Assembly: GCA_029243385.1 (NCBI GenBank)
Contig: JAQWSC010000008.1
Coordinates: 109,612-173,611, forward strand
Direction of reading: 5' to 3'
DNA: 64,000 bases
Origin: Flavobacteriaceae bacterium
Lineage (GTDB): Bacteria > Bacteroidota > Bacteroidia > Flavobacteriales > Flavobacteriaceae
The translations under genes and the position numbers were made by a program. Below the pieces are notes generated by a model, which was not told the DNA's origin, made no database searches, and worked only from the letters and a program-made list of their open reading frames with translations. The number at the start of each line of letters is the position of its first letter. Position 1 is the first letter of the stretch. Shown one piece after another: positions 1-64,000 of this stretch.

Positions 1-1
1 T

Positions 2-847
2 TCTCGAATTTATGCCAATGTTGGGTTTTATTCAAGACAGCCTTTCCACGATGATTTGTATGCTAATGTTCGCTATTCGAATGACATTAATGAGCCTGGA
101 AATGTAAATCAAGAAATTACTGGATTTGAATTGGGGTATGTTTACGAAAACAACAATCTTTCTGCCAATGTTGACTTGTACCACACTACCTGGGGAAATC
201 GTGTGACTTCTTCATCAGATTACCAAAACAACCAATTGGTTAGCTACACAGAAACCAATCCTTTTTCTCAATTACACAAAGGTGTTGAGGCTCAGATTCA
301 ATACCGAGTATCAGACGCTGTTCTTGTAAAAGCATATGCTTCATTAGGAGATTGGACATACCAAGACAATGTGGAAACCAAAACATTTGACGACAATGGA
401 AGTCTGTTAAGCTCTGGGGACATTGTATATCTTGAAGGACTTAAAGTAGGAGAAGCCGCTCAAACTTCATACGGGTTCCAAATGCTTGCAGAGGTTACTG
501 ATGATTTCGGATTTGATATCACTGGAAACCACTACAACGATCAGTATGCTGAAGTAGATTTTGGATCTTCTGATCTTGCTGTTGCTGACAATGCAGGTGT
601 TGTGAAGACTCCTTCCATTTTCTTGTTAGACTTTGGAATGAACTACTCTATAGACTTAAAAGACAATACTTCAATGAAATTCCGTTTGAATGTTAACAAT
701 GCATTTGATGAATTGTATATTGAAAGCATGTCGAGTAGTATTCACGCTACAGATGCTTCAAACACTTGGAGAGGTATTGACACGGATAACGATGTAAAAA
801 TTGGATACGGAAGAACTTGGAACTTAGGAATTCGCTACAATTTCTAA
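2..847 (+). CDS. TonB-dependent receptor, C-terminal part (5' end outside window)
   Basis: The frame is open from base 2 to a TAA at 845-847, so this is the C-terminal 281 residues of a gene that starts upstream. Alternating beta-strand segments (FELGYVYENN, NVDLYHTTWGNRV, GVEAQIQYRVSD, FRLNVNNAFDELY) and the ending RTWNLGIRYNF with a terminal Phe are typical of the 22-strand outer-membrane barrel of TonB-dependent receptors. These take up iron complexes, vitamins or glycans using energy from TonB/ExbBD. Neither the substrate nor a SusC-type assignment can be read from this piece, because the plug domain and any SusD partner lie outside. The family call is confident, the substrate unknown. 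Confidence 0.85.
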   Translation, partial: SRIYANVGFYSRQPFHDDLYANVRYSNDINEPGNVNQEITGFELGYVYENNNLSANVDLYHTTWGNRVTSSSDYQNNQLVSYTETNPFSQLHKGVEAQIQYRVSDAVLVKAYASLGDWTYQDNVETKTFDDNGSLLSSGDIVYLEGLKVGEAAQTSYGFQMLAEVTDDFGFDITGNHYNDQYAEVDFGSSDLAVADNAGVVKTPSIFLLDFGMNYSIDLKDNTSMKFRLNVNNAFDELYIESMSSSIHATDASNTWRGIDTDNDVKIGYGRTWNLGIRYNF

Positions 848-870
848 GAAAGTTCTCTTTCTATAAAATA

Positions 871-900
871 AAAAAACCCTTGCTGATGCAAGGGTTTTTT
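871..900. terminator. Bidirectional intrinsic terminator between the receptor gene and recJ
   Basis: A perfect 13-bp stem: AAAAAACCCTTGC (871-883), loop TGAT, GCAAGGGTTTTTT (888-900). There is a T-run on either strand, so it can end both convergent transcripts. It abuts the recJ stop codon. Confidence 0.85.
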
Positions 901-2588
901 TATTGAATATCTTTTAGTTTTAATTGAAGACTTACCCGGTTATTCCACTCATTTTCATCAATGCTATACGCCATAGAAAAAATACTTTGGTTGGCAACTA
1001 ACGGCAATCGATCTCCCAAACCAAAACCAATTCCTGTTATCGGTTTTCCTTTTTCTTGTACCGCCGTAATTCGCAAATGAGTTTCGTCTTTCCCCACTCG
1101 TTTGGCATATCCAGTATCCACAACATTATGTGTTGCAAAAACGGGTGTCATATTCCCAGGACCAAAAGGGGCAAATTGTTTTAAGATCCTGTATAACTTT
1201 GACGTAATCTGATCCAAAGAAAGTTCGCAATCAATCGCAACTTGTTGAATCAACATATCGGGTTCAATGGTTTCAGAAACGACCTGTTCAAACTTAGCTT
1301 TAAAGTGCTCATACTGATCAGGAAGCAAGGTCATTCCTGCGGCATATTTGTGACCTCCAAACTGTAACAAGTGCTCAGAACAGGCCTCCAACGCATTGTA
1401 TAGGTCAAATCCTTTTACCGAGCGCGCAGAAGCCGCCAACACATCTCCCGATTGCGTAAAAACCACTGTTGGGCGGTAATGAGTTTCAATCAATCTAGAA
1501 GCAACAATCCCTATAACTCCTTTGTGCCAATCTTTGTGATATACGACAGTAGTCATTCTGTTTTCTTCTTTCAATTCGTCGAGCTGTGCTAATGCTTCCT
1601 GTGTTATTGAGCGATCGAGTTCTTTGCGATTTGAATTGTATGTTTCGATAGCAGTCGCCTGATTTTGAACCAATTCAACATTTTTTTCCAGTAAAATTTC
1701 TACGGCATACGCCCCGTGTTTCATTCTTCCTGCAGCATTGATCCTAGGTGCAATTACAAAAACAACGTCCGAAATCGTCCATTCTTTTTTCTTTAAACTT
1801 GCGCCTAACGCTTGAATCCCTGGACGCGGATTTTCATTAATTACCTGTAAGCCCAAATAGGCCAGCACACGATTTTCACCCGTTATGGGAACAATATCAG
1901 CCCCAATAGCCGTGACCACCAAGTCCAAATAAGAGGCTAATTCAACAGCAGTTCCTCCTCTATGCATTGTTAATGCTTGAATCAGTTTGAATCCAACTCC
2001 ACAACCGCACAGTTCTTTATAGGGGTACGAACAATCTTTTTGTTTGGGGTTTAAAACAGCCGTTGCATCAGGAATTTTGTTACCAGGCTGGTGATGGTCG
2101 CAAATAATAAAATCAATTCCTTTTTCTTTAGCATAAGCCACTTGGTCAATTGCTTTAATCCCGCAATCCAACGCAATAATCAGAGGTGTTTGTTCTGCTA
2201 CTGCCTTATCAATTCCTTGCAAAGAAATACCATAGCCCTCCGCATAGCGATCGGGGATATACGGCGTTATCTGGGCTCCTAACGTTTGCAAATAAGAAGT
2301 AACAAGAGCTACAGCAGTTGTTCCATCGACATCATAGTCTCCAAATACCATAATAGGAACATTGTCTTTTACTGCAGCTTCAATTCGATCAACAGCCTTT
2401 TGCATGTCTTTCATCAAAAAAGGATCGTGTAAATCTTCGATTTTGGGACGAAAGAACTGTTTTGCACTCTCAAAATCGGTAACTCCTCGCTGAACCAAAA
2501 GTGTTGCTAGCATGGAGTCAACACCCAAAGCTTGCGCCAAAGCATCGACCGTAGCAGTGTCTTGTTTTGATTGAAAAACCCAGCGCAT
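900..2588 (-). CDS. recJ: Single-stranded-DNA-specific 5'-3' exonuclease RecJ
   Basis: RecJ degrades ssDNA 5' to 3' in RecFOR recombination, mismatch repair and base-excision repair. The 562 residues match the family. The DHH-superfamily metal motifs are visible: DYDVDGT (residues 84-90), ALDCG (139-143) and DHH (164-166). The DHHA1 glycine-rich motif QFGGHKYAAGM follows in the middle, then the C-terminal OB-like domain. The ATG at 2588 gives a normal N-terminus (MRWVFQSKQD). Three bases separate it from rsmI upstream, so rsmI and recJ are probably co-transcribed on the minus strand. It ends at a shared terminator with the receptor gene. Confidence 0.95.
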   Translation of the reverse strand: MRWVFQSKQDTATVDALAQALGVDSMLATLLVQRGVTDFESAKQFFRPKIEDLHDPFLMKDMQKAVDRIEAAVKDNVPIMVFGDYDVDGTTAVALVTSYLQTLGAQITPYIPDRYAEGYGISLQGIDKAVAEQTPLIIALDCGIKAIDQVAYAKEKGIDFIICDHHQPGNKIPDATAVLNPKQKDCSYPYKELCGCGVGFKLIQALTMHRGGTAVELASYLDLVVTAIGADIVPITGENRVLAYLGLQVINENPRPGIQALGASLKKKEWTISDVVFVIAPRINAAGRMKHGAYAVEILLEKNVELVQNQATAIETYNSNRKELDRSITQEALAQLDELKEENRMTTVVYHKDWHKGVIGIVASRLIETHYRPTVVFTQSGDVLAASARSVKGFDLYNALEACSEHLLQFGGHKYAAGMTLLPDQYEHFKAKFEQVVSETIEPDMLIQQVAIDCELSLDQITSKLYRILKQFAPFGPGNMTPVFATHNVVDTGYAKRVGKDETHLRITAVQEKGKPITGIGFGLGDRLPLVANQSIFSMAYSIDENEWNNRVSLQLKLKDIQ

Positions 2589-2591
2589 ATC

Positions 2592-3269
2592 TTATTCTTT
2601 TTTAATTCCTGAAACAACAATAACAAACTCCCCTTTTGGAGGATGGTTTTGGAAATGTTGAATCGCTTCTACCAAAGTTCCTCGAATCGTTTCCTCATAC
2701 AATTTGGTGATCTCTCGTGAAACAGAGACCAAACGATCAGAACCGAAATAGGTCTCAAAATGAGACAATGTTTTCAATAATTTATGTGGCGATTCATAGA
2801 ACACCATGGTTTTGGTTGCTGTTGAAAGCTCTTGCAGACGGGTTTGTCTTCCTTTTTTAACAGGTAAAAATCCTTCAAAAACAAAACGATCGCAAGGCAA
2901 ACCGCTTATTACCAGCGCCGGAACAAAAGCCGTAGGACCGGGCAAACACTCTACTTTAATTTGAGCATCAATACAAGCACGAGTTAACAAAAATCCAGGG
3001 TCAGAAATACCAGGAGTTCCCGCATCTGAAATGAGTGCTACCGTTTCTCCACCCAAAATTCGAGTCACCAACCTTTCCACCTCACGATGTTCATTGTGCA
3101 TGTGATGCGCCTTCATTGGTGTATCAATCTCAAAATGTTTGAGGAGCTTTCCGCTAGTACGCGTGTCTTCTGTTAAAATTAAATCCGCTTCTTTTAATAG
3201 TCGCAATGCACGAAGCGTGATGTCCTCAAGATTTCCAATAGGAGTTGGTATTAAATAGAGCATAGACAT
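2592..3269 (-). CDS. rsmI: 16S rRNA (cytidine(1402)-2'-O)-methyltransferase RsmI
   Basis: RsmI methylates the 2'-O of C1402 in the ribosomal P site with S-adenosylmethionine. The tetrapyrrole-methylase fold signatures are clear: LIPTPIGNLEDIT near the N-terminus and ISDAGTPGISDPG (SAM and RNA site) in the middle. At 225 residues it lacks the extra C-terminal region of the longer E. coli protein, a common short form in Bacteroidota. A second ATG lies two codons in (MSM), so the start is uncertain by two residues. It sits between an unidentified gene upstream (12-nt gap) and recJ downstream (3-nt gap). Confidence 0.93.
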   Translation of the reverse strand: MSMLYLIPTPIGNLEDITLRALRLLKEADLILTEDTRTSGKLLKHFEIDTPMKAHHMHNEHREVERLVTRILGGETVALISDAGTPGISDPGFLLTRACIDAQIKVECLPGPTAFVPALVISGLPCDRFVFEGFLPVKKGRQTRLQELSTATKTMVFYESPHKLLKTLSHFETYFGSDRLVSVSREITKLYEETIRGTLVEAIQHFQNHPPKGEFVIVVSGIKKE

Positions 3270-3281
3270 CGTTCCAATAAA

Positions 3282-3836
3282 TTAGGATTCAAAATGGTGG
3301 GTTATTAGTTTTATAAATTGAGATTCATAAACCTCTTTGTTTTCCCAGTTATCGTAATCCGGTTTAACTACCGTTTCAATAAATTCCAACGCTTGGGCAG
3401 TAGATTCTTTGGTGTTGAGCATAGACAAAACGCGCAAATAGTCTTCTTGACTGCCTGAAAATAAATGATTCACGAAAGTCAACCGATGATTATTGTCTAT
3501 TTGAATCCCTTGAGGCGTTATTTTCTCTGTTTCTTGTTTTTCAAAAGTTGGAATTGATGGTTCCTCCAATAGCACATCTTCTAACTTGGGTTGCGAAGAA
3601 AGTTCTTTATTTTCTTGAACAGAAGTTTCTTGTTGATTGTTCAATTGTGTAAAGACGGCTTCTTGAGTCAGCTTTGAATCGTCCTCTCCAAAATGTTGTT
3701 CTGTAAAGTGCAAAACACTCAAAGATTCGAAGGCACTCTTGGCTAATTCTTTCAGTTCTTGAGTGTCTGCCTTATCTTTTCGTCGAAGAATTTGGTGCGC
3801 CAAACTCATTAATTGAGCTTCTAATTGTTTTTTCAT
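3282..3836 (-). CDS. Conserved flavobacterial protein of unknown function
   Basis: A 184-residue soluble protein that I do not recognise. It has no signal peptide or membrane segment. The N-terminus (MKKQLEAQLMSLAHQILRRKD) and C-terminus (IETVVKPDYDNWENKEVYE) look helical and structured. The centre (about residues 65-115) is Glu/Gln/Ser-rich and probably disordered. Coding is supported by an ATG start, a run without stops, and tight packing 12 nt ahead of rsmI in the same direction. It is divergent from tdk. Position suggests co-expression with rsmI and recJ, but no function can be given. Confidence 0.75.
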   Translation of the reverse strand: MKKQLEAQLMSLAHQILRRKDKADTQELKELAKSAFESLSVLHFTEQHFGEDDSKLTQEAVFTQLNNQQETSVQENKELSSQPKLEDVLLEEPSIPTFEKQETEKITPQGIQIDNNHRLTFVNHLFSGSQEDYLRVLSMLNTKESTAQALEFIETVVKPDYDNWENKEVYESQFIKLITHHFES

Positions 3837-3940
3837 AACTATTTTTAGAGTCTTCGAACGAAGTCTTTTGTTATTAACTAAAATTGTTTGACCTTTAGAC
3901 TGTTCGAATCCTAATTCATTAACGACTTGAAAATTACAAA

Positions 3941-4570
3941 ATGTTTCTGGAAAATACAGTAAATCAGAAGGAGCAATTTGGTTGGATTGAGGTTATCTGT
4001 GGATCGATGTTCTCTGGCAAAACCGAAGAACTCATCAGACGACTCAAAAGAGCCCAAATTGCTAGACAAAAAGTAGAGATTTTTAAACCACAGGTTGATG
4101 TGCGCTACGACGATGACAAAGTCGTTTCACACGATGCCAACGAAATTGTTTCTACTCCTGTGCCTGCCGCTGCTAATATTCAAATTTTAGCGGACGGTTG
4201 TGATGTCGTTGGAATTGATGAAGCCCAATTTTTTGATGATGAAATTGTAGCCGTTTGTAACGATTTGGCCAACAAAGGAATTCGTGTTATTGTCGCTGGA
4301 CTGGATATGGATTTCAAAGGCAACCCTTTTGGACCAATGCCCGCCCTAATGGCGACGGCAGAGTATGTTACAAAAGTACACGCTGTTTGTACTCGAACAG
4401 GGAATCTAGCACAATACAGTTTTCGAAAATCCGAAAACGACGCATTGGTCATGCTAGGAGAAACCGAAGAATACGAGCCCCTGAGTCGAGCTGCCTTCTA
4501 CAAGGCTATGCTCGAAGAAAAAATCAAGTCTTATCCTGTTGATTCCGGGAAATTAAATTCAAAAAAATAA
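3941..4570 (+). CDS. tdk: Thymidine kinase (type II)
   Basis: Phosphorylates thymidine to dTMP with ATP in pyrimidine salvage. The Walker A loop GSMFSGKTEELI lies near residue 21 and the Walker B-like IDEAQFF near residue 87. The C-terminal lasso region is present (GETEEYEPLSRAAFY). Oddity: type II kinases usually hold a structural zinc with four ligands, as in E. coli. Here the first half is CTRTG with one Cys, and the second pair is replaced by LSRAAFY, so at most one ligand remains. The catalytic core is intact, so the enzyme is probably active without the zinc. alr follows 21 nt downstream. Confidence 0.93.
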   Translation: MFLENTVNQKEQFGWIEVICGSMFSGKTEELIRRLKRAQIARQKVEIFKPQVDVRYDDDKVVSHDANEIVSTPVPAAANIQILADGCDVVGIDEAQFFDDEIVAVCNDLANKGIRVIVAGLDMDFKGNPFGPMPALMATAEYVTKVHAVCTRTGNLAQYSFRKSENDALVMLGETEEYEPLSRAAFYKAMLEEKIKSYPVDSGKLNSKK

Positions 4571-4576
4571 AGCTTG

Positions 4577-4585
4577 AAGGAGGAG
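4577..4585 (+). promoter_or_regulatory. Strong Shine-Dalgarno sequence ahead of alr
   Basis: AAGGAGGAG ends 6 nt before the ATG at 4592. It decides the start: the frame also opens with a TTG at 4574, but that lies upstream of and overlaps the SD. Such an SD is unusual in Bacteroidota, where most genes start without one. Confidence 0.7.
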
Positions 4586-4591
4586 AAAATT

Positions 4592-5680
4592 ATGGAAACT
4601 GTCTTGGAAATTCACTTACCAAACCTATTAGACAATTTTCAAGCTATTAAATCAAAAATTAGCCCCCAAACAAAAGTATTGGCTGTTGTAAAAGCCGTAG
4701 CTTACGGAAGCAGTGTTCCTGCAATTACCAAATGCCTTGAGCTAGCAGGCGTCGATTATTTTGCTGTTGCCTATGTGTCAGAGGGTGTTGCACTTCGAAA
4801 AGCGGGAATTAAAACTCCCATCTTGGTGTTACATCCCCAAATAGGAAACCTAGAAAAAGCCATTCAATATGATTTGGAGCCCAGTTTGTACTCCTTTCGC
4901 ATCCTAACTGCTTTTTCAAATATCGTTCAACAAAATAGTATTGGAAAATATCCTGTTCATCTGAAGTTTAACACAGGATTAAATCGATTGGGATTTAGCG
5001 AAAAAGAGCTGGAAAAACTAAAAAAATCCTTTTATCAAAAAGACCTTAAGCTCGTTTCTATTTTCTCCCATCTAGCCGCTACGGAAGATCCAAAGGAAAA
5101 GGAGTTTACAAAAAAACAATTGGAGATTTTTGCAAGAATTTCCAGCCATTTTGACGCAACTCCAATACGACATGTTCTTAATACTTCCGGAATATTAAAC
5201 TACCCAGAAGCACAGTTCGACATGGTTCGAACTGGAATTGGTTTGTATGGATTTGGCAACGACCTTAAATTTGACAAAGAGCTCAAACCCGTTGTAAGTC
5301 TAAAAACGGTCATTTCGCAAATTCACACCCTAAACAAAGGTGAAAGTCTTGGGTACAATCGCGCTTTTGTTGCCGATAAAAAAACAAAAATAGGTACACT
5401 TCCTATTGGTCATGCCGATGGAATTGGAAGACAATACGGAAATGGAAATGGGAGCGTTTACATACAGTCTAAACCTGCTAAAATTATTGGAAATGTGTGT
5501 ATGGATATGATCATGGTAGATATTACAGCTATTGATTGTGAGGAAGGAGATGAAGTTCTTATATTCGCAGAAGACGTTCAAACAGCTGATTCGTTTGCCA
5601 AACAGGCCAACACTATTTCCTACGAAATCTTAACCGCCCTGTCTGAACGAATAAAACGAAAATTAATTGTTAAACCCTAA
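4592..5680 (+). CDS. alr: Alanine racemase (PLP-dependent)
   Basis: Interconverts L- and D-alanine for peptidoglycan. The PLP lysine is K34 in VVKAVAYGS; the family's usual KANAYG has Val in place of Asn here. The second catalytic Tyr is in SLGYNRAF, and the barrel motifs NTGLNRLGF, RTGIGLYG and GNVCMDMIMVD are present. It has 362 residues from the ATG at 4592, chosen because of the SD. It is a stand-alone racemase, not the MurF-Alr fusion found in some Bacteroidota. It lies between tdk and mscL with short gaps (21 and 13 nt), consistent with a tdk-alr-mscL operon. Confidence 0.93.
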   Translation: METVLEIHLPNLLDNFQAIKSKISPQTKVLAVVKAVAYGSSVPAITKCLELAGVDYFAVAYVSEGVALRKAGIKTPILVLHPQIGNLEKAIQYDLEPSLYSFRILTAFSNIVQQNSIGKYPVHLKFNTGLNRLGFSEKELEKLKKSFYQKDLKLVSIFSHLAATEDPKEKEFTKKQLEIFARISSHFDATPIRHVLNTSGILNYPEAQFDMVRTGIGLYGFGNDLKFDKELKPVVSLKTVISQIHTLNKGESLGYNRAFVADKKTKIGTLPIGHADGIGRQYGNGNGSVYIQSKPAKIIGNVCMDMIMVDITAIDCEEGDEVLIFAEDVQTADSFAKQANTISYEILTALSERIKRKLIVKP

Positions 5681-5693
5681 ATACTTTAAAATC

Positions 5694-6104
5694 ATGAAAA
5701 TTGTTAGTGAATTCAAAGCCTTTTTGATGAAAGGCGAAATTGTAAGTCTTGCAACCGCAGTAATCGTTGGCGGTGCTTTTGGAAAAATTGTTTCCTCATT
5801 TACCAATGATGTTTTGATGCCTCCTATTGGTCTTTTGCTAGGGAAAGTTAATTTTTCAGAATTGTCCATAACCCTTGTTGATGCGGTTAAAAATGAAGCC
5901 GGCGAAATCACGCAAGCTGCCGTCGCTATTCAATACGGAAACTTTATTCAAACCATTGTTGACTTTGTGATTATTGGCGCTTGTATCTTTTTGGTGCTCA
6001 AAGCCTACCAAAAAACACAAAAACAAGAAGAAAAACCGCCAGCTCCCAAAGGACCTTCAGAACTGGACTTATTAGTTGAAATTCGTGATTTGTTAAAAAA
6101 ATAA
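5694..6104 (+). CDS. mscL: Large-conductance mechanosensitive channel MscL
   Basis: A homopentameric inner-membrane channel that opens under membrane tension to release solutes on osmotic downshock. The signature N-terminus FKAFLMKGEIVSLATAVIVG and the TM1 pore region GGAFGKIVSSFTNDVLMPP are clear. TM2 (IVDFVIIGACIFLVLKAY) is followed by the charged C-terminal helix (LDLLVEIRDLLKK). The 136 residues from the ATG at 5694 match the family. An earlier in-frame TTG inside the end of alr is rejected, because the ATG gives the canonical N-terminus. Confidence 0.95.
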   Translation: MKIVSEFKAFLMKGEIVSLATAVIVGGAFGKIVSSFTNDVLMPPIGLLLGKVNFSELSITLVDAVKNEAGEITQAAVAIQYGNFIQTIVDFVIIGACIFLVLKAYQKTQKQEEKPPAPKGPSELDLLVEIRDLLKK

Positions 6105-6141
6105 CTTCTTGTTATATTTTTGATATTTTTACACTTTTGAC

Positions 6142-6171
6142 TTGGTAGGTCAAATGGTTTGGCTATTTTTG
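6142..6171 (+). promoter_or_regulatory. Bacteroidota-type promoter for asd
   Basis: A -33 TTG (6142-6144), a 19-nt spacer and a -7 box TATTTTTG (6164-6171) match the flavobacterial consensus TTG-N17-23-TAnnTTTG. The start of transcription would be near 6178, about 13 nt before the asd ATG. Confidence 0.65.
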
Positions 6172-6190
6172 TACCCTTAATTTTTGAAAA

Positions 6191-7180
6191 ATGAAAATAG
6201 CAGTTGTTGGCGCCACCGGTATGGTTGGCGAAGTAATGTTAAAAGTGTTAGCCGAAAGAAATCTTCCCATTAGCGAGCTTGTATTAGTTGCTTCGGAGCG
6301 GTCTGTTGGTAAAAAATTGTCTTTTCAAGGGACCTCTCATACTGTAGTTGGACTTCAAACCGCAGTAGATATGGCTCCTGATATTGCCTTATTTTCTGCA
6401 GGTGGAGACACTTCCTTAGAATGGGCTCCTAAATTTGCCGCGGCAGGAACAACGGTTATTGACAATTCATCGGCATGGAGAATGGATACTACCAAAAAGT
6501 TGGTGGTTCCCGAAATCAATGCCCACGAGCTTTCCAAAGAGGATAAAATTATTGCCAATCCTAACTGTTCAACCATTCAGTTAGTGATGGCTTTAGCGCC
6601 ACTTCATAAAGCGTTTGGCATCGAAAGAGTGGTGGTTTCTACCTATCAGTCGATCACTGGAACAGGGGTAAAAGCAGTTCAACAGCTCGAAAACGAGTAC
6701 AAAAATGTTGAAGGCGAAAAGGCGTATCCGTATCAAATTCACCGAAATGCATTGCCTCACTGCGATGTGTTTCAAGAAAATGGATACACTAAAGAAGAGA
6801 TGAAATTGACTAACGAAACCAAGAAAATTCTTGGAGATGACGCTATTGCTTTGACAGCTACAGCCATTCGAATTCCGGTAGTGGGTGGTCACAGTGAATC
6901 TGTAAACCTTACATTTACAAAGCCTTTTTCGCTTGAAAAGGTTCGAGAATTGCTAGAGCAAACAGAGGGAATAACGCTTCAAGACAACCCAGCTAATAAC
7001 GAATATCCAATGCCGTTATATGCACAAGGCAAAGACGATGTTTTTGTGGGTCGTATTCGAAAAGACGAATCCCAAGCTAACGGGATTAACCTTTGGATTG
7101 TCGCTGACAATCTTCGCAAAGGGGCAGCAACGAATACTATTCAAATTGCCGAATACTTAATTAAAAATCAGCTGGTGTAA
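6191..7180 (+). CDS. asd: Aspartate-semialdehyde dehydrogenase
   Basis: NADPH-dependent reduction of aspartyl phosphate to aspartate semialdehyde, the branch point to lysine/diaminopimelate, threonine and methionine. The Rossmann motif GATGMVGEVM is at residues 7-16, the acyl-enzyme cysteine is C126 in NPNCST, and the catalytic His is in RIPVVGGHSESV. The 329-residue length is normal. It is a single gene with its own promoter and a perfect-palindrome terminator behind it, convergent with accC. Confidence 0.95.
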   Translation: MKIAVVGATGMVGEVMLKVLAERNLPISELVLVASERSVGKKLSFQGTSHTVVGLQTAVDMAPDIALFSAGGDTSLEWAPKFAAAGTTVIDNSSAWRMDTTKKLVVPEINAHELSKEDKIIANPNCSTIQLVMALAPLHKAFGIERVVVSTYQSITGTGVKAVQQLENEYKNVEGEKAYPYQIHRNALPHCDVFQENGYTKEEMKLTNETKKILGDDAIALTATAIRIPVVGGHSESVNLTFTKPFSLEKVRELLEQTEGITLQDNPANNEYPMPLYAQGKDDVFVGRIRKDESQANGINLWIVADNLRKGAATNTIQIAEYLIKNQLV

Positions 7181-7206
7181 TTTTAATTTTACAAACTCAA
7201 TAACAA

Positions 7207-7232
7207 AAAAGCCGACTAATTAGTCGGCTTTT
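7207..7232. terminator. Bidirectional terminator between asd and accC
   Basis: An uninterrupted palindrome, GCCGACTAATTAGTCGGC (7211-7228), flanked by A4 and T4, lies between the convergent ends of asd and accC. It should act on both strands. Confidence 0.85.
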
Positions 7233-7235
7233 ATT

Positions 7236-8576
7236 TTATGCTTTCATCTCAAAAGATTCCATGAACTTAGTGGTATAATCTCCAGAAATATAATCCGGAT
7301 CATCCATAAGCTGACGGTGGAAAGGAATCGTAGTTTTTATTCCTTCAATCACAAACTCATCCAAGGCACGTCTCATTTTATTGATTGCTTCTTCGCGAGT
7401 TTGTGCGGTCGTAATGAGCTTAGCAATCATGGAATCGTAGTTGGGTACAATCGTATAACCGCTATACACATGAGTATCTAACCGAACGCCATGCCCACCA
7501 GGCATATGAAGCGTGGTGATTTTTCCAGGAGAAGGTCTAAAATCATTATACGGATCTTCCGCATTGATTCTACACTCAATAGAGTGCATCTTGGGAAGGT
7601 AGTTTTTCCCTGAAATAGGAATCCCTGCCGCTACTTTAATTTGTTCCCGTATCAAGTCATAATTAATCACTTGTTCGGTAATCGGATGTTCTACTTGAAT
7701 TCGGGTATTCATCTCCATAAAGTAGAAGTTGCGATGTTTGTCCACCAAAAACTCAACGGTTCCTGCTCCTTCATATTTGATATATTCGGAAGCCAAAACC
7801 GCAGCGTCTCCCATCTTTTTGCGCAGTGCTGGAGTCATAAAAGGTGAAGGGGTTTCTTCTGTTAGCTTTTGATGACGGCGCTGAACAGAACAATCTCTTT
7901 CTGATAAATGACATGCTTTTCCAAAAGAATCTCCAACAATTTGAATTTCAATATGTCTGGGTTCTTCGATAAGTTTTTCCATATACATACCGTCATTTCC
8001 AAACGATGCCTTGGCTTCTTGTCGAGCACTGTCCCAGCCTTTTTGCAAATCTTCGGGCTTCCAAATAGCGCGCATTCCTTTTCCGCCTCCACCGGCAGTC
8101 GCTTTTAGCATAACAGGATACCCTATTTCTTTAGCTAGTTTTTTGGCGGTATTAAAGGTGTCTATTATTCCTTCTGATCCCGGAATAGTCGGCACACCTG
8201 CAGCTTTCATTGTAGCTTTTGCAGTTGCCTTGTCTCCCATTTCATTAATCATTGAGCACGAAGCGCCAATAAATTTGATTTTGTGTTCCTCGCAAATTTT
8301 AGAAAATTTGGAGTTTTCAGACAAAAAACCATATCCAGGATGAATCGCATCAGCATTGGTAATTTCTGCAGCAGCTATAATATTAGGCGTTTTTAAGTAC
8401 GACTCTGAGCTAGGTGCAGGACCAATACAAACGGCTTCATCGGCAAATCGTACGTGAAGGCTATCGCTGTCAGCTGTGGAATATACAGCCACTGTTTTGA
8501 TTCCCATCTCTCGACAGGTTCGAATGATCCGCATTGCGATTTCACCTCGATTGGCTATTAATATTTTTTTGAACAT
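7236..8576 (-). CDS. accC: Acetyl-CoA carboxylase, biotin carboxylase subunit
   Basis: ATP-dependent carboxylation of biotin on AccB, the first half-reaction of acetyl-CoA carboxylase. The N-terminal [16 protein letters not shown], the ATP-grasp glycine loop [11 protein letters not shown], the bicarbonate/biotin motif [11 protein letters not shown] and [14 protein letters not shown] are all present. The 446 residues match the family. It follows accB by 48 nt, the usual accB-accC arrangement, downstream of fabH. Confidence 0.96.
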
Positions 8577-8624
8577 AATACTCTGTTTTGGTTGGTATTG
8601 AATGTTATTATATTGTGTAATTCC

Positions 8625-9104
8625 TTATGAAGGATCTACTAAAAATAACGGTTGATCAAATTCAACAGGGGAAGAATCATCTACCAAAATTTTAACAATG
8701 GTTCCCGAAATTTCTGATTCAATTTCGTTGAAGAGTTTCATGGCTTCAACAACACACAATACATCTCCCTCACCAATAGTTGATCCAACTTCCACAAAAT
8801 TGGATTTGTCAGGGCTTGGCTTGCGATAAAAAGTTCCAATAATTGGAGACTTAATAGTCACATAATTGTCATTTTCAGAGGCCGTTTTTTCGACTGGAGT
8901 GGGAACAACTGGCTGTTCTGCTACCACTGGGGGTGCCGCAACAGGAGCTGCTGTTGGGAGAGCTTGTACAATTGTCGTTTCTGACTTTTGCTCTCCTTTA
9001 CCTGTTTTGATGGTAATTTTTACATCTTCCATCTCCAATTTGACTTCACTCGCGCCCGATTTGGCGACAAACTTAATTAAATGCTGAATTTCTTTAATGT
9101 CCAT
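8625..9104 (-). CDS. accB: Acetyl-CoA carboxylase, biotin carboxyl carrier protein
   Basis: Carries biotin between AccC and the carboxyltransferase. The 159 residues have an N-terminal helical region, a Pro/Ala/Val-rich flexible linker (about residues 45-75) and a C-terminal biotinyl domain with the biotinylated lysine K123 in VEAMKLFNEI. The usual MKM is MKL here. It lies 5 nt after fabH and upstream of accC, in one operon. Confidence 0.95.
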   Translation of the reverse strand: MDIKEIQHLIKFVAKSGASEVKLEMEDVKITIKTGKGEQKSETTIVQALPTAAPVAAPPVVAEQPVVPTPVEKTASENDNYVTIKSPIIGTFYRKPSPDKSNFVEVGSTIGEGDVLCVVEAMKLFNEIESEISGTIVKILVDDSSPVEFDQPLFLVDPS

Positions 9105-9109
9105 GTTGG

Positions 9110-10117
9110 TTAGTTTTTGTCATTAGTATTGTAGGCCCACTTTATGTAGGCTGCTCCCCATGTAAATCCACCGCCAAAGGCAGCAAACACAAGGTTGTCT
9201 CCTTTTTTGAGAGACGTTTCGTAGTCGTGTAATAATAACGGAAGCGTTGCCGCTGTAGTATTTCCGTAACGTTCAATATTCATTAAAACTTTGCTTCCAT
9301 CAACTCCCATTCGTTTGGCAGTAGCGTCAATAATTCGCTTGTTGGCCTGATGGGGTATTAAGTATTTTATATCGTCTTTCGAAAGTTGGTTGCGCTTCAT
9401 GATTTCAGCTGAAGCGTCTGCCATATTGGAAACGGCATACTTAAATACCGATTTACCATCTTGATACAAATAGTGTTGTTTGTTTTTGACGGTTTCTTCT
9501 GAAGCTGGAAGCAATGATCCTCCGGCCTCAATTCGTAGGAACTGACATCCTATTCCATCCGATCGCAAATATTCATCTTGAAATCCGAGTCCTTCTGTGT
9601 TGGGCTCAAACAATACGGCTCCTGCTCCATCACCAAAAATAATACAAGTGGTTCTGTCGGTATAATCGACAATAGAGGACATTTTATCCGCTCCCACTAA
9701 GAGTACTTTTTTATACCTTCCTGACTCAATGTAAGCAGACGCTGTTGACATTCCATATAAAAATCCAGAACACGCAGCCTGAAGGTCGTATCCAAAAGCG
9801 TTGGTTGCGCCTACTTGAGAAGCTACAGATGCTGCAGTTGCAGCTACGGGCATATCAGGAGTTGCAGTGGCCATAATAACCATGTCAATTTCTTTGGGGT
9901 TAATTCCTGATTTGTCAAGCAATTGCTGAACGGCTTTTACGGCCATGTACGAAGTCCCTAAGCCTTCTTTCTTTAAAATGTGCCTTTCCTTGATCCCGGT
10001 TCGAGAGGTGATCCATTCATCATTGGTATCTACCATCGACTCTAAATCTTGGTTGGTCAATAGCCCTTCTGGGACGTATCCTCCAACGGCAGTGATTGCA
10101 GCCGTAATTTTGTTCAT
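9110..10117 (-). CDS. fabH: 3-oxoacyl-ACP synthase III (beta-ketoacyl-ACP synthase III)
   Basis: Starts fatty-acid synthesis by condensing an acyl-CoA primer with malonyl-ACP. The Cys-His-Asn triad is visible as C116 (QAACSGF), H256 (IPHQANKRI) and N286 (RYGNTTAAT). The N-terminal TNDEWITSRTGIKER is diagnostic. The 335 residues are normal. In flavobacteria this enzyme often uses branched primers, but that cannot be read here. It follows rpmF after a terminator and 176 nt, so fabH-accB-accC may have its own promoter. Confidence 0.95.
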   Translation of the reverse strand: MNKITAAITAVGGYVPEGLLTNQDLESMVDTNDEWITSRTGIKERHILKKEGLGTSYMAVKAVQQLLDKSGINPKEIDMVIMATATPDMPVAATAASVASQVGATNAFGYDLQAACSGFLYGMSTASAYIESGRYKKVLLVGADKMSSIVDYTDRTTCIIFGDGAGAVLFEPNTEGLGFQDEYLRSDGIGCQFLRIEAGGSLLPASEETVKNKQHYLYQDGKSVFKYAVSNMADASAEIMKRNQLSKDDIKYLIPHQANKRIIDATAKRMGVDGSKVLMNIERYGNTTAATLPLLLHDYETSLKKGDNLVFAAFGGGFTWGAAYIKWAYNTNDKN

Positions 10118-10243
10118 ATAGAAAATTTAACTTTTCTTCATTTTCAGTCAAAAAACTCCAAATCGGGCGAAAATTACTAAAATTTAGTAAGCTTTTGCAT
10201 AAAAATCCCTTTTTTTTGCCCTTTTTTTAAAAAACACTCCTAT

Positions 10244-10268
10244 AAAAAAACTCCCTCAAAAGGGAGTT
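10244..10268 (-). terminator. Intrinsic terminator after rpmF
   Basis: On the minus strand AACTCCCT, loop TTTG and AGGGAGTT are followed by a T7 run. It lies 25 nt past the rpmF stop and ahead of fabH, so it ends or attenuates the pdxA-DUF177-rpmF transcript. The rest of the 176-nt gap (10118-10243) shows A/T-rich leader sequence without a convincing TAnnTTTG box. Confidence 0.75.
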
Positions 10269-10293
10269 GTATGAATTGTAATGGAATGTTGTA

Positions 10294-10491
10294 TTAGGCT
10301 TCTGCCACTTCCGAATTGTCTACGAGTACTTTTCCTCGATAGTACAATTTCCCTTCATGCCAATGCGCACGGTGGTACAAGTGGTTTTCTCCTGTTGTTG
10401 AACAAGTGGCAATTTGTGGAACAACTGCTTTGATGTGCGTTCTTCGCTTGTCTCTTCTTGTTTTCGATATTTTTCTTTTAGGATGTGCCAT
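10294..10491 (-). CDS. rpmF: 50S ribosomal protein L32
   Basis: Small basic ribosomal protein of the large subunit. The start [17 protein letters not shown] and the core [19 protein letters not shown] identify it; 65 residues is normal. Only one Cys is present, so this is the form without the paired zinc-binding cysteines. It sits 5 nt after the DUF177 gene, the widely conserved yceD-rpmF pair, upstream of the fatty-acid genes. Confidence 0.96.
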
Positions 10492-10496
10492 GATGC

Positions 10497-11033
10497 TTAT
10501 TCCTTTTTGTTAATTAACTTTTTTAATGAATCCCATCGAGGGTCTGTTCCTGATGAGTTCGTTGATGCTTCTTTTGGTTGCAATTCTGTCAGCTTTGATA
10601 ATATATCCGATTCTAGTGTGCCATTGCTCACTCCTGGATGAACTCGTTTTAGCGGAAGTGCCAAAGCGATCATTTCATAAATATATTGTGAAACATCTAC
10701 TTGGTAGGCGCCGTGTGGTAAAATTAATAAATCTTCGTTTTCATCATTGAAATCCGAACCAAATTTTACGACCAATTCAAACTGAGGGTTTAATGCAAAA
10801 TCAAAGGGCTCGTTTGTCAAATCACAGTCGACATTTACAGTGACCATAGCGACAAAAGAAAGCTCTAACAGCGTACTCTTTTTGGTAAGCTCGAGAGCTA
10901 TTTTACCATTGATATCATTAAAATCTTCAAAATCAAAAGCTTCAAAGAACGTTTTGTCTATATCAAACTCAAAATGATGAAGGCCTTCTTTTAAACCTAC
11001 AAACGGTATTGTAAACTCAGCTAAGGCTTTCAT
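10497..11033 (-). CDS. DUF177 (YceD-like) protein
   Basis: A 178-residue soluble protein of the YceD/DUF177 family. In E. coli and plants the family has been linked to 23S rRNA accumulation, and the gene nearly always precedes rpmF, as here. Visible family features are the conserved Cys in [14 protein letters not shown] and the acidic C-terminal half ending in the ribosomal-operon boundary ([15 protein letters not shown]). Family call from context plus sequence; the molecular function in this organism is inferred only. Confidence 0.85.
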
Positions 11034-11075
11034 ATACTAAGTTTTAGCGGGCAAATATAATAATTTTTATTTAGT

Positions 11076-12146
11076 TTAAAGCTTTAAATTCTTTTTTTCT
11101 CGAGGCTTAGGAGCTGATGGTTTGAGCACGTTTTCAGTGATCTCGGCGTACTCTTTTCGTTTGCTGTAAATAGAAAGAGCTGAAAACACAGCTGCTCGAA
11201 ATGACGCCTCGTTGGCGAGTGATTTGCCCGCTATTTCATAAGCCGTTCCATGATCAGGAGAGGTGCGTACTTTTCGGAGTCCCGCAGTAAAATTTACCCC
11301 TTCTCCAAACGACAAGGTTTTAAAGGGAATCAATCCTTGGTCGTGGTAGCTTGCAATGATTGCGTCGTATTGTGAATAAGCATTGCTTCCAAAAAAACTG
11401 TCGGCAGCAAAAGGTCCAAAAACCAACATTCCTTCATCGGATAGTTCGGCAAGGGTCGGACGAAGAACTGCGTCATCTTCAGAGCCAATAACACCGTTAT
11501 CTCCTGTATGTGGATTGATTCCTAAAACAGCTATTTTGGGTTTGCGGATGCCAAAATCTTTTATCAATGATTCGCGCACAAGCACCATTTTCTTTTTTAT
11601 CAATTCTGGGGTAATGACGGCACTCACTTCTTTGACAGGCAAATGGTCGGTAAACAATCCTACTTTAAGGGTGTCCGTAACCATAAACATCAGGCTGTCA
11701 CCTCCCAATTTTTCTGCCAAATAATCGGTGTGACCTGGAAATGAAAAGTTTTCTTGTTGGATGTTGTGTTTGTTGATAGGGGCAGTTACCAAAACATCCA
11801 CCTCGTCGTTTATCAGGGCTTGTGTTGCCGCCTCCAACGATTGCAAAGCCAACGCACCTGCCTCTGGGGTTTCTTTTCCAAAACTAACTTCAAACGGTTC
11901 TTTCCATACAGAAACCACATTTACTTTTCCTGCCAAAGGCGGGTTTACTGGTTGAACCCCTTGAATGGGAATAGGAATGGACAATGCCTTTTTTTGAGCA
12001 GAAATAAATGCCGTGTTGGCGTAAATTACTGGGGTACAAAAAGACAGCATTCGCTTGTCGGCAAAACATTTTAAAATCACTTCAACGCCAATTCCGTTTG
12101 GATCGCCAATTGAAATACCCACTCGTGGAAGACTTTTTGAACTCAT
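11076..12146 (-). CDS. pdxA: 4-hydroxythreonine-4-phosphate dehydrogenase
   Basis: NAD-dependent oxidation and decarboxylation in the DXP-dependent pyridoxal-phosphate pathway. Signatures are GISIGDPNGIGVE (residues 10-22), PGHTDYL (H139) and three histidines that fit the metal site: H168 (TDHLP), H213 (NPHTGDN) and H268 (SYHDQGLIPFK). The 356 residues are normal. It heads the pdxA-DUF177-rpmF run and is divergent from ribE. A -7-like box, TACCTTTG on the minus strand (12183-12190), lies upstream, but I see no -33 TTG partner. Confidence 0.95.
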   Translation of the reverse strand: MSSKSLPRVGISIGDPNGIGVEVILKCFADKRMLSFCTPVIYANTAFISAQKKALSIPIPIQGVQPVNPPLAGKVNVVSVWKEPFEVSFGKETPEAGALALQSLEAATQALINDEVDVLVTAPINKHNIQQENFSFPGHTDYLAEKLGGDSLMFMVTDTLKVGLFTDHLPVKEVSAVITPELIKKKMVLVRESLIKDFGIRKPKIAVLGINPHTGDNGVIGSEDDAVLRPTLAELSDEGMLVFGPFAADSFFGSNAYSQYDAIIASYHDQGLIPFKTLSFGEGVNFTAGLRKVRTSPDHGTAYEIAGKSLANEASFRAAVFSALSIYSKRKEYAEITENVLKPSAPKPREKKNLKL

Positions 12147-12205
12147 CTAATAAATGTTTTTTTATCCCTATTTTTACACAAACAAAGGTAGCCAAATAAA
12201 ACGAT

Positions 12206-12784
12206 ATGTTTACAGGAATCATTGAAACGCTAGGAACGATTGTTGCGCTGGAAAAAGAAAACGAAAACGTTCATGTCTCCGTTCAAAGCAGTCTTACTTC
12301 AGAATTGAAAATTGACCAAAGCCTCGCTCACAATGGCGTATGCTTAACAGTGGTAAACATTCAAAAGGATATCTATACCGTCACGGCTATTAAAGAAACG
12401 TTGGACAAAACAGCGCTTCAACATTGGAAGGTAGGCGACGAAGTAAATTTGGAACGCGCCATGAAGTTGGGCGATCGGCTCGATGGGCATATGGTGCAGG
12501 GGCACGTAGATGAAACCGGAATTTGTACCCATATTGAAGACCAAAACGGCAGTTGGGTTTTCCGATTTGAGTACGATGCTAACTCAAAAAATATTACCAT
12601 TGAAAAAGGCTCTATTACCGTAAACGGCACAAGCCTGACCGTTGTTGATGCAACCAAAAATGGGTTTAGTGTGGCTATTATTCCCTACACATACGAGCAC
12701 ACAGGGTTCCACAATCTTGCAGTAGGCGATGCTGTTAATCTTGAGTTTGACCTTATTGGAAAGTATATCGCTCGTTTGCGATAA
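12206..12784 (+). CDS. ribE: Riboflavin synthase, alpha chain
   Basis: Dismutates two 6,7-dimethyl-8-ribityllumazine molecules into riboflavin and a pyrimidine. The two tandem lumazine-binding repeats are visible: MFTGIIETLGTI with NGVCLTV in the first half, and VQGHVDETG with NGTSLTVVDAT in the second. The 192 residues are within range. No FMN riboswitch is seen in the short 59-nt upstream gap. Confidence 0.94.
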   Translation: MFTGIIETLGTIVALEKENENVHVSVQSSLTSELKIDQSLAHNGVCLTVVNIQKDIYTVTAIKETLDKTALQHWKVGDEVNLERAMKLGDRLDGHMVQGHVDETGICTHIEDQNGSWVFRFEYDANSKNITIEKGSITVNGTSLTVVDATKNGFSVAIIPYTYEHTGFHNLAVGDAVNLEFDLIGKYIARLR

Positions 12785-12909
12785 ATTTATTTATTTACAC
12801 AATAAATTGTCAATTTTCCCTTTAACATCCGTTTTATTGTCATTTTTATAGTTGAAAACACTTGATTTTTTATTATTTTTATAAATTCAATAACCAAAAT
12901 TTATTCATT

Positions 12910-13815
12910 ATGAAACATTTTTACTTTTTACTCTTTTTTATCCCCTTTTTTGCGTTTTCTCAAACGCTCGTTAATGAAAGTTTCACTTATTCTGATGGGA
13001 CAGCTCTTAACTCAACTACTAATTGGGCATTATTTAGTGGTAATACCCCTGGACAAATAATTGTTAATTCTGGACAAATCGTGATAAAAGATTCAATGAC
13101 TGAAGATATTGAAGCTGCTTTTTCAACTTCTGATATCACAGGAAATATCTATGCTTCCTTTGACTTTTCAGTAGCTGATCCAACTAGTTACACTGGAACT
13201 GATTTTGAATACTTCTTCTTGTTTAAGCCTACCAGTAGTACTTCGTATAGGGCCAAAGTTGACATTGCTGCTTTTTCAGCCTCAGGATTCAAGCCTGGAG
13301 TTGCTTCTTCCAGCAGTACCGCTGAGGTTATTTGGGCACAAGATCTTTCCTATGCAACAACTTATAGAATGACTGTAAAATACAATACGGTAACTGGACA
13401 GTCTCAAATGTGGATAGATGCAGCAACTGAAGCTGACACTTCAATAACAACAACAATAGCTAGTACCATAGCTAATATTGATGCTGTGGCTTTTAGACAA
13501 GCAGGCGCTTCGCCAGATCAAACTATTACTATTGACAACCTAAAAGTTGCTACAAGTTTTGCAAACACCTTATCAACAGATGTTTCTAACGCGGATTCAT
13601 TTTCATTATACCCCAACCCAACATCCACAGATATCGTTTATATCGCGGGAATGGAAGGTAGTAAAAAAGCGGTTTTACACGATCTAATGGGACGTGTAGT
13701 TCTTAAGGCTAAGATCAAAAACCAATTAAATATTGCTGGTGTTAAAAAAGGCGTTTATTTGTTAGAGCTTACTGTCGGAGATAGGAAATCTACCAAAAAA
13801 TTGATTGTCAAATAG
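12910..13815 (+). CDS. Secreted protein with type IX secretion C-terminal domain
   Basis: A 301-residue exported protein. The signal peptide (MKHFYFLLFFIPFFAFSQ) is followed by a Ser/Thr-rich, beta-rich region of unrecognised function (about residues 20-225). The C-terminal 75 residues match the type-A T9SS sorting domain: FSLYPNPTSTDIVYI, then MGRVVLKAKI, and KGVYLLELTVGDRKSTKKLIVK-type end. It should cross the inner membrane by Sec and the outer membrane by T9SS, with removal of the tail. The ATG at 12910 is chosen because the longer upstream frame gives no signal peptide. The cargo function is unknown. Confidence 0.85.
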   Translation: MKHFYFLLFFIPFFAFSQTLVNESFTYSDGTALNSTTNWALFSGNTPGQIIVNSGQIVIKDSMTEDIEAAFSTSDITGNIYASFDFSVADPTSYTGTDFEYFFLFKPTSSTSYRAKVDIAAFSASGFKPGVASSSSTAEVIWAQDLSYATTYRMTVKYNTVTGQSQMWIDAATEADTSITTTIASTIANIDAVAFRQAGASPDQTITIDNLKVATSFANTLSTDVSNADSFSLYPNPTSTDIVYIAGMEGSKKAVLHDLMGRVVLKAKIKNQLNIAGVKKGVYLLELTVGDRKSTKKLIVK

Positions 13816-13839
13816 TTTCTTTGACATCGTAAGGAACAG

Positions 13840-13868
13840 AAAAACCTTGCTTTGTGCAGGTTTTTTTT
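13840..13868. terminator. Bidirectional terminator between the T9SS cargo gene and the EnvC-like gene
   Basis: AAAAACCTTGC, loop TTTGT, GCAGGTTTTTTTT. The stem pairs with one bulged T, and T-runs lie on both strands between convergent genes. Confidence 0.75.
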
Positions 13869-15093
13869 ACATCTTATAAATCCATCTTGAAGGATCTTGT
13901 GGAGTCGTATTTTTAAAGACGCTAAACTGCAATTGGGTCTTATCAGTGCTTGTATTGGTAAATACCTCGCCTATATCTTGCTTGGCAACTACTCGATCGC
14001 CTTTTTTCACAAAAACCTTGGCCAAATTTTTATATGCCGTAATATAGTTTCCGTGTTGGATAAGCACAGTAGGATTGCTTCCTTTAAACTGCAATACAGA
14101 AAGCACTTGACCGTTAAAAACGGCTCGCGCTTTCGAATGGGGCGGGGTGGCAATAACCACGCCGTTGCTTTTGATAGTCGTTGTACGAACCACCGGGTGT
14201 CGTTGGGTTCCAAAACGTTGAATCACAACACCTTTGCTTACAGGCCAGGGCAATTTCCCTTGATTGGCAACAAAGTTGGCTGCCAATTTTTTGTCTTCGG
14301 GAGTCAAGGCGAAAGTGGCTTTTTTGGTGCCCTTCTTTTTGTTTGAAGCGGCTATGGCCTCTCGAATCAATCGATTGATCTCACGGTCAATCGCCGCAGA
14401 TTGTTGTTGTTTCTTTTTGATTTGCGCAGCGTATGTTTTCTCCTTTCGTTTTAACAACAACACCAACTGTTCTTGTTCTTTCCGTTCTCTTTCGATTGTT
14501 TTTTGATCGGTTCTGTTTTCAAGGACCAATTCCTGCTTTTTCTCTTTTTGTTTTGCCAACTCCAAATTGAGGTCTTGTAGAGTTTGGGTTTTGTCTTGAA
14601 TCAACACCCCTTGTTTTCGGCGATAAGCGGCGTATTGTTTCATGTACTGAAAACGTTTGTACCCTTGTAAAAAACTCTCTGAAGACAACAAAAACATCAA
14701 CCGATTTTGCTGAGACTTGCTATCGTAAGACTTAACAATCATCGCTGCATAATCTTCCTTTATGGTTTTGAGTTCTTTGCGTAATTTTTCAATCGTTTTT
14801 TGATTGACCTGTATCTGTTGTGTCAGTCCATTAATTTGTTGATTGGTCAATCGAACCAACTGCTCCATTCTATCGATTTTAAAACTCAGCTCTTCGACAT
14901 CGGACAAAACAGTCGTCTTTTGCTTTCGGGAGCTAAACAATAAATTGTTGATTTGCTTGATTTCTTCGCGCAGTTGTTTTTTTTGAGCTTCCAGTTGTTG
15001 CTGTTTGGTTTGTTGTCCAAAAGTCAACTGTGTCGTTGCAAGCAAAACAAGCAATAACCCTAAAATTCCAGACTGACGCATGCTGTTTGTCAT
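13867..15093 (-). CDS. EnvC-like LytM/M23-family protein, catalytically degenerate
   Basis: A 408-residue periplasmic protein with a signal peptide (cleavage near TFGQ, about residue 26), long coiled coils (about residues 27-250) and a C-terminal LytM (M23) domain (about 280-408). The zinc ligands are lost: where active enzymes have HxGxD the sequence is IKSNGVVIAT, and where they have HLHFE it is QLQFSVF. This matches EnvC, which activates cell-wall amidases at division rather than cutting peptidoglycan itself. It overlaps the upstream DUF4292 gene by 4 bp (ATGA), so the two are translationally coupled. Confidence 0.85.
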   Translation of the reverse strand: MTNSMRQSGILGLLLVLLATTQLTFGQQTKQQQLEAQKKQLREEIKQINNLLFSSRKQKTTVLSDVEELSFKIDRMEQLVRLTNQQINGLTQQIQVNQKTIEKLRKELKTIKEDYAAMIVKSYDSKSQQNRLMFLLSSESFLQGYKRFQYMKQYAAYRRKQGVLIQDKTQTLQDLNLELAKQKEKKQELVLENRTDQKTIERERKEQEQLVLLLKRKEKTYAAQIKKKQQQSAAIDREINRLIREAIAASNKKKGTKKATFALTPEDKKLAANFVANQGKLPWPVSKGVVIQRFGTQRHPVVRTTTIKSNGVVIATPPHSKARAVFNGQVLSVLQFKGSNPTVLIQHGNYITAYKNLAKVFVKKGDRVVAKQDIGEVFTNTSTDKTQLQFSVFKNTTPQDPSRWIYKM

Positions 15094-15863
15094 AATTCTA
15101 TAGGGGTATATCCATTAGGAATGCGAAACGGAAATCGAAGGTGTTCGTTGAGCGCAACAGAATGATAGGTTAGCGTAAGAATGGATTGTTTTTGATTGAT
15201 CGATGACACAAAAACAACTTTAGAAGGAATCCATTGTCCTTTGACTTGAGTGTAATCTAAATAGCGAACTTTGAGCGATCGATTTTGTTGAGGTTGTTCG
15301 AGATGCTGTTCGGCCAATCTAAAATTTTCAGCAGACAAACGATACGTTTCCTGTAGAGGAGTTCGGCTTCGCTTGGAAGTCAAGACGTACTGATTTTTTT
15401 GGTAAGTCAATTCCCATTTTTTGGAAGATAACGGCGCTACAGGTTGCCCCAACAATAAGTTTTGTAGCTTTTGCTGTGTGATTTCGGTCCCTAAAAAATT
15501 GGAAAGCAACGAGAAATCCCCATCAAAATAAGTGCGGCCCACTTTTTCGTAAAACTGAATTCCCTTTTGGGTAACCCTAACTTTGGCAACGGGAATGACA
15601 ATAGAAGCACTGGCCCAAAAAGTCTCTTGATTTTTTAATCGCACAGAAAGGTTGATCTGTTGACGCTTCCTGTCGCTTTCCAAAAGAGCTTGAAGACGAA
15701 CAGCTGCAGTGTCAAAATCAAGAGGTGATTTTTCGAAGCTATCTATCAGTTTTTTAGATGTCATTTTTTTGTCAACAGTACCATAAGGAACTGTTTTTTT
15801 AAGAGCCGAGCAGCCCGTCAAAAAAATAAAAATCCCCGCTAATATCCATGCGTTTTTTTTCAC
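15090..15863 (-). CDS. DUF4292 lipoprotein
   Basis: A 257-residue predicted lipoprotein: signal peptide with lipobox LTGC (Cys at about residue 18). The rest fits the DUF4292 family of Bacteroidota, which resembles LolA/LolB-type lipid-binding beta folds; that link is family-level knowledge and its function is not settled. The start codon is GTG (15861-15863) and lies inside copy A of the 155-bp duplicated element. It is coupled to the EnvC-like gene by a 4-bp overlap, the usual flavobacterial pair. Confidence 0.8.
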   Translation of the reverse strand: MKKNAWILAGIFIFLTGCSALKKTVPYGTVDKKMTSKKLIDSFEKSPLDFDTAAVRLQALLESDRKRQQINLSVRLKNQETFWASASIVIPVAKVRVTQKGIQFYEKVGRTYFDGDFSLLSNFLGTEITQQKLQNLLLGQPVAPLSSKKWELTYQKNQYVLTSKRSRTPLQETYRLSAENFRLAEQHLEQPQQNRSLKVRYLDYTQVKGQWIPSKVVFVSSINQKQSILTLTYHSVALNEHLRFPFRIPNGYTPIEL

Positions 15864-16011
15864 ACGTTTAAATTTTAGTAATTAATTGATTTTATGATCA
15901 TTATAAAATTGAGGACGTGTGCAACCACTCGCTGTACTCGTTCTCTTATAAAAAATTTAAAACATTCTCTTTTGTGAATGTATTTTTAAAATTTGTTAAG
16001 GTTCGTTTCAT
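15857..16011. repeat. 155-bp duplicated intergenic element, copy A
   Basis: It fills the spacer between dut and the DUF4292 gene. Aligned without gaps to copy B (16451-16605) it differs at 13 of 155 positions (about 92% identity). On the minus strand it begins ATGAAACGA, as a possible 21-codon ORF, has a hairpin-like core (15911-15945) and ends with the GTG start and first codon of the DUF4292 gene. Confidence 0.9.
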
Positions 16012-16022
16012 TGCCTTAATTC

Positions 16023-16457
16023 TCAATCCACTCCTGTGCTTCCAAACCCGCCAGCATCACGATCGGTTTTCGACAGTTTAGATACTTCGTTCCACTCAGC
16101 GCGTTCATGCGCTGCAATTACCAACTGTGCCACCCGTTCTCCATCGTTAATCACAAAGTCTTCTTGCGACAAATTGATTAAAATCACTCCCACCTCCCCA
16201 CGATAATCCGCGTCAACGGTTCCAGGGGCATTAAGGACAGTAATCCCTTTTTTAAGTGCCAAACCGCTTCGGGGTCGAACTTGAGCTTCAATTCCTACTG
16301 GAAGCTCTAAAAACAATCCCGTAGGCACCAATGTACGCTCCATGGGCTGCAAGGTAATAGGAGTAGAAAGGTTCGCTCGCAAATCCATACCGGCAGAAGC
16401 CTCGGTTTCGTAATGAGGCAAGGAATGCTTTGATTGGTTGATAATGGCTATTTTCAC
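16023..16457 (-). CDS. dut: dUTP diphosphatase
   Basis: Hydrolyses dUTP to dUMP and PPi, keeping uracil out of DNA and feeding dTMP synthesis. All five trimeric dUTPase motifs are present: [39 protein letters not shown] and the C-terminal [12 protein letters not shown] arm. It has 144 residues. The start is GTG (16455-16457), inside copy B of the duplicated element. It therefore shares its leader and start context with the downstream DUF4292 gene. Confidence 0.96.
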
Positions 16458-16605
16458 ACGTTTAAATTTTAGTAATCAATTGATTTTATTATAATTATAA
16501 AATTGAGAACGTGAGCAACCACTCGCTGTACTCATTCTCTCATTAAAAATCTTAAACATTCTCTTTTGTGAATGTATTTTTAAAATTTGTTACTATTCGT
16601 TTCAT
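16451..16605. repeat. 155-bp duplicated intergenic element, copy B
   Basis: It fills the spacer between the flippase gene and dut, in the same orientation as copy A, 594 bp away. Its minus-strand beginning, ATGA, overlaps the flippase TGA stop, and a 17-codon ORF could start there. Its end carries the dut GTG start codon. No terminal inverted repeats or target-site duplications were seen. Confidence 0.9.
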
Positions 16606-18026
16606 CTGCTAAAAAATTTGACAAGTTCTTTGCGTTCCATCGCATAGACGCCTAACAAAAATACAAAAACTGCAACGGTACCCGCTGTATAATTTGCATA
16701 AAACGCATAAAAATGTAAGGCTCCCAAACAAGTAGCCACAATCAAATAGGTTGCCATTCGTAAAACGGGATACGGAACGGGGTAGTATTTTTTTCCTAAA
16801 AAATACGAAACCACCATCATGGAACCGTATGCCAATAGTGTCGCCCATGCCGAAGCCATAAATCCAATTTGAGGAATCAACCAAAGATTAAGAACAATGG
16901 TAATCATTGCGCCCATAAGAGAAATATACATCCCAAAACGAGTTCTGTCAGTCAGTTTGTACCAAATTGAAAGATTGTGATAAACCCCTAAAAACAAATT
17001 CGCTAGCAAAATAACGGGCACTATTTCTAGGGCTTTCCAATACGATTCATTTCGAATTAAAAGTATTTTTAGCAGCTCTATATTAGTAACAATCAAAAGC
17101 ATAACGGCAGCTCCTACAATGACAAAATATTTAAGAATGACTGCATAGGTTTGAGGTGCTTTTTTGTCGGAAGCATGGTTGAAAAAAAAAGGCTCAGCTC
17201 CCAGTCGAAAGGCTTGGATAAACAGCGTCATAAAAACGGCCAATTTGTAACACCCGCTATAAGCTCCCATAATATCTTCGGTAAGCAATTTTTTAAGAAG
17301 CAGTTTGTCAAGATTTTCATTGATTACAAATGCTACTCCTGCAATCATAATCGGGAAGCCGTATCGAAGCATTTTTTGGAATAGTTGGCGATCAAAATGG
17401 AAAGGCACCGAAAACCAACAAGGCAAAAGAACGACAAATGTGACTACGCTAGCGGCAACGTTGGCTACAAAAATGTAATTTACTTTTTGGTTGGGAAATA
17501 CATCTAAGAACTCCCACCCAAAAGAAGGAACCATCCAAAGAAATAAAAAATTGAGCCCTGCATATACTAGGATATTAAGAAGCTTGATCAGAGCAAACTT
17601 TTGAGACTTTTCAATGGCTCGAAGGTAGGCGAAAGGAGCGACTACTAGGGTGTCCAATACCAAAACTGCTATTAAAAATTGCAAATGAAGCATGGGGATG
17701 GCGAATCCGTTTGAAAGCCCAGTTGCGCTCCAAGTTACGGCTCCTAAAAATAAAATTGCACTGACGCTTAGAGCGATTAATAGGGTTGAAAACACCTTTT
17801 TTTTGTTGGAAGATTGACTGAAAAAACGGAAAAAAGCAGTTTCCATTCCAAAGGTCAATAAGACATTAAAAAAGGCCGCATACACATAAAAAGTAGTGTT
17901 GTCAGCATACGCTACTGTTTCCAATGTTTGGGTATGGAGAGGCACCAATAAAAAATTCATGGCTCTAGGCAAAACCGTTGCCAATCCATAAATAAAGGTA
18001 TGTTTGAGAAATTTTTTTGCTATCAA
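16602..18026 (-). CDS. Polysaccharide (Wzx-type) flippase family protein
   Basis: A 474-residue integral membrane protein with about 12-14 hydrophobic helices, of the MATE/MOP-superfamily flippases. These move undecaprenyl-linked oligosaccharides or lipid intermediates across the inner membrane. The N-terminus KHTFIYGLATVLPRAMNFLLVPLHT is typical. The frame opens with TTG at 18026 and no ATG is available before an in-frame TAA, so TTG is used. It lies outside the main polysaccharide locus, next to dut, a position seen in other flavobacteria. Substrate unknown. Confidence 0.8.
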   Translation of the reverse strand: MIAKKFLKHTFIYGLATVLPRAMNFLLVPLHTQTLETVAYADNTTFYVYAAFFNVLLTFGMETAFFRFFSQSSNKKKVFSTLLIALSVSAILFLGAVTWSATGLSNGFAIPMLHLQFLIAVLVLDTLVVAPFAYLRAIEKSQKFALIKLLNILVYAGLNFLFLWMVPSFGWEFLDVFPNQKVNYIFVANVAASVVTFVVLLPCWFSVPFHFDRQLFQKMLRYGFPIMIAGVAFVINENLDKLLLKKLLTEDIMGAYSGCYKLAVFMTLFIQAFRLGAEPFFFNHASDKKAPQTYAVILKYFVIVGAAVMLLIVTNIELLKILLIRNESYWKALEIVPVILLANLFLGVYHNLSIWYKLTDRTRFGMYISLMGAMITIVLNLWLIPQIGFMASAWATLLAYGSMMVVSYFLGKKYYPVPYPVLRMATYLIVATCLGALHFYAFYANYTAGTVAVFVFLLGVYAMERKELVKFFSR

Positions 18027-18084
18027 TCCAATGTCTTTATAACCTGCTTAAAGGTAACAGATTGAATGTTTGTGAGCAAACCTT

Positions 18085-18588
18085 TTACTGGGATTTGACT
18101 GCTGGTAGGCGTGAGGGAAACAATTTTTGTTTGAGTTGCACAATGTTAGTGACTTTAAAAAAACGCTTCTTATTGCCTTTTTTATAACTTACCATTGCCT
18201 CATCTTTTTTCAATTCAAAAGGAAATGTTTTGGGTGGAATACCGACAACGGAGTTTCCATATTCTTTTGAGGGTTCGCTGTGCATCACCAAATCATCATG
18301 CGTGTTTTTTCTGGAAGAGAATCGAGCGATATACTTGACTTTTGTTGCGTCTTGAACTGGCAGTAGTTTTGCAACTTTTCCCTGATAGTAAAGACTGTCC
18401 ACGGCTATTGCATCCGAAAATGTTATAAAAACGTTGATTCCGGATCCGCCGCCGCGAACTCCTGCTACCCACGATTGTGCCTGTGCTTCAATAATTGTTA
18501 CGGGAGGTTGAGCATCTATTTTTTGTGTACTCGAACAGTGCGAAAAAAGAAGTGATATGATAAAAAAGAAAGTGGAACGAAACACCAT
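18085..18588 (-). CDS. Putative lipoprotein of unknown function
   Basis: A 167-residue protein with an N-terminal hydrophobic stretch ending in a lipobox-like FSHC (residues 15-18), so probably outer-membrane or periplasmic lipoprotein. The remainder (AQSWVAGVRGGGSGINVFITF, MVSYKKGNKKRFFKV) looks beta-rich. I do not recognise the family. It sits between atpG and the flippase gene on the same strand and has its own -7-like box upstream. Confidence 0.65.
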   Translation of the reverse strand: MVFRSTFFFIISLLFSHCSSTQKIDAQPPVTIIEAQAQSWVAGVRGGGSGINVFITFSDAIAVDSLYYQGKVAKLLPVQDATKVKYIARFSSRKNTHDDLVMHSEPSKEYGNSVVGIPPKTFPFELKKDEAMVSYKKGNKKRFFKVTNIVQLKQKLFPSRLPAVKSQ

Positions 18589-18612
18589 AAGAGCAATTTA
18601 GTAAATTCCTTT

Positions 18613-18620
18613 CAAATGTA
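18613..18620 (-). promoter_or_regulatory. -7 promoter box for the putative lipoprotein gene
   Basis: TACATTTG on the minus strand matches TAnnTTTG, 24 nt before the ATG at 18588. No TTG is found 17-23 nt upstream, so the call rests on the -7 box alone. Confidence 0.4.
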
Positions 18621-18645
18621 ATGCCAAAAAATAAAACGGGAATTC

Positions 18646-19503
18646 TTAGTTGTTGAGTGCTTCGGCTCCTCCGACAATTTCAAGAATTTCATTGGTAATT
18701 GCAGCCTGACGTGCTTTGTTGTACGTAAGTTTCAGCTGGTCACGTAGCTCTGTAGCGTTGTCTGTTGCTTTGTGCATAGCTGTCATTCGTGCGCCGTGTT
18801 CACTCGCATAGGAATCACGAGTGGCTTTGTACAATTGGGTTTTAAGAGATTTTGGAATCAGGGTGTTCACTATATACGCCTGCGAAGGCTCAAAAATATA
18901 ATCCAGTTGTTCACTATTCGAAGAACTGGCAGGAACGATAGGAAGAAATTGCTCAGTAGTAACAATTTGAGTGGCTGCATTTTTGAAACGGTTATAAACC
19001 AATTCAATGCGGTCGTAAGTTCCTTCCTGAAACAAATCCATCAATTGTTGCGCTATTTGAGATGCATTTTCATAGGTCAAATCATCAAACAAACGGCTTT
19101 GATTGTCTGCTATTGTAAGTGATTTGGACAAAATATCGTGTCCTTTTTTACCCACAGCAAATACAGCGACTTCTTGATCGCTATACGAAGCAACCAGATG
19201 ATCAACTTGTTTGATAATATTTGCATTAAATCCGCCACAAAGACCTCTGTTTGAGGTAATCGCAACGATCAATACTTTTTGAACTGAGCGTTGTTCAGCA
19301 AAAACACTTCCGTTTGATACGTCCATTGAAGCGCTAAATCCTTGAAGCAACTCTGAAAGTTTATCGGAATAAGGACGCATTGCCGTAATAGCATCTTGTG
19401 CTTTTTTCAACTTTGCTGCAGACACCATTTTCATGGCGCTTGTGATTTGCATGGTTGAAGAAACCGATGCAATCCGATTCCGTATTTCTTTTAGGTTTGC
19501 CAT
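18646..19503 (-). CDS. atpG: F1F0 ATP synthase gamma subunit
   Basis: The central rotor shaft of F1, which couples proton flow through the c-ring to ATP synthesis. The N-terminal NLKEIRNRIASVSSTMQIT helix, the internal SNRGLCGGFNANI and the C-terminal TYNKARQAAITNEILEIVGGAEAL helix are diagnostic. The 285 residues are normal. It ends the atpB-E-F-H-A-G run. No beta or epsilon genes follow; in Bacteroidota these commonly lie elsewhere. Confidence 0.96.
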   Translation of the reverse strand: MANLKEIRNRIASVSSTMQITSAMKMVSAAKLKKAQDAITAMRPYSDKLSELLQGFSASMDVSNGSVFAEQRSVQKVLIVAITSNRGLCGGFNANIIKQVDHLVASYSDQEVAVFAVGKKGHDILSKSLTIADNQSRLFDDLTYENASQIAQQLMDLFQEGTYDRIELVYNRFKNAATQIVTTEQFLPIVPASSSNSEQLDYIFEPSQAYIVNTLIPKSLKTQLYKATRDSYASEHGARMTAMHKATDNATELRDQLKLTYNKARQAAITNEILEIVGGAEALNN

Positions 19504-19537
19504 TCTTACTGTTTGCTATTAAAAGATCTTGATACGA

Positions 19538-21112
19538 TTAATAATTTGCTGATAAATCTTTCGCTACTGTGGTAAGCGTGTCAATCGCTTCGTCGGTAAG
19601 CTTTCCCGATTTAAGAGTATCCAACACTTTTCGGTGTTTGGCATTGAGAACTTCAATATAATTTTGTTCAAATTCTTTGACCTTATCAACAGGAACATTC
19701 CGTAACAAGTTTTTGGAACCTGCGTAGATAATCGCTACTTGATCTTCTACGGTATAGGGATCGTTTTGAGCTTGTTTTAAGATTTCAACGTTTCGTTTTC
19801 CTTTTTCAATTACATTGAGTGTAGCAGCGTCCAAGTCCGATCCAAACTTTGCAAATGCTTCCAATTCACGGAATTGGGCTTGATCGAGTTTGAGTGTCCC
19901 TGCTACCTTTTTCATGGATTTGATCTGTGCAGATCCTCCTACTCGAGATACAGAAATCCCTACGTTAATCGCTGGACGCACTCCAGAGTTAAACAAGTCA
20001 GACTCCAAGAAAATTTGTCCATCAGTAATCGAAATTACGTTGGTTGGAATATAGGCCGATACGTCACCTGCCTGAGTTTCAATTATTGGTAATGCTGTTA
20101 GCGATCCACCTCCTTTTACAACCGGCTTCAAAGAATCAGGAAGATCGTTCATTCCTTTAGCAATATTATCATCGGCAATCACTTTTGCAGAACGTTCTAA
20201 CAAACGCGAGTGCAAGTAGAAAACGTCACCAGGATACGCTTCACGTCCCGGAGGGCGACGAAGCAATAACGACACCTCACGGTAGGCAACAGCTTGCTTT
20301 GACAAATCGTCATAAATGATCAATGCGGGTCGTCCCGTATCGCGGAAATATTCTCCAATAGCGGCTCCTGCAAAGGGAGCATACACTTGCATGGGTGCTG
20401 GATCGGATGCGTTTGCTGCTACGATAGTTGTGTAGGCCAACGCTCCTTTGTCTTCCAATGTTTTTGCAATTCCTGCTACAGTCGAAGCTTTTTGACCGAT
20501 CGCTACATATATACAATATACAGGTTCTCCTGCATCGTAAAATTCTTTTTGGTTAAGGATTGTATCAATACAAACCGTTGTTTTTCCTGTTTGGCGGTCA
20601 CCGATTACCAATTCTCGTTGTCCGCGTCCTACAGGAATCATCGCGTCAATCGATTTGATCCCCGTTTGTAAGGGTTCGTTTACGGGTTGACGAAACACAA
20701 CTCCGGGCGCTTTGCGCTCCAAAGGCATTTCGTACATTTTGCCTTTGATGGGTCCTTTTCCATCAATAGGGTTTCCTAATGTATCAACAACACGCCCCAC
20801 AATATTTTCTCCGACATTAATCGAAGCAATTCGTTGGGTACGCTTTACTGTATCTCCTTCCGAAATTTCTTTAGAGGGTCCTAGCAATACAACTCCTACA
20901 TTGTCTTCTTCAAGGTTCAAAACAATTCCCTCAAGACCTGAATCGAAACTAACCAATTCTCCGTATTGGGCGTTGGAAAGTCCGTATACACGTGCAATTC
21001 CGTCACCTACTTGCAATACCGTTCCTACCTCATCCAAAGATGCCGTAGATTCGAATCCTGATAATTGTTGTTTTAAAATTGCTGATACTTCAGCGGGCTT
21101 CACTTCTGCCAT
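19538..21112 (-). CDS. atpA: F1F0 ATP synthase alpha subunit
   Basis: Non-catalytic nucleotide-binding subunit of the F1 head. The Walker A motif GDRQTGKT, the alpha-chain signature [17 protein letters not shown], and [27 protein letters not shown] are all present. The N-terminal [16 protein letters not shown] is the usual delta-binding region. It has 524 residues and follows atpH by 2 nt. Confidence 0.97.
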
Positions 21113-21114
21113 GA

Positions 21115-21669
21115 TTATAGTGTTGAAACGTTTGTATTTGTAATAAATGTTTGCTTGAGCGTTTGCAATTTATGGGCAACGCTCGCGTTGTATTGTACAT
21201 CTGCAATGCGCAATACAAATCCTCCCAAGATAGTTTCGTCAACTTTGTTTTCTAAAGTAACTTTTTTATCGGTTAGGGTTGCTATTTTGGCGAGTACCTG
21301 TTTTGTAAGCGCTTGGTCAAGAGGAATTGCTGTTGTTACGTATGCCACTTCACGTCCTTCATGTTGGTCGTAGAGCTTCACATACTGTTGGGCAACAATA
21401 CCCAATAAATTAATGCGATTATTGGTAACTAACAATTCAAGAATATCGGAGGAAACTGGGTGTAATGATGAAAACACTGCCTTGACGGTTGTTTTCTTTT
21501 GTACATTCTTAAGCACTGGACTTGCCAAAAGTTCTTTCAGATCCGTACTTTGTGCCAGCGTAGCAGCGATGCTTTGCATGTCTTGGTTTACCTCAGCTGC
21601 TACTTGCTTATCTACAGCAAATGACAATCCGGCTTTGGCATATCGTAAGGCAGCTCTACTTCCTTTCAT
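21115..21669 (-). CDS. atpH: F1F0 ATP synthase delta subunit
   Basis: Part of the peripheral stalk linking F1 to subunit b. The N-terminal six-helix domain ([16 protein letters not shown]) and the C-terminal [26 protein letters not shown] region match the OSCP/delta family. It has 184 residues and lies 7 nt after atpF and 2 nt before atpA. Confidence 0.94.
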
Positions 21670-21676
21670 TCTTAAT

Positions 21677-22171
21677 TTATTTCAAGGTGATGTCTTCCAA
21701 AAGACCTTCTACCATTTTGAATTGTTTGTCTTTTTGCGACAACTCAGACTTAACAACTTTTTCGGCGATATCGATAGACAATTGCGCGACTTGGTTTTTT
21801 AGATCGGCAACAGCTGCTTGTTTTTCACTTTCAATCGATGCTTGTGCTTGTCGTATAATTATATCTGCTTGAGATTGAGCCTCCTCTTTAGCAGCTTCAA
21901 TAAGGTTGGCTTTCATCTCTCGTGCTTCTTTCAACAAAAGATCGCGCTCAGCTCGAGCTTCCTTAAGAATGCGCTCGTTGTCAGCCTGAAGGTGTTGCAT
22001 TTCTGCGCGTGCTTCTTCTGCCGATTTTAAAGCGTTTTTAATACTTTCTTCTCGATCGCTAACGGCTCCCAAAATGGGTTTCCAAGCAAATTTCTTGAGA
22101 ATTAATAGTAAAAATATAAAGGTCAATCCCGTCCAAAAAACGAGTCCAAACCCAGGAGTTACTAAATCCAT
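21677..22171 (-). CDS. atpF: F1F0 ATP synthase subunit b
   Basis: Peripheral-stalk subunit: one N-terminal membrane helix (FGLVFWTGLTFIFLLLILKKFAWKP) and a long charged coiled coil to the C-terminus. The ATG at 22171 gives 164 residues and the canonical MDLVTPGFG start. A longer frame opening at 22204 would run into the intercistronic hairpin and is rejected. It follows atpE after 64 nt that hold the hairpin. Confidence 0.94.
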   Translation of the reverse strand: MDLVTPGFGLVFWTGLTFIFLLLILKKFAWKPILGAVSDREESIKNALKSAEEARAEMQHLQADNERILKEARAERDLLLKEAREMKANLIEAAKEEAQSQADIIIRQAQASIESEKQAAVADLKNQVAQLSIDIAEKVVKSELSQKDKQFKMVEGLLEDITLK

Positions 22172-22193
22172 TTCTTTTTGTTTTTTAACAGAA

Positions 22194-22227
22194 AGCAAAA
22201 GCACAACCCGATGGTTGCACTTTTGCT
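22194..22227 (-). promoter_or_regulatory. Intercistronic mRNA hairpin between atpE and atpF
   Basis: In the minus-strand transcript AGCAAAAGUGCAACC, loop AUCG, GGUUGUGCUUUUGCU pair over all 15 positions, two of them U·G wobbles. On the plus strand those two become C-A mismatches, so the structure is specific to the atp mRNA. It starts 9 nt past the atpE stop. The downstream sequence (UUCUGUU) is a weak U-tract, so partial attenuation or 3'-end protection of atpE mRNA is more likely than full termination. Confidence 0.65.
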
Positions 22228-22235
22228 TTTTTTAA

Positions 22236-22460
<225 letters not shown>

Positions 22461-22465
22461 TTAAA

Positions 22466-23551
22466 TTAATGATGTTCTTCTTCTGTGGCCATGCCAAAAT
22501 ACAGGGCCGATAATACGGTAAATATATATGCCTGAATGGCTGTTACTATTATTTCTATCACTGCTATAAACAATGCAAACAGAACAGAAACTGGTGCAAC
22601 GGCTATTGTTTTAAACATAAAAATCAGAGACATTAATGCCAATATGATAATATGTCCAGCGGTAATGTTAGCAAACAAACGAATCATCAAAGAGATCGGT
22701 TTGACAAGCATTCCAATTACTTCGATTGGAGCGAGGAAAATTTTCATGGGCACAGGAACTCCTGGCATCCAAAAGATATGTTTCCAATAATTTTTATTGC
22801 CGCTAAAAGTGGTTACTATAAAAGTAAAGGTGGCCAATGTGAATGTAAAAGCAATATTACCGCTAAGGTTGGCTCCGTTTATGATGGGTATTAATCCAAA
22901 AATATTATTAATCCATATAAAGAAAAAAATCGTTAACAGATACGGCATATAGCGCTTGTATTTGTGTTTTCCGATCATGGTGATTGCAATTTCATCGCGA
23001 ACGAATAAAATCAAAGGCTCCATAAATCCTGCAATACCTGTTGGAACGTTCTGCGTTGATTGCTTGTACTTTCGGGCGGTGGTTATAAATAAAAGCAATA
23101 GAACTAGGACCGATATCCACATCATAAAGACATTTTTGGTAATCGAAATATCCAGCGGTTTGCTTGCATTAGAAGGATAATGGTCTTCGTTAAAGGCCAA
23201 AGCAGATGCTCCCGATGCTAGCTGATAAATTTTTTCGTGATAATTAACAAAGCGATGTCCATTACGCTCTACAACAACCTCTCCGTTGCTGTCGTGATGA
23301 AACTCACTGGACATAAATGAAACCAATTCTCCATCGACCCACAAAAGAACGGGAAGCGGAATCGAAACAGAGTGACCGTCCCAGTCCCAAAGATGGAAAC
23401 CGTAGGCATCCTTAACGTGATGTAGAATCATTTCCTTGGGATTGAATTCCCCTTGTTCTTTTTTATCCAAGGTATTTTCAGAACAAAATCCTGAAAATGA
23501 GCACATTAGTAATATGGCTAACAATTTTATTTTTAAGGTTTCAACTCCCAT
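22466..23551 (-). CDS. atpB: F1F0 ATP synthase subunit a, long Bacteroidota form
   Basis: The proton-channel subunit. The essential Arg lies in SLMIRLFANITAGH, with the following helices (IIVTAIQAYIFTVLSALYF) complete. It is longer than E. coli subunit a: a signal-peptide-like start (about residues 6-22) and roughly 100 extra residues rich in Asp, His and Glu precede the first channel helix, as seen in other Bacteroidota. The ATG at 23551 gives 361 residues. The longer frame (TTG at 23587) is rejected because that codon lies inside the promoter -7 box. Confidence 0.93.
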   Translation of the reverse strand: MGVETLKIKLLAILLMCSFSGFCSENTLDKKEQGEFNPKEMILHHVKDAYGFHLWDWDGHSVSIPLPVLLWVDGELVSFMSSEFHHDSNGEVVVERNGHRFVNYHEKIYQLASGASALAFNEDHYPSNASKPLDISITKNVFMMWISVLVLLLLFITTARKYKQSTQNVPTGIAGFMEPLILFVRDEIAITMIGKHKYKRYMPYLLTIFFFIWINNIFGLIPIINGANLSGNIAFTFTLATFTFIVTTFSGNKNYWKHIFWMPGVPVPMKIFLAPIEVIGMLVKPISLMIRLFANITAGHIIILALMSLIFMFKTIAVAPVSVLFALFIAVIEIIVTAIQAYIFTVLSALYFGMATEEEHH

Positions 23552-23584
23552 CGGCTCTGTGAAATGCGCTGTTTTAAATCTGTG

Positions 23585-23615
23585 CAAATCTACATACTCT
23601 CGTTCGAAAAGACAA
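23585..23615 (-). promoter_or_regulatory. Promoter for atpB and the ATP synthase genes
   Basis: On the minus strand a -33 TTG (23613-23615), a 20-nt spacer and a -7 box TAGATTTG (23585-23592) match the flavobacterial consensus. Transcription would start near 23578 with a leader of about 27 nt. The structural atp genes can thus be transcribed apart from sprE and the bactofilin. Confidence 0.65.
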
Positions 23616-23661
23616 GCATAATTTTAATTTAATTAATAACGTTTAAAATACGGTCTAGAGG

Positions 23662-24060
23662 CTACAATTTTTTCAATAAGGCATTAAGCAAATACAGCTC
23701 CACAGCTAAAAACAAAAAATAAGCAATGAAAAAATTGAACGTATCGGGTTGTTTATTTTCCATTTCACTCAAAAACAACGGAGTTAAAAATACAGTCGCC
23801 AAAAACATTTTCAGTAAGGTCAGTCCAAAAAAAGTATTGATGATTTGTGGATTTCCAAACCAAATTTTTCGAATCAACACAAAGCATAAGGCCGCTGTAA
23901 TGAGCAATAAAAAACTATAAATTTTCCAAAGGGGAAAAAGCAAGGCGCTTGCATCAAAAAAAGAAGTAAAAATATGTTGGTGAATAAAAAAAGCAACTGC
24001 AATGGCTACCAGGGCTTCCAAAAAAACACCCCATGCTATTTTTTTATGATTTGTCTTCAT
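23662..24060 (-). CDS. Small four-helix membrane protein in the atp cluster
   Basis: 132 residues with four hydrophobic segments (about 10-30, 42-62, 72-92 and 105-128). The position between atpZ and atpB matches where many bacteria have AtpI/UncI-type assembly proteins, and flavobacteria often carry a small uncharacterised membrane gene (possibly DUF6168) here. No catalytic motif is visible. The ATG at 24060 overlaps the end of atpZ by 17 bp; a longer frame adds a non-membrane N-terminus and is not preferred. Confidence 0.7.
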   Translation of the reverse strand: MKTNHKKIAWGVFLEALVAIAVAFFIHQHIFTSFFDASALLFPLWKIYSFLLLITAALCFVLIRKIWFGNPQIINTFFGLTLLKMFLATVFLTPLFLSEMENKQPDTFNFFIAYFLFLAVELYLLNALLKKL

Positions 24061-24280
24061 TTGCACTTTTGGGTTTGTGAATAACTTGTCGAATCGTGAT
24101 GGCCAATGCCACAAAAACAGACACTAAAGAAAAAATAAGGGTATAAAAAGGAGTTTCGGTAGCATACTTTTGGTCGAGATGAGATCCCCAAAAGGTTCCC
24201 AATCCGATAATCGCAAGCATTTGAAAAGCGATTCCTGAAAACTTAAGAAATTTTTTAGGCGGTTTTTTCGGAAGTGACAT
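24044..24280 (-). CDS. atpZ: AtpZ/AtpI-family ATP synthase accessory protein
   Basis: 78 residues with two membrane helices (FSGIAFQMLAIIGLGTFWG and FYTLIFSLVSVFVALAITI), the pattern of the AtpZ/AtpI family. These proteins assist assembly of the c-ring and may help Mg2+ or Ca2+ uptake; that is family knowledge. It overlaps the bactofilin gene by 26 bp and the following membrane gene by 17 bp, so the three are tightly coupled. Confidence 0.8.
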   Translation of the reverse strand: MSLPKKPPKKFLKFSGIAFQMLAIIGLGTFWGSHLDQKYATETPFYTLIFSLVSVFVALAITIRQVIHKPKSANEDKS

Positions 24281-24638
24281 TGGAATCTGAAGCGCTTAAC
24301 GTTTTTACATTGTTTCCTCTCATTTGACAGGAGGCATTTAAAGATGCGCCCTCTTCCACTGACAGTTTCCCAATCTCAATTTCGCCTTCTATTTTAGCGC
24401 TTTTTTTGAGAAATAAAAGTTCTGAAACCTCGAGAATACCGTTAAAGTATCCTTCAATGTCGGCATTAACGCAGGTCATTTTGCCTGTAATTTTTCCTTC
24501 TTCGCCAACTACGATTTTACCAGAAGTTGTAATGCTCCCTTCAAGGGTGCCATCAATTCTAAAATCGGCTTCAGAAGTAATGTCTCCGACGATGGAGGTG
24601 TTGTTTTCAATTCGATTCGGTTGTCTTGAAGAATCCAT
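24255..24638 (-). CDS. Bactofilin (polymer-forming cytoskeletal protein)
   Basis: 127 residues. The central part shows the regular short beta repeats of the bactofilin beta-helix (GDITSEADFRIDGTLEGSI, GKITGKMTCVNADIEGYF, KIEGEIEIGKLSVEEGA), with short unstructured ends. Bactofilins polymerise into filaments on the inner membrane face, placing cell-wall enzymes, stalks or polysaccharide machinery. It sits between sprE (19-nt gap) and atpZ (overlap). Confidence 0.9.
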   Translation of the reverse strand: MDSSRQPNRIENNTSIVGDITSEADFRIDGTLEGSITTSGKIVVGEEGKITGKMTCVNADIEGYFNGILEVSELLFLKKSAKIEGEIEIGKLSVEEGASLNASCQMRGNNVKTLSASDSNVTSEKTA

Positions 24639-24657
24639 GCTGTGTTTTTTTTAAAGT

Positions 24658-27144
24658 TTAGGGTTCAAAAAACGAATCCAATGTCTTGTAAATCAGACCG
24701 TTTTTGTAATCGGATGACAAAGCTACGAAATTTTTGTCTTTCACCAAATAGTCCCGATTGATCTGCAGCAATTCAGAAAATCCAGCTGCTTCGTTTTTGT
24801 TTTTAAATCCATGAACAACTACAAAGTGGTGGGTTCGATTGTAAACGTCAATCGATACAGACAGTCGTTTTTTATTCAGCTCGGCGATTGTGTTTAATAA
24901 TGATTTTTGAAGTGTTTTTGGAGCAATCGTATCGGTTTTTACGAAAGGAAATACAACTTTGGCTTTTCCATTGGCTGCTTTTTTGGGCTCTGTCCATTTT
25001 TGAACACGGCTTAATTGTTGAGTCGCCTCAATGCCTGCGCTCTGTCTTGGATACAATTCAATCACGGTTTCCAGTGCTTTTTGATAGGCCTCTTTCCCGT
25101 CGAGTCTTCCGATAGCGGTAGCTCGAAGCAGGGCAAATTTGGCTGCAAAATCTGTGTTTTCGGTTTGCAAGATTCGCTGATCTGCAGAAGCAATAACCGC
25201 CTCAAAATTTTGTTGATCAAACGCTTCTTGAAGCCCATTGTAGGCTTCGGTGAGTTGACTTACTTCTGTTAAAAGCGAGGACGGGTTGCGAAGCAACTCT
25301 GCATAGGCACTTTTGGGAGCCTCGCTTACAATTGTGGCTTTCAAAGCTGATGATTTGGGATCGTTTTGCGCTACCAAGGTTTTGTATAAGTGGTATTGGG
25401 TTTTCAATTTTAATTTTGCCGGAGGCGAAAAAGAGAGCAACGATTCAAATCGTTGTTGGGCTAGCGCAAAGTCTGAAAACTTCTCTTTATAAGTGATCCC
25501 TGTATCAAAATAGGCTTTGTTTCGAATGCCAACCAAACTATCGATTTCGTTGGGGTCGGTAGGAATTTTTTGAACCCAAGCTTCTACGGGATCTTTGGGT
25601 GCAATTGCTTCGGTTGTTTGTTCGGTTTCAGAGGAAGACTCCTGCGCAATTTCGAACGAAGAAACGCTGTTCCAGTTGTCGGTCAAGGAACGTTTTCCCC
25701 AAATGCGTTCAAAATCTTTTTTTCCTTGTTCGACCAACGAACGGTTGTAAAAGTAAAAATTGGAAGCCGTTCTCAGCGCTCCTTCGGCCGATCCAGAAGC
25801 CTTGTCAAACGAAGCTGTTTTGGCTTTTAACGAATCGGCCTTCGCTTTCTCAACTAGGGCTGCTTGTTTTTCCAGATACTCTTTAAAAAAAGCACGCTGG
25901 TTTTCGGGTGACATCCGAGTGAGTTTTAAAATGCTATCCGTTTCACTGCGTAGAGTTTCATAAGCAATAACCTCATCCAAATTTTCGCGTTTGCGTTGAA
26001 TGGATCGGTGTTTTCGTGTTTTTGGGGCCAAATTCGTAAGGGTGCTATCGAGATACGCCGCTGCTTTGGGGTAATTGGCTTGTCCAAACCAGTGGGTTGC
26101 TAATGATTCATACGCGCTGGAAGCCATTGAGCGGTCGTTGGTATTGGCTCGAAGGGCTTTGTTGAAGTGTTCAACTGCCTTTTGAGTAGAGTCTTTTTCT
26201 AGACAAAACGCAGCCCGTTGGTAATGAATCAAATGAAGAAAAGGGCGATTTTCTCGATTTTTGATAGCGTCCTCAAACAACTCCGTATGTGTTTCCCAGG
26301 ATAATGACGAATTTCGAATCACGGCCTGTTGAGCGTTTACGAAATACACTCTTGGAATTTTTCGTTTAAAGTCAACTACCTGCTGAAAAGCTGTTGCTGC
26401 CGAGTCACGTTCTCCTTTGTTTTCGTAGAGTTGTCCTAAAATATAGGCATATCGAGCGGCAAGTTCGTTGTCTTTGGTAAGTCCCGCGGCGATCTGCAAG
26501 GGCGCAATTGCCGAGTCGGGTTGTTCCAATTGCAAATGTGCCATGGCTTTGACGGCTTGGGCGCTGGCTATGGTTTGTGTAGAAAGTGTTTTTTGTTCCA
26601 AAAGAAAATCGAGTGACTCTAAAGCCTTGGACTCTTGCTCTAGGCGAACATGTGTTTTGGCGAGCCATACAATTCCTTCGTTCCGACGGTCGCTTTTGGC
26701 GTAATTTTGGAGGAAAAACCGCAACGCCTCTTGGGCGGGAACAAAACGCTGATCAAAATAACGCGCTTGTCCCAACAACAAATACGCCTCATCGATTTGT
26801 GAGTTGCGTTGTTTGCCGTCAAAAACCATGGAGTGTTTTTGAATGGACTTCACTGCTTTTTCTTCGGCTCTTTGAAAATTGGGATTGTAAATACGATCTC
26901 CCAAATCGTCTTCCAAAAGAGTGAGCCGTTCTACAGGGAGTACCTCCCAGAAATTGTCTTGATAATTTGCTCGAAGACTCGACAAGCCCTTGGAAAAAGC
27001 TTCGTTCCCATTAAACATTACGTTGAACTTTGTGACCGTTTTGTGATACGATCGACTAAAGACGTTGTTTTTTTTGGTAGAACACCCCACAAGGAGAAGG
27101 AATGTTGTGCCCAAAAGCAAAAAGTAGTGAATAGTTCTTTTCAA
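24658..27144 (-). CDS. sprE: TPR lipoprotein, SprE/PorW-like (gliding motility and T9SS)
   Basis: 828 residues: a lipoprotein signal (lipobox LLVGC, about residues 17-21), the SprE/PorW-type start KTVTKFNVMFNGNEAFSKGLSSL, many tetratricopeptide repeats (about residues 90-400 and 550-740), and a C-terminal domain with EAAGFSELLQINRDYLV. In Flavobacterium johnsoniae SprE is required for T9SS secretion and gliding; PorW is the Porphyromonas counterpart. The T9SS cargo protein at 12910 fits. The start codon is TTG at 27144, preceded by a perfect inverted repeat. The assignment rests on the N-terminal pattern, TPR architecture and its usual place beside atp genes. Confidence 0.8.
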   Translation of the reverse strand: MKRTIHYFLLLGTTFLLLVGCSTKKNNVFSRSYHKTVTKFNVMFNGNEAFSKGLSSLRANYQDNFWEVLPVERLTLLEDDLGDRIYNPNFQRAEEKAVKSIQKHSMVFDGKQRNSQIDEAYLLLGQARYFDQRFVPAQEALRFFLQNYAKSDRRNEGIVWLAKTHVRLEQESKALESLDFLLEQKTLSTQTIASAQAVKAMAHLQLEQPDSAIAPLQIAAGLTKDNELAARYAYILGQLYENKGERDSAATAFQQVVDFKRKIPRVYFVNAQQAVIRNSSLSWETHTELFEDAIKNRENRPFLHLIHYQRAAFCLEKDSTQKAVEHFNKALRANTNDRSMASSAYESLATHWFGQANYPKAAAYLDSTLTNLAPKTRKHRSIQRKRENLDEVIAYETLRSETDSILKLTRMSPENQRAFFKEYLEKQAALVEKAKADSLKAKTASFDKASGSAEGALRTASNFYFYNRSLVEQGKKDFERIWGKRSLTDNWNSVSSFEIAQESSSETEQTTEAIAPKDPVEAWVQKIPTDPNEIDSLVGIRNKAYFDTGITYKEKFSDFALAQQRFESLLSFSPPAKLKLKTQYHLYKTLVAQNDPKSSALKATIVSEAPKSAYAELLRNPSSLLTEVSQLTEAYNGLQEAFDQQNFEAVIASADQRILQTENTDFAAKFALLRATAIGRLDGKEAYQKALETVIELYPRQSAGIEATQQLSRVQKWTEPKKAANGKAKVVFPFVKTDTIAPKTLQKSLLNTIAELNKKRLSVSIDVYNRTHHFVVVHGFKNKNEAAGFSELLQINRDYLVKDKNFVALSSDYKNGLIYKTLDSFFEP

Positions 27145-27151
27145 TGAAATG

Positions 27152-27169
27152 GTTTCTTTTTTAAGAAAC
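27152..27169. repeat. Inverted repeat in the sprE leader
   Basis: GTTTCTT, T4 loop, AAGAAAC: a perfect 7-bp stem 7 nt upstream of the sprE TTG start. It could form a hairpin close to the ribosome start site; a regulatory role is inference only. Confidence 0.4.
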
Positions 27170-27257
27170 TTTAAAAATACGATTTTAGTATAAAATTGTG
27201 GGGAAATCTGACTGTTTTTTAAAGTCCTTTGTGTTTTTGGTTCGGTTTGAGGGTTTG

Positions 27258-27968
27258 TTAGCCTTCTTGACTTTTTTGTGTAAAAAAAGCTTCCAAGTCT
27301 TTGAGCGTTTGGGTTTGGGTTTTGATGTCATTGACTACTTCTCCTTTATCGAGCACCACGATTCTTTCGCATACCTCGGTTACGTGCTGAAGGTCGTGGC
27401 TAGAAATCAAGAGCGTAACCCCTTTTTGTTGGGACCATTCGCGCAGTAATTCTTTCAGTCGAATTTGAGTAGAAGGGTCCAAATTTGCGAAAGGTTCGTC
27501 CAGCACAATGACCGAAGGCGATCCAATCAGTGCGCCCACAATACCTGCTTTCTTTTGATTTCCTTTGGAAAGGTCGCGCAAATATTTTTTTTGCTTCAAC
27601 ACTTCCCTGTGAAAAAAATCTTCAAATTGCCCCACAAACGCATCCACATCTGAGTGCGATACTCCTCGAAGATCGCCAATAAAATAGAAGTACTCTTCGG
27701 GAGTGAGATAGCCGATGAGAAATGTCTCGTCCAAAAAAGCGGTGGTAAATTGTTTCCACGTTTCGGAACTACTTACATCCATTTCCTGGTTGGTGATGGT
27801 TCCTTGATTAAGTCGAATAAGATCCAATAGCGCACTAAAAAGGGTGGTTTTTCCTGCCCCATTATTTCCAACCAATCCAAAACTTTGTCCCGAAGGAATT
27901 TCCAATGCGTCGATTGCCAACACCTGTTTTTCTCCGTATGATTTTTTAAGTTGTTTTACATGTATCAT
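27258..27968 (-). CDS. ABC transporter ATP-binding protein
   Basis: 236 residues with a complete ABC ATPase set: Walker A GNNGAGKTT, signature region LSKGNQKK (divergent from LSGGQ), Walker B VIVLDEPFANLD and the switch His in ISSHDLQH. It follows the DUF5687 permease by 4 nt, so they form one exporter. The ATG at 27968 is chosen (MIHVKQLKKSYGE); the longer frame runs into the permease gene. Substrate unknown. Confidence 0.92.
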   Translation of the reverse strand: MIHVKQLKKSYGEKQVLAIDALEIPSGQSFGLVGNNGAGKTTLFSALLDLIRLNQGTITNQEMDVSSSETWKQFTTAFLDETFLIGYLTPEEYFYFIGDLRGVSHSDVDAFVGQFEDFFHREVLKQKKYLRDLSKGNQKKAGIVGALIGSPSVIVLDEPFANLDPSTQIRLKELLREWSQQKGVTLLISSHDLQHVTEVCERIVVLDKGEVVNDIKTQTQTLKDLEAFFTQKSQEG

Positions 27969-27972
27969 GATG

Positions 27973-29439
27973 CTATTTTTGTTTGTATGCCCAGAGGGTT
28001 TTGTGTTTTTGAGCAACGTAAATACGTTCTATAATTGAAAAAACATGATTTTTAAAGGCCAATCCCATTACGCCTGTCAATGCCACCAAAGCAATCCCAA
28101 GCTGTTCGCTGTGTAGCGATCCCAAAAAATAAATAAGTACCGGAAGCACCAATTTAGGGATGGTGAGCAACAAGGTTTTTATGTTAAACGCTTGCTTGTC
28201 GCCAAAGGCTTTTTTGTTGGACGTTAGGTCAATGGGCATTTTGATATAAGCGCCGCCCCACAATACCAAGTAGCTATTGACCCCGACGTTGTAAACAGTC
28301 GCTGCCAAAATAAGGAAAAACACATCCCAACCAAAGTAAATATAGGGCGTCGAAAGCAACCAGCTGATAAGGGTGGCTACAACAATTAACAACCATTTGG
28401 AATTTAAATATTCACGATACGAAGTGTTTTGAGTCATTAGTAAGGGATAATAAGCACTGTCCCAGCTAGGAACAAATTGCCCAAAACTGAATAAAAATCC
28501 TCCTGAAATAAAAATCCCTGCAAAAATAGACCACATCGGGCTGTTGTACATTTCAACACTGCCTGTAAAAAAGAACAGTCCGTAAAACAAAAATAAAAAA
28601 CTCATTAGGGCGGTGGACTTGGATCGCTTGTTTCTCAAAATCAAACGCAAATCGTTTTTTAGAAAGACGGCCGTTTTTCCAAACTGATTTAGCCAAGTAA
28701 ACTCTTGGGTTTTGGCTTCGGCTTGTTGAAGTGCCAAGCCCCCGTCGATGTACATTTCTTTTTTGTAATCAGCAAAAGCCGCTTTGTACAAAAATACCCA
28801 CAAAGCGATGGGAACAAGTGCTGCAATGGGATATTGGTATAGAGCCTGAAAAACAGGCCCTGAATAGGCCGTGATATCAAAAATATGAACGTAATGAAGT
28901 CCGCCTAGCAATGCCAAAACAGACAAGGCAATGGCTCCGGCTTTTTGGTTGTTATTGATCAGTAAGTTGAAATAATTGGTGCTCATCACAAAGGCCATGA
29001 TGCCCACAAACCATGACAACACACCCACCCAATTATGGCCTTCAACCACCAATACGATTGAAAACGGAATCATAAAAAAAAGTCCCAGCCAATTGAATCC
29101 TGAACTCAGTGTTTTTCCCATTGCAAAGTGAACGATTTTGTTTTTGGAAATCGGGTGTACCAACAAAGGTGTAATATTGAATACCGGTGTTTTTTGAATA
29201 AAATAGCGCATGACTACCCAATAAAAACAGCCGTAAATCATAAATTGATTGACCGTTTCCAAAGGATCGCGTGCCAACTCATCTTGAATGATGTGATATG
29301 CCAACGCGCCCAAAAAGGCAAAAGTTGCTGCAAAATAGAGCAACAAAAACCCTATCAATATCTTAATCGATAAATGGGTAGAAAACGACGCAGAGCGTGT
29401 AAATGATTTCCATTGAAGGGATAAAAATTGTGCCAACAT
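27973..29439 (-). CDS. DUF5687-family ABC permease
   Basis: 488 residues with about 10-12 membrane helices. The start LSLQWKSFTRSASFSTHLSIK and overall layout fit DUF5687, a Bacteroidota family found next to an ABC ATPase, as here. The pair resembles ABC-2 type exporters in which ATPase and permease are separate genes. The substrate cannot be inferred. Divergent from the reductase gene at 29551. Confidence 0.82.
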   Translation of the reverse strand: MLAQFLSLQWKSFTRSASFSTHLSIKILIGFLLLYFAATFAFLGALAYHIIQDELARDPLETVNQFMIYGCFYWVVMRYFIQKTPVFNITPLLVHPISKNKIVHFAMGKTLSSGFNWLGLFFMIPFSIVLVVEGHNWVGVLSWFVGIMAFVMSTNYFNLLINNNQKAGAIALSVLALLGGLHYVHIFDITAYSGPVFQALYQYPIAALVPIALWVFLYKAAFADYKKEMYIDGGLALQQAEAKTQEFTWLNQFGKTAVFLKNDLRLILRNKRSKSTALMSFLFLFYGLFFFTGSVEMYNSPMWSIFAGIFISGGFLFSFGQFVPSWDSAYYPLLMTQNTSYREYLNSKWLLIVVATLISWLLSTPYIYFGWDVFFLILAATVYNVGVNSYLVLWGGAYIKMPIDLTSNKKAFGDKQAFNIKTLLLTIPKLVLPVLIYFLGSLHSEQLGIALVALTGVMGLAFKNHVFSIIERIYVAQKHKTLWAYKQK

Positions 29440-29527
29440 TTAGGTGATTCTATATAGATTGTGTTCAAAAGGGCTTCAATAAGCACACTAAATTACAGAA
29501 AAATAGACGGTAATCCTAAGAGTTCTT

Positions 29528-29535
29528 TATTTTTG
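29528..29535 (+). promoter_or_regulatory. -7 promoter box for the PaaE-like reductase gene
   Basis: TATTTTTG matches TAnnTTTG, 15 nt before the ATG. There is no TTG at 17-23 nt upstream, so only half of the promoter is supported. Confidence 0.4.
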
Positions 29536-29550
29536 TAAAAAACATTCGCT

Positions 29551-30585
29551 ATGTCAAAAGGACACCATTTGCTTATCTCAGATTTTCGTCGTGAAACGCC
29601 TTCGGCTGTTTCGATTGCTTTTGAAGTGCCCGACGAACTCCAACATGAATTTGAATTCAAAGCCGGACAATACCTTACCCTCGAAGCCAATATCGACGGA
29701 GAGGCCGTGCGAAGAGCGTATTCGATTTGTGTGGCTCCCGATTCGGGAGAACTGAGAGTAGCCATCAAAGAAGTGCCCAACGGGCGCTTTTCTAGCTATG
29801 CCAACCAACGTCTTCAACAAGGAGACTCGCTACGAGTTTTTCCTCCCGAAGGTCGATTTGTGTTTGACTCGCCTCAGTCCAAGCACGTAGGTGCTTTTGC
29901 TGCCGGTAGCGGAATTACGCCTTTGCTGTCGATTGCCAAAAGAGTGCTAAACACCCCCGACAGCCGTTTTACGTTGTTGTACGGAAACAAAACACAAGAA
30001 GATGCCTTGTTTTACGATGCGCTTCATTCACTGAAAAAACAGTACCCCTCGCAGTTTTTTATGCACGAAATATACAGCCAAGAACGTGTAGAAAACGCCT
30101 TATTTGGTCGTATGGACAGCGGTACGGTTAAGTTTGTTTGCAAACAAGCCCCGCAGGCCATGGATGCTTTTTATATCTGTGGTCCAGAACCCATGATTCA
30201 TACGGTAAAAGACAGTTTGTTAGAAACAGGCGCTAACGAAGCGGCTATTTTCTTTGAATTGTTTACTCCCGCCGAAACGGCTCAACCCGTGACGACCCAA
30301 AACGGCAACGCCCAAGTAACAGTCGTACTGGATGAAGAGACGTTTGCTTTTGACATGCGCAGCACAACAACTCTTTTGGAGGCGGCATTGTCCCAAAAAA
30401 TAGATGCGCCCTATTCCTGTCAAGGAGGGGTGTGTAGCTCGTGTATTGCTCGAATTTCTGAAGGAACTGCCGAAATGGAACAAAATCAGATTTTGACCGA
30501 CGATGAAATCGCCGAAGGACTCGTGCTTACCTGTCAAGCGCATCCTACCAGCGCATCGCTGCGAGTTGACTTTGATGATGTTTAA
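29551..30585 (+). CDS. PaaE-like ferredoxin-NADP reductase with C-terminal 2Fe-2S domain
   Basis: 344 residues in three parts: an FAD domain with RRAYSICVAP (about residues 48-57), an NAD(P) domain with GSGITPLLSI and the FYICGPEPMI signature, and a C-terminal plant-type ferredoxin with CQGGVCSSC and LTCQAH giving the four cluster cysteines. This is the layout of PaaE, the reductase of phenylacetyl-CoA epoxidase. No paaABCD genes are near, so in this genome it may serve another oxygenase or desaturase. The family call is strong, the partner unknown. Confidence 0.88.
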   Translation: MSKGHHLLISDFRRETPSAVSIAFEVPDELQHEFEFKAGQYLTLEANIDGEAVRRAYSICVAPDSGELRVAIKEVPNGRFSSYANQRLQQGDSLRVFPPEGRFVFDSPQSKHVGAFAAGSGITPLLSIAKRVLNTPDSRFTLLYGNKTQEDALFYDALHSLKKQYPSQFFMHEIYSQERVENALFGRMDSGTVKFVCKQAPQAMDAFYICGPEPMIHTVKDSLLETGANEAAIFFELFTPAETAQPVTTQNGNAQVTVVLDEETFAFDMRSTTTLLEAALSQKIDAPYSCQGGVCSSCIARISEGTAEMEQNQILTDDEIAEGLVLTCQAHPTSASLRVDFDDV

Positions 30586-30898
30586 GTGGTCACTGCGACT
30601 CGAGAGCCTCATCTCACTTTCCCTTACAAACCTTTTCAATGTCTTTACGTTTTAAAACATTACGGTGTCTTTCTAGATAGTTGAATTCGTCCCACAAAAA
30701 TGATTCTGAGACCACTGATTTGTATCGGCCTCCACCATTGACATGGTTTTGGTGTTCTTTTCAATAATTATATTTGATTAATTTGAAAATAAAAGAGTTT
30801 TATACGTGTAGTTTTTAACCTACTCATATGTAAGGTTTTTCTGTAAAATAATGTTGAAAGTACAGTAAAATCAGTATTTGTTGAAAATAACTGTTCGG
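30586..30898. other. 313-bp intergenic region
   Basis: Lies between the convergent reductase and GT9 genes. It holds the short minus-strand coding remnant at 30614-30760. The rest (30764-30898) is very A/T-rich; I see no tRNA, terminator or promoter there. Confidence 0.6.
30614..30760 (-). pseudogene. Possible remnant of an unidentified gene (C-terminal 48 codons)
   Basis: On the minus strand a frame open from a TGA at 30761-30763 to a TGA at 30614-30616 gives a peptide with a natural protein look (NGGGRYKSVVSES, FLWDEFNYLERHRNVLKRKD, ending IEKVCKGK). It has no start codon and no upstream coding continuation in the A/T-rich DNA beyond. It could be the tail of a gene lost by deletion. I cannot name the family, and chance remains possible. 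Confidence 0.3.
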
Positions 30899-31939
30899 CT
30901 AGTGATTTTGAGAAAGGATGACAAGAATCCTTTCTATAACGTGTTTTGGATCAATCGAACGCATTGCCGCTTGGTAGCCTTTTGGAATGTGTGATCCATA
31001 GACTGAAGTGGGCAGTTTGGGGTACTGACCTCTGTCAGCTGAAAGAGCAAACGAGTCGGGTTGCCCAAAAGGTGCAAATCCCGCAAAGGGATGGGTTTGC
31101 CCCCAAAGCGTAACCACAGGAATGTTGTAGTTTGCCGCCAAATGACCATTGGCAGAATCCATGGATAGCATCAAACTTAGATTGGAAATAATCGCCAATT
31201 CTTCCTTCAAAGCGTATCGATTGGCCATGCTCGTTACATTGGGATAGGCTTTTTCCCATAACTCGCATTGGTGGGTTTCGGATGCGCCCCCTCCAAAAAG
31301 AAAAATGCAGTGTTCTTGTTGTAAAAAAGCAATGACTTTTTGCATCAAATCAAGGGGATATACTTTTCCTGGATGCGCCGCAAATGGAGCTATTCCAATC
31401 CACGGGCGGTCTTTTGGGGGAAGACTTTGTCTAATTGATTCGGTCAACGGAAGTGGATCGATGTGCTCGCTAACTGTCAAATCAATGTCAAATCCTAGCT
31501 TTGAAAAGACTTCAGCGTATCGGTAGGGCGTACTTTGTAAGGGTACAAATATTTTGTTTTTGACGCGTGTCAATCGGCGTTTGGCTGAACGACCCTTGTT
31601 TATTTTTAAAACACGGTATCCAAAAAGACGGAAAAAAAACCGTAACAGATGGGTTCTTAACACTGCATGAAGATCAACAACTGCCGAAGGGCGCAGTTTT
31701 TTTAATGCTACAAAAAGCTTCCACAATCCCTTTACCCCTTTGTGGGTGCTCTTAAAATCTGGCGTGACAATTTGTAACTGCGGAAATTCATTAAAAATAG
31801 GTGTATAGAAAGGGCGCGTTACTAAAGTAACCTGAACCCCGGAATTTTGATGAAAGAGTTTGCGTAGCACCGGCACCATCATCGCAACGTCTCCCATTGC
31901 TGAAAAACGAAAAACGAGAACGTGCGGTGAGCGCTTCAT
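30899..31939 (-). CDS. Glycosyltransferase family 9 (heptosyltransferase-like)
   Basis: 346 residues of the GT9 fold. The N-terminus HVLVFRFSAMGDVAMMVPVLRKL and the acceptor/donor-site segments PWIGIAPFAAHPGKVYP and LLSMDSANGHLAANYNIPVVTLWGQTHP are typical of ADP-heptose:LPS transferases. In Bacteroidota such enzymes add sugars to the LPS core; the actual sugar is not known. It starts 1 nt after the DUF4254 gene, a recurrent pairing in the phylum. Confidence 0.88.
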   Translation of the reverse strand: MKRSPHVLVFRFSAMGDVAMMVPVLRKLFHQNSGVQVTLVTRPFYTPIFNEFPQLQIVTPDFKSTHKGVKGLWKLFVALKKLRPSAVVDLHAVLRTHLLRFFFRLFGYRVLKINKGRSAKRRLTRVKNKIFVPLQSTPYRYAEVFSKLGFDIDLTVSEHIDPLPLTESIRQSLPPKDRPWIGIAPFAAHPGKVYPLDLMQKVIAFLQQEHCIFLFGGGASETHQCELWEKAYPNVTSMANRYALKEELAIISNLSLMLSMDSANGHLAANYNIPVVTLWGQTHPFAGFAPFGQPDSFALSADRGQYPKLPTSVYGSHIPKGYQAAMRSIDPKHVIERILVILSQNH

Positions 31940-31940
31940 A

Positions 31941-32546
31941 TTACGATTTGGGTTGGTAAAGAACCGGATTGAGCTCTGTGTCGTTGTACATTTTCATTTG
32001 CTTGTACACTTTCATATATTTATTTCCAGTCTCTATATCGGTCAACAATTGATCAATCGCCATAGAAAGATCCTTTTTTTGTTCCAACAAGACATCGAGT
32101 TTGGCTTGGCATTGCTGACGGTGCTCGGAAGAAGCGGAAGATCGTGTTGCTTCTTCTTGCATGTGGTATATTTTGAGTGCCAATATCGACAAACGATCCA
32201 ATGCCCATGCGGGACTTTCGGAGTTGATCGTAGCGTTGGGTAAAACAGATACCGTTTTGTAGCGGTCTAAAAAATAACTGTCAATGTATTCTACCATATC
32301 GGTTCGGTCTTGATTGGAAGCGTCAATTTTTCGTTTCAATTCCAATGCCCCTTCCGGATCGATGTGTGGATCGCGAATGATGTCTTCGTAATGCCACTGA
32401 ACCGTGTCAATCCAATTTTTTCGATACAACAAATGCTCTACAGAATCTGAGTCGTAAGGGTTGGAAAACGGTTGATCTACCGTGTCTAAAACGTGGTACT
32501 GAACAATGGATTTTTCAAAAATAGCGAATGCAAACGAACTGAACAT
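31941..32546 (-). CDS. DUF4254 protein
   Basis: 201 residues, soluble and mostly helical, of the Bacteroidota DUF4254 family (YRKNWIDTVQWHYEDIIRDPHIDP, RTDMVEYIDSYF). Function unknown; steady association with a GT9 transferase suggests a role in LPS core or lipid A-linked glycan assembly (inference). The ATG at 32546 is used; a longer frame opens at 32627 but overlaps the DUF6427 gene and adds a non-conserved-looking tail. Confidence 0.8.
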   Translation of the reverse strand: MFSSFAFAIFEKSIVQYHVLDTVDQPFSNPYDSDSVEHLLYRKNWIDTVQWHYEDIIRDPHIDPEGALELKRKIDASNQDRTDMVEYIDSYFLDRYKTVSVLPNATINSESPAWALDRLSILALKIYHMQEEATRSSASSEHRQQCQAKLDVLLEQKKDLSMAIDQLLTDIETGNKYMKVYKQMKMYNDTELNPVLYQPKS

Positions 32547-32598
32547 ACTGATGGTTTTGGGCAAAGATAACCAATCGCAGGAAATTGAAAGCGGGTTT

Positions 32599-33489
32599 TT
32601 AGAAGAAGATCCATTGGGAAAACGCAAGAATCCAAATACCGTAGAAAAAGAGGGTTTTATGCCAGCTTTTGGAGAATGTGGTTGTAGTAAAGGTCAGCAC
32701 AATCGAAAAAGGAAAAGCAAAAAATAAAAGCGCATTGTTTTCTTGACTGCTGTAGAAAAAGTCGATCAATCCAAAAACAAAACACGAAAGCGCTACTATC
32801 AATCGAATGCTTTTTTCGGTGTTGTTTTGCGCCAATCCGGAAAAAAAATAACGGGCCCCCGCCAAAAAAACAATCGCAAACAAAAGAATGTTGCTTGCCG
32901 GTAGGGCATCCGATGTGGTTGCCATTTGATTCCAAATGCGCGTGTCAAAAAAAACAGCCGGTTGGTCCCATAAAAAGGCGATTGAACTGTAAAAAAACAA
33001 GGGGGTAAAAAGGGCGATTGCTGCCAACAACCACAAACGCAGCGAACGAATTTCAAACAAAATTAGAGATACAAAAAATAGTGCAATTGCCCACAAAGAG
33101 GGCGCATATATCAGTACGGCAATGCCTAAGCTTAAGCCGCCAATGAAGGTGTTGTTTAGCGGTCTTTCTGCAGTTGGTAGTGCCAAAAACTGACGTAGTG
33201 CCAGCAATACAAAAAGATACGCCGCTAATGTAGTGGTTGAAGAAAGAACTTCAGCGTTCCAAATAAAAAACACCGTGGCAAATGCCTCAACGTACGCATT
33301 TTGGTGCGCAAAAGGAAAAAGCCTCGCCAAAAGATGATGTTGGAAAAGAATGATCCACAATATCCCAATGTGTAGAAAATATATGGGTTGCCATTGTTCC
33401 CAAAATTGATACAAAACAAGCCCCATAAGGAGTCCCGAAAGAAAGATTCCTTGTATTGGATTTGATTTGTTAAAAAAACTTGTTATCAT
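32599..33489 (-). CDS. DUF6427 membrane protein
   Basis: 296 residues with about 8-9 membrane helices, starting MITSFFNKSNPIQGIFLSG. The start and size fit the flavobacterial DUF6427 family; no function is known. It heads a probable DUF6427-DUF4254-GT9 operon and is divergent from DUF6341, with the two starts 47 nt apart. Confidence 0.75.
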   Translation of the reverse strand: MITSFFNKSNPIQGIFLSGLLMGLVLYQFWEQWQPIYFLHIGILWIILFQHHLLARLFPFAHQNAYVEAFATVFFIWNAEVLSSTTTLAAYLFVLLALRQFLALPTAERPLNNTFIGGLSLGIAVLIYAPSLWAIALFFVSLILFEIRSLRLWLLAAIALFTPLFFYSSIAFLWDQPAVFFDTRIWNQMATTSDALPASNILLFAIVFLAGARYFFSGLAQNNTEKSIRLIVALSCFVFGLIDFFYSSQENNALLFFAFPFSIVLTFTTTTFSKSWHKTLFFYGIWILAFSQWIFF

Positions 33490-33509
33490 CTCGGGTTTTT
33501 GTACTTTTG
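33480..33509 (+). promoter_or_regulatory. Promoter for the DUF6341 gene
   Basis: A -33 TTG (33480-33482), a 19-nt spacer and a -7 box TACTTTTG (33502-33509), 27 nt before the ATG. The -33 element overlaps the first codons of the divergent DUF6427 gene. Confidence 0.65.
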
Positions 33510-33536
33510 TACTGTAAATATAATACTGTTTCTGTA

Positions 33537-33764
33537 ATGAAAGATCTATTTCAGTTTATTGAATACTTGTTTGTCAATGTGTTTTTCGCTCCCCTCGATA
33601 TGCTTCGCGCTCTTGAGGTGGAAAGCTGGACGCTTGCCAATGTTATCAATTGGTTGTTTGTATTGATTGGAAGCGCTGCTTTGGTTTATTGGATTCTGCA
33701 GTTGAAAAAGTTCAACGACGCAAACGAAGAAGACAAAGATCCTTCCGCGCATTCCTTTTTATAA
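33537..33764 (+). CDS. DUF6341 small membrane protein
   Basis: 75 residues with a start typical of the flavobacterial DUF6341 family (MKDLFQFIEYLFVNVFFAPLD), one or two membrane helices (ANVINWLFVLIGSAALVYWIL) and a charged tail ending HSFL. Function unknown. Its last 6 bp overlap the 3' end of purD tail to tail. The ATG at 33537 is chosen from the promoter position and the family start. Confidence 0.82.
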   Translation: MKDLFQFIEYLFVNVFFAPLDMLRALEVESWTLANVINWLFVLIGSAALVYWILQLKKFNDANEEDKDPSAHSFL

Positions 33765-35030
33765 ATCGAATCCCAAGTCTTTTCGATAGTATTTTCCATC
33801 AAACGAAATTTGATTTAGGCTTTGGTATGAGGTCTCCAAAGCTTCTTTAAAATCCTCTCCGAAAGATGTTACTGCTAAAACACGTCCTCCATTGGTGACT
33901 ACTTCGTTGTTTTTGGAAGTAGTTCCTGCATGAAAAACGATAGACTCTTTTACGTCGTTTATTCCCGTAATTGTTTTTCCTTTTGAATAGGCCTCAGGAT
34001 ATCCTCCAGAAACGGCTACAATGGTAGTTGCCGATCGCGGATCGATGTCTAACGAAACCTGATCCAAGGTTTGATCTGCTACGGCTTGAAACAAGGTTGC
34101 CAAATCGTTCTTTACCCTCGGAATGACTACCTCTGTTTCGGGATCGCCCATGCGAACGTTGTACTCGATTACATAGGGGTCATCTCCGACTTTTATAAGA
34201 CCAATAAAAACAAACCCGTGAAAAGGAGTGTTGTCTTTTTGAAGTCCTTCAATGGTGGGTTTTACAATACGCTCGTCAATTTTTTGGGTAAAAAGTTCAT
34301 CGACAAAAGGAACGGGTGAAATGGCTCCCATTCCGCCTGTGTTGAGTCCTGTATCGCCTTCGCCTATGCGTTTGTAGTCTTTTGCCATGGGAAGTGTGAG
34401 GGCGTTTTTTCCGTCGGTCAACACAAAACAAGAGAGCTCAATTCCGTCCAAAAACTCCTCAATGACTACCTTGTTGCTAGCCGCTCCGAATTTTTCATCC
34501 ACCAACATTGCGCGCAATTCGCGTTGGGCTTCTTCGAGATCGTTGAGAATAAGCACTCCTTTTCCGGCTGCTAATCCATCTGCCTTAAGAACATAAGGCG
34601 CAGGAATTTGAGACAAATACGCCACTCCCTGCTCAACCGTTTCTTTGGTAAAACTCTCGTAGGCCGCCGTAGGGATATTGTGTCGCTTCATGAATTCTTT
34701 GGCAACTTCTTTACTGCCTTCTAGTTGAGCCGCCTTTTGTTGGGGTCCAATAACGGCGACTTGGTGTAGTTGCGAATCGTTTCGAAAAAAATCGTGAATA
34801 CCATTGACCAAAGGATCTTCAGGACCTACCACCACCATGGTAATTTGGTGGTCTAAAACGGCTTTTTTGAGTGCTGAAAAATCCGTAACCGAAATGTCAA
34901 GGTTGTTTGCAATTGCTGCGGTTCCTGCATTTCCTGGTGCTGCGTATAGGTTTTTACACAACGGACTTTGGGCTAGTTTCCAACAAAATGTATGTTCGCG
35001 ACCGCCACTTCCAATCACTAAAATGTTCAT
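33759..35030 (-). CDS. purD: Phosphoribosylamine-glycine ligase
   Basis: Second step of purine synthesis: ATP-dependent joining of glycine to phosphoribosylamine. The start NILVIGSGGREHTF, the ATP-grasp loop LKADGLAAGKGVLI, and FIGLIKVGDDPYVIEYNVRMGDPETE are diagnostic. The ATG at 35030 gives 423 residues. A -7 box lies upstream. It stands between the DUF6341 gene and the polysaccharide locus and belongs to neither. Confidence 0.96.
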   Translation of the reverse strand: MNILVIGSGGREHTFCWKLAQSPLCKNLYAAPGNAGTAAIANNLDISVTDFSALKKAVLDHQITMVVVGPEDPLVNGIHDFFRNDSQLHQVAVIGPQQKAAQLEGSKEVAKEFMKRHNIPTAAYESFTKETVEQGVAYLSQIPAPYVLKADGLAAGKGVLILNDLEEAQRELRAMLVDEKFGAASNKVVIEEFLDGIELSCFVLTDGKNALTLPMAKDYKRIGEGDTGLNTGGMGAISPVPFVDELFTQKIDERIVKPTIEGLQKDNTPFHGFVFIGLIKVGDDPYVIEYNVRMGDPETEVVIPRVKNDLATLFQAVADQTLDQVSLDIDPRSATTIVAVSGGYPEAYSKGKTITGINDVKESIVFHAGTTSKNNEVVTNGGRVLAVTSFGEDFKEALETSYQSLNQISFDGKYYRKDLGFDL

Positions 35031-35048
35031 GTTTCTTGTTTTGAACCG

Positions 35049-35056
35049 CAAAGATA
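35049..35056 (-). promoter_or_regulatory. -7 promoter box for purD
   Basis: TATCTTTG on the minus strand, 18 nt before the purD ATG. No TTG lies 17-23 nt upstream. If real, it places the start of transcription 10-12 nt before the ATG. Confidence 0.45.
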
Positions 35057-35096
35057 AGAAGAGTAACGGCTTTTGAATGTGTTTTCACAAATTCTT

Positions 35097-36431
35097 TTAG
35101 TAGGCTTTTTTATCTCCAAAAATTACCAACCATCCTGTTTGAAAAATAATTTTTATGTCTAATAAAAGTGTCCAGTTTTTGATGTAAAAAATGTCGTATT
35201 TGATCCGATTCACAATGTCTTCATCCGATTTGATCTCCCCACGATACCCCTTGGTTTGTGCAAGTCCTGTGATTCCTGGCTTGACCACATGTCGGAAAGC
35301 AAATGTGTCTGTTTTTTCTGCAAACTTTTTGTTGTGCGCTTCCATGTGGGGTCGCGGACCAACAACGGACATATCGCCCAATAACACGTTGAAAAACTGA
35401 GGAAGTTCATCGATGCTCGTTTTTCGAATGAATTTCCCAATCGGAGTAATGCGGTCGTCGTTTTGGGTTGCCTGAGAAGTGCTGTTGTTAAGTCTCATGG
35501 ATCGGAACTTGTAGCAATGGAAGACTTTGTTGTTGATTCCGTTTCGTTTTTGAGGGAAAATCGCCGACCCTTTGGACGTCACACGAATAAGCACCCATAA
35601 AACAGGATACAACCATGTCAATACTCCTAAAATAACTAACAAAGATACCGTAACGTCAAGCAGTCTTTTGACATACCGATTGGATTCTTTTTCCAAAGGT
35701 GTCTCGCGAATCGAAATAACGGGAAGGTAGTCGATATAATCTTGAATTGTTGCTTGATTGAGTATGAGTTCTATATCTGCCAAAAACTTTAATTGGATAA
35801 AATGGTTGTGAGTAAACTTTTGTAATTCCACAATCTCCCGGTCTGAAAACTCTTTGAGGGAACAAAAAATAACTTGGGTGCGCTTAGGGTATATGGAAGA
35901 AATCGCTGATTTTATAGCGTCTGTTTTTAGGTGGCGATCGACACGAAATCCAAAGTCGGTTCTGTCGGCTAGTATTGCTTTTAATTCGTTAATTTTTGGA
36001 GTGTTTCCAACAAGTACAGTGGGTAAGGGTCGGCGTTTGATGAGTTTGTTGTGACGAACCCTAACCAAAAACCAAAGCAAATGGGCAATCGAAACAATGA
36101 GCATGCAAAACAGAAAATAATATACCAACTGAACCCGGTTGAGGTCTGGCATTTTAAAAAGTCCTATGTATGCAAGCAAGCCCACTATAAATGATAAAAA
36201 ATGGGTGCCCAATCGGAAAAGTATCACAACCAATCGCATGTAACTTACCCAAAAATAGATGTTGGTGAAATAGGCTATAGTTTTCCAGAGTACAATAGCA
36301 TACAAAATAAATGCTATGGAAAAATCATTAGAAGCCGGAAACAAATACACGCCCAGTACTAAAATGAAAATATCAAAAATTCTAGGCGTTGATTTTAAAA
36401 CGCGAACGGATCTTGAGGGGCTGAAGGTCAT
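35097..36431 (-). CDS. Undecaprenyl-phosphate sugar phosphotransferase (WcaJ/CpsE-like)
   Basis: 444 residues: four to five N-terminal membrane helices, a CoA-binding-like middle domain (PTVLVGNTPKINELKAIL), and a C-terminal bacterial sugar transferase domain after another helix. The catalytic region is present (FHCYKFRSMRLN, DELPQFFNVLLGDMSVVGPRPHMEAH, KPGITGLAQTKGYRG). These enzymes start glycan synthesis by moving sugar-1-P onto undecaprenyl phosphate. It is the last gene of the polysaccharide locus, 215 nt after ugd. That gap shows only A/T-rich sequence and a short palindrome (36541-36557). Confidence 0.92.
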   Translation of the reverse strand: MTFSPSRSVRVLKSTPRIFDIFILVLGVYLFPASNDFSIAFILYAIVLWKTIAYFTNIYFWVSYMRLVVILFRLGTHFLSFIVGLLAYIGLFKMPDLNRVQLVYYFLFCMLIVSIAHLLWFLVRVRHNKLIKRRPLPTVLVGNTPKINELKAILADRTDFGFRVDRHLKTDAIKSAISSIYPKRTQVIFCSLKEFSDREIVELQKFTHNHFIQLKFLADIELILNQATIQDYIDYLPVISIRETPLEKESNRYVKRLLDVTVSLLVILGVLTWLYPVLWVLIRVTSKGSAIFPQKRNGINNKVFHCYKFRSMRLNNSTSQATQNDDRITPIGKFIRKTSIDELPQFFNVLLGDMSVVGPRPHMEAHNKKFAEKTDTFAFRHVVKPGITGLAQTKGYRGEIKSDEDIVNRIKYDIFYIKNWTLLLDIKIIFQTGWLVIFGDKKAY

Positions 36432-36646
36432 ACGTTAGGGTTGCTTATAAGGCGAACTTTCTCTGTATTGTTATGACGAAAGCATACAGTATATAAACAA
36501 CAATAACTGAGTCGTTTTCCTTTCATTTTGTTAATTGAAATTGCTTTTAAAAAGCAACGTTTTTTGGTTCTTTTACTAACTAACAAGAATCACGCCAAAT
36601 TATTGTACGTTACAAGAATTGTTTTCAAAAAATTAAATATAATTGA

Positions 36647-37948
36647 TTAGGGTCTTCCGACCGAGAAGTATGTCGCTTGGTTTTTCTTTATTGTCTTTGG
36701 GTTGAATATGTTCCTTCCGTCAAAAACAACGGGGGTGTGCATGCGGCTTTTAAAAATAGCAGTGTCGGCCGTTTTAAATTCTTCCCACTCCGTGCATATC
36801 AACAATGCGTCGGCATCTATAAGCGCGTCTTCCTTAGTTGCTGCATACGCAATACTGTTTCCCAACTCTTTTTTCACATTGGGCATGGCTTCGGGGTCGT
36901 AGGCTGTAACTATCGCCTTTTCGGACAAAAGTTTGTGAATCATTTCAAGTGCCGGTGCTTTTCGAATGTCGTCGGTGTCGGGTTTGAATGCCAGTCCCCA
37001 AACGGCTATTTTTTTGCCTGCAAGTTGGTTGTTAAAATAGGCTTTGATTTTGGGAAATAACACGGTTTTTTGTTGTTCGTTTACTTCAATGACCGATTCT
37101 AAAATCGAAAACTGATGGTGGACTTCTTGCCCTGATTTTTTGAGGGCTTTGATGTCTTTGGGAAAACACGATCCTCCAAAGCCTATTCCGGGGAAAAGAA
37201 ATCGACTTCCAATTCGAGAGTCTGAACCGACTCCTTTTCGGACTGCATCTACATTAGCTCCTACTTGATCGCAAAAATTGGCGATCTCGTTCATAAAGGT
37301 GATTTTGGTCGCCAAAAATGCATTGGCGGCGTATTTGGTAAGCTCCGAGGATTTTTCATCCATGAGTAGGATGGCTTCTTCGGTGTCAACAAAGGGCTCG
37401 TATAGTTTTTTCATTATCCCTGCGGCTTGCTCACTGGACGTGCCAATGACCACCCGCTCGGGATGCATAAAATCGTGTATCGCAAAGCCTTCCCGCAAAA
37501 ATTCTGGATTGGAAACGACATCGAAGGGTGCGTTGGCGTGTTGCGCAATAAGCGCGCGGACTTTTTCTGCTGTACCCACAGGTACAGTGCTTTTGTTTAC
37601 AATAACGGTATAGCGTGTGAGTTGTTTTCCAATTTCACCAGCGACGGACATCACATAGCTCATATCAGCCGATCCGTCTTCGTCCTCCGGTGTGGGTAGC
37701 GCCAAAAAAATAACCTCTGCATGCCGAATGCCTTCTTCCAAAGAGGTGGTAAACCGTAAGCGATTGGCTTGAATGTTGCGCGTAAAATAGCTTTCGAGTT
37801 GGGGTTCGTAAATGGGAACTTGACCCGCTTTCATTTGATTTACTTTTTGTGAATCTATGTCAACGCAAAGTGAGTTGTGCCCAACTTCTGCCAAGCAGGT
37901 TCCTGTTACTAAGCCTACGTATCCAGTGCCGATAATGGTAATGTTCAT
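36647..37948 (-). CDS. ugd: UDP-glucose 6-dehydrogenase
   Basis: NAD-dependent oxidation of UDP-glucose to UDP-glucuronate. Rossmann motif GTGYVGLVTGTCLAE near the N-terminus, the catalytic Cys in GFGGSCFPKDIKAL, and the C-terminal GLAFKPDTDDIRKAPA. It has 433 residues. It overlaps the ligase gene upstream by 4 bp. It supplies an acidic sugar for the glycan, together with the second dehydrogenase at 52599. Confidence 0.94.
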   Translation of the reverse strand: MNITIIGTGYVGLVTGTCLAEVGHNSLCVDIDSQKVNQMKAGQVPIYEPQLESYFTRNIQANRLRFTTSLEEGIRHAEVIFLALPTPEDEDGSADMSYVMSVAGEIGKQLTRYTVIVNKSTVPVGTAEKVRALIAQHANAPFDVVSNPEFLREGFAIHDFMHPERVVIGTSSEQAAGIMKKLYEPFVDTEEAILLMDEKSSELTKYAANAFLATKITFMNEIANFCDQVGANVDAVRKGVGSDSRIGSRFLFPGIGFGGSCFPKDIKALKKSGQEVHHQFSILESVIEVNEQQKTVLFPKIKAYFNNQLAGKKIAVWGLAFKPDTDDIRKAPALEMIHKLLSEKAIVTAYDPEAMPNVKKELGNSIAYAATKEDALIDADALLICTEWEEFKTADTAIFKSRMHTPVVFDGRNIFNPKTIKKNQATYFSVGRP

Positions 37949-39234
37949 CGAAAAAAGTTTAATGGTATTTTAAAATATGTTTTACGGTAAAATGACAAGA
38001 TTCCGCAAAAAAAGAAGCAGAAAAAAGAAATTCCTGAATATCTTTCAAATACAGATTCAAATATAAAATTGATAAGTAAAATAATTATAAAGCCTGTAGA
38101 AATAAATTTTAATTGAGTGTCTTTTAATCCGGATAGCGATTTAAAAAAAGTAAAAAAGCACAGAACAAAAAAGAAAAAACCGACTAAACCAATGTCTAAG
38201 AGAATTTGAAGATATTGATTGTGAACATTATGTCGCTCCGCTTTGTCATACCACTGTCTTTTCACTGCAAACACTTCATAGAGCCTTTTGTCTGAGCCAC
38301 CCGCTCCAATTCCTATAATTGGGTTTTGTAAAATAATCTCGATGGAAGATTGCCATAACATAACTCTAAAGTTATGGTTTCTTGGGCTTGTGTTTTTAAT
38401 TTTTTTAAAATCCTTTTCCACAACGGATGTTTCGTCAATTACAACTGTTTTTTTATTGAAGTTTTGAAATCTTGGATTGATCACAAAGAGTGTGATTGCG
38501 GTAATTAATAGCACGATTAAAGTAATTAAAGCTTTCTTTTTGTTTTTAATAAACAAAAAACAATACCATAATGAAATTGAAGACAACGCTAGAAAAGAGG
38601 CTTTGTTCAGAATTTGAAAAACGCCCAAAATCATAAAGAAAATAACGAGGTTTTGGAACTGTTTATTTTTAAAAACCTTGAGGTGAATCATTATAACGAT
38701 TGCAAACACCAAGTACATTGCATAGTATACTGTCTGATGCAAAAAAGAAAAGTTATAACTAAAAAAGAGGTTTTTATCCTCAACTAAAGAGTTATAAAAC
38801 GATACGCTATCGTCCGTTTTGGAGTTGAATGTCAATGATGTTGTGTCGAAAGAATTATAGAGCGCAAAGAGTTCACAAATAATTAATGAAGTTAAGCATC
38901 CTAAAACAAAGAATTTTAGTGCTGATTTAAACTCGAATTTTGTAAACTTAACCAATGTGAAGATTGCTGGAAACAAAAATAACGATGCTTTTTGCTCGAC
39001 ATGAATAAACTGAGATTCTGTGGAATACAACAAAGAGATACAATAAATAAGATAGAGTAATGCTGGGAAGGTTAAATTTAGATTTAAATCCGGTTTTATA
39101 TTTACAGCATTAAATATTGAGGCTAGCAATAAAACTCCAATACATATTGTGGAGGCTTTTTGACTAATTGGAAGAAAAAAAGCAATTAAATAAAGAAAAG
39201 TCGTATAAAGTATTTGTTGATTTAATACAATCAT
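37945..39234 (-). CDS. O-antigen ligase / Wzy_C-domain membrane protein
   Basis: 429 residues with about 10-12 membrane helices. The large loop motif of the O-antigen ligase/polymerase superfamily is visible: GIGAGGSDKRLYEVF, then HNVHNQYLQILLDIGLVG. It either ligates the finished glycan to lipid A-core or polymerises repeat units; the EpsG-like protein in the same locus suggests ligase (inference). A/T-rich, like its upstream neighbours. 4-bp overlaps on both sides. Confidence 0.82.
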   Translation of the reverse strand: MIVLNQQILYTTFLYLIAFFLPISQKASTICIGVLLLASIFNAVNIKPDLNLNLTFPALLYLIYCISLLYSTESQFIHVEQKASLFLFPAIFTLVKFTKFEFKSALKFFVLGCLTSLIICELFALYNSFDTTSLTFNSKTDDSVSFYNSLVEDKNLFFSYNFSFLHQTVYYAMYLVFAIVIMIHLKVFKNKQFQNLVIFFMILGVFQILNKASFLALSSISLWYCFLFIKNKKKALITLIVLLITAITLFVINPRFQNFNKKTVVIDETSVVEKDFKKIKNTSPRNHNFRVMLWQSSIEIILQNPIIGIGAGGSDKRLYEVFAVKRQWYDKAERHNVHNQYLQILLDIGLVGFFFFVLCFFTFFKSLSGLKDTQLKFISTGFIIILLINFIFESVFERYSGISFFCFFFCGILSFYRKTYFKIPLNFFR

Positions 39235-39950
39235 GTTCTTAGTTTAAATGTTGCTTTTAAAACAAAATAGATAAACTTAGCATTGTTAATAAAATATCTT
39301 TTCCACATTCTTTTAGGCTCTCTAAAGAAACGATAAAGCCACTCCATACCAATTTTCATTGTCCATTTGGGCGCTCTTTTAATGTTGCCTGAATAAAAAT
39401 CGAAAACGGCTCCAACAGAAGCAATTATAGTAGCATTTAAATTTTCCTTATTGATATAACTCCATTTTTCTTGTTTGGGAGCTGTCATACCGACAAACAA
39501 TATGTCTGGAGAAAATTGGTTAATTATTTTTACCATTTCCAAATTTTCTTGTTCTGTAAACGTAGGCTTAAATTTGGGGCTAAAACTAGCAAAAGTTATG
39601 TTTGGATGCTCTTCTGATATTTTTTTTGAGATTTTTCCAAGAGTGTTTTTGGTCGATCCTAAATAAAAAACCTTTAACTTGTTTTTTTCGGCTTCTTTTA
39701 ATAAATAATTGTGCATTTCAGCACCTGTGATTCTGTCTATTTTCATTCCTAATACCAATCTACAGGCCAATACTATTCCTATTCCGTCTGGAACTATAAT
39801 ATCCGAATTCAGTAACGCTTCTTTAAAATACTTGTCTTTCTTTGCAACACAAAATGAATGTGGATTAATTGTATTTATAATTGTCTTTTTTTTAGGGGGC
39901 CATGGTGGATACTTATTACTTACCTTGTATTCAAAAAAATTTATACTCAT
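39231..39950 (-). CDS. WecG/TagA/CpsF family glycosyltransferase
   Basis: 239 residues of the GT26 family (WecG, TagA, CpsF): NPHSFCVAKKD, the conserved DGIGIV, DRITGAEMHNYLL, and VGMTAPKQEKW. These membrane-associated enzymes add N-acetylmannosamine or related sugars, including ManNAcA, to lipid-linked intermediates. The actual sugar here is unknown. Overlaps the ligase gene by 4 bp. Confidence 0.9.
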   Translation of the reverse strand: MSINFFEYKVSNKYPPWPPKKKTIINTINPHSFCVAKKDKYFKEALLNSDIIVPDGIGIVLACRLVLGMKIDRITGAEMHNYLLKEAEKNKLKVFYLGSTKNTLGKISKKISEEHPNITFASFSPKFKPTFTEQENLEMVKIINQFSPDILFVGMTAPKQEKWSYINKENLNATIIASVGAVFDFYSGNIKRAPKWTMKIGMEWLYRFFREPKRMWKRYFINNAKFIYFVLKATFKLRT

Positions 39951-39987
39951 GTTTATAGGATTGATTCTTCTTGATTTTTTTTAGGTT

Positions 39988-40695
39988 TCACACCCTATTT
40001 ATATCTAGATTTTTAACTGTATTTTGATTTACAAAAGACAATTCCTCATAATTTTTTGATTTCTCATACAACAGAAAGCCGTATTTTCTTAGAAGGTCTA
40101 TCGCTTCTTTTGTTTTCTCTTTCCCATGCCTAAAAAATCGTTCGTGAATTTCTAAAACTATTTGATTGATACATACGTCTGATTCTAGTATATTTTCTAA
40201 AACATCGTATTCAGCTCCTTCAATATCCATTTTAATCAAATCAACTGTTTTATGACCAAGGGTTTTTATGATATCCCTAAATGATTTCATTTGAACGTCT
40301 ATAGTGTTGTAGGCAGAAACATGATTGTGTTTTTTAATACTCCCAGAGACATGATTTTCGTTTTTTGGTAAGTTAAAAGAATAAATTCCTGTTTTTTTTG
40401 CGATGCCAAAAGGTAAAAAAATGAAGTTTTCTGGCAATGTTTGTCCTTCACACCATTTGATAGATTTTGGAGTAGGGTCAAAACCATAAACTTTGCAATT
40501 AAACGCTCTGATTATTTCTTTATCAAAAGATATATCTTTACCAATGCCGAACGAATAAACAATTGACCGTTTGTTAAGTAATTTTGGGAGAACATAAAAT
40601 CCCCCATATTCTGACCCAAACCACTTGCTTTCACAACTGATTTCTTTAGTAATATGATTATATCTTCCTAAAAGTTTTTTTATTATCGTTTTCAT
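39988..40695 (-). CDS. FkbM-family methyltransferase
   Basis: 235 residues with a class I methyltransferase core of the FkbM type: VYSFGIGKDISFDKEIIRAFN at the SAM site, VYGFDPTPKSIKW, and LIKMDIEGAEYDVLENIL, a family hallmark. Such enzymes O-methylate sugars of surface glycans. Located between the GT4 gene and the WecG-like gene in the A/T-rich part of the locus. Confidence 0.88.
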   Translation of the reverse strand: MKTIIKKLLGRYNHITKEISCESKWFGSEYGGFYVLPKLLNKRSIVYSFGIGKDISFDKEIIRAFNCKVYGFDPTPKSIKWCEGQTLPENFIFLPFGIAKKTGIYSFNLPKNENHVSGSIKKHNHVSAYNTIDVQMKSFRDIIKTLGHKTVDLIKMDIEGAEYDVLENILESDVCINQIVLEIHERFFRHGKEKTKEAIDLLRKYGFLLYEKSKNYEELSFVNQNTVKNLDINRV

Positions 40696-40719
40696 TTGTT
40701 GTGATTAGTTTTTTTGTTT

Positions 40720-41808
40720 TTACCATACTTTACTAAAAATATTTAATAATCTCTCTTCAAACTTAATTAATGTATAGTTTTTTATGAACTTTTTCTGTGC
40801 CAATTTACTCATCTCTTTTCGTAATGTTTCTTCTTTGATTAATCTTTCGATTTTATCTGCCAAATCTTGCTTGTTTTTTTTCTCAGTCAAAAACCCCGTA
40901 ATTCCATCTTCTATAATTTCTGGAATTGCTCCCTCTTTAGTAGAGACTACGGGTAATCCAAATTTTAGTGCCTCAATTAAAACTAACGGAAAACACTCGT
41001 TGCTATAATATGTTGGTAAGATAAAAATATCAGACTGTTCGAAAAAAAAATCTTTGTCTTCGTTATGTTTTTCTCCATTATAAAACACCTTTTTTTCTAA
41101 TCCCAACTGTATTATATGCCTTTTTAAGGCTTCTTCTGAAACATCCCCTTCGCCACCTATGATATTGCATTCAAAATGCATTCCCTTTGTGTCTAGTATC
41201 GCTAATGCGTCCAATAACACATATATTCCTTTTGATTTAATTAAACTGGATAAGTAAAGTAAACTTACTGTTTTGTTTTTGAATTTCCTGGTTGTGTCTA
41301 AATACTCGCTTGAAACGCCATTTGGGCATATATAGATGTTTTCAAATGGAACATATTCTTCAACATCATAATAAAGTCTTTCCGATAAAAGTATAACCTT
41401 AGTGTCAAAGAAAACATACGAGTAAAGAAGTTTTAAATAACGCTTTTGTTTGTTTGAAATTCCTTTATGATGAAGATGAAATACAATTTTGACTTGGAAT
41501 ATTTTAAGTAAAAATACATATAAAACATCTCTGTAAAAAGCATTGCCTGTTGTAGTTAATGCAAAGTAACAAAGCGTTGGTTTTTGTGTTATCAAGTAAT
41601 TCAAAAGTTTAAAAGACGTTTGACAAGCCCCCATTATTTTTGAGGCACTAAATTTCCCTGACGCTCTAACTTTTTTTGAGGCTAGTAAGTTGATGTAGTA
41701 TCCTTCAATTTTTTCATTCAGAACTTTACTTTCCCTAATCTGTTGACCAACAACAGAAGATCCGTGAATAGGCGGTGGTATGTGTATTAAAAAAAGGATT
41801 TTTTTCAC
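40720..41808 (-). CDS. Glycosyltransferase family 4
   Basis: 362 residues in a GT-B layout. N-terminal half: IHIPPPIHGSSVVGQQIRES. C-terminal nucleotide-sugar site: LLYLSSLIKSKGIYVLLDAL and DIFILPTYYSNECFPLVLIEALKFGLPVVST with the EX7E-type pattern. It adds a sugar to the lipid-linked repeat unit; donor unknown. The start codon is GTG (41806-41808). Confidence 0.9.
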   Translation of the reverse strand: MKKILFLIHIPPPIHGSSVVGQQIRESKVLNEKIEGYYINLLASKKVRASGKFSASKIMGACQTSFKLLNYLITQKPTLCYFALTTTGNAFYRDVLYVFLLKIFQVKIVFHLHHKGISNKQKRYLKLLYSYVFFDTKVILLSERLYYDVEEYVPFENIYICPNGVSSEYLDTTRKFKNKTVSLLYLSSLIKSKGIYVLLDALAILDTKGMHFECNIIGGEGDVSEEALKRHIIQLGLEKKVFYNGEKHNEDKDFFFEQSDIFILPTYYSNECFPLVLIEALKFGLPVVSTKEGAIPEIIEDGITGFLTEKKNKQDLADKIERLIKEETLRKEMSKLAQKKFIKNYTLIKFEERLLNIFSKVW

Positions 41809-41812
41809 AACA

Positions 41813-42697
41813 CTATATTAATTTATCTTTTAGTCTTTTAAAAAAAGAAAAAAATCCTCGAAATTCTTTTTCAAGTTTTGTGTTTTGAACGATTTTTTTT
41901 TCGAAAGTAAACGATTTTTGAATTCCGTTGTCAAGATTCGTTTCAAATCTAGTCAGTTTTTTTGTATGAGTCGCTTTCTTACCAAAACCAATATTTAAAA
42001 TTTTTGATTTCGAAGGAAAAACGGTCAGCAAGTCGTATTTAAATTGGTGGTAACACCAACGAATCGCCCACGAATCGATTCTATTTTTCATTTGCTTCCT
42101 TAGCATAAATGGCATATCTGAGCCTCCCTTACTAAACTGAAGTATTTTTTTTAGATTCCATTTGTATTTTTTATAGTCTTTTACATCCCAATCTATATTC
42201 TCCCACCTGTCGTTCCAAGTTGCCCAGCCCCAAGACGAGCCCCTTCTTCCAAAATAATAGTCAGGAGCATGATTATTTAAAGACTTTAAGTCCATTGTAT
42301 ATCCTGATATAGAAAAAAATTTCTTTTCGAGACAATAAAAATCTAGTGCTTGATTCATGAAGTTCAAAAAGTTTTGAGACGATATTAAGTCATCCTCCAA
42401 TACAATTACTTTCTGATCTAAAGAAATGACTTTTGTCACACCTTTAATAATGGACTGAGCTAAACCTTGATTTGTAGGTGATTCATGTATTTTGACAGAC
42501 TTAAATCCATCAATGTTTTTTAAAAAGTATCTAACCTTTTCAATCTCTTCTTTGGATTGTATGTTTTTAGGGCCATCAGAAAAAACCACTAAATGAGTAT
42601 CTTTAGCTAGATAGTTTTTTTGAAGCGCATTTATTGTTTTTTTCGTTTTATCTAATCTATTATAGGTAAAAAGACAAACGGTCGCCAAATTTGCCAT
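41813..42697 (-). CDS. Glycosyltransferase family 2-like protein
   Basis: 294 residues. N-terminal GT-A features (VCLFTYNRLDKTKKTINALQKNY, VVFSDGPKN) and an acidic EDDL motif (KVIVLEDDLISSQNFLNFMNQAL), which replaces the usual DxD. The middle PDYYFGRRGSSWGWATWNDRW matches a group of sugar transferases common in Bacteroidota glycan loci. Donor and acceptor unknown. It overlaps the next gene upstream by 1 bp. Confidence 0.82.
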   Translation of the reverse strand: MANLATVCLFTYNRLDKTKKTINALQKNYLAKDTHLVVFSDGPKNIQSKEEIEKVRYFLKNIDGFKSVKIHESPTNQGLAQSIIKGVTKVISLDQKVIVLEDDLISSQNFLNFMNQALDFYCLEKKFFSISGYTMDLKSLNNHAPDYYFGRRGSSWGWATWNDRWENIDWDVKDYKKYKWNLKKILQFSKGGSDMPFMLRKQMKNRIDSWAIRWCYHQFKYDLLTVFPSKSKILNIGFGKKATHTKKLTRFETNLDNGIQKSFTFEKKIVQNTKLEKEFRGFFSFFKRLKDKLI

Positions 42698-43545
42698 TAC
42701 AAATTATTTATCTTATTATAAAAATACGGAAATAAAACTCTGAGATAGGCTTTAATTGAAAATAAAACCCATTTTTTTTTCCAGAATTTTTTTCTGAAAA
42801 CTATATATTCTTTATAATTAAGCCCAAGGGGGGAATAAAACAAATCCAACCGTTTTTTTAGGGGTAGGCTAGCGTCATGCCATTTTGAGTTTTCATTTAA
42901 AGTGCACACACCTATATACCGTTTTGTGGTAACATTTTTAAACCCAGCCTGAAGAGCTCTCAGTCCGTAATCAAAATCCCCCATCCCATGAGTATAATCT
43001 GATGATAGATTTCCTAATCGGTTAAATACATTTTTAGAAATTAAGACTGTATTTCCATTAATGTATTTACATTGTTGAACTTCGCCATTTGGAACTATGT
43101 TTCCCCAATCAGATCTACCTCCATAAGAAAAGTCTTCGGTGTGATTGTTTTTTTTAAATGCTCCCGTTACTAAAGATTCTTTATTACAACTCTTCATGAT
43201 TTCTTGATACGATTCATAAAGTTCTAACAAGGCCTCTTTTTGAAGAAAAACATCGTCGTTTAACCACATATAAAAATCGTAACCTTTAACACTTATAGCC
43301 GTATTCCACGCCAATCGCATTCCTTGGTTCCAAAACAACTCTCCGTTGCCTTGGACTAATGTAATATCAGGGAACTGCTCTGCTACAGCATGAGCAGTTC
43401 CATCAGAAGAACTATCATCTACCAAGTAAATATCAAAGCGTTCAAAACTTTTAGGAATCAATAAATCATGTAAACTGTCTAAACAGGCTAATGTTTTTTT
43501 CTTTCGATTGTGACATGTAAGTAAAACTGCTAAACTGTTTTTCAT
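42697..43545 (-). CDS. Glycosyltransferase family 2 (rhamnosyltransferase-like)
   Basis: 282 residues. N-terminal VLLTCHNRKKKTLACLDSLHD, DIYLVDDSSSDGTAHAVAEQF, then MWLNDDVFLQKEALLELYE as the metal-binding region, and GMGDFDYGLRALQAGFKN near the catalytic base. The start and length resemble GT2 rhamnosyl or galactosyl transferases; dTDP-rhamnose is made in the same locus, but the donor is not proven. Confidence 0.88.
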   Translation of the reverse strand: MKNSLAVLLTCHNRKKKTLACLDSLHDLLIPKSFERFDIYLVDDSSSDGTAHAVAEQFPDITLVQGNGELFWNQGMRLAWNTAISVKGYDFYMWLNDDVFLQKEALLELYESYQEIMKSCNKESLVTGAFKKNNHTEDFSYGGRSDWGNIVPNGEVQQCKYINGNTVLISKNVFNRLGNLSSDYTHGMGDFDYGLRALQAGFKNVTTKRYIGVCTLNENSKWHDASLPLKKRLDLFYSPLGLNYKEYIVFRKKFWKKKWVLFSIKAYLRVLFPYFYNKINNL

Positions 43546-44823
43546 TTAAAAAGATGTGCTTGATTGAAAAAAATAAGAAAACGAAGTATTTGTTGCTATA
43601 TCAATTAAAGAGGCATATGTCCATATTCCAAAAGCAAGTCGGTTCATAAAATAAATTATTATTATGACGGATAATAAAAAACTTAATAACGCCTTAGCTC
43701 TAAATCTATAAATAAATACGGGTATAACAAGTGGGCTGAAAAAAAATAAATAAAAAAACAATCGAATGCTTAGCTCAGATTGATTCAAGTTCGCAATAAT
43801 AAAAAAAGAAAAAATAGTCATTACCAAAAAGAAAAAAAATAAATTATTTTCTAGTAAAAGACGCTGTTTCTCTAAACTATTTGTGTCTATTTCAATCCCT
43901 TCTCTTGTATGTTGAGCACTCCTCTTTACAAACTTTTTACCTATGTGTTTTATGCTCGAGAAGGATATAACAACAATTGCAGTTATAAAAAAATAATTTG
44001 TAGTTGGGAAAACTCCTAAATCAAAAGTTGTGTCCGAACTGGCTCTTTTTAAAATATAGTTAACACTCTCGTTCAATTCTCCGAAAAGCTGTAAAAGGAT
44101 TTTAGCAATAAATTGGTAGGACGCTAAAGCTGTTATTAGTAATATGTTTAAAATTATATTCTTTTTAAACTTTTTTAATGGCGTGAAAGAGACTAGAAAA
44201 AACAACAAGAATGATGAGCCATGCGTAAATACTCCACAAAAGACAGCCCACCACTTACTTTTTCCATAAAATATTTTGTTTACAGCAAAATATAAAAAAA
44301 ATGAGCTCGCAATAAACTGCCTAATTAAATGTGCTGATAAGCTAAACAATTGTGGAAAGAAAGCGGCTAAGGATAAACCAAACACTAAAAGACTAATCGG
44401 CGCCTTAATTTTTAAAAAAAATAATCTAATTGCCTGAAAAAAAAGAAGGTATGAAATAAAGGTAATCGTAATTATATACAATGAAAAAGAACCTTGCAAC
44501 AAATGAAAAAAAATGAAGTTAAATATATAGAGAAGAGGCTCTTTTTGAATTACACTTAAATATTCATAAAAGCCGTACTCTTCGACAAGAAGAAAATGCC
44601 CCAAATACATGTTTAAATCATTCTCTGGGATTTTGGTAGAATTAATAAATCCCAAAAAAAGAGATAAAAAAACTATAAATAAGTTTATCAGTTTGTGCTT
44701 ATTCACTGTCCAATTCGAAAAAAGAAAATTAGATATCGTTAAAAGTCCAAGAACTGGATTTATAATAAAAAGAATTATTGAAAATAACTGTATTTCTTTA
44801 GTGTCTAATCTCACCTTTAACAT
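43546..44823 (-). CDS. EpsG/Wzy-like polysaccharide polymerase
   Basis: 425 residues with about 11-12 membrane helices and a large charged loop (about residues 285-315). The segment NDLNMYLGHFLLVEEYGFYEYL (first part) and KEPLLYIFNFIFFHLL fit the EpsG family of repeat-unit polymerases. The ATG at 44823 is used; the frame begins 10 codons earlier at a TTG. Lies between the flippase and glycosyltransferases, as expected for Wzy. Very low G+C. Confidence 0.8.
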   Translation of the reverse strand: MLKVRLDTKEIQLFSIILFIINPVLGLLTISNFLFSNWTVNKHKLINLFIVFLSLFLGFINSTKIPENDLNMYLGHFLLVEEYGFYEYLSVIQKEPLLYIFNFIFFHLLQGSFSLYIITITFISYLLFFQAIRLFFLKIKAPISLLVFGLSLAAFFPQLFSLSAHLIRQFIASSFFLYFAVNKIFYGKSKWWAVFCGVFTHGSSFLLFFLVSFTPLKKFKKNIILNILLITALASYQFIAKILLQLFGELNESVNYILKRASSDTTFDLGVFPTTNYFFITAIVVISFSSIKHIGKKFVKRSAQHTREGIEIDTNSLEKQRLLLENNLFFFFLVMTIFSFFIIANLNQSELSIRLFFYLFFFSPLVIPVFIYRFRAKALLSFLLSVIIIIYFMNRLAFGIWTYASLIDIATNTSFSYFFQSSTSF

Positions 44824-44864
44824 TGTTGTCTTTGTTAAGCTCAAGTTGATCAATGGGAATGAAA

Positions 44865-46196
44865 TTATTTATTCCAAATACCTTTAGCTTTTTGATTTAT
44901 AATTTTAGAATATTGAATCGGCATTAATATCAAAAGAATTAGAAGGCAGACGATTGATGCAAGCAATACACCTTCACTTCCCGTTTTGTGTTGTTGTACA
45001 ATAAAAACTGACAGCGGTATGTTTATAACGGCAATAATGACATAACTTATTAGTTGAATTTTAAGTTTTCCATAGGAGTTTATCACATATATAAAGTTTG
45101 TTGTCAAAGAGGAAATTAGGTAATAAATTATCATATAAAAAGCTAGCGTATGATCTTTGGTTATTTTCCCGTTACCGAGCCATAGTTCTATGACTTTTTC
45201 TTCCAAGTGATACATACAAAAATAGCATAATATTAATATGAAAAAAAGCTTATTAAAAAAGTTGATTTTACTTTTTATCCAGCTGAAGTCTTTTTTTACC
45301 AAAGCGTCAATAAATGACTCCCAATGCGTAGCAATATAAAGGTTGTAAAAAAGAAACGGTATGCTATAATATTTATAATAAATATTATAGTCTGTAACAG
45401 ATTCTGCAGACATCAAATTTATAATTATAATATTGTCTGTAGAATATAATACTATATAACCCATTTGAATTGCAAAAAACTGTATTCCTGGTTTTGCTAT
45501 TTGTTTCAAAACTTTTTTTGAAACATGCTTTAATTTTGGAAGCAGTGACGGTGCTTTAATTATAAAAAAGTGACAATTAACTAATAGGTATATTAGTAAA
45601 AGAGGAGCTGTAGAAAAAAAGCTTACTAGAATTATGCTTGACTCTACACCTAAGTGGTTTAAAAAGAGCAATAATAGTAAAAAAACAAACTGACTTGATG
45701 TTTTTATTAGATTGTCTATGAAAGGTAATTGCAAAGATGAATAAATAACACCAATTAATTTAGCTATAAATATTAAAAGAAAAAAGGCTATAAGTATAAC
45801 TAAAGCATAATTTATTTCTGATGAGTATTCTTTTTCAACGTTTAAAACAGCGCTCCAGTCAAAAAGAAAATAATTAATGAAAAAGCCTAGAAATAAAATA
45901 GTTGTTACTAAAAATAAAAAGAAATAGGCTGAACTTATTAATTTTATTATTTCCTTAAACCTATTTAATGAAAAAGCTTCTGTTAATTTTAACTTTAAGC
46001 CTTGACCTAGACCTAAATCAAAAATATTTAACCAATTGATAAACGCATAAATAGTAATCCAAACGCCATAATTTTCTTTACCTAAAAATGTTAATAATAT
46101 AGATACCGAGAGAAAATTAATCGTAAGGTTAAATGCTCTTAAAATTAAATTAAAAGAAACACTTTTTTTTAACTTAAAAGTCCTTTTATTTATCAT
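44865..46196 (-). CDS. Wzx-type O-antigen/capsule flippase
   Basis: 443 residues with about 12 membrane helices. N-terminus NLILRAFNLTINFLSVSILLTFLG and the middle ALVILIAFFLLIFIAKLIGV match MOP-superfamily polysaccharide flippases. It would move the undecaprenyl-linked repeat unit to the periplasm for the EpsG-like polymerase. It overlaps the candidate fucosyltransferase by 4 bp and has the lowest G+C of the locus. Confidence 0.88.
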   Translation of the reverse strand: MINKRTFKLKKSVSFNLILRAFNLTINFLSVSILLTFLGKENYGVWITIYAFINWLNIFDLGLGQGLKLKLTEAFSLNRFKEIIKLISSAYFFLFLVTTILFLGFFINYFLFDWSAVLNVEKEYSSEINYALVILIAFFLLIFIAKLIGVIYSSLQLPFIDNLIKTSSQFVFLLLLLFLNHLGVESSIILVSFFSTAPLLLIYLLVNCHFFIIKAPSLLPKLKHVSKKVLKQIAKPGIQFFAIQMGYIVLYSTDNIIIINLMSAESVTDYNIYYKYYSIPFLFYNLYIATHWESFIDALVKKDFSWIKSKINFFNKLFFILILCYFCMYHLEEKVIELWLGNGKITKDHTLAFYMIIYYLISSLTTNFIYVINSYGKLKIQLISYVIIAVINIPLSVFIVQQHKTGSEGVLLASIVCLLILLILMPIQYSKIINQKAKGIWNK

Positions 46197-47179
46197 AAAA
46201 TAAAGTCACATTTACCAACGCTAATGTCGTAACAATTATCTAATTTAAAATACTCAATTAATCTGAAAAGATTTGACTTTTTTCTCCCTATAAAAATTTC
46301 ACGTTCTTTAGCGATTTCTATTTCGGTCAATAAATTTATTGCGCTTACCTCCTTTTCACTAATCGTTTTTTGATTAAACCTATCCTGTAAATGACCTTTT
46401 TCTTTTTCGTCTATTAGAGTTAAAAAATTGAATGTAGGATATCTTTTATTTAAATCAATGAAAGTTGTATAATCATCCCTCATAACAAAAACCGTTTTAA
46501 TAAAAGAATTAATCTCTCTAAGTCGCTTCATATAATCAGATACATCATAAAAATTGTCTTCTCCAACATCAACTTTGTCTCCTCTTCTTATGTGAAAGAC
46601 GGCATAATTTTCATCAATTGGTGTTTTTTTATTTACTATTTTTTTTGAAAAATTGGAGTTAAGTTTCCATGTTTTTTTTAAAATTTTGTTGATCTCTTCA
46701 ATAAACTGTCTTTTATTCCTTTCTAATTCAATTAGACTGTGCTTTCTAACCTCTTCAAAGCTGTCAAAAAAAATCTTTGTGTGTTTTGGTTTTATTATAT
46801 TTAAAGTTTGGTTAATAATCAAATATACTAGAACCTTAAGGTTAATGACTTTTTTTCCTTTTTTGTTTTTTAAATATACTAAACCTACCCTATTTTTCTC
46901 GTAATAAGTGAATTTATAAAGTCCTATATATTTGTCTAAAATAAAGAGAGTGGCTCTTAAAACCCTGTGTTTTTTAAAATTTATTTCGTGATCCAACGAC
47001 ACGAAATAATCCGAACATCCCTTCTTAATTCTAAAATTCCATAAACTATCCTCGAGTATTAAATCATAGTTTTTTTTATTACAGTAGTTAATTGCGTATA
47101 ATAAGTTGTTAATTTCTGACCCAAATCCTCTATTTGATATGTGCCAAATCAATTTTTTATTAACATTGTGTTTTATCAC
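46193..47179 (-). CDS. Candidate fucosyltransferase (GT23-like, HxRRGDK motif)
   Basis: 328 residues. The key motif is FHIRRGDKVDVGED (about residue 198), matching the HxRRxD(K) donor site of alpha-1,6-, alpha-1,2- and protein O-fucosyltransferases. A later IFIGRKKSNLFRLIEYF resembles the conserved C-terminal IG...SxxxR region. The N-terminus SNRGFGSEINNLLYAINYC resembles the G-G-N-N entrance of the same clan. GDP-fucose is made by fcl and gmd immediately upstream, which supports the donor (inference). The start codon is GTG (47177-47179). Confidence 0.6.
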   Translation of the reverse strand: MIKHNVNKKLIWHISNRGFGSEINNLLYAINYCNKKNYDLILEDSLWNFRIKKGCSDYFVSLDHEINFKKHRVLRATLFILDKYIGLYKFTYYEKNRVGLVYLKNKKGKKVINLKVLVYLIINQTLNIIKPKHTKIFFDSFEEVRKHSLIELERNKRQFIEEINKILKKTWKLNSNFSKKIVNKKTPIDENYAVFHIRRGDKVDVGEDNFYDVSDYMKRLREINSFIKTVFVMRDDYTTFIDLNKRYPTFNFLTLIDEKEKGHLQDRFNQKTISEKEVSAINLLTEIEIAKEREIFIGRKKSNLFRLIEYFKLDNCYDISVGKCDFIL

Positions 47180-47211
47180 TTAGTTTGCTTTTTTCAAGTT
47201 AAAAAATTGAT

Positions 47212-48279
47212 TTAAAAGATTTTATGAATTCCTTTTTCCAGCTCAACTCTATGTCTCCATTTCAATGCATTCAATTTAGAAACATCTGTCAATTTCCGCA
47301 GGGTTCCATCGGGTTTTTCTGGATTAAAAACTAACTCACCTTGAAACCCAACTGTCTTTTTAATCAAATTGGCAAGTGCTTCAATTGATATCTCTTCGCC
47401 TGTTCCAATATTAATGTGAGTATTTCGAATTTCTTTATCCGTTGAGTCAAAAGTATCTTTGAAATTGATGTTTTCCATAATATGAACACAAGCATCAGCC
47501 ATGTCTTCGCTGTATAAAAACTCCCGCAAAGGTTTGCCTGTTCCCCAAATTTCAACAACCCACGTATTGTCTAATTTTTGCACTCCGTATTTGTTCAATA
47601 CATCAATGATTTCTTCTTTTGAAGAAACCCCGTCGACGTTTTCAATGGGAAGATTGGATAAATCTTTTTTTATTTGATCCCAATTATCGGTTTCTAAATA
47701 ATGTGCAAGCTTGATCTTACGTAATAGTGCTGGCAATACATGGGAGGTTTCCAAATCAAAATTGTCATTAGGACCATACAGATTGGTAGGCATTACAGAT
47801 ATAAAATTAGTGCCGTATTGAAGATTGTAGCTTTCACACATTTTAATCCCTGCGATTTTAGCAATAGCATAAGGCTCATTGGTGTACTCCAAAGAATCCG
47901 TTAAAAGATACTCCTCCTTCATAGGTTGAGGACATTCTTTAGGGTAAATACAGGTGCTTCCTAAAAACAATAATTTTTTTATGCCGTGAACATAGCTTTG
48001 ATGAATCACGTTGTTTTGAATCATCATGTTTTCGTATATAAAATCTGCTCGATAAGTGTTATTGGCAACAATTCCGCCTACTTTGGCTGCGGCTAATATC
48101 ACATATTCTGGTTGCTCTTTTGCAAAAAAAGACACTACCGAAGCTTGGTTCGTTAAGTCCAAGTCGGCATGGGTACGCATAACCAAATTCGTAAATCCTT
48201 TTTGTTGAAGGTTTTTTACTATGGCGCTTCCCACGAGACCTCGATGTCCTGCAACGTATATTTTGGCGTCTTTTTTCAA
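47212..48279 (-). CDS. fcl: GDP-L-fucose synthase
   Basis: Epimerises and reduces GDP-4-keto-6-deoxymannose to GDP-L-fucose. NAD(P) motif GHRGLVGSAIVKNLQ, the active-site GSTCIYPKECPQPM and YAIAKIAGIKMCE (Y-x3-K). At 355 residues it is about 35 longer than E. coli Fcl. The extra segment, about residues 200-235 (LPIENVDGVSSKEEIIDVLN), is common in Bacteroidota. It starts directly after gmd. Confidence 0.95.
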   Translation of the reverse strand: MKKDAKIYVAGHRGLVGSAIVKNLQQKGFTNLVMRTHADLDLTNQASVVSFFAKEQPEYVILAAAKVGGIVANNTYRADFIYENMMIQNNVIHQSYVHGIKKLLFLGSTCIYPKECPQPMKEEYLLTDSLEYTNEPYAIAKIAGIKMCESYNLQYGTNFISVMPTNLYGPNDNFDLETSHVLPALLRKIKLAHYLETDNWDQIKKDLSNLPIENVDGVSSKEEIIDVLNKYGVQKLDNTWVVEIWGTGKPLREFLYSEDMADACVHIMENINFKDTFDSTDKEIRNTHINIGTGEEISIEALANLIKKTVGFQGELVFNPEKPDGTLRKLTDVSKLNALKWRHRVELEKGIHKIF

Positions 48280-49362
48280 TTAATCGTGTGCTTTTTTGAT
48301 TGTGTGTTCTCGCTTGGCAAGGGCTAAGTCGTGTTGCATCATAACAGACACCAACTCTTTAAACGATGTTTCATTGGGATTCCAACCCAATATTGTTTTG
48401 GCTCTGGTCGGGTCTCCTAGTAGGGTTTCGACTTCTGCGGGTCGATAATATTTAGGGTCAACCTCTATTAGCGTCTTGCCTGTATTTGAGCAAACACCTC
48501 GCTCCGCAGCATCTGAGCCTTCCCATTGAAGAGCGATTCCTGCTTCATTAAATGCTAATTCACAAAACTCGCGAACACTATGTTGTTCTCCTGTGGCAAT
48601 CACAAAGTCCTCGGGCTTGTCATGCTGCAACATCAACCACATACACTTTACATAATCTTTGGCATAACCCCAGTCTCTCATTGCATCTAAATTTCCTAAG
48701 TACAATTTTTCCTGAGTTCCTTGTGCAATCCTTGATGCAGCCAATGTGATTTTTCGAGTCACAAACGTTTCCCCCCTGCGTTCTGATTCGTGATTAAATA
48801 AAATACCATTTACAGCAAACATTCCATACGATTCTCGGTAGTTTTTTGTAATCCAATAGGCATAAATCTTTGCCACGCCATAAGGGGACCTTGGATAAAA
48901 CGGGGTGGTTTCTTTTTGTGGAATTTCTTGGACTTTTCCGTAAAGTTCCGAAGTAGAGGCTTGATAAATCCGTGTTGTTTTTTCCAATCCACAAATTCGA
49001 ATCGCTTCTAATAAACGAAGGGTTCCCACAGCGTCTGTCTCCGCAGTATATTCTGGTAAATCAAACGAAACTTTTACGTGAGATTGCGCCGCCAAATTAT
49101 ATATTTCACTGGGTTTAACCTCTTGGATTAAACGTATCAAATTTGACGAATCTGTCATGTCTCCATAATGAAGCGTTACTTTTCTTTCGGAGTGTAAATC
49201 GCGAATTAATTCTTCAATATAAAGATGCTCAATACGCTCCGTATTAAACGAAGAGCTACGTCTGATAATTCCATGGACTTCATACCCCTTTTTTACCAAA
49301 AATTCTGCTAAATAGGACCCATCCTGTCCTGTAATTCCAGTTATTAATGCTATTTTATTCAT
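48280..49362 (-). CDS. gmd: GDP-mannose 4,6-dehydratase
   Basis: Converts GDP-mannose to GDP-4-keto-6-deoxymannose, the first step to GDP-fucose. Signature [15 protein letters not shown], the catalytic [16 protein letters not shown] and the Y-x3-K in [13 protein letters not shown]. It has 360 residues. It lies 5 nt after rfbD and abuts fcl. Confidence 0.96.
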
Positions 49363-49367
49363 TTTTT

Positions 49368-50138
49368 TTAATCCGTTATGACGCTTTTAAAGGGTCTAAG
49401 TGTGCTTGCCTGTTGCTTTTTACTTCCCGTAATTGATGTTTTTATTTTTTTCTCTTTTACTATCTTTTTTGCCAACTCCAGCCAGGTCATTGCCTCACCG
49501 TCCGAAAAATGAGAAATTCCTTTTAATATACAACTGTTTTTTGTTCTTGTTAGTATATGGTTGGCTAAGTTTTTGGCATACGTTGGACTTCCTATGTGTT
49601 CGTTGGTTACATAAAGGGGTTCGCCTGCCTCTGCTTTTTTAAGAATTTTGGTGTAAAAGTTGTTTCCAAACTCGGAATACAACCACGAAGTGCGAATGAT
49701 AGAAAAATCGCCTCCAATAGCCTGAATCGCCTTTTCGCCCTCCCATTTGGTTGCTCCGTATTGATTAATTGGATTGGGGAGATCTTGAGGCGTATAGGGA
49801 CTTCCTTTTTCTCCGTCGAATACATAATCGGTAGAAATGTGAATTAGGTGAATGCCGTTTCTTTTACATGCCTTTGCCAAAATCGCAGGGGCTTTACCGT
49901 TAATCAACAATGCTTTTTCAGGTTCCGTTTCCGCCAAATCTACATTTGTAAAAGCTGCACAGTTGATGACATAGTCCCATGGCTGACTTGTAAATACGCT
50001 TTCGACCGCATTAGTGTCGGTAATATCGAGTTCTTGTTTTGAAAAAAAATGAAGGGATAAGGAGGAATATAAATCCGATACAGACCTTAAAGCTTGGCCC
50101 AACTGGCCGGTAGATCCTGTAACAAGAATTTTTGTCAT
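49368..50138 (-). CDS. rfbD: dTDP-4-dehydrorhamnose reductase
   Basis: Last step to dTDP-L-rhamnose. Cofactor motif [12 protein letters not shown] at the N-terminus, [15 protein letters not shown] and Y-x3-K in [11 protein letters not shown]. The ATG at 50138 gives 256 residues and a 4-bp overlap with rfbC, consistent with the other rfb junctions; a longer frame to 50210 is not preferred. The C-terminus is slightly shorter than E. coli RfbD. Confidence 0.94.
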
Positions 50139-50677
50139 TGCTTGGGGGTTAAGTTCCGCAAAGATACGTCTTTTTCTGAAAGTTTTCTGTGACTTACAGG
50201 CAATTTCCAATCAATATGTAGGGCCGCATCATCGTGAGCGATTCCATCCTCAAAGTCGGGGTTGTAATACTGATCTACTTTATAAAAAAGGGTTGCTGTT
50301 GGACTCAATACGGCATATCCATGGGCAAAGCCTTTGGGAATAAACAATTGGTGTTGATTTTCTGTTGAAAGCTCAACCGCTACGTGTTGTCCATATGTTT
50401 GGGATTGGGGACGAAGATCTACCGCAACGTCCAAAACGGTTCCTTCCAACACACGTACCAATTTGGATTGGGCATATTGTCCTGTCTGAAAGTGAAGCCC
50501 TCGAACCACGCCATACTCCGATTGACTTTGGTTGTCTTGAACAAAATGAATGGGTGCTCCCAAAAATGACTCCATGTGATCTTGACGAAAACTCTCAAAA
50601 AAAGAGCCTCGAGCGTCTCTATGAATCTCTGGCACTATAATAAAACATCCCGCCAAATGCGTGTCTATTTTCTTCAT
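50135..50677 (-). CDS. rfbC: dTDP-4-dehydrorhamnose 3,5-epimerase
   Basis: Cupin-fold epimerase for dTDP-rhamnose. Diagnostic segments: PEIHRDARGSFFESF, FVQDNQSQSEYGVVRGLHFQ, and FIPKGFAHGYAVLSPTATLFYKV (with the catalytic His and Tyr). It has 180 residues. 4-bp overlaps with rfbA and rfbD. Confidence 0.96.
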   Translation of the reverse strand: MKKIDTHLAGCFIIVPEIHRDARGSFFESFRQDHMESFLGAPIHFVQDNQSQSEYGVVRGLHFQTGQYAQSKLVRVLEGTVLDVAVDLRPQSQTYGQHVAVELSTENQHQLFIPKGFAHGYAVLSPTATLFYKVDQYYNPDFEDGIAHDDAALHIDWKLPVSHRKLSEKDVSLRNLTPKQ

Positions 50678-51537
50678 GGTTTCAATCCTTTGAGTAAGCA
50701 GTCGCCGTATCCGCTAAGGCTGTATTGTTCCGCAAGCTGTCGAAGCTGCGACTCGTTTATAAACCCTTCTTCGTAAGCGATTCGTTCTGGTGACCCTATC
50801 ACAATTCCTTGTCGATGTTGAATGGTTTCAACAAACTGAGAAGCCTCACTGAGCGAAGCAATCGTTCCCGTGTCTAGCCATACATCCCCTGCTTCCAATT
50901 CAATGACTTGAAGTTTTTTGTGTTCTAAAAAAACGGCATTTATATCGCTTATTTCCAACTCATTTCTCGCGCTTGGTTTGATTTGTTTAGCGACATCAAC
51001 CACCGTGTTGTCGTAAAAATAAATTCCGCAAACGGCAAAATTAGAAGCTGGGTGTTTTGGTTTTTCTTGAATCGAAACCGCGGTGCCGGTTTCATCAAAA
51101 GATACGACTCCATATCGCTGTGGATTGGAAACCTGTTGCGCAAAAACAACGCCCCCTAAAGGGTTTTCAGCGCTTTTCAGAAGCGTGTTCAGTTTGCTTC
51201 CATAAAAAATGTTGTCTCCTAATATCAAACACACCGAGTCGGTTCCTATAAACTTTTTTCCTATAATAAATGCCTCTGCAATTCCCTTTGGTTCCGGTTG
51301 TTCGGCATACGAAAAAGAACATCCTAAAGCGCTTCCGTCACCCAATAGTTTTTTAAACAACGGAATGTCAATCGGAAGACAAATAATCAATATTTCACGG
51401 ATTCCTGCACTCATTAAAGTCGAAAGTGGATAATAAATCATCGGTTTGTCATACACAGGCAAAAGTTGTTTGCTAACCGATAGGGTTAGTGGGTGTAATC
51501 GAGTGCCTGAGCCGCCTGCTAGGATAATTCCTTTCAT
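50674..51537 (-). CDS. rfbA: Glucose-1-phosphate thymidylyltransferase
   Basis: Makes dTDP-glucose, the first step of dTDP-rhamnose synthesis. N-terminal GIILAGGSGTRLHPLT, YDKPMIYYPLSTLM, and the metal-site LILGDNIFYG. The ATG at 51537 gives 287 residues and a 4-bp ATGA overlap with rfbB; a longer frame to 51606 lies inside rfbB and is rejected. Confidence 0.96.
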   Translation of the reverse strand: MKGIILAGGSGTRLHPLTLSVSKQLLPVYDKPMIYYPLSTLMSAGIREILIICLPIDIPLFKKLLGDGSALGCSFSYAEQPEPKGIAEAFIIGKKFIGTDSVCLILGDNIFYGSKLNTLLKSAENPLGGVVFAQQVSNPQRYGVVSFDETGTAVSIQEKPKHPASNFAVCGIYFYDNTVVDVAKQIKPSARNELEISDINAVFLEHKKLQVIELEAGDVWLDTGTIASLSEASQFVETIQHRQGIVIGSPERIAYEEGFINESQLRQLAEQYSLSGYGDCLLKGLKP

Positions 51538-52589
51538 GACTTGTTGAGTTTGTGTTTTTTTGTGTAATAGTCTTTGTATGCCCCAGAATTTACGTTTTCT
51601 AACCATGTGGGATTGTTCAAATACCAGTCGATGGTTTTTGAAAGTCCTTCTTCAAAAGTAACCGAGGGCTTCCAATTCAATTTTTGACTGATTTTAGTCG
51701 CATCAATAGCATACCTTTTGTCGTGTCCGGGTCGGTCTTTTACATACGAAATCAGTTGCTCCGAAGATCCTGTGGGTCGGCCCAACTTTTGATCCATTTG
51801 CTGACACAAGAGTTTGACCAAATCACTGTTTATCCATTCGTTAAATCCGCCAATATTATACGTTTCACCTAAATCGCCTTCGTGAAATATAAGATCAATC
51901 GCCTTGGCGTGGTCTATCACATACAACCAGTCTCTGGTATAATTGCCGTCTCCATACACTGGAAGGGGTTGTTGGTTGATAATGTTATTTATAAATAGGG
52001 GAATCAGCTTTTCTGGAAATTGATTGGGTCCGTAATTGTTCGAACAGTTCGAAATCACATACGGCAAACCATAGGTTTCGCCATAAGCGCGAACAAAGTG
52101 GTCGGAGCTTGCCTTGGAGGCCGAATAGGGAGAATTGGGGTCATAAGCGGTGGTTTCGGTAAACAATCCCGTTTCGCCGAGACTTCCATACACCTCGTCC
52201 GTACTGATATGATAAAAACGCTTTGTGTGAAAACTGGAGTCCCATAGCTTTTTAAACGCGTTGAGTAAATGGAGCGTTCCTAGAATATTGGTTTTTACAA
52301 AGTCAAGAGGGCTTTCAATGGACCTGTCAACGTGCGATTCCGCCGCCAAATGAATTACGCTGTCAAATCGATGGGTTTGGAATAGCGTATCTATAAGCGT
52401 CTCATCGGTAATGTCGCCTTTTATAAAATGGTAGTTTGGTTTTGACTCCAGGTCTTTTACATTTTCTAGATTTCCTGCATAGGTCAATGCATCCAAATTG
52501 AAAATTTGGTAATGGGGGTGTTTTTCAACAAAAAGTCGAACCGTATGTGATCCTATAAATCCCGCTCCGCCTGTTATGAGTATGTTCAT
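51534..52589 (-). CDS. rfbB: dTDP-glucose 4,6-dehydratase
   Basis: Second step of dTDP-rhamnose synthesis. NAD motif ITGGAGFIGSHTVRLF, active-site STDEVYGSLGETG, and Y-x3-K in SPYSASKASSDHFVRAY. It has 351 residues. Ten nt after the TviB-like gene. Starts the compact rfbBACD block. Confidence 0.96.
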   Translation of the reverse strand: MNILITGGAGFIGSHTVRLFVEKHPHYQIFNLDALTYAGNLENVKDLESKPNYHFIKGDITDETLIDTLFQTHRFDSVIHLAAESHVDRSIESPLDFVKTNILGTLHLLNAFKKLWDSSFHTKRFYHISTDEVYGSLGETGLFTETTAYDPNSPYSASKASSDHFVRAYGETYGLPYVISNCSNNYGPNQFPEKLIPLFINNIINQQPLPVYGDGNYTRDWLYVIDHAKAIDLIFHEGDLGETYNIGGFNEWINSDLVKLLCQQMDQKLGRPTGSSEQLISYVKDRPGHDKRYAIDATKISQKLNWKPSVTFEEGLSKTIDWYLNNPTWLENVNSGAYKDYYTKKHKLNKS

Positions 52590-52598
52590 TGCTAGACT

Positions 52599-53867
52599 TT
52601 ATAATCGGTCAGTTACCAATTGTTTGGGTAAAAAACCTTTCACATCAAAAATAACACTTTTTGAGTCGTTGCGAATGGAAGAAATATCAAGGGTTTTAAA
52701 TTCGTCGTGACCCACTGCCAAAACAATCGCCTCGTAAGTGTGCTGAATGCTTTGTATTAAAGAAATCCCAAATGTTTTTTGAACCTCACCGGGTTGGGCT
52801 TGTGGGTCATATACATCGACTTGAACGCCTTCTTTTTGAAGTTCCTTAACTACGTCAATCACTCGAGAGTTTCGAATGTCGGGGCAATTCTCCTTAAACG
52901 TAATTCCTAAAACAAGTGCCCTACTCTGTTTTATGGGTTGATGATTTTTCTCCAAAAGAGCAACTATACGTTGGGCAATGTGCGTTCCCATGGTGTCGTT
53001 CACTTTTCGTCCTGAAAGTATTACATCAGGAGCATATCCCAGTTGCTCGGATTTGTAAGTCAAATAGTACGGATCCACACCGATGCAGTGACCTCCAACA
53101 AGTCCGGGGCGAAAGGGTAAAAAATTCCATTTCGTTTCGGCTGCTTCCAACACCTCCAAAGTGTCAATGTTCATTTTTTCAAAAATCAATGCCAATTCAT
53201 TGATTAGAGAAATGTTTAAATCGCGTTGGGTGTTTTCAATAATTTTGGATGCCTCCGCTATTTTTATACTGGATGCCTTGTGAGTAGGAACCGATAAAAT
53301 AGATTGGTAGAGCGCATCAACTTCGTCCGCAATTTTTGGTGTACTCCCCGAAGTTACTTTTCGAATGTTGGTTACATTTCGATTTTTATCCCCAGGATTT
53401 ACGCGTTCGGGTGAGTACCCACAATAAAAATCTTTGTTGAATTGAAGACCACTTGCTTTTTCCAAAACAGGTACACAATCTTCTTCGGTACATCCTGGAT
53501 ACACCGTTGATTCGTATATCACCAGATTGTTTTTTTGAAGGTACCTTCCAACCGTTTTGGAAGCGGTCAGCAAAGGAGCTAAATCAGGTTTTTTATCTTT
53601 GTCAATAGGAGTTTGAACGGTAATAATATAGATGTCAGCGTTTTGCAGGGATGTTTCTTTTGCTGTAAAATCAATGCCTGTTAGGCTTTCGAGCGCTTTG
53701 GTTGAGAGTTCTTGGGTGGCGTCTATTCCTGATTGAAGCTCCTCGATTCTCTGTTGAGAAGTATCAAACCCTATGACTTTATGGCCGGCTTTGCTAAATG
53801 CGGCTGCTAATGGCAATCCTACATAGCCCAATCCCACAACAGCCAATATGGGGTTTTTCCGAGCCAA
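52599..53867 (-). CDS. Nucleotide sugar dehydrogenase, TviB/WbpO-like
   Basis: 422 residues of the UDP-glucose/GDP-mannose dehydrogenase superfamily. VVGLGYVGLPLAAAFSKAG, YESTVYPGCTEEDCVPVLE, and the catalytic Cys in PGLVGGHCIGVDPYYLT. The VYPGCTEED signature and HCIGVDPYYL are those of the TviB/WbpO branch, which makes UDP-N-acetylgalactosaminuronate from UDP-GlcNAc/GalNAc. The exact sugar is inferred. It abuts the Wzz-like gene. Confidence 0.9.
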   Translation of the reverse strand: MARKNPILAVVGLGYVGLPLAAAFSKAGHKVIGFDTSQQRIEELQSGIDATQELSTKALESLTGIDFTAKETSLQNADIYIITVQTPIDKDKKPDLAPLLTASKTVGRYLQKNNLVIYESTVYPGCTEEDCVPVLEKASGLQFNKDFYCGYSPERVNPGDKNRNVTNIRKVTSGSTPKIADEVDALYQSILSVPTHKASSIKIAEASKIIENTQRDLNISLINELALIFEKMNIDTLEVLEAAETKWNFLPFRPGLVGGHCIGVDPYYLTYKSEQLGYAPDVILSGRKVNDTMGTHIAQRIVALLEKNHQPIKQSRALVLGITFKENCPDIRNSRVIDVVKELQKEGVQVDVYDPQAQPGEVQKTFGISLIQSIQHTYEAIVLAVGHDEFKTLDISSIRNDSKSVIFDVKGFLPKQLVTDRL

Positions 53868-54920
53868 CTAGTCGTTTGTACGTTTGAGTAAAAATGCGTC
53901 TAAGGCTTTAAAAATAAGCCACAAAGCAAATAGCACAATGCCTCCTAAGGCGCCCATAACGATGAGGTTGTTGCTAATCCCTGATCTTTCATAACCCACT
54001 TCAGGAAAATCTGAGATTACCTTTAAAATTTCTTGGCTCTCCAATCGTTCTTCGTTATTTGACTCCAATTGACTTTGAAGAATGAGTTTTCGGTCGAGCA
54101 ACAGCAATTCTTTGTTGTTTTGCCCTTGTTGTTCCATAACAATGGAAGTCGATGCATTTTGCTTTTTGGCCTCTTCCAATAAGACTTTTTCATAAACACC
54201 TCGCAACGAATCGGTTTCTTGTAAAGAAACCAGCGTTAACGAATCATTGAGTGCAATGTTTTTGAGCGTTACCTGTTGCTTGTCTTTGAAGTAGTCGTTT
54301 TCTGAAATAGAAGCCAAAATAGGTTTTCGAAGGGCTGGGTATATCAGTCGGTCTTTCGAAGAAACTGTAATTTGGTGTTGTTTGTAGTCAATCGGATCCA
54401 AGGTGCTTAAATACTTCTCATAATTAATTTCCTCTCTAGAAATTGAATCCAAACTGAGTATCAAGCTATTGTACTGTTGGAGTTTTGTCGATTCAGAAAT
54501 TACAGGGGCTACTTCAAACTCCATTAATGATGCGGCTTGTTGCGTGCTAATTTTCAACACTTTGGATAGTTGTAATGAATCCTGTTGCGCTACCAAGGTG
54601 TTGTAGTAGGCAATGTTGTTATAAAGTTGGCGAGAACTCTCAAAATTAGGAGCGACCACCAGGGTTCCTTCATAAACTATAGGTGAATAAATAAGCTTTA
54701 CCAACCCAATGGATCCTCCAATAATACCCGCTATTAAAAATCCTACGATATTTCTTCGAACAGCTACCAAAAGGTTGATTAAAAGCGTAAAAAGAGTCGT
54801 AAATATAGATCCTACAAAACTAAAAAGCCTATTAAAAGCGCTGCCAATAAGTGTAAATAGTTGTCCTAAATCAACCTCTTCGTTTTGAGAGGGTGGTGTG
54901 GGGTTGGTTGAATTGCTCAT
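53868..54920 (-). CDS. Wzz-like chain-length/polysaccharide co-polymerase protein
   Basis: 350 residues with a Wzz-type layout: N-terminal membrane helices (about residues 32-75: LFTLLINLLVAV, GFLIAGIIGGSIGLVKL), a long helical periplasmic part (about 85-310) and a C-terminal membrane helix (VMGALGGIVLFALWLIF). The sequence YEGTLVVAPNFESSR resembles the beta-edge of Wzz proteins. Divergent and without a kinase tail. Probably sets glycan chain length. Confidence 0.7.
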   Translation of the reverse strand: MSNSTNPTPPSQNEEVDLGQLFTLIGSAFNRLFSFVGSIFTTLFTLLINLLVAVRRNIVGFLIAGIIGGSIGLVKLIYSPIVYEGTLVVAPNFESSRQLYNNIAYYNTLVAQQDSLQLSKVLKISTQQAASLMEFEVAPVISESTKLQQYNSLILSLDSISREEINYEKYLSTLDPIDYKQHQITVSSKDRLIYPALRKPILASISENDYFKDKQQVTLKNIALNDSLTLVSLQETDSLRGVYEKVLLEEAKKQNASTSIVMEQQGQNNKELLLLDRKLILQSQLESNNEERLESQEILKVISDFPEVGYERSGISNNLIVMGALGGIVLFALWLIFKALDAFLLKRTND

Positions 54921-54921
54921 A

Positions 54922-56601
54922 TTATTTTGAGTTAATAATTTTTTGAATCATTTTATGTGTAATCAAGTAAGTGGGCTTTACTCCCGTAGCACCAAGCCCT
55001 CCTGAGGCAAGTGTACTTCCTGTTTTTAAGGGGTTGTCCGAAGCATAATAGGCATACCGAACCACAACATCGTTTGAAATACTTTTACGAATTTTTGAGG
55101 CCGACTGTATGGCTTTTTGATAATGAGCTCCTTCCATTTCTATACCAATTGCATTCCAGGTGGAATCGCGAAAATACAACAAAATATCTTTGTTTTGAAG
55201 AGATGTTCCCAAAACAGTAACCATGGATCCTTCAAAAACGGAAAGCCCAAATCCCTCCATATCTTCTTTGGTTAAATCGTTATGAAATGGGTAATTGTCA
55301 GACGTTCCTTCAAAAATATGGGCAGAAGGAATCATAATATCTCCCTTTTCTCCTTCCAATACACCTGCTTTCCCCATAATAGAAACTGATTTCATAGACA
55401 AATATGCCGTTTCCCCTTTCGTAGTTTGGTAGGGTTTTAAAAGCTCGTCAACTGTTTCATAGGCCTGTTCTCCAAATGCATAATCCATAACAATAATGAT
55501 GGGAAGTTCTCCTTTTGGAGGTTCAAACGGAAGTTGCGTCCAATTTATTTTACTTACATCAAACAATTGTACGTTTATGTTGGCTCCAGAGGTGTCCTCA
55601 ATAAAAACCATTCCTTGTTTCTGGGCATGTTTGAAAATAGCCTCTTGCTGTTTTTTAGCTTCGGGTTTGCTCAACATCTCAAAACCTGAATAGGGATCCG
55701 TATTGGTAAAAAGTTTAGGGGCAATATGAGGCGCATACAAGGTGTTTAATACACTGTGCATGTTGGCGCTAATCAAATGCAGGGGCTTGTTCAACCATCC
55801 TTGTTTTTCAAGGGTTTGTTTTACTTTATTAGCCCAAATTTCGCCGTAGATGTGGTGTCCTATGCGTTCGCGAAGCAGCGGACTGAACGTAATGGTTCTT
55901 TTTTCCTGATCAATACGCTCGTTTATGGCTAGCTTGCCCATAAAATAAACAATGCGCAGGAATCGTTTGGGGTTTTTGGGTGTCGAAAAACGATCATACG
56001 CCTCCTTAATTTCAGAAAATGATCTTCCTAAAATATTGGCTGTATGGGTAATGGCTACTTCTTGCTTGGCTATCGTCAGTTTTTGGGAAGCAAGCACTGC
56101 TTCCTCAAGTTTTTCGAAGTCACGTGTTGTTCTTCCTGTTTTACCAATCAATACACGATCGCATATCTTATCTGCCTCTATATACAAAAAGGTAACATGG
56201 GTTAAAATATCATAAATTTCAGATCTGCCTCGTGTTATTTCAATATTCATTTGCTCGGCATCTATGCGGTAGCAATTGCGTCGCCTTTTGGATGGAATAA
56301 TAGGCGTAAAATGTGCATCTCCATATCCTTCCTCGGAGGTAAGGTTGACAAAACGACATTCTGAAATCCCCTCTGGCAAACGATCAATCACATATTCCAA
56401 GCCGTTAATCTCTGATTTAGGTTCTGAAATTGCACCGTAAATTTCGGGTTCTAAAGACAACAGGCCTTGACGTAAGGATTCTCCCGAAATTCCCATCGGC
56501 TTATAAAACCCGCGATTGAATAAATGCCGCATTGTGATATACATCCGTCCAATAGCGGTCGATGATTCCTGGGCTTTGGTTCTTGACGAAGCTGTTTTCA
56601 T
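54922..56601 (-). CDS. DUF6909 protein with nucleoside-phosphorylase-like C-terminus
   Basis: 559 residues from the ATG at 56601. The N-terminal half (about 1-290) is unrecognised. The C-terminal third carries features of the PNP/UDP phosphorylase superfamily: GKAGVLEGEKGDIMIP, then IGIEMEGAHY with the EMEGA pattern (about residues 488-492) and a nearby RYAYYASDNP. Similar flavobacterial proteins are often labelled AMP nucleosidase-like or DUF6909. Activity is not known. A longer frame (TTG at 56643) would read through an 11-bp tandem repeat and is not preferred. 1 nt before the Wzz-like gene, so coupled to the glycan locus. Confidence 0.6.
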   Translation of the reverse strand: MKTASSRTKAQESSTAIGRMYITMRHLFNRGFYKPMGISGESLRQGLLSLEPEIYGAISEPKSEINGLEYVIDRLPEGISECRFVNLTSEEGYGDAHFTPIIPSKRRRNCYRIDAEQMNIEITRGRSEIYDILTHVTFLYIEADKICDRVLIGKTGRTTRDFEKLEEAVLASQKLTIAKQEVAITHTANILGRSFSEIKEAYDRFSTPKNPKRFLRIVYFMGKLAINERIDQEKRTITFSPLLRERIGHHIYGEIWANKVKQTLEKQGWLNKPLHLISANMHSVLNTLYAPHIAPKLFTNTDPYSGFEMLSKPEAKKQQEAIFKHAQKQGMVFIEDTSGANINVQLFDVSKINWTQLPFEPPKGELPIIIVMDYAFGEQAYETVDELLKPYQTTKGETAYLSMKSVSIMGKAGVLEGEKGDIMIPSAHIFEGTSDNYPFHNDLTKEDMEGFGLSVFEGSMVTVLGTSLQNKDILLYFRDSTWNAIGIEMEGAHYQKAIQSASKIRKSISNDVVVRYAYYASDNPLKTGSTLASGGLGATGVKPTYLITHKMIQKIINSK

Positions 56602-56607
56602 CTGGTA

Positions 56608-56640
56608 TTTGTTTCGTGTTTGTTTCGTGTTTGTTTCGGT
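56608..56640. repeat. Three tandem 11-bp repeats in the DUF6909 leader
   Basis: TTTGTTTCGTG occurs twice in full (56608-56618, 56619-56629) and once with the last two bases changed (56630-56640). It lies just upstream of the ATG at 56601. Confidence 0.8.
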
Positions 56641-56728
56641 CAAGCAAAAATTATGTAGCCTTTCCGCTCATGTAAAATCAAGAGTGTTTCCTGGTCTTAT
56701 ATCAAACTTTTTTATAAATATACTGCTT

Positions 56729-58225
56729 TTAACGAATTATGAACGGTTTGAGGGCTTCTGCAATTTTTCGGTTGTCTGATAAGCGCGGTGTTTTGTTTTG
56801 TCCTCCCAACTTGCCAATGCTTTTCATATAGTCCTGAAATCCTTTTCTCTTAACTCTTGTAATTCGAAGAGGAGACAACACTTTTCCTTGAACCAAATCT
56901 TTGTAATAGGTGTTTTGGTTTTGCAACGCTTGATCCAGAGAATGAATGAATTGCTCCATGTCTTGCGGCTCTTCATCAAACTCAACAAACCATTCGTGAT
57001 AAGGAGGCCCTTCTTTAGGGTTGACTTGAGGGGCAACCGTAAACTCATTGACACGAATTTGGGTGTTGTGAGTGGCTATTCGAAGGGACTCTTCAACTTC
57101 CTTTCCTATAACATGCTCCCCAAAAGCAGAAATAAAATGCTTGATCCTTCCCGTTACTATTACCCGATACGGTTTGGTAGAAACAAATGAAACGGTGTCT
57201 CCAATGTTGTATCCCCATAAGCCCGCCGTGGTAGAAATGATCATGACATAGTTTACGCCTTTTTCAACTTGGTCCAAAAGAATTCGTTTTGGATTTTTAT
57301 CAAAAAAAGTGTCGGAACGGATAAATTCATAAAAAATTCCTGAGTCGAGCTGTAAAAGCATTCCTTTTTCGGTTTGGGAATCCTGAAATGCAAAGAAGCC
57401 CTCAGAAGCTGGATATAATTCGATACTGGGAACGCTCCGCCCAATTAATTTTTCGAAAGTAGCTTTATAGGGCTCGTAGTTTACGCCTCCATAAATAAAG
57501 AGTGAAAAATTTGGGAAGAGTTCGCTAATTTTTTTATCTGTTTTTTGTTTTAGTTTCTCAAAATACATTTGAACCCACGGAGGAATCCCGCTAATTACTT
57601 GCATGTTTTGCTGAAACGTTTCTTCTACAATAGCATCTACTTTTTGCTCCCAATCTTCTATCAGGTTGGTATTCCAACTGGGCATTCTGTTTGTTTGAAG
57701 ATAGCCTGGAACAAAATGGGCAACAATTCCCGACAATCTTCCAATTTTAATTCCATTTTTTTCCTCCAATACGGGGCTTCCTTGAAGAAAAATCATTTTT
57801 CCATTGACAAAATCAGCGTTTCCAGTTTCTGCAATAAAGCACAAAATTGCGTTTTTTGCAGCAGCAATGTGAGTGGGCATAGATTCTGCTGTAATGGGAA
57901 TAAATTTTGCGCCCGATGTAGTCCCGGAAGTTTTTGCAAAATACAAAGGTTTTCCTGGCCACAAGATGTTTTTCTCTCCTTCAACGACCCTATCTACATA
58001 AGAGCGCAAGCCTTCGTAATCTCGAACGGGAACTTGTTTTACAAACTCATCGTGGGTCGTTATTTTATCAAAATAATGATCCTTACCAAAAACTGTTTGA
58101 GCTCCTTTTGTAAGCAAGTTTTTAAATACTTTTTGCTGTGTGTGGTGAGGACGTTGGGACCAGCGGTTTATCTTCTTTTTAATGATAAACGCATAGGCCT
58201 TGGCGAGTGATGACTTAACGGACAT
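56729..58225 (-). CDS. GH3-family acyl-adenylating protein (bacterial)
   Basis: 498 residues of the GH3 family, best known in plants for conjugating auxin and jasmonate to amino acids through an acyl-adenylate. The ATP motif TSGTTSGAK is at residues 99-107, with LYPASEGFFAF and VPVRDYEGLRSYVDRV also typical. The bacterial role is unsettled. It lies 5 nt after the M23 peptidase gene in the same direction, an arrangement that hints at cell-envelope work (inference). Confidence 0.88.
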   Translation of the reverse strand: MSVKSSLAKAYAFIIKKKINRWSQRPHHTQQKVFKNLLTKGAQTVFGKDHYFDKITTHDEFVKQVPVRDYEGLRSYVDRVVEGEKNILWPGKPLYFAKTSGTTSGAKFIPITAESMPTHIAAAKNAILCFIAETGNADFVNGKMIFLQGSPVLEEKNGIKIGRLSGIVAHFVPGYLQTNRMPSWNTNLIEDWEQKVDAIVEETFQQNMQVISGIPPWVQMYFEKLKQKTDKKISELFPNFSLFIYGGVNYEPYKATFEKLIGRSVPSIELYPASEGFFAFQDSQTEKGMLLQLDSGIFYEFIRSDTFFDKNPKRILLDQVEKGVNYVMIISTTAGLWGYNIGDTVSFVSTKPYRVIVTGRIKHFISAFGEHVIGKEVEESLRIATHNTQIRVNEFTVAPQVNPKEGPPYHEWFVEFDEEPQDMEQFIHSLDQALQNQNTYYKDLVQGKVLSPLRITRVKRKGFQDYMKSIGKLGGQNKTPRLSDNRKIAEALKPFIIR

Positions 58226-58230
58226 ATTTA

Positions 58231-59097
58231 TTATTCAAAATCAATAAATTCAACGGGGTTTACTGGATAACCATTGCTCCAAAGTTCAAAATGTAAATGG
58301 GGACCTGTTGAAAATTCACCTGTGTTTCCTGCAGTGGCAATTACTTCTCCCGATTTGACCAAATCTCCTTGCAAAACGGTAATTGTTGCGTTGTGTTTAT
58401 ACACTGAAAGTAAGGTGTTTTGATGTTCTAGAATAACCACATATCCCGTCTCTAATGTCCACTCGGCAAATATTACGGTGCCGTCTGAAACTGCTTTTAT
58501 AGGTGCGTTTTGAGCCACGGCGATGTCTACAGCATAATGCTTCTGTGAAACATCATAAGGTTGTGAAATTACTCCGGTAACTGGAGGAAACAAGACAAAA
58601 CTTACCACTGAACTGGCTGATTCTAATATATTAAATTTATCTTCTTGAGCGACCGCAGCTCTTAACAACGAGTCTTGAAGATTTGGTGCCAATTCAAGAC
58701 CTGTAATTGCATCGCGATTGATCTCGGTAAAAGTGTCTTTTTCTAAGTTTTTTACCTCCAAATCTCCTGTCAATACTTTGGTTATGGAAGACAAAAACTG
58801 TTGTTGTTCAAAAAGTGCGTGCTCTAAAGAATCCATCTTGGTAATATTGCGGGCTGATTGCCTTTTAATTTCAATAGAATCGTAGCCCGGCAAGTACTCC
58901 TTAATCGGTGTAAAAGCGATTGTAACAACCGTACTTCCTATTAAGATGGCTCCAAAAAGCGACATCAAAATAAAGATGTTCAGTCGGCTTAACTTATACG
59001 AAAGACGTTCCTCAAAAGTGTCTTCGTTTAGAACAACAAATCGATATTTGTTAAGAAGCTTTTGTCGAAGTTTTGGTTTGTTGCTTTTTTTTGCCAT
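58231..59097 (-). CDS. M23-family peptidase with N-terminal membrane anchor
   Basis: 288 residues: a cytoplasmic basic N-terminus, one membrane helix (FILMSLFGAILIGSTVVTIAF), a coiled coil (about 85-115) and a C-terminal M23 domain. The zinc ligands are intact: HYAVDIAV (HxxxD) and GPHLHFELW (HxH), unlike the degenerate EnvC-like protein at 13867. It probably cuts peptidoglycan cross-links. A -7 box lies 7 nt before the ATG, suggesting a very short leader. GH3 follows. Confidence 0.92.
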   Translation of the reverse strand: MAKKSNKPKLRQKLLNKYRFVVLNEDTFEERLSYKLSRLNIFILMSLFGAILIGSTVVTIAFTPIKEYLPGYDSIEIKRQSARNITKMDSLEHALFEQQQFLSSITKVLTGDLEVKNLEKDTFTEINRDAITGLELAPNLQDSLLRAAVAQEDKFNILESASSVVSFVLFPPVTGVISQPYDVSQKHYAVDIAVAQNAPIKAVSDGTVIFAEWTLETGYVVILEHQNTLLSVYKHNATITVLQGDLVKSGEVIATAGNTGEFSTGPHLHFELWSNGYPVNPVEFIDFE

Positions 59098-59104
59098 TTC
59101 CTAA

Positions 59105-59112
59105 CAAAGATA
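59105..59112 (-). promoter_or_regulatory. -7 promoter box for the M23 peptidase-GH3 operon
   Basis: TATCTTTG on the minus strand, 7 nt before the ATG at 59097. A start of transcription close to the ATG would make the mRNA nearly leaderless. No -33 TTG is seen. Confidence 0.45.
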
Positions 59113-59189
59113 CTGATTCAAGTACGATCTGAAAACAGTCATTTAAAATTATTTTTTAAAAGAAATGAATCTGTTTTCATTTTTCTTGC

Positions 59190-59197
59190 TACTTTTG
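59190..59197 (+). promoter_or_regulatory. -7 promoter box for tatA
   Basis: TACTTTTG, 18 nt before the ATG at 59216. It lies inside the longer reading frame from 59165 and so argues for the internal ATG. No -33 TTG was found. Confidence 0.45.
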
Positions 59198-59215
59198 TTG
59201 TCTAACACTTGGAAC

Positions 59216-59401
59216 ATGATTTCTAACTTTATTTTTTTGGCGATTGGTCCTGGACAAATTGTTGTTATTGCTGTAATTATTTTATTACTTTTTGGTGGTC
59301 GCAAAATTCCTGAGCTTATGCGAGGGCTTGGAAGCGGAATCAAAGAGTTTAAAGAAGCAACCAAAGAAGACGAGACTCCTAAAAAAGATAGTGAAAAATA
59401 A
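59216..59401 (+). CDS. tatA: Sec-independent protein translocase subunit TatA/E
   Basis: 61 residues: one membrane helix ([24 protein letters not shown], as [14 protein letters not shown]) followed by the amphipathic helix [17 protein letters not shown] and a charged tail. This is the pore-forming subunit of twin-arginine transport. The ATG at 59216 is preferred over that at 59165, which would add a second, atypical hydrophobic stretch and overlap the -7 box. TatC is not in the window. Confidence 0.88.
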
Positions 59402-59417
59402 TTCTCACTATTCTTTT
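59388..59417. terminator. Bidirectional terminator over the tatA and DUF4837 stop codons
   Basis: ATAGTGA (59388-59394) and TCACTAT (59405-59411) form a stem with a 10-nt loop, followed by TTCTTTTT on the plus strand and by six T on the minus strand. The stop codons of both genes lie in the loop and stem. Confidence 0.7.
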
Positions 59418-60385
59418 TGAGTTATTTGAAGTGACTGCAAAATAGCATCTACTTCAAAAATATAATCTCTCTTAGCCGCTGACGGTGCAAACACAAATCC
59501 TTCCAAAACTAGTTGTCGATCGTTGATCGTATCTTTAATTATGTAATTAAGGAAGGGGCCCGCCATAAAATCGGACTTCACTTCCCACGTACCTCTAGTT
59601 TCTATCGCCGAAAATCCTCCAACTACAGATCTGTAAATATACGGCTCATAGGCTTCTTCTGTTATGACATACGAGCCTTTAGATCGACCTGGCACAAAAG
59701 ACTTTCCAATTGAATCCCGCACAGAAATAATCTGTGGAAGCGATTCCTCGTTGAAATCAACCTTAGAGGTAGGAAGTTCATAAGCTAAAATATTCAAACT
59801 TCCTTTTTGTATTTCTTTCTGATACCAAACAATCCCTTGAGCTTCCTTAAATGTTGTATATACCGACGGCATTTTTAAATCAATGGAAAGGTTGTGATGG
59901 GTTCCTAAATGCTGTTTTAATGATTTTGAAATTCTACGCTGCTTTTCCTTAATTTCAACCTGCTTAAACTCGTTTATAAGCTGCAAGGCGTTACCCGCTA
60001 TGTTTTGAATTAATGCTTCTTCGGTGCTTGATGTTATTACGCCCATTCGCTGCGGTGAAGCATATCGATTGGTGTCTATTCGAAACGTTTGCTCAGAATA
60101 CAAACCTACCCATAATACTAAGCGACTGCTTTGTGCAAATCCAGAAAAAACTTCTGGGGGCATTTGCTTTAAATCAAACAAGGGTTCTTGTTGAGGAAGC
60201 CCTTCAGCAGGCATTGCAAAAATAGCACGTAATGTTTCTCCTACCGAAGATTCCCACAAATTGTCGGATATTACAACCGTAATTGTGTTGATGTTTCCAT
60301 TGGATTGAGGAAGGTAAGGTTTGGATTTTTTGTTGCAACTTGCAAAAAGAATCAAACAAGCAATAAAACAAACTGTCTTTTTCAT
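59408..60385 (-). CDS. DUF4837 lipoprotein
   Basis: 325 residues with a lipoprotein signal peptide (lipobox LFASC, Cys at about residue 17). The segments TVVISDNLWESSVGETLRAIF and GIVWYQKEIQKGSLNILAYELP fit the Bacteroidota DUF4837 family. Function unknown; probably outer-membrane. It follows pgk by 32 nt. Confidence 0.82.
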   Translation of the reverse strand: MKKTVCFIACLILFASCNKKSKPYLPQSNGNINTITVVISDNLWESSVGETLRAIFAMPAEGLPQQEPLFDLKQMPPEVFSGFAQSSRLVLWVGLYSEQTFRIDTNRYASPQRMGVITSSTEEALIQNIAGNALQLINEFKQVEIKEKQRRISKSLKQHLGTHHNLSIDLKMPSVYTTFKEAQGIVWYQKEIQKGSLNILAYELPTSKVDFNEESLPQIISVRDSIGKSFVPGRSKGSYVITEEAYEPYIYRSVVGGFSAIETRGTWEVKSDFMAGPFLNYIIKDTINDRQLVLEGFVFAPSAAKRDYIFEVDAILQSLQITQKE

Positions 60386-60417
60386 AAGGCTCTCATCTTA
60401 TTGAAAAACATCAACAA

Positions 60418-61605
60418 TTAAGCCAAAATAGCCTGGATACCTGGAAGAGTTTTTCCTTCTAGACTTTCTAACATTGCGCCGCCACCTGTTGAAACGTAAC
60501 TTACTTTGGGTTCGAACCCGAATTGCTTCACTGCAGCAACCGAATCTCCACCTCCTACGAGCGAAAAAGCGCCTTGTGCAGTACTGTCAGCAACCGCATT
60601 TCCAAGAGCAATAGTTCCTTTCGCAAAATTTGGAAATTCAAATACACCCAATGGTCCATTCCATAGAATAGTTTTGCACTTCGTCACAACTTCTCTAAAG
60701 TTTTCTAAGGATTGCGGTCCTGCGTCAAGCCCTTCCCATTCGTCTGGGATGTTGGACACTTCAAACACTTGTTGTTGGGCATCGTTGCTAAAGTCATCTG
60801 CAGCAACCACATCCACTGGAAGATGAATGGATACTCCTTTTTGTTTGGCTTTCTCTAAAATTGATAAGGCAAGATCTAGTTTATCGTTTTCGCAAATTGA
60901 TTTTCCTACATTTCCACCTAGTGCTTTTACAAAGGTAAATGTCATTCCACCACCAATAATTAAATGATCTACTTTGTCTAAAATGTTTTCAATGATTGTT
61001 ATTTTAGAAGAAACCTTAGCGCCTCCTAAAATGGCTAATATTGGCTTTTCTCCCGTTTTTAAAACTTTTTCAATCGACTTGATTTCTTTTGCTAACAAGT
61101 GTCCAAAACATTTTTGATCTTCAAAAAACTGCGCTACAATGGTTGTCGATGCGTGTGCTCTGTGAGCTGTTCCAAACGCATCATTTACATATATATCTGC
61201 CAAGTTCGATAACTGTTTGGCAAAGGATTCGTCTCCAGCAGTTTCTTCTGAGTGAAATCGCAAGTTTTCCAGCATCAATACTTGTCCTGGCTGAAGAGAT
61301 GCTGCTGCTTGCATGGCTTTTTCTCCAACGGTTTCAGAAACAAATTGAACAGGAACTCCTAAAATTTCGGAGACTGTTTCCACGATGTGTCCAAGCGACA
61401 ATGATGTATCGACTCCTTTGGGTCTTCCTAAATGAGACATTAGAATACAACTACCTCCGGCTGCCAATATCGTCTCAATAGTTGGTTTCGCTGCTCGTAT
61501 TCTCGTTGCGTCGGCAACCTCTTTGGCGTCGTTTAAGGGCACATTAAAGTCAACGCGAATCAGTGCTTTTTTGTTTGTAAAGGATAAGGAATCTAATGTC
61601 TTCAT
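60418..61605 (-). CDS. pgk: Phosphoglycerate kinase
   Basis: Transfers phosphate from 1,3-bisphosphoglycerate to ADP in glycolysis. [10 protein letters not shown] at the N-terminus, MSHLGRPKG, the hinge-side GGAKVSSKI, and C-terminal [14 protein letters not shown]. The ATG at 61605 gives 395 residues. A -7 box (61627-61634) lies upstream. Confidence 0.97.
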
Positions 61606-61626
61606 GATGATTTGTTTTGTAGAGCA

Positions 61627-61634
61627 CAAATGTA
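61627..61634 (-). promoter_or_regulatory. -7 promoter box for pgk
   Basis: TACATTTG on the minus strand, 21 nt before the pgk ATG. No clear -33 TTG is present. Confidence 0.4.
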
Positions 61635-61710
61635 ATGATTTGATGAAAATTTATTCGTAAAATACGCTGTTTTTAATACAGGTGCCTCTATTTTCTGGAA
61701 TAAAAACCGT

Positions 61711-61718
61711 TATCTTTG
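61711..61718 (+). promoter_or_regulatory. -7 promoter box for holB (possibly leaderless)
   Basis: TATCTTTG ends 4 nt before the ATG at 61723. With the usual spacing the mRNA would begin at or next to the start codon. No -33 TTG was found. Confidence 0.45.
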
Positions 61719-61722
61719 TGAG

Positions 61723-62868
61723 ATGCTGTTTCAAGACGTTATTGGACATGAAGGTGTAAAAAAAGACTTGCTATACAGTGTGGCACAGCAAAGAGTTGCT
61801 CATGCCCAGCTTTTTGTGGGGCCCGAAGGCTCTGGAACACTTCCGTTGGCCATTGCCTATGCCCAATATGTGTTGTGTGAAAATCAAGGAAACGAAAATA
61901 CAGGTGGCAACGCAGCCTGTAATCTAAAAATGGAACAAATATCGCATCCTGATATGCATTTTGTTTTTCCTGTAGCCAACAATAACAAAGTAAAAAGCAA
62001 AGCCACTTCGTCTGACTTCATGGATGAGTGGAGGCAATTTCTCAAACAACAACCCTTCGGAAACCTGTTTGACTGGTACCAATTGCTTGGTATTGAAAAC
62101 AAACAAGGGCAAATTGGAGTAGATGAAGCACAAAGCATTGTAAAAAAACTTTCTCTAAAATCGTACGAAGGTGGATGGAAAGTGGTTATTGTTTGGTGTG
62201 CCGAAAAACTAAATATCGCTGCGTCAAACAAACTTTTAAAACTTATTGAGGAGCCTCCAGAAAAAACATTGCTCTTGCTTGTCGTAGAAAATGAAGAATT
62301 GCTTCTAGAAACACTACGGTCGCGATGTCAAAAAGTGTTGTTGCCCTCGCTTTCAGCCCCTATCATTGAATCGGGGTTGTTGTCACTTGGTTGTGAAGCT
62401 AATGAAGCTAAAAAAATTGCTTTTCAAGCTCAAGGAAATTTTAATAAAGCTGTTGACTTGCTCAATAATGACAGTGAAGATTTACATTTTGAAAAGTGGT
62501 TTGTCTCTTGGGTTCGAGCAGCATTCAAGGCGCGGGGAAATAAATCTGCTATTTTGGAATTAGTCGCTTGGAGTCAACAAGTGGCAGGATCAGGAAGAGA
62601 AACCCAAAAAAAATTCCTGGATTATTGTGTCGTGTTTTTTCGTCAAGCTTTATTGGTAAATTACGATGTTTCGGAATTGGTTTATTTGGAACCTAAAACA
62701 AAGTTTGAACTTTGGAAATTTGCACCCTTCATACATGGGAATAATATTTTAGATATTGTTAAAGAACTTGAAGAAGCGAATTATCATATTGAGAGAAATG
62801 GAAACGCGAAAATGATCTTTACGGACTTATCTATTAAGTTGACACGACTCCTTCACAGACCTTCCTAA
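61723..62868 (+). CDS. holB: DNA polymerase III subunit delta'
   Basis: Clamp-loader subunit. N-terminal FQDVIGHEGVKKDLLYSVAQQRVAHAQLF, a degenerate Walker A (GPEGSGTLPLA), DEAQSIVKKLSLKSYEGGWKV and the arginine-finger region TLRSRCQKVLLP, all typical. The usual zinc-binding cysteines are reduced. It has 381 residues. Divergent from pgk with a 117-nt gap that holds both -7 boxes. Confidence 0.9.
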   Translation: MLFQDVIGHEGVKKDLLYSVAQQRVAHAQLFVGPEGSGTLPLAIAYAQYVLCENQGNENTGGNAACNLKMEQISHPDMHFVFPVANNNKVKSKATSSDFMDEWRQFLKQQPFGNLFDWYQLLGIENKQGQIGVDEAQSIVKKLSLKSYEGGWKVVIVWCAEKLNIAASNKLLKLIEEPPEKTLLLLVVENEELLLETLRSRCQKVLLPSLSAPIIESGLLSLGCEANEAKKIAFQAQGNFNKAVDLLNNDSEDLHFEKWFVSWVRAAFKARGNKSAILELVAWSQQVAGSGRETQKKFLDYCVVFFRQALLVNYDVSELVYLEPKTKFELWKFAPFIHGNNILDIVKELEEANYHIERNGNAKMIFTDLSIKLTRLLHRPS

Positions 62869-62949
62869 TGGCTTTTATCAATACAAAAGTTTTTTCTTAT
62901 TCTTTTTTTATACACCATAACTATTTCTTATTCTAAATGCATAAAAATA

Positions 62950-63018
62950 ATGCGTTTTAAGAGCTTATTTCTCTTTTTAGGTGCTTTGTGCTGTGTCTTT
63001 CTAAAAAACCACTTCTAA
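62950..63018 (+). CDS. Possible 22-residue hydrophobic peptide
   Basis: ATG to TAA gives MRFKSLFLFLGALCCVFLKNHF: basic start, hydrophobic core and paired Cys, like a signal peptide or a short membrane peptide. It lies in the 156-bp gap between the convergent holB and methyltransferase genes. No promoter or longer frame is evident; it may be a truncated lipoprotein start or chance. The rest of the gap shows a weak hairpin (GCAT/ATGC, near 62939-62953). Confidence 0.25.
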   Translation: MRFKSLFLFLGALCCVFLKNHF

Positions 63019-63024
63019 GAAAAG

Positions 63025-63879
63025 TTATGTGCGTTTTTTGAACTCATACTGAAGCGAAGAATACATTCCGGTTCGACGAGCACGCCAATTGGATCGGATA
63101 CCGTTTATCAAACCGAATAAAAAAGAAGGTTTGCGTTTGTTTATTTTTTCAGAAAGCATTGAAACATAAAATGCGTCCCAGAGCATAGGAGCTTTTTTTA
63201 CTAACACAAAACCCACTTCAGAAAAAATTCGCTCAACGGCTTTGGGAGAAAAATGCCATAGGTGACGAGGCACGTCATAGGCCGCCCATTTATTTTCATA
63301 ATACTTTGCATCCCAAGACAAAAAGTTGGGAGCCGCAATCACTATTCTTCCGTTGGGAGAAAGCACTCGGTTCATATTCTCAAAAAGGGTGGTTAGATCA
63401 GAAACATGCTCCAAAACATGCCAAAGGGTAATGCAGTCCATTGAGTTGTCATTGATGTCTTTAAAAGAGTCAATGTATGAAACCCCTTTTGCTTGGCCTT
63501 GTTTTTTTGCAAACGCATTGGGTTCCATTGCGAACGCTTTCCATCCTTTTTGTTGGCAGCCAATCACAAAGTCGCCTGTTCCTGAACCTATGTCAAGTAA
63601 GGTTCCTTTGTTTGGAAACAAGCGAGCTAATTTTTTGATTTTAGTATTGGTTTGAATCGTTTTGACCGTATGGTAAGTAATGTCTAAAAAGGATTTCCTA
63701 GTGTTGGTGTGAGAAACATAATTTGGGCTTTTGTAATACGCTGGAAGTTGTTCTAGACTCGGTTGTGGGTGTGTAATTAACATGTCCTTTTCTAAGTTAA
63801 CAACCAATTCAAATACTTCCCCTGTAACCAAATGATCGGTACATAAAAATAGTGCTGTCTGTAAATTATTGGTGTCCAA
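63025..63879 (-). CDS. Class I SAM-dependent methyltransferase
   Basis: 284 residues. SAM-binding motif I TLLDIGSGTGDFVIGC, an acidic motif II (FAMEPNAFAKKQ), and WHVLEHVSDLTTLFENM and RLSPNGRIVIAAPN-type motifs of the family. The N-terminal part (DHLVTGEVFELV, TRKSFLDITYHTVKTIQ) matches a group common beside mnmG in flavobacteria; the substrate is unknown. The only useful start is TTG at 63879. The in-frame extension upstream lacks ATG, GTG or TTG codons and crosses the parS-like palindrome. Confidence 0.8.
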   Translation of the reverse strand: MDTNNLQTALFLCTDHLVTGEVFELVVNLEKDMLITHPQPSLEQLPAYYKSPNYVSHTNTRKSFLDITYHTVKTIQTNTKIKKLARLFPNKGTLLDIGSGTGDFVIGCQQKGWKAFAMEPNAFAKKQGQAKGVSYIDSFKDINDNSMDCITLWHVLEHVSDLTTLFENMNRVLSPNGRIVIAAPNFLSWDAKYYENKWAAYDVPRHLWHFSPKAVERIFSEVGFVLVKKAPMLWDAFYVSMLSEKINKRKPSFLFGLINGIRSNWRARRTGMYSSLQYEFKKRT

Positions 63880-63912
63880 TTGGGTTACTTTTTTGGGTTC
63901 TTTAATACCTAT

Positions 63913-63928
63913 TGTTCCACGTGGAACG
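63913..63928. other. parS-like centromere site (ParB-binding palindrome)
   Basis: TGTTCCACGTGGAACG contains the perfect 14-bp palindrome GTTCCACGTGGAAC and matches the known parS form TGTTCCACGTGGAACA at 15 of 16 bases. It lies in the 55-bp gap between mnmG and the methyltransferase gene. parS sites cluster near oriC, and gidA/mnmG is often origin-proximal. ParB would load here and spread during chromosome segregation. Confidence 0.75.
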
Positions 63929-63934
63929 AATCAC

Positions 63935-64000
63935 TTACCGCCCCATATAAACAAGCAACACACTAATGTCGCTTGGAGAAACGCCGCTAATTCGTGACGC
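63935..64000 (-). CDS. mnmG: MnmG (GidA), C-terminal 21 codons (gene continues outside window)
   Basis: The minus strand from the window edge reads ASRISGVSPSDISVLLVYMGR then TAA (63935-63937). This is the conserved tail of MnmG, the FAD-dependent partner of MnmE that adds carboxymethylaminomethyl to wobble uridine 34 of tRNAs. Nothing more is visible, but the tail is distinctive. Confidence 0.88.
   Translation of the reverse strand, partial: ASRISGVSPSDISVLLVYMGR

Follow-up and report, generated by a model that had tools for sequence, protein, structure and literature searches.

The DUF6909 protein encoded in the 64,000-nucleotide stretch of Flavobacteriaceae DNA that we analyzed (the window) is, on balance, probably an AMP nucleosidase or a closely similar nucleotide N-glycosidase, one that has repeatedly been exchanged with the AMN-like family (TIGR01721/NF005500; PDB 1ybf, from Bacteroides thetaiotaomicron). 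An AMP nucleosidase-type role best explains the combination of a PNP fold, the catalytic residues carried on it, and one-for-one exchange with AMN-like. The recognition of DUF6909 as a putative enzyme family, its extra domain, and its repeated exchange with AMN-like are new here; the name DUF6909 was absent from papers in a full-text literature search. The gene, its domains, and the motifs relevant to this assignment are as follows.

54922..56601, minus strand: DUF6909 gene, 559 amino acids, ATG at 56601, identified by Pfam match
55855..56601, minus strand: N-terminal domain, residues 1–249, without a PDB match (AlphaFold of residues 1–252, Foldseek, VIA-align)
54922..55854, minus strand: C-terminal domain, residues ~250–559, PNP/NP-I fold (AlphaFold, Foldseek, VIA-align)
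55762..55764, minus strand: Asn280 in LISAN, invariant, aligned by sequence reading with Asn205 of Amn and Asn31 of AMN-like
55291..55374, minus strand: GKAG...EGTSDNY motif, residues 410–437, common to AMN-like (motif counts)
55129..55140, minus strand: EMEG, residues 488–491, with E490 at the position of the NP-I catalytic Glu (sequence reading; 51/51)
55030..55041, minus strand: SDNP, residues 521–524, with D522 at the catalytic Asp position (D428 in Amn, D197 in Mtn; sequence reading; 51/51)

The open reading frame is real. Stops occur throughout the plus-strand reading of 54922–56601, a TTG in the same frame precedes the ATG by 14 codons, and the product belongs to Pfam family DUF6909 (PF21850; E 6.7e-59, 200 bits against a curated cut-off of 27). 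A protein search detected a single copy in the source genome (1.69 Mb, 99% complete). We assembled 140 full-length DUF6909 proteins, including that of the window, a collection in which one species may appear twice, and aligned 51 sequences, again including that of the window, to which the others are 50–68% identical. The original prediction drew on two motifs, GKAGVLEGEKGDIMIP (residues 410–425) and EMEGA (residues 488–492). Both are present in the protein and largely invariant across the 51 sequences, with G410, K411, E488, M489, E490, and G491 conserved in every member.

Structure prediction and comparison place the C-terminal half of the protein in the PNP fold, as the motifs had led the original prediction to propose. 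AlphaFold, given the 51-row alignment, yielded a model of the whole protein with a pLDDT of 89.4 and a pTM of 0.85. Searching the PDB with this model, Foldseek returned the MTA/AdoHcy nucleosidase 1z5o first (E 2.5e-7) and Salmonella AMP nucleosidase second (E 3.5e-7), and its best 50 matches, which score much alike, comprise MTA/AdoHcy nucleosidases, Amn, uridine and purine phosphorylases, and futalosine hydrolase. The best 50 rows from VIA-align are likewise all PNP-superfamily enzymes, aligned over residues ~250–559 with Z of 17.9–19.4; the top superposition on the predicted model covers 213 aligned residues (Z 19.4, rmsd 2.7), and the highest Z values belong to DeoD-type and uridine phosphorylases. 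In BFVD, the three matches to the whole model with E below 0.001 are all viral nucleoside or purine phosphorylases. Because the PNP subfamilies are tied in structural scores, the predicted fold leaves the substrate of DUF6909 unnamed.

The active-site residues expected of a nucleosidase are retained on this fold. In E. coli Amn, the active site includes M404/E405, D428, and N205, with R381 and K436 as ligands of the 5′-phosphate (PMC9584410). When the sequences are read against these positions, E490 of DUF6909 falls at the M404/E405 pair and D522 at D428. Both catalytic residues of nucleosidases, the Glu (xMEx) and the Asp (SD), are thus present by sequence reading, and the EMEG and SD motifs that contain them are invariant (51/51), in agreement with the nucleoside phosphorylase-type signature first noticed in the protein. 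Asn280 lies in LISAN where Amn Asn205 lies in LFTN, and, again by sequence reading, AMN-like too has an Asn close to where the first strand ends. The two phosphate ligands have no evident conserved Arg or Lys counterpart in DUF6909 by sequence reading; K436, counting from SD, falls at T530.

The remaining N-terminal half, described at the outset as unrecognized, indeed lacks a PDB match. Folded alone, residues 1–252 gave a pLDDT of 92.1, and comparison of this domain with known structures produced a best E of 0.16 with Foldseek and a best Z of 3.6 with VIA-align. It contains 47 invariant residues, which indicates that the domain is under strong constraint. These absent matches are no proof of a new fold, and AMNp_N, the N-terminal domain of classical Amn, may be a distant relative. 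Classical Amn (TIGR01717; E. coli 1t8r, Salmonella 2guw, Klebsiella 7uwq) resembles DUF6909 in carrying an extra domain before its PNP core, in its active-site M-E and D, and in an SDxPL motif, but Salmonella Amn superposes poorly on the DUF6909 model over the whole chain (rmsd 22), and no DUF6909 match to AMNp_N (PF10423) was seen; AMNp_N was absent from the 25 families listed, of 26 matched by the 51 members.

We examined the distribution of DUF6909 in a sample of 395 genomes from the phylum. It occurs in 56, of which 41 belong to the Flavobacteriaceae, eight to a second family of the same order, and seven to two further families, f5 and f8. None of the misses listed (20 of 339, starting at class level and read by row order) is from the window's order, a pattern as for a housekeeping gene. 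AMN-like was found over cut-off in 59 genomes of this sample, with no overlap with the 56. Larger samples of the two mixed families, in which at least five of the DUF6909 or AMN-like genomes of the phylum sample recur, gave the same picture by direct counting. In f8 (n = 60), DUF6909 is present in 32 genomes and AMN-like in 26 (TIGR01721, over cut-off), with 31 containing DUF6909 only, 25 AMN-like only, one both, and three neither (Fisher p 1.5e-12, ignoring kinship). In f5 (n = 61), the respective totals are 26 and 31, with 26 containing DUF6909 only, 31 AMN-like only, none both, and four neither (Fisher p 2.2e-13, ignoring kinship). Exactly one of the two genes is therefore found in 113 of 121 genomes, one has both, and seven have neither.

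The DUF6909 gene in the f8 genome with both is an 88-aa fragment in an assembly that is 82% complete with 5% contamination. Among the seven genomes with neither DUF6909 nor AMN-like over cut-off (G402, G434, G445, G462, G489, G501, and G504), three are less than 85% complete and four more than 90% complete; in the latter four, some further gene may have taken over. AMN-like matches that miss the cut-off occur in seven DUF6909 genomes of the two families, six in f8 and one in f5, the strongest with E 3.1e-16 (G396, two contigs) and the others between 8e-4 and 4e-8; we take these to be probably other PNP-fold proteins. Seven DUF6909 genomes of the Flavobacteriaceae also match AMN-like weakly, with E from 3e-7 to 1.5e-4. 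In dozens of genomes from other families of the phylum we also observed ORFs, mostly of 390–440 aa, that score ~150 bits against AMN-like, half the cut-off (e.g., G054:C16, G104:C9, and G171:C129), and that may represent one more variant of AMP nucleosidase, with a different N-terminal part.

Avoidance of this kind does not extend to PNP-family genes generally, since other members coexist with DUF6909. In 99 sampled Bacteroidota genomes, 13 of them with DUF6909, PF01048 was found over cut-off in all 99 and classical AMNp_N in none. MTA/AdoHcy nucleosidase is over cut-off in four of the 60 f8 genomes, too rare for a strong control, and all four carry DUF6909. The single PNP_UDP_1 match over cut-off in the source genome (L162, G000:C8:108444-109142) is a 291-aa protein resembling uridine/purine phosphorylases; it matched six NCBIfam models, each below the respective cut-off. 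Outside cellular chromosomes, viral contigs gave 64 pattern matches and no DUF6909 relative, and DUF6909 was found in two of 72,556 plasmid records, both from Persicobacter (NZ_AP025295.1 and CP012860.1; 380 and 859 kb; 56% identity).

The two genes have also been swapped many times. When 77 genomes were placed on a tree of rpoB, the state (DUF6909 or AMN-like) changed 14 times, fewer than the average of 25.5 needed under label shuffles, and the starred, well-supported branches alone force eight changes. At least eight replacements between DUF6909 and AMN-like are thus implied by this single-gene tree, which was built with FastTree. We sought rpoB in 80 genomes; two had none, one short piece was dropped, and one partial sequence was kept, leaving 53 genomes from f8 and 24 of the 61 from f5, the latter chosen as 12 and 12. 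Each genome in the tree contains exactly one of the two genes, with the three f8 genomes having neither and the one having both left out. Given this choice of rows, only the number of switches is informative and not the exclusion, and the opposite direction seen in all independent pairs arises by construction.

The relation of DUF6909 to known PNP families is faint at the level of sequence. The window protein had no match in a PDB sequence search at E up to 10, and a 51-row DUF6909 profile returned one chance match, to uL11 (E 0.9). With E up to 1 allowed, PNP_UDP_1 (PF01048) weakly matched 30 of the 51 members, the best at 0.0015; scanned singly, six of ten members matched it with 11.3–17.6 bits against a cut-off of 25.1, so that none of these reached the family threshold, and the window protein had no match. 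NCBIfam nucleosidase models, including those for AMP nucleosidase (TIGR01717, TIGR01721, and NF005500), matched none of the 51 at E up to 1, whereas both AMN-like proteins tested matched the NF005500 AMP nucleosidase equivalog. Profile comparison by hhalign scored DUF6909 against trimeric PNP at 34.1, AMN-like at 24.5, Mtn at 20.5, and hexameric DeoD/Udp at 15.7, and was uninformative against single E. coli Amn, Mtn, or DeoD sequences or the genome's own PNP-family protein. The AMN-like score was reached by five of 200 column-permuted controls, and we make no claim of AMN subfamily membership for DUF6909. By the tests run, DUF6909 appears to lie outside the described AMP nucleosidase families.

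One motif does connect the two exchanged families. The pattern GKxG...EGT(S/A)(D/N)(D/N)Y, which was spotted by eye before counting, occurs in 133 of 140 DUF6909 proteins, 24 of 31 AMN-like loci, and none of 46 trimeric PNPs, and it is absent from E. coli Amn, Mtn, DeoD, and Udp and from the source genome's PNP-like protein; seven of the 140 and seven of the 31 lack it. The hhalign comparison aligned this stretch in register, and the spacing from GKxG to EGT is 17 residues in DUF6909 and 20–21 in AMN-like. The shared motif suggests a special relation but does not prove one. Both are members of the PNP family, have ME and SDxP motifs, and occur in complementary sets of genomes. They differ in that AMN-like is about 257 aa, half the length of DUF6909, and has no DUF6909-type N-terminal domain; in that it contains DMET where DUF6909 has EMEG; in its invariant K217, which has no DUF6909 counterpart; and in the lack of a convincing profile match between them.

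Similarities of this kind are also compatible with a PNP-fold hydrolase of different substrate, such as a nucleoside, methylthioadenosine, or a modified or polyphosphorylated nucleotide, in which case DUF6909 and AMN-like would exclude each other as two alternative salvage routes; the exclusion could indeed act at the level of the pathway. In favor of a different substrate are the two Amn phosphate ligands, which are not evidently conserved, and the mixture of PNP-superfamily enzymes with similar scores among the best 50 Foldseek matches. We nonetheless consider it unlikely, if the most serious of the alternatives, because the same fold, a shared motif, and repeated one-for-one exchange are more simply explained by one reaction. 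Mtn/Pfs (MTA/AdoHcy nucleosidase) is the top Foldseek match and has the catalytic Glu and Asp positions in common with DUF6909, but it is a single domain of about 230 aa with 12–15% identity, and its coexistence with DUF6909 in all four f8 genomes that encode it argues that DUF6909 is not a simple stand-in for it there.

We therefore return to AMP nucleosidase-type activity. DUF6909 would most likely act as a PNP-superfamily N-glycosidase that splits AMP, or a purine nucleotide much like it, into the free base and ribose 5-phosphate, and it would fill the housekeeping job that the AMN-like AMP nucleosidase performs in other Bacteroidota, each repeatedly replacing the other. Within the C-terminal PNP domain, E490, D522, and N280 would bind the base and the ribose. 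Since the Arg and Lys 5′-phosphate ligands of E. coli Amn lack evident counterparts, the N-terminal domain probably provides phosphate-binding or regulatory residues. Prediction and counting establish the fold, the conserved residues, the mutual exclusion, and the repeated switching, and from these we infer hydrolysis, the substrate, a cytosolic location, and this role of the N-terminal domain; the substrate has that status given that profiles do not place DUF6909 in the AMN subfamily and that the two ligands have no evident counterpart. The reference activity itself rests on annotation, as listings from the full-text literature yielded no test of AMN-like activity in Bacteroidota. More tentatively, and with somewhat less than even odds, DUF6909 would constitute a third class of AMP nucleosidase, composed of a PNP domain and a new-fold N-terminal sensor or binder of nucleotide phosphate, general in Flavobacteriales and often swapped one-for-one with AMN-like across Bacteroidota.

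The genes surrounding DUF6909 could suggest another role, and two neighbors are pertinent.

53868..54920, minus strand: Wzz-like gene, a neighbor presumed to have no share in the mechanism (ORF; relative in nearest loci)
56729..58225, minus strand: GH3-family ligase, a neighbor (Pfam; NCBIfam OlsH)

The original prediction proposed that DUF6909 heads a surface-polysaccharide locus as a nucleotide-cleaving or nucleotide-sensing enzyme coupled to glycan synthesis. The interval of 1 nt on which this drew is correct, with the Wzz-like ORF starting at 54920 on the same strand, and the linkage to polysaccharide genes does recur: the order M23, GH3, DUF6909, Wzz-like, and then polysaccharide (rml-type) genes is widespread in Flavobacteriaceae. 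Among the 81 nearest DUF6909 loci, that of the window included, GH3 is present in 79 and the Wzz-like gene in 80; a Wzz-like relative is the next same-strand gene after DUF6909 in 79 of the 81, with a gap below 20 nt in 73 of those 79 (by ORF starts). In 28 further Flavobacteriaceae flanks, reading about 1.5 kb downstream reveals a Wzz-like gene in 21, and GH3 lies upstream in 17, where the stretch covered was about 0.55 kb in most.

Beyond the family, the comparison fails to support this coupling. Wzz-like, GH3, and M23 genes are found at none of 19 DUF6909 loci from three other families (12–14 kb each), one of which has a distant rmlB-like gene, and a set of 31 shorter flanks, drawn from two of those three families and in nine cases from genomes already among the 19, contains neither Wzz-like nor GH3 genes. 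At the scanned loci the neighbors are unrelated (glutamine synthetase III, a sulfatase, MsrA, GH65, and others), yet DUF6909 there remains 50–57% identical to that of the window. As the linkage is lost outside Flavobacteriaceae, the neighborhood does not explain the function of DUF6909; we take the proximity to polysaccharide genes to be gene order without functional meaning, and coupling to surface-polysaccharide synthesis to be improbable.

Several features of the neighborhood merit mention in their own right. The Wzz-like protein aligns with Pfam Wzz below cut-off (E 0.049, residues 47–108) and may be a chain-length determinant that has diverged, or else a different membrane protein. The GH3 ligase matches OlsH, a lyso-ornithine lipid synthetase, with E 3.6e-115 and 385 bits against a cut-off of 620, and is a candidate acyl-amide ligase for lipids of the ornithine or glycine type. 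A promoter search with a Bacteroidota consensus gave no match between the GH3 gene and DUF6909, and ten in the window as a whole against 8.1 expected. A Rhodobacteraceae MAG record (L077) contains a Flavobacteriaceae-type DUF6909 locus with the same neighbors and 64% identity, and is probably mislabelled or contaminated.

Other readings of the protein fare no better. A catalytically dead ligand-binding sensor would accommodate the large extra N-terminal domain, and we found no experiment on the family, but the invariance of Glu490, Asp522, and dozens of further residues in 51 of 51 sequences is what is expected of an active site, and we judge a dead sensor very improbable. Least probable of all is phosphorolysis by a true nucleoside phosphorylase: DeoD-type and uridine phosphorylases have the highest VIA-align Z and trimeric PNP the top hhalign score, but ties in Z between subfamilies decide nothing, PNP-family genes over the Pfam cut-off are already present in 99 of 99 sampled genomes, and the phosphate-binding Arg residues of DeoD-type enzymes (R24 and R87) fall on non-basic DUF6909 positions by sequence reading. 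A role as an anti-phage PNP-type effector was also considered and set aside, with no PADLOC match for four DUF6909 proteins at E up to 0.1.

The distribution of DUF6909 thus points to nucleotide metabolism rather than glycan synthesis, and it corrects a tempting inference from gene neighborhood. If DUF6909 is an AMP nucleosidase-type enzyme, a conserved gene of Flavobacteriales would gain a function, an apparent gap in purine salvage would be filled, and DUF6909 and AMN-like would provide a clean example of two enzymes that repeatedly substitute for each other.
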